Source of the DNA: Deltaproteobacteria bacterium
Lineage (GTDB): Bacteria; Desulfobacterota; GWC2-55-46
Direction: 5' to 3'
DNA: 32,472 bases
Assembly: GCA_016218095.1 (NCBI GenBank)
Contig: JACREV010000048.1
Location: forward strand, 1-32,472
Shown one piece after another: positions 1-32,472 of this stretch. Numbering within the stretch: the stretch's first letter is position 1; the number at the start of each line of letters is the position of its first letter. The notes under the pieces were generated by a model. The model saw only the letters and a list, made by a program, of their open reading frames with translations. It made no database searches and was not told the DNA's origin. Made by a program: the position numbers and the translations under genes.

Positions 1-1
1 C

Positions 2-2380
2 CCTGACGTCGTCTGGACGGCCTCGGAGGACGGCCAAGTCGTCTTCACGAGCGCCAATGTCACGGAGGTAATGGGCTATACCCCTGAGGAGATATACGCC
101 GACCCGCGGATATGGTTCTCCAGCGTCCACCCCGAAGACCTTGAAAGAGTCACAAGGGCCTATGAGTACCTCTTCTCCATGAGCAAGGTCTTCGACGAGG
201 TCTACAGGATGCGGAGGAAGGACGGTCAATGGATATGGGTCAACGACAGGGCCACTTCAGCATACGAGAAGGACCGGACGAGGTACGCCGACGGGGTCTT
301 CTCGGACATAACGGAGAAGAAGCTCGCCGAGGAGAGGATAGAGAGGCTCACTCGTCTTTACGCCGTATTGAGCAGGATAAACGAGGCGATAGTCCGCAAC
401 CGTGACATCGAGAAGCTCTACGATGAGGCGTGCAGGGTAGCGGTTGAGGAGGGCGGGTTCCTCTTTGCCTGGATAGGAGTCTCCGAAGGGGAGGGGCCTT
501 TAAGGCTCGTTGCCGCCCATGGGGGGTGCTCAGGCCATGACGAGTGTGTACGTATAGGCATTATGGATGAGGCGGCGGGCAGGGGGCCGACCGGGACCGC
601 CGTCCGCGAGGGCAGGCACGTGGTCTGCAACGACATCGGCAGCGACCCTGACATGGCCCAATGGATGGAGAGGGCGCTTGAGTGCGGGTTCAGGTCCTTG
701 GCCGCGATCCCTCTCTGGAGGGGAGGAAAACCCATGGGCGCGATGAGCTTCTTCTCCGGGGTCCAGGGCTCTTTCAACGAGGAAGACGTCCGTCTCCTCG
801 CCGCGCTCGCCGCCGACATCTCCTACGCCATGGAGTCGATCGAGTCCGAGAGGAAGGCGAAGAACGCGGACGAGGCAAGGAGTGAGCTTGCCCTCGAGTA
901 CGAGGAGCTCGCGAACAACCTGACCGTCGGCATCTTCAGGACGACCGAGAGCGCGGACGCCCGATTCCTCGAGGTCAACCGCGCGCTCGTGGAGATGCTC
1001 GAGGCCTCTTCAAGGGAGGAGCTCATGGAGACGGGCGTGGGCACTTTCTACTGGGACCCTGCAAGGAGGGGCGAGATAATCGGGAAGCTCGCCAGGGAAG
1101 GGGCCGTCAGGGGCGAGGAGGCGGAGTTCAAGACCCTGAAGGGCAGGAGGTTCTGGGGCTCGATTACGGCCGTAAGGAAGACGAAGGGCGGAGAGGCGTT
1201 CCTCGACGGCATCGTCGAGGACATAACCGAGAGGAAAAAACTCGAGGAGCAGTTCAGGCAGGCCCAGAAGATGGAGGCGGTGGGCCAGCTCGCCGGAGGG
1301 ATCGCCCATGACTTCAACAACATCCTTACCGCCCTCATCGGTTACGGGAACCTCCTGATAATGAAAAAAGGGAATGACGACCTTGTAAGGGGCTACGCCG
1401 ACCACATGCTTACCCTCTCCGAGAAGGCGGCATCCCTCACACAGGGGCTCCTCGCCTTCAGCAGGAAGCAGGTAATGAACCCCCAGCCCACGGATATGAA
1501 CGAGCTCGTCGGGCGCATCGAGAAGATATTGAAACGGCTCATCGGAGAGGACATAGAGCTTGTGGTCTCGCTCACAGCCGAGCCCCTTGTCGTGAGGGCC
1601 GACCCGCCGCAGATAGAGCACGTCCTCATGAACCTCGCCACAAACGCCAGGGACGCGATGCCCGGGGGCGGAAGGATCACGATCGCGATGGATTCCGCCG
1701 AGCTCGGGCGCGAGTTCGTCGATTCCCACGGCGCAGGGGCCCCCGGCGGGTACGCGGTGATCGCGTTCTCCGACACCGGCGCGGGCATGTCCGAGGACGT
1801 GGTCAAGAGGATATTCGAGCCTTTCTTCACCACAAAGGAGGTCGGCAAGGGCACCGGGCTCGGCCTCTCCATGGTCTACGGCATAGTGAAACAGCATAAC
1901 GGCCTCATAGACATCTCGAGCAAGCCCGGCGCGGGGACGACCTTCAGGCTATACTTCCCACTCGCCGATGAGGCCTTCCAGCGCGTCGAGCCGCAGAAGT
2001 TCCTCGTCCGCGGCGGCACCGAGACGGTGCTTCTCGCCGAGGACGAGGAGGACGTGAGGAACATCACGAAGACCATGCTCCAGGAGTTCGGGTACCGCGT
2101 CATCACGGCCGTCGACGGCGAGGACGCCATCGCCAGGTTCATGGAGAACAAGGACTCGATCGCCCTCCTCATCCTCGACATAGTCATGCCGAAAAAGGCC
2201 GGAAACGAGGTCTTCGAAATGATAAGGTCCGTAAGGCCGGATATAAAGGTGATCTTCACGAGCGGGTACTCCTCCGACATCGTGAGGTCCAAAGGTCTCG
2301 CCGGAGCGCGCGACTTCATCTCAAAGCCGGTCTCGCCGAGCGAGTTCCTTAAAAGAGTGAGGGAGGTAATCGAAAGATGA
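2..2380 (+). CDS. Hybrid sensor histidine kinase (PAS-GAF-PAS-HisKA-HATPase-REC), 5' truncated by window start
   Basis: Frame is open from base 2 ([32 protein letters not shown]...), PAS-like start. H-box [20 protein letters not shown]-boxes [17 protein letters not shown]-terminal [16 protein letters not shown]. Confidence 0.93.
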
Positions 2381-3450
2381 GCGAGCTTCAGGAGGGTACC
2401 GTTCTCGTAGTCGACGACAACGCCTTTGTCCTCGACAGCACCTCTCTCCTCCTTTCGGGATACGGTTTTTCCGTCTATCCGTTCACGGACCCCGCGGAGG
2501 CGGTAAAAAGGTTCTCTGAGAGAAGTTTCGACGCGGTCCTGACCGATGTCAAGATGCCGGGCATGTCCGGGATAGACCTCCTGGAAAAGATACACTCCGT
2601 GAACAAGGAGGTCCCGGTAATACTCATGACCGCCTACGCGGAGCTCGACATGGCGGTAAACGCCATAAAGCAGGGGGCGTTCGACTTCATAATAAAGCCG
2701 TATAAGCCCGAGTACCTCCTCCATTCCGTGAAAAAGGCCGTCAATTACAACAGGCTCCTCCATATAGAGAGGGACTACAAGTTGAAGCTCGAGGAGGACG
2801 TGAAAAAGAGGACGCACGAGCTCGCCCACGCACTCAACATGGTAAAATCGATGTCCCGGGAGATCGTCCACAGGATGACGGCCGTCGCCGAGTACAGGGA
2901 CACCGACACGGGCGCGCACATCAAGAGGATCGGGCTCTACTCGGGCGCTCTCGCCGAGGAGCTCGGGAAGGACGCGGAGTTCGTCGAGAACATCACCTTC
3001 GCAAGCCCCATGCACGACATAGGCAAGATCGGCATCCCGGACAGCATACTCCTTAAGCCAGGCAAGCTCACCTCCGAGGAGTTCGAGGTGATGAAGACCC
3101 ACACGACGATAGGCAACAAGATGCTCATCGACTCCCCGCACGAGAACATACAGCTCGCGGCCTCCATCGCCATAAATCACCACGAGAGGTGGGACGGGAC
3201 AGGATACCCAAGGGGCCTCAAGGGCGCCGAAACTCCCCTTGAAGGCAGGATAGTCATGCTCGTCGACCAGTACGACGCCTTAAGGAGCAAGCGCCCATAT
3301 AAGCCCTCCCTTACGCACAAGGAGGTCATGGGTATAATGCTCGATGGCGACGGCAGGACAAGCCCCTCGCATTTCGACCCGGAGATCATGGAAGCGTTCA
3401 GGAAGACAGCCCTGGACTTTAACGACATCTATGAGGGGCACCTGGACTAA
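2377..3450 (+). CDS. Response regulator with HD-GYP domain (putative cyclic-di-GMP phosphodiesterase)
   Basis: REC domain (LTDVKMPGMSG) followed by HDIGKIGIPD and HHERWDGTGYP. ATGA overlap with the upstream kinase stop. Confidence 0.95.
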   Translation: MSELQEGTVLVVDDNAFVLDSTSLLLSGYGFSVYPFTDPAEAVKRFSERSFDAVLTDVKMPGMSGIDLLEKIHSVNKEVPVILMTAYAELDMAVNAIKQGAFDFIIKPYKPEYLLHSVKKAVNYNRLLHIERDYKLKLEEDVKKRTHELAHALNMVKSMSREIVHRMTAVAEYRDTDTGAHIKRIGLYSGALAEELGKDAEFVENITFASPMHDIGKIGIPDSILLKPGKLTSEEFEVMKTHTTIGNKMLIDSPHENIQLAASIAINHHERWDGTGYPRGLKGAETPLEGRIVMLVDQYDALRSKRPYKPSLTHKEVMGIMLDGDGRTSPSHFDPEIMEAFRKTALDFNDIYEGHLD

Positions 3451-3644
3451 ATGCAGTAAATACGCGGTGTTTACAGCCTGTCTAATCATGTTTTAATCTG
3501 CGTGTGGTAGGATGTCCGGGAGGGCCTGAGCGGGAGGGTCTTAAGGACGATGCGCGGCTTGGCCCCGACGTTGGGGCTCGCTAAGAAGCGAGGCAGGCTG
3601 ACAGGCTTTTACGCTCAGCATAAAGGCGGCATGAAAGGACCTCG

Positions 3645-4316
3645 ATGACAGGAAGAGAAGAAAAAGAGCGCATCATGCTGGACGCATGGGACTGGCAGAC
3701 CCGCGCCCTGCACTGGATAAACGCTCTGCTCGTCATAACGCTCGCCCTTTTAATGCTCGGCAAGGAAGGGATGGAACTGCTCGGGGTGGAAAGGGCGCTC
3801 CGAAGACCCCTTAATTTCGCGCACGCCTACGCCGGATACGCATTCATCGTTACCTTTTCTCTCCGGGTCGTCTGGGCCTTTGTGGGGAACGCTTACGCGA
3901 GGTGGGCGGACTTTATCCCGTCAAGCAGAGAGCAGAGGGAGGGCGTGGTCAAGGACATAAAGTGGTACTTGAGCGGCTTCAAATCGAGCCCGGCGCGCGC
4001 CGTCGGCCACGACCCGCTCGCTTCACTCTTCTACATAGTCCTTTTCGTCGTGCTCGCGAGCCAGGCGACGACCGGGCTCATACTCTCAGGGGCCGAGCTC
4101 AAGATGGGGCCTCTCTCCGGACTTTTCACCGGCATGAGCGAGGAGGCTATAAAGGGTATCGCGGAGGCGCTCGAAGCGGTCCACGAGATAGGCTTCCTCT
4201 ACATCCTCTTTTTCATCTTCGCGCATATCATCGGCCTCGTGGTCCATGAGATATCGGAGAAGACCGGGCTTTTCTCATCGATGATACACGGAAAGAAGTA
4301 CTTTCCGAAGGAATGA
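3645..4316 (+). CDS. Cytochrome b561-family membrane protein
   Basis: Several hydrophobic helices with spaced His (ALHWINALL, NFAHAYAGYAF, VHEIGFLYILFFIFAHIIGLVVHEIS), b-type cytochrome layout. Confidence 0.82.
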   Translation: MTGREEKERIMLDAWDWQTRALHWINALLVITLALLMLGKEGMELLGVERALRRPLNFAHAYAGYAFIVTFSLRVVWAFVGNAYARWADFIPSSREQREGVVKDIKWYLSGFKSSPARAVGHDPLASLFYIVLFVVLASQATTGLILSGAELKMGPLSGLFTGMSEEAIKGIAEALEAVHEIGFLYILFFIFAHIIGLVVHEISEKTGLFSSMIHGKKYFPKE

Positions 4317-4343
4317 CCTTAACCCAAAGGAGGAGTGTGAAAA

Positions 4344-5015
4344 TTGCGGATACTTCTGGTTGAGGACGAAAAAGACCTCGCTATGATCGTAAAGCAGGGG
4401 CTCGAGGAGGAAGGCTACGTCGTCGACGTGGCCCACGACGGCGAAGAAGGGCTCTACATGGCCGAGAACTACCCGGTCGACGCGGTGATCCTCGATATAA
4501 TGCTCCCCCTCATGGACGGCCTTGCGGTCCTCTCCAACATGAGGAAGAAGGGGATAGCGACACCCGTCATACTCCTTACCGCCAGGGACGCGCTCCTCGA
4601 CAAGATAAAGGGGCTCGACACCGGCGCGGACGACTACCTTACAAAGCCCTTCGTATTCGAGGAGCTGCTGGCGAGGGTCCGCTCGTTACTCCGGCGGAAG
4701 GCCACCGTCAAGGAGGCGGTCATAAGGATAGCGGACCTCGAGATAAACACCGCGAGCCACGAGGTGAAAAGAGGGGGCAAATCCATCGCGCTCTCCGCCA
4801 AGGAGTACGCGCTCCTTGAGTACCTCGCCTACAAGAAGAACACGGTCGTCTCCCGGACGGACATCGTCGAGCACATCTATCACGAGGACACGGACATGGA
4901 CTCCAACGTCGTCGACGTCTACATAAATTATCTTCGGAACAAGATAGACAAGGAGTCCAAGGTGAAGCTCATCCAGACGGTACGCGGGGCTGGATACATG
5001 CTGAAGGAAGAGTAA
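4344..5015 (+). CDS. OmpR-family response regulator
   Basis: MRILLVEDEKDLAMIVKQGL REC domain plus C-terminal winged helix (NVVDVYINYLRNKID...IQTVRGAGYML). TTG start, AAAGGAGGA upstream. Confidence 0.95.
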   Translation: MRILLVEDEKDLAMIVKQGLEEEGYVVDVAHDGEEGLYMAENYPVDAVILDIMLPLMDGLAVLSNMRKKGIATPVILLTARDALLDKIKGLDTGADDYLTKPFVFEELLARVRSLLRRKATVKEAVIRIADLEINTASHEVKRGGKSIALSAKEYALLEYLAYKKNTVVSRTDIVEHIYHEDTDMDSNVVDVYINYLRNKIDKESKVKLIQTVRGAGYMLKEE

Positions 5016-5024
5016 GGGGCGGCG

Positions 5025-6437
5025 ATGTTCAACTCGATAAAACTCAGGATTGTCATCTGGTTCCTCGTCGTCTTCTCGATCTTCTTCGCCGGGATAGAGC
5101 TCTTCCTCTACTACAAGCTCGAGGAGGTCACCATACACCTCGCTGACGAGCACCTCCAGTCCGAGGTCGACACGCTCGCGAACCTCATGGCCATAGAAGA
5201 GGCCCAAGGACAGCTCGAGAGCGAGTTGCAGGAGCTCGCCGCGGCCGTCACGGGCGTATATTCCGAGAAGCTCTCCGGCCACTATTACCAGATAGTCTCC
5301 GAGGACGGCAAGGTGCTCGTGCGCTCCCCGTCGCTCGCGCTCGCAGATGAGTCCCTCCCGGTCTATGTCGGGTCTGAGGAAGGCGAGTTCAGGACGATAC
5401 CCGGCCCCGGCAACGAGCTCATGAGGCTCACGAGCCAGTCGTTCCAGTTCTCGGTCGGAAAGCTCACCTTCCAGGCCGCCGACTCGCTCGAGGATACCCA
5501 GGAGCTCTTGAGCTCGTTCAGGAACGTCGTCCTCGCCATATTCCCCGTCGTTTTCGTGATATGCGGCATAGGGGTATTCCTTATGACGGGGTGGGCCTTG
5601 AAGCCCATCCGGGCCTTCACCGGCAAGATCGGCCAGATAACCGAAGAGAACCTCGCGGAGAGGGTCGAGGAGAGGGGGGTCGTAATGGAGCTGAAGCCGC
5701 TCGCGTCCTCCTTCAACACGATGCTCGGGCGTCTCGAGGAGTCGTTCTCGCGCCAGAAGCAGTTCCTATCCGACGCCTCGCACGAGCTCCGGACGCCTAC
5801 CTCCATAATAAAGAGCTTCTGCGACGTGACGCTCGGGCGAGAGCGCGCTCCGAGCGACTACAAGGAGGCGATAAAGAAGATCGGCGACACCGTCAACCGC
5901 ATGTGCGACATCATAAACAGGATACTCGTCATCTCCAGGCTCGACAACAAGACCATCCAGTTCAAGCCCGTGAGGATGGACCTCATGGACCTCATGAAGG
6001 ACGTATTGAAGCTCATCGAGATCTCGGCCGCCAGCAAGGGGATAGGGATAAAGCTCGAAGGGAAGAACGTGAGCGTCAGGGGCGACAGGGAAGGTTTGAC
6101 CGAGGTCTTCACGAACATCGTCGAGAACGCGATAAAGTACAACAAGCCGCAGGGCAGGGTCGAGATAGCCGTAAATGAATCGAACGGCGGAGTGCTCGTC
6201 ACTGTCACGGATACCGGCATAGGCATCCCCGAGGGCGAACAGGAGAAGATATTCGACAGGTTCTACAGGGTCGACGCGAGCCGTGGCGTGACCGTGGGGA
6301 GCGGGCTCGGTCTCTCGATAGTAAAGACCATCGTAGAGGCCCATGGAGGAAAGATAGAAGTGCAGAGCCGGCTCGGGAGCGGCACTACTTTTAACGTATA
6401 CCTCCCCAAGGACCTCGATCTGAAGAACAACGTTTAA
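5025..6437 (+). CDS. Sensor histidine kinase with HAMP domain
   Basis: Two TM segments, HAMP, H-box FLSDASHELRTPTSIIKSF, N-box EVFTNIVENAIKYN, GSGLGLSIVKTIVEAHGG. Directly downstream of the response regulator. Confidence 0.95.
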   Translation: MFNSIKLRIVIWFLVVFSIFFAGIELFLYYKLEEVTIHLADEHLQSEVDTLANLMAIEEAQGQLESELQELAAAVTGVYSEKLSGHYYQIVSEDGKVLVRSPSLALADESLPVYVGSEEGEFRTIPGPGNELMRLTSQSFQFSVGKLTFQAADSLEDTQELLSSFRNVVLAIFPVVFVICGIGVFLMTGWALKPIRAFTGKIGQITEENLAERVEERGVVMELKPLASSFNTMLGRLEESFSRQKQFLSDASHELRTPTSIIKSFCDVTLGRERAPSDYKEAIKKIGDTVNRMCDIINRILVISRLDNKTIQFKPVRMDLMDLMKDVLKLIEISAASKGIGIKLEGKNVSVRGDREGLTEVFTNIVENAIKYNKPQGRVEIAVNESNGGVLVTVTDTGIGIPEGEQEKIFDRFYRVDASRGVTVGSGLGLSIVKTIVEAHGGKIEVQSRLGSGTTFNVYLPKDLDLKNNV

Positions 6438-6731
6438 GGCCTGAAAAGTTTTCATACATCTATCGCTAGCCCGCTTAGGAAACGTCCGTGCCTTCGAAAG
6501 GTCCGAAGCGGGGCGTTACCTGGCGGGCTCTCGTGTCTTTAATCTAAAATCGCAGATAATCCAGCTGGTTACCTCTTTAAAAGGCATTCCAGCCCCGGCG
6601 AGGCTGAGCCGCTAAATCCCCGAGTCACACGCCATCTCCTTTACAACCCCTTGAATTTACCCCTCTTTTTGCTCTAATCTCTTTTTAATCGGCCCTCCCT
6701 TATAATCTATGCTGTGTAAAAGGGGTTTTGT

Positions 6732-7088
6732 ATGCATATCATCTTCGACCTTATGGGCACGGTACTCGGCGCTCTCGATATGACCTTAAGGCCGGGCATA
6801 AAAGAGACGATAAGTAGTTTAAGGGCATCAGGCATTGAGGTAAGCTTCTGGACGAGCGGCCCCGTCGATTACTACAAAGATGTCTTGAGGCGGACGGGGA
6901 TAGACGGCGAGATATACAGGAAGGGCGCCATACCGTTCAAGCCCGACGTCTGCGTCGATGACGCGCCTGAGGGCTGGATGCCGGGCAGGGTCTACAGGGT
7001 GAGCATGCATGCCTCTGACACGATGCCCGCGGAACCGATACTCGTAGCAGAGCTGATATCTTCCGGAAGCAATTTCTACTGGGATTGA
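6732..7088 (+). CDS. Short HAD-like hydrolase-fold protein, atypical motif I
   Basis: FDLMGTVL (motif I-like), FWTSG (motif II), FKPD (motif III Lys), VDDAP (motif IV). 118 aa. Confidence 0.7.
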   Translation: MHIIFDLMGTVLGALDMTLRPGIKETISSLRASGIEVSFWTSGPVDYYKDVLRRTGIDGEIYRKGAIPFKPDVCVDDAPEGWMPGRVYRVSMHASDTMPAEPILVAELISSGSNFYWD

Positions 7089-7119
7089 ACGCTTCTCCAC
7101 CCCTGAAAGGAGGCGTATC

Positions 7120-7398
7120 ATGGAACCGAAAAACAGGATAGTCATAGACCTGGTCGCCGGCGGCCCTGAAGACGGCAAAAAGCCCGGGAAGGAATGCGAC
7201 TGCGACTGCCAGGTCTGCAAGTGCGGCAAGAAGAACGGAAAGGGCTACTCCGCCCCTCTCCCCGAGCTCCGGCTCATAAGCTACGAGGAGGAGGCGAAGG
7301 GGCTCTTCTCGATAGTCCGCGGGATGGACGAGAGGATACTCTCCCTGCAGAGGTCGAGGAGATGGCCGGGGAGCGGGAGGGGTTTCAAAAAGCACTAA
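7120..7398 (+). CDS. Small Cys-rich hypothetical protein
   Basis: Good RBS (AAAGGAGG) before ATG. Contains CDCDCQVCKCGKKNGKG. Confidence 0.65.
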   Translation: MEPKNRIVIDLVAGGPEDGKKPGKECDCDCQVCKCGKKNGKGYSAPLPELRLISYEEEAKGLFSIVRGMDERILSLQRSRRWPGSGRGFKKH

Positions 7399-7415
7399 GG
7401 GCCTTGAGAGAGTCT

Positions 7416-8195
7416 CTACCAGAACCCGTCCCGTTCAAGTAAGCGCCGGACGCAAAGAGCGATATTTGCCGCGATGTCCCTGCCGCTGTTAGTTATAAAG
7501 ACCTTGTCTTCCACGGAGAAGGTCTCGGATTCGACCCTTTTCACATCCCTGCCTTCGACGAGGGATTCAAATATCGGGACTATCTTGTCCTTCATCCTGA
7601 GCATCGTGTCCTCGAGGAATATCGCGCCATAAGGTTTCAGCGCCTCGGCCCGCTTAAGAAATGCCGCGACCTCCGCCTCTTCGACGTTCTTCGGGGGAGA
7701 CGACTTCGCCTCCACATAGACGAGCCTGCCTTCAACTGACGCCACGCAGTCGTAGTCGCCCCCTGCCTCGGCCCCTTTAAGACAGAGCCCCCATAGCGCG
7801 GGGGACGAGAGCTCCCGTTCGAATATCTTCGCCACAAGCCACTCCAGGGTATCGCCGAAACTGAAGACCTCTTTTGCCTTCAGCCTGTAAAGGCCTGGAC
7901 CGTTCTCCTCGATGATCTTTAACCCGAGGAGGGACTCGATATATTCGTTTGCCAGCGCCATCCCCGTATACCTTGTCAGGTCGGGAAGAGAGAACGACTC
8001 CTTATTTTTTATCACGTCGCGTATGAATATCCTGAACGAGTACCTCCGGAGCATCAGGTAGAGCGCGTCTTCGGCCTCCCCGGAGACCGAAGGAGGGAAA
8101 AAGAGGTACTGCGTGGGGTTCTTGATCTGTATCTCGAACCCCCTTCTCTTGAGCATCTCCTCGACCGGGTGGCAGGGAATAACAGTCATATGCAA
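7416..8195 (-). CDS. Hypothetical protein with winged-helix-like N-terminus and PD-(D/E)XK-like C-terminus
   Basis: 259-aa ORF; C-terminal GGDYDCVASVEGRLVYVEAKSSPPKN resembles the D...(D/E)xK nuclease core. Confidence 0.72.
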   Translation of the reverse strand: MHMTVIPCHPVEEMLKRRGFEIQIKNPTQYLFFPPSVSGEAEDALYLMLRRYSFRIFIRDVIKNKESFSLPDLTRYTGMALANEYIESLLGLKIIEENGPGLYRLKAKEVFSFGDTLEWLVAKIFERELSSPALWGLCLKGAEAGGDYDCVASVEGRLVYVEAKSSPPKNVEEAEVAAFLKRAEALKPYGAIFLEDTMLRMKDKIVPIFESLVEGRDVKRVESETFSVEDKVFITNSGRDIAANIALCVRRLLERDGFW

Positions 8196-8292
8196 GCCTC
8201 CGGTCTATATTCTACCATAAGGCTAGAAAGAACCCTCCCGGATGGATCGAAAAAAGTGGACTCAAGCCGAATTATTGGTATAATCTCCCGAT

Positions 8293-9117
8293 ATGGAAAA
8301 ACCTATACCGAAGAGAAGGCTTGGAAAGACCGGACTCGAAGTGACGATACTCGGCCTCGGCGGCGAGGGGATATTGCGGAGCTACGGCCAGGACAAGGCC
8401 GCCGTGGAGATGATCTCGGAGGCGATAGACTTAGGCGTCAACTACCTTGAATCAGCCCGCGCGTACGCCGGGAGCGAACTCTACTACGGAGAGGCGCTGA
8501 AGGGCAAGCGGGAGAAGGTCTATCTCGCGTCCAAATCCCACGCGAGGGATAAAAAAGGCGCTCTCGACCATCTCGACGAGACGCTTCGTAACATGAAGAC
8601 CGACTACCTCGACGTCTGGCAGATACACGATGTCAGGACCGAGGACGATTTCAAGGCCATCTTCGCCCCCGGTGGCGCGCTCGAGGCGTTCGTCGAGGCA
8701 AAGGAGGCCGGAAAGGTCCGCTTCATAGGCGTCACCGGGCACCAGGACCCGCTCATCATAAAGCGCTGTCTCGAGGAGTTCGACTTCGACACCGTCCTCA
8801 TACCTGTAAACCCCGCTGAACAGCACTACAAGCCGTTCCTGGAGGAGATAGTCCCCATAGCAGGCGCGAAGGACATAGGTGTCGTCGCCATGAAGACCTA
8901 CCTTAAAGGCCTCTGGGACGCGCCGAAAAAGCTCCTCTTCAACTACGCCCTCACCCAGCCGGTGGCGACCGCCGTCATAGGCTCGGATAACCTCGAACAG
9001 CTCAAGGAGAACGCAGAGCTCGCCTCGAGCTTCTTCTCGCTCAAGTACAAGGAGATACAGAGGCTCTCCCAGATAGTCTCGCCGTTTGCGAGGGAGCTGC
9101 TCTACTATAAGCCTTAA
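8293..9117 (+). CDS. Aldo/keto reductase family oxidoreductase
   Basis: RRLGKTGLEVTILGLGGEG; catalytic Tyr (ARAYAGSELYYGEAL), Lys (YLASKS) and His (QIHDV) contexts. Confidence 0.92.
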   Translation: MEKPIPKRRLGKTGLEVTILGLGGEGILRSYGQDKAAVEMISEAIDLGVNYLESARAYAGSELYYGEALKGKREKVYLASKSHARDKKGALDHLDETLRNMKTDYLDVWQIHDVRTEDDFKAIFAPGGALEAFVEAKEAGKVRFIGVTGHQDPLIIKRCLEEFDFDTVLIPVNPAEQHYKPFLEEIVPIAGAKDIGVVAMKTYLKGLWDAPKKLLFNYALTQPVATAVIGSDNLEQLKENAELASSFFSLKYKEIQRLSQIVSPFARELLYYKP

Positions 9118-9122
9118 AATAC

Positions 9123-9154
9123 AAACCTCCTGTAGCCCTGCAACAGGAGGTTTT
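9123..9154. terminator. Intrinsic terminator, likely bidirectional
   Basis: Perfect 11-bp stem AAACCTCCTGT(9123-9133)/ACAGGAGGTTT(9143-9153), 9-nt loop, between convergent genes. Confidence 0.8.
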
Positions 9155-9193
9155 GCTGGCCAATCTTTCCGAATCGGGTAAGGTTAAATTGTA

Positions 9194-10183
9194 TTAAGCG
9201 ATGGAGGGAGTCCCCTTTTTTTTTCTCCGAACTGACCTGGTTTCAGATTCATCGGCCATAGGAAACCCGTCCATCCATGACAAGTTCTTTCCGATGACAA
9301 CTTCCTCCATTGTAGAGTGGTGTGTATTGGTCATGGGGATCAGACGCATTTGAAATCCGTGGGCTCGTGCCAATTCTTTCACTTCTTCCGCATTATCATA
9401 TGTCATTAAAAATTCGCCTTTCAATGACTCGCATATCGTAAATAAGCGTTCATGGTCGAGCCGATTGTATTTATACAAGCGTTTTCCGGCTTTCTTCCCT
9501 CCTGCGGTGTAAGGAGGGTCTATGAAGAAGACCGCGTCTTTATTAGCGGCAAATTCCTCCATGACTCTTAACCCGTCTGAACAACGGAAATCGATTTTCC
9601 CGGCGACTTGATTTAAGTTTGAAAGTCTTTTCGCAAGCGTCCCCGGATACCAGCGAGAACGGATACCTTTCCCATTTTCTCCGTGTTTTATAAATCCTGA
9701 ACCTTCGGCGAGGATTCCTCCGTGAAGCGTTCGATTTTTAAGGATCGTCTTAAAGGCGACCTCTCTCTGTGTGTCCGAGGTTTTATTCAGCTCATGGATG
9801 ACCGACTGTCTGGTCAGGTCGAAAGTAAGTATTCGATTTGATAGCCATTCGGCCTCACCATTGACGATGGATTCCCAGACAGCGGCAATCTCTTCATCCA
9901 TTTCAACCATCACTACATTTTCAACAAGATTTTCAAAGAGAGCGGTCAGACTGATGATTCCTCCTCCCGCGAATGGTTCAACAAGGATTGTCGGTTTAGG
10001 GCACATAGGTGCTATCCACTTCCTGAACGTTGGTACAAACCATGTTTTTCCGCCAGGATAGCGGAATAGGCTTCGTTGCGGGATAGACGCAACATTGACC
10101 GGTTTCGGCGTTCCGGCTGTTTCAGATAATTCAGGGAATAACATCTTCTGTCTGTGCGTGTTCATGTCAGAACGGCCCATCAA
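9194..10183 (-). CDS. D12-class (Dam-like) N6-adenine DNA methyltransferase
   Basis: RYPGGKTWFVPTFRKW, EPFAGGGIISLTALFE (SAM motif), FIDPPYTAGGKKAGKRLYKYN (DPPY catalytic motif). Confidence 0.92.
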   Translation of the reverse strand: MMGRSDMNTHRQKMLFPELSETAGTPKPVNVASIPQRSLFRYPGGKTWFVPTFRKWIAPMCPKPTILVEPFAGGGIISLTALFENLVENVVMVEMDEEIAAVWESIVNGEAEWLSNRILTFDLTRQSVIHELNKTSDTQREVAFKTILKNRTLHGGILAEGSGFIKHGENGKGIRSRWYPGTLAKRLSNLNQVAGKIDFRCSDGLRVMEEFAANKDAVFFIDPPYTAGGKKAGKRLYKYNRLDHERLFTICESLKGEFLMTYDNAEEVKELARAHGFQMRLIPMTNTHHSTMEEVVIGKNLSWMDGFPMADESETRSVRRKKKGTPSIA

Positions 10184-11054
10184 TGGTTTTGTTCACTGGA
10201 GGAGTTTCGAGTTGTTCATCGAGTTTTTCTTGCAGAAGTTTAATGAAATTATCAACTTTTCCCGGCGATGGCGTGGTGATAGAAAGGAGGGCAGGCTCAA
10301 ACTTGGTGAAGATTTCGTCAACTTTTTTAAGAGAGTATCTCCCTGACTTTTGGCCTTTCTCCTTTATTATTTCCAAATCATAGATAAGCCAAGCGATGTC
10401 TGCATCGGGTTTTGGCACTTGTTCCAATTTCGGCAGTGTGGCAAAAAAACCCTTGTTCAGCGCCACAGCGGTTTTCTTCCCCCAACCGTTAAGGGTCCCG
10501 CCCTTGAAAAGAAGTTGCGGGACAAGTCTCTTACGGGAAGATGAAAGATAATCAGGTCTTGGATAGTTAGGCTCTTTAGACCAGTCCATCGCCCCTCGGC
10601 TTAAGGGCTCTTTTATATAATACTCAAATGGCTCACGGACGTTGCCGGATATATAGACGGCTTGAATCTCAAGTGCGCCAAAATCATACACTTTGCCGTT
10701 ATTATCATAAGCAACGAGGACTACATCGATGTTTCCAGCGGATTTACCTTTTGAGTCGTTTAGCCGCACTTCGGTAAGGGAACTCCACTTTGCCGTTTCA
10801 TCAAAAAAGAAGGCTGCGGCGTCGTCGGCAATAATCCAGTCCTCACGAAAACGGATTGGGCAGGTGATAGCCGGCGCACCATCCTGATAAATACTACAGA
10901 CACCGAGAGGATTCTTGGCTTTGTCTTTTGTGCAGTTGGGCACTTTATTATTGAAGGGGCATAAGCGATGGGTACGAAAACGATTCGCCTTCTCACTTTG
11001 ATCCGTGGTCAGATATCCAAAAACTTCAGCAAGCGGGTGTTTGTGAATCGGCAT
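10167..11054 (-). CDS. NotI-family Type II restriction endonuclease
   Basis: HPLAEVFGY, four cysteines CPFNNKVPNC...GVC...TCPIRF, and YDFGALEIQAVYISGNVREPFEYYIK resemble remembered NotI (AEFFGH, CPF..., GVLEIQTMDFHGSYKHAV). The ORF track starts at a TTG at 11123; the ATG at 11054 has a better RBS (AGAGGG). Confidence 0.82.
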   Translation of the reverse strand: MPIHKHPLAEVFGYLTTDQSEKANRFRTHRLCPFNNKVPNCTKDKAKNPLGVCSIYQDGAPAITCPIRFREDWIIADDAAAFFFDETAKWSSLTEVRLNDSKGKSAGNIDVVLVAYDNNGKVYDFGALEIQAVYISGNVREPFEYYIKEPLSRGAMDWSKEPNYPRPDYLSSSRKRLVPQLLFKGGTLNGWGKKTAVALNKGFFATLPKLEQVPKPDADIAWLIYDLEIIKEKGQKSGRYSLKKVDEIFTKFEPALLSITTPSPGKVDNFIKLLQEKLDEQLETPPVNKTIDGPF

Positions 11055-11094
11055 TTTCCCTCTATCGTCCCAACATTTCATTCTATGCTGCGTT

Positions 11095-11123
11095 ATTATA
11101 TTCCTTGTAAACCTTAAATTCAA
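11095..11123 (-). promoter_or_regulatory. Sigma70-type promoter for the R-M operon
   Basis: On the minus strand: TTGAAT, 17-nt spacer, TATAAT, upstream of the endonuclease gene. Confidence 0.7.
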
Positions 11124-11173
11124 CTATTCAATCTTGAAGAACTTTCGGGTTGTTCAGGCGATATGCAGAAACT

Positions 11174-11200
11174 AAAACGCCTCGCCAAAATCGGCAAGGC
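11174..11200 (-). terminator. Intrinsic terminator downstream of pirin gene
   Basis: Minus strand GCCTTGCC-GATTTT-GGCGAGGC followed by GTTTTAGTTT. The non-Watson-Crick pair is a U.G wobble only on the minus-strand transcript. Confidence 0.65.
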
Positions 11201-11245
11201 ATTAACTAAGAACCTGGGTTTGTCCGGGGATCAAGGCTGGCGGGC

Positions 11246-11962
11246 CTACATAAGCGCAACATCTATAAGGAGTATCTCCGTGTCCTTTTCGGCGTATATG
11301 GAGATGTCGGGCTCGTCCCTTACAATAGCCGCGCCGAACTCCGAGACCGGCCTTTCATTCACCCTCGCCGGGCCGCCTTCAAGGATATAGATGTAAGAGC
11401 CCCGCCCGGCCTCCATCCCGTAGTCTATTATGCGTCCTTTTTCGAGGAATGAGGCGAATACGCGAGCATCCGATCGCATGGGGAGTGCGCCTTTGTGGAC
11501 CGGGGAGACTATCGGCAGGAGCCTGTTGGTGCGGTCTTTACGGTCGAAGCGCTTCTGCTCGACCGAGGGCTTGAGCCCCTGCTCCGATGGGTAGAACCAC
11601 ATCTGGATAAAGCGCATCGGGGCGTCTTTGCGGTTGTTTATCTCGGAGTGCCACATCCCCTGGCCGACCGTCGTGTGCTGGACGTCGCCTTTCCTCAAGA
11701 CCCCTCCATCGCCGCGCTCATCGGCATGTCTGAACTCGCCGCCGGCGCAGTATGTTACGACCTCTATTTCCCTGTGGGGGTGGAGCGGCCAGATCGCGCC
11801 GGGGGAGAGGGTGTCGTCGTTCAAGACCCGGAGCGTCCCGAAGCCCGTGTGCTCGCGGTCGCGGTAGTCTCCGAAAGAAAAGTGCCAGCGGCCCTGGAAG
11901 GTGCCTTGTTCGATTTCGCCGTGGGCCTTGAAGATTTCATCAGGGCTTCTGAGCGTAATCAT
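11246..11962 (-). CDS. Pirin family protein
   Basis: PLHPHREIEVVTYCAGGEFRHAD, GVLRKGDVQHTTVGQGMWHSEIN, RFIQMWFYPSEQGLKP are pirin/YhhW-type motifs. Confidence 0.93.
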   Translation of the reverse strand: MITLRSPDEIFKAHGEIEQGTFQGRWHFSFGDYRDREHTGFGTLRVLNDDTLSPGAIWPLHPHREIEVVTYCAGGEFRHADERGDGGVLRKGDVQHTTVGQGMWHSEINNRKDAPMRFIQMWFYPSEQGLKPSVEQKRFDRKDRTNRLLPIVSPVHKGALPMRSDARVFASFLEKGRIIDYGMEAGRGSYIYILEGGPARVNERPVSEFGAAIVRDEPDISIYAEKDTEILLIDVALM

Positions 11963-12074
11963 AGGGTTCTCCGTCCAATCGGCCCTATGCGCACGTATTC
12001 CCGCGCATCTATTTAAGGGCCTTCAGGCGCGGCTTGAAAGCCGCGTACTTAAGGCCGCTGGTCTTTGAAATCGG

Positions 12075-12596
12075 TTATCTTTTCGCGAGCAACCCCTCCG
12101 CCGCCTTGAGCGCCGCGTCGAAATCGACCGAAGAGGTGACTTCTTTTACCAACTCGATGTGGCGTATTACATCGTTCGAGTCTATCACGAATATCGAGCG
12201 GGCAAGGAGCCGGAGCTCCTTTATTAGGACGCCGTAACCCATCCCGAAAGAGGCGTCCCTGTGGTCCGAGAGCGTCTGGATATTCTCTATCCCCGCGGTC
12301 GTGCAGAACCTGTTTATCGCGAAGGGCAGGTCCATGCTTATATTGATTACGGCGACGTCGCCGGGGAGCTTTGCCGCCTCCTGGTTGAAACGCCGCGCCT
12401 GGGCGTCGCATACGGCGGTATCGAGCGAAGGGGTAACGCTTATGATCTTCGCCTTGCCCGCGAAGTCTCTGAGCGAGACCTCCTTCAAGTCCTTGCCTAT
12501 GGCCCTGAACTCCGGCGCCTTGTCTCCCTTTTTAAGCTCGGTGCCGAGGAGCGTCAACGGGTTCCCCTTGAACGTGACTGCGCCTTTTCTCTCCAT
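12075..12596 (-). CDS. tpx: Thiol peroxidase (2-Cys, Tpx type)
   Basis: PSLDTAVCDAQARRFNQ and DLPFAINRFCTTAGIENIQTLSDHR. The ATG at 12596 (MERKGAVTFKGNPLTLLG) is preferred over the extended ORF start, which runs into a repeat. Confidence 0.93.
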   Translation of the reverse strand: MERKGAVTFKGNPLTLLGTELKKGDKAPEFRAIGKDLKEVSLRDFAGKAKIISVTPSLDTAVCDAQARRFNQEAAKLPGDVAVINISMDLPFAINRFCTTAGIENIQTLSDHRDASFGMGYGVLIKELRLLARSIFVIDSNDVIRHIELVKEVTSSVDFDAALKAAEGLLAKR

Positions 12597-12678
12597 GTTT
12601 GATCCCTTTCGGCCTTTTTTTTGAGCCAATGAACGGGCTTTTAGCTTAAGCCTATCACAATGCGAAAAGTTGTCAAAT

Positions 12679-12966
12679 GTCCTGGCCGGACGGGCAAAGT
12701 TCAAATCCAACGGCAGAGGAGTTGGGCTGATAAAGGGAGTCTCCGGATACGCTGGCCTTGCGCCGAGCAGTCCTGGCCGGACGGGCAAAGTTCAAATCCC
12801 CCGCAGGCCGGAGTATCCTGTGACCCCTTATCACTCAAACCCGTTGCTGTTGGTTGTGGACATTGCCTGCCCGGCGAGGGCTCGGCGCAGGGCGGAATAT
12901 CGGGAGACTCCTATAATCAGGTTACCATTCACCGCCGGTTGTGAATTTTGCCCGTCCGGCCAGGAC
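12679..12966. repeat. Cluster of ~90-nt divergent repeats in inverted tandem arrangement
   Basis: Identical 30-mer GTCCTGGCCGGACGGGCAAAGTTCAAATCC at 12679-12708 and 12770-12799. Reverse-complement units at 12880-12966 (20-nt exact core 12947-12966) and, more diverged, 12800-12879. Confidence 0.85.
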
Positions 12967-13024
12967 CGCAAGCCGAATATTTACATGCTATACTGTTTTT
13001 ATTTCCCGATAATCGCAGGGTCCG

Positions 13025-13525
13025 ATGCGAGTCTCCATTTCCCCGTCGTTAAAGCGGATGGGCGCGCCAGGCCGTGTCCTTCTTCTCGCGCTCCTGCCGT
13101 TCCTCGCCGGGTGCGCGGCCGCGCCAGTGGCGCTCCTGCCCATCGCGCTCCCGGCCCTCATAGCCGGCGCGGGAAGCGGCGTCTCGTACACCTTCACGAA
13201 CATCGCCTACAAGACCATGACGTACCCGATGGAGGACGTAGCGGTCGCGAGCGTGAGGGCGATGGACAAGATGTCCATGGAGACGGTAGAGAGGAGGGAC
13301 GAGGACTCGATGATCGTCATAAAGACGAGGACGAGGAAGCTCACCATCTACATCACGGTCGAGGCGATGACCCCGACCTTGACAAAGATAGAGGTCAATG
13401 CTAAGAAACTATGGATATTCAAGGACAAGACCACGGCGTTCGAGATAATCCTGCAAACAGAGCGGTTCCTCTTGGGCGTCGGCATGGATGAGAGGCACGA
13501 AGGGGTGAGGACGCAGGAACAATGA
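13025..13525 (+). CDS. Lipoprotein, DUF3568-like
   Basis: Signal peptide with lipobox LAGC, then YTFTNIAYKTMTYPMEDVAVASVRAMDKM. Confidence 0.75.
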   Translation: MRVSISPSLKRMGAPGRVLLLALLPFLAGCAAAPVALLPIALPALIAGAGSGVSYTFTNIAYKTMTYPMEDVAVASVRAMDKMSMETVERRDEDSMIVIKTRTRKLTIYITVEAMTPTLTKIEVNAKKLWIFKDKTTAFEIILQTERFLLGVGMDERHEGVRTQEQ

Positions 13526-13543
13526 ACACTTCGGCGGAGTCGA

Positions 13544-14212
13544 ATGATACCTATCAAGGACGACATCCCTTCCAGCACCTTCCCCTTTGTAACGATATCC
13601 ATAATAGTCCTCAATTCCCTCGTCTTCATCTACGAGATCATGCTCGGGATGCCCGGAGGGGAGGGGTTCGTCCTGAGGACCGCCGCGATACCGTACGAGA
13701 TAACGCACTTCGTCGACGCGCCCCCGAGGTCGTTCGTGCCGCCGCCGTTTACTCTCCTGACCTCCATGTTCGTTCACGGCGGCCTCTTCCACGTAGCCGG
13801 TAACATGCTCTTCCTATGGGTCTTCGGGGACAACGTCGAGGACGCGTTCGGCCACTTCACTTTCCTCGTCTTTTATCTCGCCACAGGCGTGATAGCGAGC
13901 CTCTCGCACATAATGATGGACCCGTCCTCGACGGTCCCCATGATAGGGGCGAGCGGCGCGGTAGCCGGGGTCCTCGGCGCGTACTTCCTGATGTTCCCGA
14001 GGGCGCAGGTCAAGACCCTCGTATTCCTCGTCTTCTTCGTGACCGTTGCGAGGATACCGGCGGTGGTATTCCTGGGCTTCTGGTTTCTCCTGCAGATATT
14101 GAGCTCGGGCGCGGCCTCAGGCGGCATCGCCTGGTACGCCCATATAGGCGGGTTTATGGCAGGCATCATCGGGGTGTTCCTCATCCGGCCTTTCACGAGG
14201 CGGAGGAGATAA
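13544..14212 (+). CDS. Rhomboid-family intramembrane serine protease
   Basis: HGGLFHVAGNMLFLWVFGDNVED, GASGAVAGVLGAY (catalytic Ser), HIGGFMAGI (catalytic His). Confidence 0.94.
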   Translation: MIPIKDDIPSSTFPFVTISIIVLNSLVFIYEIMLGMPGGEGFVLRTAAIPYEITHFVDAPPRSFVPPPFTLLTSMFVHGGLFHVAGNMLFLWVFGDNVEDAFGHFTFLVFYLATGVIASLSHIMMDPSSTVPMIGASGAVAGVLGAYFLMFPRAQVKTLVFLVFFVTVARIPAVVFLGFWFLLQILSSGAASGGIAWYAHIGGFMAGIIGVFLIRPFTRRRR

Positions 14213-14228
14213 TGACATAAGGGGGCTT

Positions 14229-15395
14229 ATGAAACGGAGATTCCACGTAGCGGACGAAGAGGATATAAAGAGCGGACGCGTAACGGACGTATACTTCGCG
14301 CGGACCCTCGAGATACTTGAATCCAAGGGGATAGACAAGAGGGTCAGGGCCGAGTTCTTCGCGAAGAAACTGCCTGCCGATTACGGCTGGGGCCTTCTCG
14401 CAGGGATAGAGGAGGTGGCGCGCCTCATGGAGGGCAAGCCCGTGAACCTGAGGTCGTTCAACGAGGGCGAGGTCTTCTACCCCTGGGAGCCTGTCATGGA
14501 GATAGAGGGGAGGTACACGGACTTCTGCGTATTCGAGACCGCGCTCCTCGGGCTTATCTGCGAATCGACCGGGGTGGCGACAAAGTCGGCGAGGATAAAG
14601 ATAGCCGCCGGCGACAGGATGGTCGTGAGCTTCGGGGCGAGAAGGATGCACCCGGCGATAGCGCCGATGATAGAGCGCTCCGCCTTCATAGGCGGGTGCG
14701 ACGGCGTCGCTGTGATCGCAAGCGCCGAGTTGCTGGATGTCGACCCCATGGGCACCATGCCGCACGCCCTCATACTCGTCATCGGCGATACAGTAGAGGC
14801 GGCTCGGGCCTTCGACGAGGTCATAGACAAGGACGTAAAGCGGGTCGCGCTCATCGACACCTTCAACGACGAGAAGTTCGAAACGCTCCGGGTCGCCGGG
14901 GCGATGAAAGACAGGCTCTACGGGGTCAGGCTCGACACGCCCGCTTCGCGCAGGGGCGACTTCTACAGGATCTTCGAGGAGGTCAGGTGGGAGCTCGACC
15001 TCAGGGGATTTAAGGATGTCAAGCTCTTCGCAAGCGGCGGGCTCGACGAAGACGAGGTCGCGAGGTTGAGACCCGTCGTAGACGCCTTCGGCGTCGGCAC
15101 CTGCATCAGCAACGCCCCTGTAGTCGATTTTGCCATGGACATAATGGAGATAGAGGGGGAGGCGATTGCGAAACGGGGCAAGTGGTCAGGGGCGAAGGAC
15201 GTCCTTAAGTGCTCAACCTGCGGGGGTAGATCGATAATCCCTTTAGGGGCCGCAACGGGCGCTTGCGCCTGCGGGGGCGAGCTTGCAAGTCTCTTTAAGC
15301 CGCTTGTAACTGAGGGCAGGATAGTCCGGGAGCTTCCGAAACCGAAGGAGATAAGGGAGAGGACGCTTGAGGCGATAAAGGGACTTTCTTTGTAA
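14229..15395 (+). CDS. Nicotinate phosphoribosyltransferase family protein with C-terminal Cys4 zinc-ribbon-like tail
   Basis: FFAKKLP, FNEGEVFYPWEPVMEIEG, FGARRMHP, DTFNDE, LFASGGLDEDEV; C-terminal CSTCGGRS...CACGGE. Confidence 0.88.
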   Translation: MKRRFHVADEEDIKSGRVTDVYFARTLEILESKGIDKRVRAEFFAKKLPADYGWGLLAGIEEVARLMEGKPVNLRSFNEGEVFYPWEPVMEIEGRYTDFCVFETALLGLICESTGVATKSARIKIAAGDRMVVSFGARRMHPAIAPMIERSAFIGGCDGVAVIASAELLDVDPMGTMPHALILVIGDTVEAARAFDEVIDKDVKRVALIDTFNDEKFETLRVAGAMKDRLYGVRLDTPASRRGDFYRIFEEVRWELDLRGFKDVKLFASGGLDEDEVARLRPVVDAFGVGTCISNAPVVDFAMDIMEIEGEAIAKRGKWSGAKDVLKCSTCGGRSIIPLGAATGACACGGELASLFKPLVTEGRIVRELPKPKEIRERTLEAIKGLSL

Positions 15396-15459
15396 TTTAC
15401 AGTGAATGGCGGGGCAGGAAAGTTTTAAGGTTCGGAAGGACAGTGAATTTTTGCTATCT

Positions 15460-15504
15460 CTAAAAGACGGCCAAGAGCGCAGGGAGCTCTTGGCTGTCTT
15501 TTAG
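15460..15504. terminator. Strong, likely bidirectional terminator
   Basis: 19-bp stem CTAAAAGACGGCCAAGAGC/GCTCTTGGCTGTCTTTTAG with one G.U, 7-nt loop, between convergent genes. Confidence 0.85.
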
Positions 15505-15665
15505 AAGTGCATCCCGCCGTGGAGCTTGTCCGCCAGGGCCGAGAGCGACTCGAAGATGACCTCAGAGTTGTTGGTAAGGAGATATACGAGGTTCCCGAGC
15601 ACCAGGAGCGAGATCAACGCCATTAAAAGGTATTTAGACTTTTGAGCCGCGGTTTCCTTTACCAT
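15501..15665 (-). CDS. 54-aa single-pass membrane protein
   Basis: AAGGAGGG RBS before ATG at 15665. MVKETAAQKSKYLLMALISLLVLGNLVYLLTNNSEVIFESLSALADKLHGGMHF. Confidence 0.7.
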   Translation of the reverse strand: MVKETAAQKSKYLLMALISLLVLGNLVYLLTNNSEVIFESLSALADKLHGGMHF

Positions 15666-15979
15666 GGTTCCCTCCTTTTTAAAAAACCCCACATTGTTTA
15701 TATCGGATGCCGTATTTAAAACTTTAGCTTTTTTTTGGCCCCCTGAACACCCACCCATAGCTCTCATATTAGAACAACCCGGATTAAAGCTTAATGAAAT
15801 CGGGAAATAAGCCGAAAGACTCTGAAGGCTCTCGGCTCCCCGCCCTCCGGCCCCTTGTTGATTTTTGGACAGGAATATGGTAAAAAATTGAGAGTTTTTC
15901 GTTAGTTTTGGGCGTCCGGGGGCTGTCTTTCAGACCCGATCAGATACGGTTTCAGGGCCGTAAGGCCCATTGGAGAAGG

Positions 15980-17434
15980 ATGAGCGGAGAGCCGAAAGAG
16001 ACCAACTGGGCGCTTGAGCATATAGAATCGCGAAAGTCCCTCATCCGGGCCTCGTACGATAGTATCGCCGAGATCCGCGAGAAGTGGATAATAAAGAACC
16101 GCTACTTCTACAGGAAGCTCGGGACATTCCTCAAATTCATAATAGAGCCGGATAAAAAAGTCCTCCTCTTCAGGTCCGAGCTCGGCCAGCTCCTCCCCGA
16201 CTTATCCCCAAAAAAGGCGCTCGGCGTCGATATCTGCCAGAAGATGGTATCGTTCGCGCGAAAAAAGTACCCGCAATACTCCTTCGAGTGCGCCGACCCC
16301 GAGGAGGTCGAGCTAAAAGAGAAGTTCGACTACATCGTCTTTTACACGCTCGGCGACATCATAGACATAGAGAAGGCCTTTTTGAACGCAGGACGCTCTG
16401 CCGACGAAGGGACGCGCCTCATCGTCATCAACTACAACTACCTCTGGAGGCCGCTCATCGTGGCCGCCGAAAAGCTCGGCTGGAAGGTCCCACAGCCCAC
16501 CCAGAACTGGCTTAACCTCCCGGTCATCGAGAATATGTTGTATCTTGCCGGATACGAGGTCGTGAAAAAGTACCGCCAGGTGCTCTTCCCCGTCAACATA
16601 CCGGTCGTGTCGTGGTTCTTTAACGACGTGCTCGCCAAGGTCCCGGTAATAAAGGACCTCTGCTTCCTCCAGATAGCGGTCGCGAAAAAGATAGTGAACA
16701 GGCCCGCCGAAGGCTATACCGTCTCGGTCATCGTCCCGTGCAGGAACGAGAAGGGGAACGTCGCGGACGCCGTAAAGCGCGTGCCGAAGATGGGTAAGGG
16801 GACGGAGCTGATATTCTGCGACGACAAGTCCACGGATGGGACGGCTGATGAAGTAAGGCGCATGATGGCCTTGTATCCTGAAAAGGACATCAGGCTCGTC
16901 CCCGGCCCCGGCATCTGCAAGGCGAAGAACGTCTGGACGGGGTTTGAGGCCGCCAGCGGCGACATACTCATGATTCTGGACGCCGACCTGACCGTCATAC
17001 CCGAGGAGCTCCCCTACTTCTACGACGCCATAGCAACGGGCAGGGGCGAGTTCATAAACGGCTCCCGCATGATATACCCCATGCAGGAGCAGGCGATGAG
17101 GACCCTGAATATAATAGGCAACAAGTTCTTCAGCCTCGCCTTCTCGTACCTTTTGGGGCAGAGGCTCACCGACACGCTCTGCGGCACGAAGGTCCTCTGG
17201 AGAAAGGACTGGCCGAGGGTAAAGGGGCTTTTGGGCTCCTGGGGGGTCGAAGACAGGTGGGGGGACTACGAGCTGATATTCGGCGCGGCGAAGCTCCACT
17301 TGAAGATAGTCGAGGTGCCGGTCCATTACCTCGAGCGCGTCTACGGGGAAACGAAGATGACGAAGAGGCTCTCAAACGGCCTCGTCATGCTCCGCATGTG
17401 CATCGCGGCGCTAAAAAAATTCAAGTTCGTGTAG
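15980..17434 (+). CDS. Fusion of SAM-methyltransferase-like domain and GT2 glycosyltransferase
   Basis: N-terminal Rossmann-like methyltransferase features (KKALGVDICQKMVSFARKKYP...FDYIVFYTLGDI) and C-terminal GT2 (VSVIVPCRNEKGNV, FCDDKSTDGTADE, ILDADLT). ATG at 15980 with AGAAGGA RBS preferred over 15908. Confidence 0.85.
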   Translation: MSGEPKETNWALEHIESRKSLIRASYDSIAEIREKWIIKNRYFYRKLGTFLKFIIEPDKKVLLFRSELGQLLPDLSPKKALGVDICQKMVSFARKKYPQYSFECADPEEVELKEKFDYIVFYTLGDIIDIEKAFLNAGRSADEGTRLIVINYNYLWRPLIVAAEKLGWKVPQPTQNWLNLPVIENMLYLAGYEVVKKYRQVLFPVNIPVVSWFFNDVLAKVPVIKDLCFLQIAVAKKIVNRPAEGYTVSVIVPCRNEKGNVADAVKRVPKMGKGTELIFCDDKSTDGTADEVRRMMALYPEKDIRLVPGPGICKAKNVWTGFEAASGDILMILDADLTVIPEELPYFYDAIATGRGEFINGSRMIYPMQEQAMRTLNIIGNKFFSLAFSYLLGQRLTDTLCGTKVLWRKDWPRVKGLLGSWGVEDRWGDYELIFGAAKLHLKIVEVPVHYLERVYGETKMTKRLSNGLVMLRMCIAALKKFKFV

Positions 17435-17436
17435 AT

Positions 17437-18150
17437 ATGGATGAGCGCGTAAGGCGGGAGATAGCCCACGGCGTAAAGATCGCCGCCGAGGCAGAGGACA
17501 TCTGGGGGTGGTCGGGGAGGATCGGGGCGCTCAGGTGGGAGCGGAGGATGAAGATGCTCCTCTCTGACCTTAAGAAGGGCGAGCGCGTCCTCGAGGTCGG
17601 CTGCGGCACGGGGTTACTCACCGCCGAGGCCGTAAAGACCGGGGCGCGGATATGCTCGCTCGACGTCTCTGTCGACCTCATTAAAAAGGCGCTTGAGAAA
17701 CCCGAGTGCGGGAAGGCGTCGTTTTTTTGCGCGAGCGCCTACGAGCTGGGTTTCAAGGACGCGTCGTTCGCCTCCGTCATCGGCATGTCGGTCCTCCATC
17801 ACCTCGATATCGACAAGGCCTTGAAGGAGTTCTACCGCGTGTTGAAGCCGGGCGGGAGGCTAGTCTTCTCAGAGCCGAATATGCTCAACCCGCACATATT
17901 CGCCGAGAGGACGTTCTTCCGCGAGCGGTTCCACAACTCGCCGGACGAGACGGCCTTTGTGAGGTTCTCGCTCGGACGGAAGATGAAGGCGCACGGCTTC
18001 AGGGACATTTCCATTGAGCCGTTCGACTTCCTCTACCCCAAGATACCGGCCCCTCTTGCCGGCGCGATGAACACCATCGCCAGGGTAATAGAGAAGATAC
18101 CTGTCGCATCGGAGTTCGCAGGAAGCCTTTTCATAACCGGGAGGAAATAA
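17437..18150 (+). CDS. Class I SAM-dependent methyltransferase
   Basis: GERVLEVGCGTGLLTAEAVKTGARICSLDVS...SVLHHLDIDKALKEFYRVLKPGGRLVFSEPN. Begins 3 nt after the upstream stop codon ends; annotated start replaces the longer ORF at 17257. Confidence 0.92.
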   Translation: MDERVRREIAHGVKIAAEAEDIWGWSGRIGALRWERRMKMLLSDLKKGERVLEVGCGTGLLTAEAVKTGARICSLDVSVDLIKKALEKPECGKASFFCASAYELGFKDASFASVIGMSVLHHLDIDKALKEFYRVLKPGGRLVFSEPNMLNPHIFAERTFFRERFHNSPDETAFVRFSLGRKMKAHGFRDISIEPFDFLYPKIPAPLAGAMNTIARVIEKIPVASEFAGSLFITGRK

Positions 18151-18157
18151 AAAGGCA

Positions 18158-20092
18158 GTGATGAGGAAACCGACCATGAACAACCCCGGCATCAACGGAA
18201 AAAAGAGGCCCGAGCGCGGCAACGGGCCGGTCGTGAACATCAGGGACTACATGCCGAAGAGGGATTTCTCTTCGGTCTGGGTCCACCTCTTCGCCATACT
18301 CGTGGTCACCATAGCCATATACTCGAACAGCGTCAACGGCGCCTTTGTAGCCGACGACGTGAGCTTCGTAAAGGAGAACATCGCCATCAGGAGCCTCGCC
18401 AACATCCCGGACTTCTTTCTCTCGCCCAAGTCGCTCGCGGCGGGGGACTCCGAGTGGGGTACGATAATATACAGGCCGCTACGCACCGCGTCTTTCGCTA
18501 TCGACTACGCGCTCTTCGGCCTGAGGCCCTTTGGCTACCACGTCGTGAACCTCATCCTCCACATGGCTTCGACAGTCTCTCTCTATTTCATCGTATTGGG
18601 GCTCTTCAACATCGCGGGGGTCGCGTTCCTGTCCGCCCTCCTCTTTGCCGTGCACCCGGTCCACATAGAGGCGGTTTCGTGGATAGCATCGAGGGCGGAC
18701 CTTATCGGGATGGTCCTCTTCAACCTCTCGTTCCTCTCATACATGCGGTACAAGGAGGTGAGGAGCAAGACGTGGCTCGCGGCCTCTCTCGCGCTCTCGT
18801 TCCTCGCCTATGTCGGCAAGGAGACGATGGTCTTCCTCCCGGGCCTCATAATATTCTACGACTACGCCACACGGAACAGGCGGCCGATATCAGACACCGT
18901 AAAGGCGAATATCGGGAGCTGGGTCCTCTTCGCCATCGTATGCGCCGTGTACATGGTCATAAGGGCCTCCATCACCGGGAGGATGTCGACGAACCAGGGG
19001 TGGTGGGGGGGGACGGCCTATTCGAACTTCCTCATGATGGCCGAGGCGACGGCCGCGTACATAAGGCTCATGGTCTTGCCGTACGGTTTTACATTCCACT
19101 ACATCATCGACCCGGTCTACAGTATTTTCGCGCCGAAGGTCGTAGTCTCCCTCGTCGTAATACTCGCCTCTATCGTCCTTATAATTTATTCGCACTTCCG
19201 TAACAGGCTCGTATTCTTCTCGCTCGTCTGGTTTTATCTGGGTCTCGTGCCTATCGCGAACATCATCCCGATATCGTTTTCCATGATGGCCGAGAGATAC
19301 ATATATGTGCCCTCTGCAGGGCCGATCATCGCGGCGGGGTACGGGTTATATCGCCTCTACAGGTACGCCGCAGAACGCTCGCCCGGCTTGCAAAGGCTCG
19401 CCGCAGGCGCCATAATCGTCCTCGTCCTCATATTCTCCGTGCAGGTGGTCATAAGAAACGACGACTACAAGGACGAGTTCGCCTTCTACTCCTCCGCCGT
19501 CGCGGTCTCCCCGGACTCCCCTCCCTCGAACAAGGGGCTCGCGGACCAGTTCTACAACAGGAAGGAGTACCCAAAGGCGATAGATTATTACGAGAAGGCG
19601 ATAGCCCTGGACCCGGGTTATGTCGAGGCGCTCCTTGGCGAGGCGGTCGCTTACAGGGAGACGGGGGAGTTGGGCAAGGCCCTCGCGGCGGCAAAAAAGG
19701 CCGCCCTTGTCGAAGAGAAGGTCGCCTCTTTAAAGCCCAAGAACCCGCTCATAAAGTTCAACCTCGGCAACATCTATAAAGAGATGGGCGACCTTGAGGC
19801 CGCGCGAGCCGCGTGGGAGGCGGCTGTGGAGCTTAACCCCGAGTACTCGGAGGCCCTGAACCACCTCGGCATCTACTGGCAGTTGAAGGGGGATAACGCG
19901 AAGGCCCTTTCGATGTTCGAGAGGTCCTTGAAGGCGAACCCTTACAACGCCGAGACGCACTACAACGCCGCGCTCCTCTACGAGAGAGGCGGCGACGCGG
20001 AAAAGGCCGGAGGCCACTTCAGGAGGTTCATGGCGCTCGCCGGCCCCGAGTACGCCTTTGAAGTGGGGGAGCTTAAGAAGAAGGGGTATTGA
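18158..20092 (+). CDS. Polytopic membrane protein with C-terminal TPR repeats (TMTC/PMT-like)
   Basis: About ten TM segments with YRPLRTASFAIDYALFGLRPFGYHVVNLILH and HPVHIEAVSWIASRADL, then TPR units (YPKAIDYYEKAIALDPGYVEAL, AKALSMFERSLKANPYNAETHYN). Confidence 0.85.
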   Translation: MMRKPTMNNPGINGKKRPERGNGPVVNIRDYMPKRDFSSVWVHLFAILVVTIAIYSNSVNGAFVADDVSFVKENIAIRSLANIPDFFLSPKSLAAGDSEWGTIIYRPLRTASFAIDYALFGLRPFGYHVVNLILHMASTVSLYFIVLGLFNIAGVAFLSALLFAVHPVHIEAVSWIASRADLIGMVLFNLSFLSYMRYKEVRSKTWLAASLALSFLAYVGKETMVFLPGLIIFYDYATRNRRPISDTVKANIGSWVLFAIVCAVYMVIRASITGRMSTNQGWWGGTAYSNFLMMAEATAAYIRLMVLPYGFTFHYIIDPVYSIFAPKVVVSLVVILASIVLIIYSHFRNRLVFFSLVWFYLGLVPIANIIPISFSMMAERYIYVPSAGPIIAAGYGLYRLYRYAAERSPGLQRLAAGAIIVLVLIFSVQVVIRNDDYKDEFAFYSSAVAVSPDSPPSNKGLADQFYNRKEYPKAIDYYEKAIALDPGYVEALLGEAVAYRETGELGKALAAAKKAALVEEKVASLKPKNPLIKFNLGNIYKEMGDLEAARAAWEAAVELNPEYSEALNHLGIYWQLKGDNAKALSMFERSLKANPYNAETHYNAALLYERGGDAEKAGGHFRRFMALAGPEYAFEVGELKKKGY

Positions 20093-20153
20093 AGAGGATA
20101 CCCTTCGCATACTTTAGCGCGCCTCATAGCCAAGCGGGGCCCCTTGCCTTTTT

Positions 20154-20243
20154 GTCATTGCGAGGAGCGCATTTGCGACGAAGCAATCTCCAGGCAAATC
20201 GAATTATCAAAAGATGAGATTGCTTCGTTTCACTCGCAATGAC
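20154..20243. repeat. Palindromic dispersed repeat (GTCATTGCGAG type)
   Basis: GTCATTGCGAG...CTCGCAATGAC and inner CGAAGCAATCTC...GAGATTGCTTCG, both exact inverted repeats. Confidence 0.85.
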
Positions 20244-20457
20244 AATCCTGGAGTTTTTTAGCCGCTTTTGTAGAAGAGGGGGATGTTCATGCCCCGGCTT
20301 TCATTATCAAGGGGGAGGTAAAGGCCTCTGCCTCCATACCCCTCCCAAAAACCTGTTGAAAAGCCCCTACCCCTTATATATGATGATATTGTAAAACCCG
20401 TCCCGCGCTGAAAGCTCGTGTATAATTAAATCAGAAGAGACCAACGGAGAAGATAAA

Positions 20458-20919
20458 ATGGCAGAGAGAGACACGAAGGGCTTCAAGAAGATACTCTTCC
20501 CGACCGACTTTACCGACGCTTCCGTCGCGGCGGCCTCTTACGCGCTCATGCTCGCGCGCCAGGGCAGGGGACGCATATACGTCCTTCACGTGGTGGACGT
20601 GAGCAGGGAGGCGGCCGGGTTCTACCTCCCGCACCTCTCGTTCGAGAAGCTCGACAAGGAATTGAAGGCCTCGGCCTCCGAGATGCTTAAAAACTTCTGC
20701 GCCAAGCAGTTCAAGGGGTTCAAGGGGATCGAACAGCACATCCTCGTCGGCGAGCCCTACAAGGAGATATTGAAGGTGACGAAGGGGTCGGACATAGACC
20801 TCGTGGTCATGGGGACCTTCGGGAGGACCCGCGTCGACAGGCTCCTCTTCGGGTCCACCACCGAGCGGGTCATGAGGCGGGCCGAGTGCCCGGTCCTCGT
20901 CATCCCGCCCTCGAAATAA
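20458..20919 (+). CDS. Universal stress protein family
   Basis: KKILFPTDFTDASVAAASYALMLA and C-terminal GTFGRTRVDRLLFGSTTERVMRRAECPVLVI (G-2x-G-9x-G nucleotide-binding pattern). Confidence 0.95.
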   Translation: MAERDTKGFKKILFPTDFTDASVAAASYALMLARQGRGRIYVLHVVDVSREAAGFYLPHLSFEKLDKELKASASEMLKNFCAKQFKGFKGIEQHILVGEPYKEILKVTKGSDIDLVVMGTFGRTRVDRLLFGSTTERVMRRAECPVLVIPPSK

Positions 20920-20931
20920 AGGCCGGAAGAG

Positions 20932-21255
20932 ATGTTCGGGATAGGGTTAACCGAGCTTATAGTCATACTCGTCGTGGCGCTCATATTCATAGGGCCTGAA
21001 AAGCTCCCGGGGATCGCCCGCACGCTCGGGAGGGCCTTCAACGAGTTCAGGAGGGCCGGGGACGAGCTCAAGAAGAGCATCGCCGACATCGACGGCCCCG
21101 AAGAAGGCAAGAGGACCCGCAAGGCCGGGGCCGACGCCAGAGGAGCCGCCTCCGCATCCACCGCTGAACCCGCCGCACCTGCCGCGACCGTTGCCGGGAA
21201 AGACCCCGCGCCTCCGGAAGCCCCCGCGCAAAAAGAAAAGACCGAAAAGGCTTAA
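20932..21255 (+). CDS. tatB: Sec-independent translocase TatB-like subunit
   Basis: MFGIGLTELIVILVVALIFIGPEKLPGIARTLG, amphipathic helix, Ala/Pro-rich tail; directly upstream of tatC. Confidence 0.88.
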   Translation: MFGIGLTELIVILVVALIFIGPEKLPGIARTLGRAFNEFRRAGDELKKSIADIDGPEEGKRTRKAGADARGAASASTAEPAAPAATVAGKDPAPPEAPAQKEKTEKA

Positions 21256-21258
21256 AGG

Positions 21259-22041
21259 ATGATCGAGAAAGAGACAGCGGCGGCCCTGACAGCCCATCTA
21301 CGGGAACTCAGGAAAAGGCTCATCGTCTGCGTCATCGCGACCGCCATCGGCTTCGCCGTCTGCTACAACTACTCGGTCGAGCTATACGGGCTCCTCACGA
21401 AGCCGCTCATCCCGGCGCTCCCGCCGGGCGAGATGCACATGGTATTTACCGGCGTCGTCGAGCCTTTTTTCATATACATGAAGGTCGGCCTCTTCGGCGG
21501 GCTCATCCTTGCGAGCCCGGTAATACTCTATGAGATATGGGGGTTCGTCGCGCCGGGGCTCTACAAGGGCGAGAAGGCGTGGTTCCTGGGGATCGTAATA
21601 TCCTCGATCGTCCTTTTCGCCGCCGGCGCGCTCTTCGCCTACTTCGTCGTCTTCCCGTTCGGTTTCAAATACCTCTTGAGCTACTCATCCGACTCATTGA
21701 AACCCCTCTTGTCGATGGACCTCTACTTCTCGTTCGCGACGAAGTTCTTGATCGCCTTCGGGGCGGTCTTTCAGCTCCCCCTCGCGATACTCGTGCTCGC
21801 CAGACTCGGGCTCGTCACAGCCGGCAAGCTCTTATCCTGGTGGAGATACGCGCTCGTCGGCATACTCGTCATTGCGGCGGTACTCACGCCGACCCCTGAT
21901 GTTTTCAACCAGATGCTCATGGCAGGGCCGTTATTTGTCCTCTACGGGGTCGGGATTATCGTCGCGAAGCTCTTCGGCAAGAAGAGGGAGGTCCCGGACG
22001 ATGTCGAGGAAGACGAGGACGGGATCGAGGACGAGGAATAA
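21259..22041 (+). CDS. tatC: Sec-independent translocase TatC
   Basis: LTAHLRELRKRLIVCVIATAIGFAVCY, VEPFFIYMKVGLFGGLILASPVILYEIWGFVAPGLYKGEK. Confidence 0.97.
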   Translation: MIEKETAAALTAHLRELRKRLIVCVIATAIGFAVCYNYSVELYGLLTKPLIPALPPGEMHMVFTGVVEPFFIYMKVGLFGGLILASPVILYEIWGFVAPGLYKGEKAWFLGIVISSIVLFAAGALFAYFVVFPFGFKYLLSYSSDSLKPLLSMDLYFSFATKFLIAFGAVFQLPLAILVLARLGLVTAGKLLSWWRYALVGILVIAAVLTPTPDVFNQMLMAGPLFVLYGVGIIVAKLFGKKREVPDDVEEDEDGIEDEE

Positions 22042-22091
22042 GGGGATCGAACTATGGTTTTTTAGTTTGGCATGCAGTATGTAGTATGTAG

Positions 22092-22118
22092 GTTGGGCTG
22101 AATGAAATGAAGCCCAAC
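22092..22118. repeat. Short palindrome/hairpin downstream of tatC
   Basis: GTTGGGCT-gaatgaaatga-AGCCCAAC, perfect 8-bp stem. Confidence 0.7.
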
Positions 22119-22175
22119 AAAAATCGGGTGCTTTCACCACAAAGCTTTAAAAAAATTTAAGGAAGAGCTTTTTGC

Positions 22176-22200
22176 GGGTTCAGGTTTATAACCTGAACCC
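22176..22200. repeat. Palindrome copy 1
   Basis: GGGTTCAGGTT-TAT-AACCTGAACCC, perfect 11-bp arms. Confidence 0.85.
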
Positions 22201-22449
22201 ATTATTTCGTGACCCGAATGCGGCTCGTCAGGCTATGAAGCTTTTTGCCTAAGGCCCTTTTGCGCGCTCCGCGCGCTTTTGGCGATGGCTCCGAGCGCTT
22301 TCTTCCTCCCCCACCCGCTCGCGCGCCCCCTTAGAGCGCTTCGCGTCTAATCTCCTCGGCGCTCTCGCCTCGGCCTCCCTTAGGCGCTCTCCGCCATGCG
22401 CCTGTGTGTTTGTAAAGACAGAATAAAAAATCTTTTTTGGTTTTTCTTT

Positions 22450-22482
22450 GGGCGATTCAGGTTATAAACCTGAACCCGCCCA
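22450..22482. repeat. Palindrome copy 2
   Basis: GGGCGATTCAGGTTATAAACCTGAACCCGCCC, near-identical to the reverse complement of copy 1. Confidence 0.85.
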
Positions 22483-22490
22483 AAATTTAA

Positions 22491-22528
22491 AGAGCCACCC
22501 CGCAGGCTTCCGCTGGGTGGCTCTTTTC
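22491..22528. terminator. Terminator at end of wzz-like gene, possibly bidirectional
   Basis: AGAGCCACCC(22491-22500)/GGGTGGCTCT(22515-22524) followed by TT; perfect 10-bp stem. Confidence 0.75.
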
Positions 22529-22557
22529 GTCAAAAGGAATTCTTGTCGCCGCCGGGG

Positions 22558-23718
22558 TCAGCCCTTCATCTGACGTAGCCTGTCAAGCCCCTGTATCGAG
22601 AACACCAGCAGTATCGAGAGGAGGAGCGACGCGAACGTCGCTGTGACGATTATGAGAGCGCGCTTCGGCTTGGACTTTTTCTCCGGGGGCTTGGCGTAGT
22701 CGAGCGCCTGGATGATAGGAGAGTCCTTCGACTCCTGGATCTTCGCCATCTCGAACTGCTGGGTGAGCAATTCAAAGAGCGTCTCCTGGATCTTTGCGTC
22801 CCTTAAAAGAGTCGTGTACCTCGCCGTCAGCCTCGGTATGTTCGAGGTAGGGACGAACAGGTCCTTCTGCCCGCCGCCCTCGTCGAGCTCCCTCATCTGC
22901 TCCTTGAGCTGTTTGACCTGGGTCTGCAGTATCTCCACCTGCGGGTTCGTAGGAGCGGCGTAGGAGAGGAGCGTCTGCAATTCGAGCTCCTTGGCCATGA
23001 GCTGGCCCTTTATCGAGCCCACGGCCTCTATTATCACCCTCGACTGCTCGTCGAGCTTCACAGCCCTGTTCGTCTCCATGAAGGTCTTCATTTCATTCTC
23101 GATCCTGCCGAGCTCGTCCTTTGCCTCGAGGAGCCTCTTTTCTATGAATATCCTCATCCTCTTGCCCGAGGACATGACGACCTGCTTGTTTATCCTGTCG
23201 AGCTCTTCGACGAAGGCGTTCGCCATCCGGGCCGCGACCTCCGGGTCCTCGTCGTCCACGGAGACGAGTATTATCTCTTCCTTTGTCTTGGAGACGGAGA
23301 CCTTCTTGTCCAGCGCCTTGCGGGCGTCCTCTATCTTCTCCTCGCCGTATGCCACCCGGAGGTCGAACCTCTTTATGATCTCGTCCTTTACGGTCTGGCT
23401 GTTCAGTATCCCGACCCAGAGGTCGGCCGGTGACTTGAGGCCGAGAAAGCCGCTCAAGGCCCCGCCCATGCCAGCCGGGATCTGCGAGGCTATCATCGAG
23501 GCGCCGAGTGTCGCCTCCTGTTGCGGCGGGAGGATGCTCGCCGTCGAGGTGTAGACCTTGGGCAGGAGCAGGCTCACGATCGTCGAGAGTATGAAGGTCG
23601 CCCCGACTATCGCGGCTATGAGCTTTTTGTGCCTCTTTACGGTCTCAAGGTAGACGGTAAGCTCGGTCTCGAAGGACCGGGTGACATCTTTTGTCATTTG
23701 ATCGGACATCTCTTCCAT
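22558..23718 (-). CDS. Wzz/GNVR-type polysaccharide chain length determinant
   Basis: Two terminal TM segments, coiled-coil middle, Pro-rich YAKPPEKKSKPKRALIIVTATFAS before TM2. Confidence 0.9.
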   Translation of the reverse strand: MEEMSDQMTKDVTRSFETELTVYLETVKRHKKLIAAIVGATFILSTIVSLLLPKVYTSTASILPPQQEATLGASMIASQIPAGMGGALSGFLGLKSPADLWVGILNSQTVKDEIIKRFDLRVAYGEEKIEDARKALDKKVSVSKTKEEIILVSVDDEDPEVAARMANAFVEELDRINKQVVMSSGKRMRIFIEKRLLEAKDELGRIENEMKTFMETNRAVKLDEQSRVIIEAVGSIKGQLMAKELELQTLLSYAAPTNPQVEILQTQVKQLKEQMRELDEGGGQKDLFVPTSNIPRLTARYTTLLRDAKIQETLFELLTQQFEMAKIQESKDSPIIQALDYAKPPEKKSKPKRALIIVTATFASLLLSILLVFSIQGLDRLRQMKG

Positions 23719-23751
23719 TCCGTAAAAATATCGAGTTGAAAAAACTTGCGA

Positions 23752-24702
23752 TTAACCTTTCGACATGCGCCAATCGAGCGTAAGGCCTATGCCCGTCTTG
23801 AGGTCCACCTCCGGCCTCCAGCCGAGGAGGGCGGCCTTCCCGACCTTGAGACAGCTTTTTTTAAGGTCCCCTGCGCGGGCGGCGGCTCTCGAAGGGGACT
23901 TGAGCTCCGCCTTCAAAGGCCTTTTCGCGTCGAGCGCGGAGGCGATAGTCGTGAAGAGGTCGAGCGTGTGGGTGGCGACCCCGGTCCCGATGTTGAAGAA
24001 CTCCGCGCTCCCGTTTTTGAGGGCGAGGAGGTTGGCCCTGGCGACGTCGCCGACGAAGCAGTAGTCCCTCGTCATCCCCTTCGGCTCGTCCTTGAAGTGA
24101 TAAAGCGTGCAGGGCTCGCTCTTTAAAAGCCTGTCCATGAATATCGCGACGACCCCGGCCTCTCCGTGGGGGATCTGCCTCGGCCCGTAGATGTTGGCGT
24201 AACGCAGCACCGTGTAGTCGAGCCCGTACTGGTGCCTGTAGAAGGCGAGGTAGTGCTCGGAGACGAACTTCGTTATCGCGTAAGGTGAGAGCGGCCTGGG
24301 GCTGTACGCCTCCGAGGTCGGGTACTCCTCGGCCTCTCCGTAGACCGCGCCGCCGGAGGAGATGAATACGACCTTCCTCGTGCCGACCGCCCTCGCGGAC
24401 TCGAGCACGTTAAGGAAGCCGCGGACGTTCACGTCCGCGTCGAACATCGGGTCCTCGACCGAGGCCGGGACCGACATCTGCGCCGCGTGGTGGTTTACTA
24501 TCTCGGGCCGCTCCATCTCGAAGACCTTCCTTAATTCAGGCGAGCGGACGTCGAGGAGGTAGAACTTCGCCTTCGGGTTCAGGTTCTCGAGTTTTCCGGA
24601 CGAGAGGTTGTCGACGACGACGACCTCGTGCCCCTCGCGGATGTAGGCGTCAGCGACGTTCGACCCGATGAAACCGGCGCCTCCGGTCAAGAGTATCTTC
24701 AT
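23752..24702 (-). CDS. NAD-dependent epimerase (UDP-glucose 4-epimerase-like SDR)
   Basis: GGAGFIGSN, SSGGAVYGE, YAITK catalytic motif, RYANIYGPRQ. Confidence 0.93.
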   Translation of the reverse strand: MKILLTGGAGFIGSNVADAYIREGHEVVVVDNLSSGKLENLNPKAKFYLLDVRSPELRKVFEMERPEIVNHHAAQMSVPASVEDPMFDADVNVRGFLNVLESARAVGTRKVVFISSGGAVYGEAEEYPTSEAYSPRPLSPYAITKFVSEHYLAFYRHQYGLDYTVLRYANIYGPRQIPHGEAGVVAIFMDRLLKSEPCTLYHFKDEPKGMTRDYCFVGDVARANLLALKNGSAEFFNIGTGVATHTLDLFTTIASALDAKRPLKAELKSPSRAAARAGDLKKSCLKVGKAALLGWRPEVDLKTGIGLTLDWRMSKG

Positions 24703-25033
24703 GCGGAATGTCCCTTTCCTGATAGTGTTGAAAGGAGGGCGCGCCGGGTAAAAGCCGAGAAGGCCCCTTTCAGGGGGGCCAAAGCCCTCGCGAGTTTTTG
24801 GTCTTTATCGTGCCTGATAGAGGCCGGGCAGGGGGTGTGGACTAAAGCCCCGTGGGAACGCAACTCTTCTGGTCTCCTGATGTTTATTGACCATGGATCA
24901 TAACACAGAAGGGCCGGCTCAGAAACAATTTTTTGCGTATGTGAAAGACGGCACGGGAGACGCCCCTCATGCGGGCCAAAGGGGCGTGCGCGGCTGCGAC
25001 CCGCTTACCCGGCGGGTACCAGTCGTTCCCGAA

Positions 25034-25062
25034 AAAAGCCCGGCAGGGCGCAAAGGGCTTTT
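25034..25062 (-). terminator. Terminator downstream of hrpB
   Basis: Minus-strand AAAAGCCC...GGGCTTTT stem (25034-25041/25055-25062) followed by TT. Confidence 0.65.
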
Positions 25063-25101
25063 AGCAACAGGTTGCTTTTTTAAAAGGTACAATAAGGCAG
25101 A

Positions 25102-27621
25102 TCACCTCCTCGGGTGCTTTACCCTCCTCGTAGGCTCGGCCTCCACGGGGTCATCCGGCCAGTGGTGTTTTGGGTACCTCCCCTTCATCTCCTTTTTGAC
25201 GAGCTCATAGCTCGTCTTCCAGAAGCCCTTGAGGTCGTCCGTTACCTGAAGCGGCCGCCCGGCAGGCGACAAGAGGTGGATGAGGAGCGGGACCTTTCCA
25301 CGCAGAACAGCCGGGGTCCTCTCGCACCCGAACATCTCCTGGAGTTTTACCGCGAGGACGGGCCTCTCACCGGAGTAATCTATCCGTATTACCGACCCGC
25401 TCGGGACCTTTATGGAGGCCGGGGCAAGCTCGTCCAGCTTCTTTTTGTCTTCCCATGAAAAAAGAGAGATGAGGCAATCGCTCAAGTCGATTTTTTTAAG
25501 CTCCTCCAAGCGGGTCATGCCCATGGCCCTTTTGCCGAGCCACTTTTCCAGGTTATCGAAGAGCCAGTCGTTTGAAAGGTCAGGTAATCCGGCCTCTCTT
25601 GCGGCGCGCCTCAGGAAGGCGACGCGCGCACGGAACTCCTCCGAGGCCCTGTCCCAGGGCATGGCGGACGCGTTCTCCTTAACGCCTTCAAGGAACGCGG
25701 CGAGGACCTTCGTCTTGTCCGGGCCTTTGAGCGGCTCGTCCTTTATGACGATGTTCCAGTACCTAAGACGCCTCCTCGTTGAGACCGCCTTCTCCCCTTG
25801 GTCCCATGAGACCGACTCGTCTACATCCATCTCGTCGGCGAATAGTTCGAGTATCTCGGATTCCTTTATCGGGGAGGCGAGGAAGACAGCCGACTCCCTA
25901 TCCCCGCCGTCAAGGCTTCCAGCGACGATGTACTCTTCCATCGATAGCGCGTCGACCCCCCGGATAAACGCGCCCCTGCCGTTGGCGAGGAGGAATCGCG
26001 CTTCTTTCCCTTCGCGCCTCTTTCCGACCCTGTCAGGGTAGGCGAGCGCGAGGAGCACTCCGGTCCTTTCGATGTCAGCGCGGCCTTTCTTTATTCCGAG
26101 CTCGCGCTCGATTCTACGCGCGGACTGCTTCACGCGCTCCATGACGGTTCTATCCGCCTGAAGAGGGGCCTGCGCGTCTCCCGTAAGACAATGGAGCCTC
26201 TGCCTTATGTCCGTATCCCTTTCGTTTTTGAATATGTCCCTTTCCATGAGGAGCGCGGATAAGAGGCAGGCGAGAGCGCCTTCGCCCATCTCCGCGCCCT
26301 TCACAACCATGTGCCCGAGACGCGGGTGGAGCGGGAGCCGCGAGACGGCGGAGCCGTGCGGGGTAATCCCGCCGACGCTATCGATTGCGCCGAGGTGGAG
26401 GAGTATCTCTTTCGCCTGCGACATCGCCGCAGGAGGGGGCGGGTCGAGCCATTTGAGGGACAACGGGTCTTTTACGCCCCACGCCGAGAGCTCGAGAGCA
26501 AGGGGCGCGAGGTCGGCCTCCAGTATCTCCGGCGTCGACTTCTCCTTGAGCGTCCGGTCCTCGTCCTCTGTCCAGAGGCGCAGGCACAGGCCGGGCGCGG
26601 TCCTTCCGGCGCGGCCCTTTCTCTGGTCGGAGGAATCCCTTGTGACCCTGATGGTCTCGAGCCTCTCCATGCCGGTCCCCGGAGAGAACCTTGGCGTCCT
26701 CTTGAGCCCCCCGTCTATTACAATCCTTACGCCGTCTATCGTAATGCTCGTCTCGGCTATGGACGTCGCAAGCACGACCTTTCTCCTGCCCGTAGGCGAA
26801 GGCCTTATCGCCTCGTCCTGCGCCTCGCGCGCGAGGTCGCCGTAAAGGCACATGATATCGACTCCGGGAGGGAGCGTCTTTTCTTTCAGCGCCGCTTCAG
26901 TCCTCTTTATCTCAGAAGCGCCCGGGAGGAACACGAGGATGCTCCCTTCCTCTTCCTTAAGGGATGAGAGTACAGCGCCTGTCACCCGGGATATGAACTC
27001 GGGGCCGGTCAAGTATCCGGCGCGCTCCGGCCTTGACGCCTTCGGGAGATAACGGACCTCGACCGGGAAGGCCCTGCCGGAGCAGCTAACGACAGGCGCG
27101 TCCCCGAGGAGCGAGGAGATCCCGGCGGTGTCGATCGTCGCCGACATGACGAGCACGCGCAAGTCCTCACGGAAGACGGAGCGGGCCTCTAATGTGAGAG
27201 CGAGCCCCAGGTCTGCGTGTATCGACCTTTCGTGGAACTCATCGAATATGATCGCCGCTATGCCTTCGAGCGAGGGGTCTCCCTGGAGGAACCGCGTGAG
27301 TATGCCTTCGGTGACGACCTCTATTTTAGTGTTTGGCCCGATGCGGGAATCGAGCCGTGTCCTGTAGCCGACCGTGGCGCCGACGTCTTCCCCTAAAAGA
27401 GCGGACATCCTCGATGCCGCGGCCCTGGCCGCAAGCCTCCTCGGCTCCAGCATGACGATGCGCCTGCCTGAAACCCACCTTTCGCCGAGAAGGGCGAGGG
27501 GGACTATCGTAGTCTTACCCGCCCCGGGCGGCGCTTCGAGGACATCGGAACCGAAGCCGTCGAGCGCGCGGCGTACTTCCGGTATCGTATCTTCTATGGG
27601 CAGTCCGGTCTTAAGGTCCAT
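25102..27621 (-). CDS. hrpB: ATP-dependent helicase HrpB
   Basis: EAPPGAGKTTIVPLALL (Walker A), DEFHERS (DExH), ATSIAETSITIDGVRIVIDGGLKR, QRKGRAGRTAPG; HrpB-type C-terminus. Confidence 0.96.
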   Translation of the reverse strand: MDLKTGLPIEDTIPEVRRALDGFGSDVLEAPPGAGKTTIVPLALLGERWVSGRRIVMLEPRRLAARAAASRMSALLGEDVGATVGYRTRLDSRIGPNTKIEVVTEGILTRFLQGDPSLEGIAAIIFDEFHERSIHADLGLALTLEARSVFREDLRVLVMSATIDTAGISSLLGDAPVVSCSGRAFPVEVRYLPKASRPERAGYLTGPEFISRVTGAVLSSLKEEEGSILVFLPGASEIKRTEAALKEKTLPPGVDIMCLYGDLAREAQDEAIRPSPTGRRKVVLATSIAETSITIDGVRIVIDGGLKRTPRFSPGTGMERLETIRVTRDSSDQRKGRAGRTAPGLCLRLWTEDEDRTLKEKSTPEILEADLAPLALELSAWGVKDPLSLKWLDPPPPAAMSQAKEILLHLGAIDSVGGITPHGSAVSRLPLHPRLGHMVVKGAEMGEGALACLLSALLMERDIFKNERDTDIRQRLHCLTGDAQAPLQADRTVMERVKQSARRIERELGIKKGRADIERTGVLLALAYPDRVGKRREGKEARFLLANGRGAFIRGVDALSMEEYIVAGSLDGGDRESAVFLASPIKESEILELFADEMDVDESVSWDQGEKAVSTRRRLRYWNIVIKDEPLKGPDKTKVLAAFLEGVKENASAMPWDRASEEFRARVAFLRRAAREAGLPDLSNDWLFDNLEKWLGKRAMGMTRLEELKKIDLSDCLISLFSWEDKKKLDELAPASIKVPSGSVIRIDYSGERPVLAVKLQEMFGCERTPAVLRGKVPLLIHLLSPAGRPLQVTDDLKGFWKTSYELVKKEMKGRYPKHHWPDDPVEAEPTRRVKHPRR

Positions 27622-27731
27622 CGGTCCATGATAACAAATTTAAGTGCAGGCTTCGAGGATTACGGCGATTGATAATCTCCCCCTTAACGGATAGAATAAA
27701 TATCCAGGATATCCGAAGGGGGCATTTAGCG

Positions 27732-28928
27732 GTGAATATTAATAAGAAGCTCGCGGTCATAATGGCCGGGCTCCCGGCAAGGGGGAAGAGCTACCTGTCG
27801 CTCAGGCTCCAGAGGTACCTCGAATGGCAGGGGTACAGGGCGCGCATATTCAACGTCGGCGCGTACAGGAGGGAGTCCCTCGGGCCGGCGTCGTCCAAGA
27901 GCGACTTCTTCGACCCGAGGGAGAGCGCGTTCTCGCGCGAGAGGGAGAGGATAGCCAAGCGGTGCTTCGCCGACTTGGCCGGATGGCTTGAAAGCGGCGG
28001 GGAGGTCGCCATATACGACGCGACGAACGTGACCGCGTCGAGGAGGGCCTACCTTAAGGACGAGTGCGAACGGCGCGGCTTCGCCTTTGTCTTTGTCGAG
28101 AACATCTGCGACGACCCTGGGATAATCGAGAAGATAATATGGATAAAGCTAGAGCACAGCGCCGACTACACCGGGTTCGGCAGGGACGCCGCAAGGGCCG
28201 ATTTTACAAGGAGGCTCGGCCACTACGAGGGCGTATACGAGCCAGTGTCGGATGTGGCGCACATGAAGATCATCAACTTCGGGCTCTCGGTCGTAAGGGC
28301 CTACGGCCTCGGCAACCCGTTTCTCGACGAGATAGCGGATTTTCTCGGGGCCGTGAACCTCATGGACAAGGAGGTGTTCCTGACGCGCCACGGCGAGACG
28401 TATTTCAATTGCGAGGACAGGATAGGCGGGGACTCGCCCCTGACGGATAAGGGAGTCGAATACGCCGGAAGGCTCGCCGCCCATTTCAAGGGGAGAGACC
28501 TCGTGGTATTTACGAGCGCCAAGAGGCGCACGATCGAGACCGCTTCCTTTTTCGACTGCGAGCGGGTCGTGCTCCCCGAGTTGAACGAGATAAACTCGGG
28601 CCTCTGCGACGGCCTCTCGTACGCGGAGATAACTGAGATGCACCCGGAGGTGAGCGAGGCGCGGAGCGACGACAAGTTCAACTTCAGGTATCCCGGAGGC
28701 GAGTCCTACAGGGACTTGATCCAGAGGGTAAAGAAGGCGGTCATAAGGATAGAGGCCGAAAAGAGGGACGTACTCGTCATAGCCCACAGGGCCGTCAACC
28801 GCTGTCTCGTATCGTACTTCATCCCCACGCCCCCCGAAGAGGTCCCTTACATAGAGATGCCGCTCGACAGGATAATAAGGATCGCGCGCCTGAACGCCCA
28901 TTACGGGTGCGACTGGAAGGTGATATGA
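27732..28928 (+). CDS. Bifunctional 6-phosphofructo-2-kinase/fructose-2,6-bisphosphatase-like protein
   Basis: AVIMAGLPARGKSYLSLRLQRYLEWQG, FNVGAYRRE, VAIYDATNVTASRR, ENICDDP; then LTRHGETYFNCEDRIGGDSPLTDKG, LNEINSGLCDGLSYAEI, FRYPGGESYRDLIQRV, AHRAVNRCLVSYFI. GTG start at 27732 with GAAGGGGG RBS preferred over the TTG at 27669. Confidence 0.93.
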   Translation: MNINKKLAVIMAGLPARGKSYLSLRLQRYLEWQGYRARIFNVGAYRRESLGPASSKSDFFDPRESAFSRERERIAKRCFADLAGWLESGGEVAIYDATNVTASRRAYLKDECERRGFAFVFVENICDDPGIIEKIIWIKLEHSADYTGFGRDAARADFTRRLGHYEGVYEPVSDVAHMKIINFGLSVVRAYGLGNPFLDEIADFLGAVNLMDKEVFLTRHGETYFNCEDRIGGDSPLTDKGVEYAGRLAAHFKGRDLVVFTSAKRRTIETASFFDCERVVLPELNEINSGLCDGLSYAEITEMHPEVSEARSDDKFNFRYPGGESYRDLIQRVKKAVIRIEAEKRDVLVIAHRAVNRCLVSYFIPTPPEEVPYIEMPLDRIIRIARLNAHYGCDWKVI

Positions 28929-29207
28929 GCCTGGCCGCGTAAGACCTTCTTCCCTATCCGTCCCTCCGCCTCTCATTCGGGGAAAGCCGGATTCTGTTTT
29001 CTTTTGCCGGGCGATCCCCATTTTCCAAGTCATATTTCCCCCCTACAGGCGCGTCATTCAACGAGCCGTTTAGGGGGCGCCATCGCCCCGAGTTCTGTAA
29101 TCACGGTCACCGCCTTAATCCCCCGATGCATATAGAATTGCCCCTTGAGAGGACCGGCAGATCCGGGCATACCATGCAGATTTTTCGAAGAGGGGGGCTT
29201 TGAAAGT

Positions 29208-29534
29208 ATGCGGCACAGCAAAGTCATGGTCGAGGCCAGAGGGCCTATAAGGATAGTGGCCGCGCGGAGGTCTTCCAAGGTAGTCGAGTACGAGGTGAGG
29301 GAGTTCTCGGAGCCGGGGTCTATCCCGAACTGGTTCATGGGGGTGGTGCTGTTACTGCGCGACGAGATACAGGAAGACGAGAAGATAGTGGTCCACGACA
29401 AGATCATAAAGATAGTGAAGAAGACCCCGCTCGACAAGCTCGTCGACTGGGTGCGCCGCTTCAAGACCCATGGCGCCGGCGACGAAGGGGATGGGGACAA
29501 CGGGTCCGAGCGGGACGAGGCCTTTAAGAACTGA
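29208..29534 (+). CDS. Hypothetical protein
   Basis: MRHSKVMVEARGPIRIVAARRSSKVVEYEVREF...; ORF with a G-rich upstream region, closed by a strong terminator. Confidence 0.6.
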   Translation: MRHSKVMVEARGPIRIVAARRSSKVVEYEVREFSEPGSIPNWFMGVVLLLRDEIQEDEKIVVHDKIIKIVKKTPLDKLVDWVRRFKTHGAGDEGDGDNGSERDEAFKN

Positions 29535-29556
29535 GTACGGAGAGACCGGCCTCTCG

Positions 29557-29589
29557 ACGGCGCTCGGGCAACCGAGCGCCGTTTTTTTT
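29557..29589 (+). terminator. Rho-independent terminator
   Basis: ACGGCGCTCGG-GCAA-CCGAGCGCCGT, perfect 11-bp stem, followed by a T tract. Confidence 0.93.
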
Positions 29590-29619
29590 CCTCCAGCTCC
29601 CCCCGCCTTGCTCTAAATA

Positions 29620-29648
29620 TTGTAAAAACCGGATCGAAAAGGTATAAT
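29620..29648 (+). promoter_or_regulatory. Sigma70-type promoter
   Basis: TTGTAA, 17-nt spacer, TATAAT, 19 nt upstream of the ATG at 29668. Confidence 0.7.
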
Positions 29649-29667
29649 ACGCGTACACAGAAAACCC

Positions 29668-32472
29668 ATGAAGAACCTTTCTCTATCCCAGAAGGCCCTT
29701 TTGGCGGTCTTCATCATACTGCTCCCGATAACCCTCACCTTCGTCTACGGCTACAGGAAAAACAAGGAGCAGTTGAAGGGCGCGGTCCTCAAAGAGATGA
29801 CCGTCATAGCCGAGGCCTACGAGGGGCAGGTCCTGCAACACCTCGATGTCGTAAAGAGGCGTGTCGCGGGTCTCTCCGCCGACAAGTCGATAAAGGCGTT
29901 CGCTAGGGAGGCCGTTGCCGGAAAGAAAGGCTCCGCAGGGCGCTTGGCGTCCTATTTCATCAGTGAAAACGCCGAATACGGTATCGGCATAAAGACGATA
30001 AGCCTGATTTCCCCCGTTGGAAGGGTCCTCGCCTCGACCGACCCGTCCAGGGTCGGTCAGGACCGTGCTCTCAATGAGAGTTTCTTAAGGGGCTCCTCAA
30101 ATACCTCGATAGCCGAGGAGAAGAACATCGGCTCCGGCATCCCCGAGATCGCGATCTCCGCGCCGGTGCTCGACGGGGCCTCCGGCGGCCTCTTGGGCGT
30201 GATAACGGCCACGGTCCCCTTTTCAGATTTGAACCGCCTTCTAAGCGGCGAATCCAACAAGGAGCTCGGCGCCCTTTCATGGTCAAAGGGCAGGCACGAG
30301 ACCATGGAGGTATATCTCGTCAACCGCGACCGCGTCATGCTCACCGACTCGATATTCATCAAGGACGCGGCGATGAGGCAGAAGGCCGCCACCGACCCGG
30401 TCGGCAAGTGCCTGGAGGCCGGCATCGAGATGACGGGCTTCTACAAGGACTACAGGGGCATTGAGGTCGCCGGGGCATCGATGTGCTTCCCCGGGGTCGG
30501 CTGGACGCTCCTTGTCGAGACCGACGAGTCCGAGGTCGTGCGCCCGGCTGAAGAGATGCTCAAAAGCGCGGTCATAGGCGCGGCCATGGCCGGCATCCTC
30601 ATCATCGCGTTCTATATCCTGATCATAAGAAAGATGGTCAAGAGGGTCGGCAGGCTCGCCAAGGCCGCGGGCGAGATAGCCTCAGGCAACTACGACGTGG
30701 CCCTTCAGGTGAAATCTCTCGATGAGATAGGCGAGCTCAACATGGCCTTTAACACGATGGCCCGGGACATAAGGGAGAGGAACGCCGAGATCTTGATGGA
30801 AAAGGACAGGGCGCGCATGTACCTCGACCTCGCCGGCGTAGTCATCGTCGCCATCGGGCTCGATGAGAAAGTGAGGCTCATAAACAGGAAGGGGTGCGAT
30901 CTCCTGGGACTGCGCGCAGAGTACATAATAGGGTTGAACTGGTTCGAGAGCTTCGTCCCGGAGCATTCGCGCGAGGAGATGAGGGAGTGTTTCAGGAGGT
31001 ACCTTAAAGGCGAGGAGAAGACCGACTATTACGAAAAAGACATAGTGACGGCCGAGGGGGGAGTGAGGACCGTCGCCTGGCACAACACGGTCCTCCGGGA
31101 CCTGTCCGGCGCGGTCATAGGCACCCTCTCCTCCGGCGAGGACGTTACCGATAAGAGGAGGGCCGAGGAGGCCTTAAGGATATCCGAGAGAAAGTACAGG
31201 ACCATCCTCGATGAGTCGAGGGACGTCATATTCGTCGCCACACCCGATCTAAGGCTCATGGACCTGAACCCGGTGGCCGAGGAGGTCTTCGGGTACCGGC
31301 TCACGGAGCTCGTCGGAAAGCGCCTCGAAGGGTTGTTCATAGAGGAATCGGACCGGGAGAGGTTCAAGGGCGCGATCCGGGAAAGGGGGGAGGTCAAGGG
31401 GTTTGACGCGCGCGTGAGGAAAAAAGACGCTCAGGAGATATGGCTCTCGATCTCGGCCAGGCGCGTCGAGGAGACCGGCGGCCCCATATGCCGGGGCATA
31501 ATGCGCGACATAACGATGCATAAGCACCTCGAGGCCCAGCTCCTCCAGGCCCAGAAGATGGAGGCGGTGGGTCAGCTCACGGGGGGCATCGCCCACGACT
31601 TCAACAACATCCTTACGGCCATCATGAGCTCGGCGGGCCTCCTCGAGCTCATGCTCCCGGGTGAATCGAAGCAGATGCACTACGTCCGCCAGATCGTGTC
31701 GTCGGCGGAAAGGGCCTCGAACCTCACCCGCGGGCTCCTCGCCTTCAGCAGGAAGACGCTCGTGGAATTGAAACCCGTAAGGGTGAACGAGATAATAAGG
31801 AACACCGAGAGGCTCCTCTCCCGGCTCATAGGCGAGGACATCGACTTCAAGGTCTCGCTTACGGACGCCGACCCGGTGGTCACGGCCGACGTCTCCCAGA
31901 TAGAGCAGGTCCTCATGAACCTCGCCACTAACGCAAGGGACGCCATGCCCTCCGGGGGCGCGCTCTCCATCTCGACCGGGACGATAAGCCTCGCCCACGA
32001 GTCGATGAAGGAACAGGCCTACATGCGCCCCGGCGAATACGCTCTCATTACCGTCTCCGACACCGGCACAGGCATGGAGAGAAGGGTGGTCGAGAGGATC
32101 TTCGACCCGTTCTTCACGACAAAAGAGGTCGGCAAGGGCACCGGGCTCGGCCTCGCCATCGCCTACGGCATAATGAAACAGCACAACGGCTACATAAACG
32201 TCTACAGCGAGCCGGGGGTCGGAACCCAGTTCAAGCTGTATCTGCCTCTGGCCGGGATAAAGGCCGAAGAGGAGGATAAGATAAGGTCCGAGGCCCCCCA
32301 GGGCGGGACGGAGACGATACTCCTTGCCGAGGACGACGCGGAGGTGAGGAACCTCATAAAGGCCCTTCTCGAGGAGTTCGGCTACACGGTCATCGAGGCG
32401 GGAAACGGCGAGGAGGCGGTAAGGAAGTACGCGGAGCTGGGCAAAGATGTCGACTTGCTCGTCCTCGACGTC
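29668..32472 (+). CDS. Hybrid sensor histidine kinase (extracellular sensor-HAMP-PAS-PAS-HisKA-HATPase-REC), 3' truncated by window end
   Basis: My own translation from ATG 29668 stays open to 32472 (935 codons); absent from the ORF track because it has no stop in the window. TM1, periplasmic Cache-like region, [48 protein letters not shown] start [14 protein letters not shown]. Confidence 0.93.

Follow-up and report, generated by a model that had tools for sequence, protein, structure and literature searches.

By the textbook account, fructose-2,6-bisphosphate is a signal of eukaryotes, made and destroyed by a two-headed enzyme in animals, plants and fungi, and bacteria are generally described as lacking it. 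The question raised by the present locus is whether the gene at positions 27732..28928 (+) of the 32,472-nucleotide stretch of DNA that was analyzed as a whole (the window) encodes such an enzyme in intact form, and what it could do for its host. The gene comprises 398 codons without an internal stop and has no intron. It starts with GTG at 27732, with TTG at 27669 as a possible alternative; a GGGGG sequence about 9 nt upstream of the GTG forms the ribosome site, and the starts of the homologues lie at about the same position. A profile search of the host genome identified it as the sole 6PF2K gene. When the 398-residue product was compared with the PDB by phmmer, a single continuous alignment to human PFKFB3 was obtained (residues 2-394, E=5.3e-79), and the match to PFKFB is far beyond chance. 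One chain carries first a 6PF2K domain and then a histidine phosphatase branch 1 domain, which is the PFKFB order. The 6-phosphofructo-2-kinase domain (PF01591; 27741..28277, +; residues 4-182) contains the P-loop GLPARGKS and the motifs FNVGAYRRE and DATN, and scores 168.5 bits with the Pfam 6PF2K profile (cut-off 27; 170.7 bits in the genome search). The fructose-2,6-bisphosphatase domain (PF00300; 28374..28877, +; residues 215-381) contains RHGE, LNEI and AHRAVNR, and scores 120.8-123.1 bits with His_Phos_1 (cut-off 21.7). The kinase and phosphatase motifs quoted in the first-pass annotation were found in the sequence, and this groundwater bacterium apparently has a complete PFK-2/FBPase-2.

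An AlphaFold2 model for which only fetched bacterial sequences were used as input had a mean pLDDT of 91 and a pTM of 0.88. The top Foldseek matches of this model were all PFKFB structures (TMq 0.86-0.89, 34-36% identity) with the two domains similarly arranged; the predicted model matched 1BIF/2BIF with a TMq of 0.89 and an rmsd of 2.6-2.7 Å, and rat PFKFB4 with a TM of 0.89. The likeness to mammalian PFKFB1-4 (1BIF, 1K6M, 2AXN) thus extends over the domain order, the fold (TM 0.86-0.89) and the residues for catalysis and substrate binding in the two halves, whereas the identity is 34-37% in structure-based or kinase-half comparisons, and the bacterial protein of 398 aa has no long N- or C-terminal extension. 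Compared to PFKFB3, it also lacks residues 205-209 and has Arg in place of Q388. Plant F2KP has a large N-terminal domain, which is likewise missing from the bacterial protein.

Individual residues were checked in a 36-sequence alignment with PFKFB3 numbering, and the role assigned to each of them is the one known from PFKFB structures. All 13 kinase positions are kept (G46, K47, T48, which is Ser here, R74, R75, R98, D124, T126, N127, R132, K168, R189 and Y193), so that the P-loop, the Walker-B-like Asp (D124 equivalent) and the catalytic Lys (K168 equivalent) are present together with the fructose-6-P contacts R74/R75, R98, T126, R132, R189 and Y193. In the phosphatase half, 14 of 16 positions are kept (R252, H253, E255, N259, I264, G265, S298, E322, Y333, R347, K351, Y362, H387 and R392); together with the Arg at 302, R252, H253, E322, H387, Y333, R347, K351, Y362 and R392 supply the His-Glu-His residues, the Arg pocket and the sugar-phosphate contacts. 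The two other positions, 302 and Q388, are both Arg. Position 302 is Arg in every bacterial copy and in PFKFB4 but Ser in PFKFB3, which indicates that the phosphatase half resembles the Arg-bearing isoforms; the Arg at Q388, which is shared by most bacterial copies, is the one departure. C154, V70 and Y73 are common to this protein and PFKFB3, and differ in the other bacterial clade described below. The first-pass annotation had raised the possibility of a new substrate. A PFK-2-like fold acting on another sugar phosphate (e.g. sedoheptulose-7-P) would generate a different signal, and the kinase half, being just 37% identical to PFKFB3, and the Q388 to Arg change in the phosphatase would be in keeping with this. 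However, every fructose-6-P contact examined was retained, in both domains and in both bacterial clades, for which reason a new substrate is not favoured and we regard this explanation as unlikely.

Such a eukaryote-like gene could also represent eukaryotic contamination, or a recent transfer without a role, and the FNVGxYRR and CDDP motifs are indeed nearer to the mammalian ones than those of the other copies in the phylum. The flanking genes, however, are bacterial. The gene is preceded by a divergent gene for an HrpB-type ATP-dependent helicase (25102..27621, −; Pfam HrpB_C, 177.5 bits), and followed by a gene for a dCache-HAMP-PAS hybrid histidine kinase, assigned by Pfam and synteny, that runs past the window end (29668..32472, +). 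The order HrpB helicase, PFK-2, hybrid histidine kinase is identical in two close relatives with 84-87% identity (L002 and L003), and thus in three genomes in all. Moreover, five genomes of the family have the gene over the cut-off, with identities of 60-88% and with proteins that form one clade, and the summed branch to the mammalian enzymes amounts to about 3.7 changes per column. The close relatives, including GWB2_55_19, were deposited as 'Deltaproteobacteria bacterium'. Because the bacterial synteny is conserved, contamination is excluded and the gene is a real bacterial gene; taken together, contamination or a recent transfer without a role is extremely improbable. The residues, the fold and the synteny bear out the earlier claim of an intact bifunctional PFK-2/FBPase-2 in a bacterium. 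We do not think that the helicase and histidine kinase neighbours are functionally linked to the PFK-2 gene, which in this genome stands outside any sugar-metabolism operon. A small downstream ORF at 29145-29534 (+) of the window is kept in L002 and L003 and has no Pfam match.

Within the family, two copies (L004:3995-5188 and L005:4001-5194), which are sister to the subclade of this protein, have the P-loop GLPARRKT instead of GLPARGK[ST], the second P-loop glycine being replaced by Arg (CGC or CGG codon). Judged from these sequences, their kinase may be lost or altered. All other kinase residues are kept in both copies, and the remaining kinase half is as conserved as in the protein described here, which would be odd for a dead kinase. 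The altered P-loop of these relatives is in line with a mainly phosphatase function, in which a weak or decaying kinase accompanies the removal of fructose-2,6-P2 or another phospho-ester, as is the higher identity of the phosphatase half to PFKFB3 (42.5%, versus 37.1% for the kinase half). Against this, the present protein, L002 and L003 all retain an unaltered P-loop and the full set of kinase residues, and we regard this explanation as unlikely too, slightly more so than another substrate.

The enzyme is not confined to this family. Of the 297 genomes sampled from the phylum, 47 contain a 6PF2K match over the Pfam cut-off, 44 of these matches having an E below 1e-29 and three being weak, while the 14 control genomes, which included E. 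coli and B. subtilis, have none. Nearly all strong matches in the phylum belong to an 'FNNGxLRR' clade (L010, L024-L052), and the 30 copies compared from outside the family form this separate clade with unchanged active-site residues. It has the same two domains and active-site residues as the present protein, but FNNG/LRR in place of FNVG/YRR, a separate position in the tree, and a mean identity to this protein of about 32% in the kinase and about 44% in the phosphatase. In phages and plasmids no full-length copy was found, the matches being to the stand-alone phosphatase domain only. A giant-virus protein fragment in BFVD (A0A3G4ZRQ2, Dasosvirus) could be aligned with the kinase as well as the phosphatase domain of the model (TMt 0.69, 21% identity), and is possibly a viral PFK-2/FBPase-2-like protein. 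In an unrooted tree, the mammalian enzymes, this clade and the FNNG clade are three monophyletic groups, from which the closest pair cannot be told. A phosphatase-only tree with an outgroup paired the mammals with this clade (89/99), but this joins them only weakly, given the extreme length of the outgroup branch and a eukaryotic sampling limited to mammals, and any transfer may have gone either way. A characterised bacterial PFK-2/FBPase-2 was not found in the open-access literature. According to a passage in a 2022 paper citing Rider et al. 2004, fructose-2,6-P2 is absent from bacteria except Desulfovibrio desulfuricans (PMC9721465). The latter is likewise a bacterial occurrence, likened to ours by that description and not by sequence, and as far as this passage goes the present finding extends a known exception. 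The first-pass annotation was correct in seeing an intact eukaryote-type copy in a bacterium; given the phylum-wide family and the exception cited in that passage, the copy is not an isolated oddity.

What could the product of such an enzyme act on? The candidate targets that the first-pass annotation had suggested looking for were found in the host genome as a single PFK-family gene (L060; G000:C146:14855-15745) with the motifs GGDD and PKTIDND, and one class I FBPase (PF00316) with canonical substrate-site motifs, while no GlpX FBPase was found there. The L060 PFK gene comes after a sensor histidine kinase gene. The combination of GGDD and PKTIDxD is the signature of PPi-dependent PFK (PMC12203962). 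Plants also pair F2KP with a PPi-PFK and a cytosolic FBPase, a likeness in gene content and not in plant sequences. Plant PPi-PFKs are reported to be activated by fructose-2,6-P2, but none of 11 metabolites elicited a response from a clostridial enzyme of this type (PMC12203962), which makes the PPi-PFK a weak target; the cytosolic FBPase of plants is reportedly suppressed by fructose-2,6-P2 (PMC12965863). Co-occurrence with PFK (PF00365) carried no information, as 266 of the 297 genomes encode such an enzyme. For class I FBPase, we compared 26 genomes with and 26 without the PFK-2 gene, and found it over the cut-off in 25 and 14 of them, respectively (Fisher p=0.0008, a value that is uncorrected for relatedness and overstates the association). 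This association is exploratory, since the genomes were hand-picked from the phylum and the comparison was made after the fbp linkage had been seen. This linkage places fbp at 3-5 kb from PFK-2 in six genomes (G126, G236, G259, G281, G321 and G340), all of which belong to families f45 and f60 and may reflect one ancestral arrangement. Between the PFK-2 and class I FBPase genes, four of these loci (L075, L079, L080 and L083, in G236, G340, G259 and G126, respectively) contain combinations of Bax1-I, radical SAM, metallophosphatase and HGD-D genes, a block that the two families share. On account of the association and the linkage, class I FBPase is our preferred target, a choice made with moderate confidence.

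Based on the present data, the protein is probably a catalytically competent bifunctional PFK-2/FBPase-2 that sets fructose-2,6-P2 and acts mainly on class I FBPase. The data show the homology, the predicted fold, the conserved residues, the gene content and the fbp association, from which we infer both enzyme activities, the occurrence of fructose-2,6-P2 in the cell, its targets and how these are regulated. The N-terminal kinase, with K19 in its P-loop, would convert fructose-6-P and ATP to fructose-2,6-bisphosphate, and the C-terminal phosphatase would remove it via a phosphohistidine at H220. The metabolite would most likely restrain the one class I fructose-1,6-bisphosphatase that the genome encodes, with the sole PPi-type PFK as a possible further target, and would in this way tune, in the manner of plants, how carbon is divided between glycolysis and gluconeogenesis. 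The Arg at Q388, the location outside a sugar-metabolism operon, the confinement of the close fbp linkage to two families, the unresponsive clostridial PPi-PFK and the altered P-loop of the sister subclade count against this reading. The regulated switch between these pathways that had been proposed at the outset is plausible, and the genome's pairing of a PPi-type PFK with a class I FBPase, its lack of GlpX and the fbp association in the phylum lend it support. In a wider and more tentative view, which we consider somewhat less likely than not, bacteria might possess a widespread fructose-2,6-bisphosphate system, found in about 1 in 7 genomes of the phylum, that controls class I FBPase and possibly PPi-PFK in a plant-like manner, and of the bacterial lineages this one might stand nearest to the eukaryotic enzyme. 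If this is true, an intact bifunctional enzyme that occurs across the phylum and accompanies class I FBPase would turn fructose-2,6-bisphosphate into a cross-domain regulator, and would be relevant to the question of where the eukaryotic PFK-2/FBPase-2 came from.
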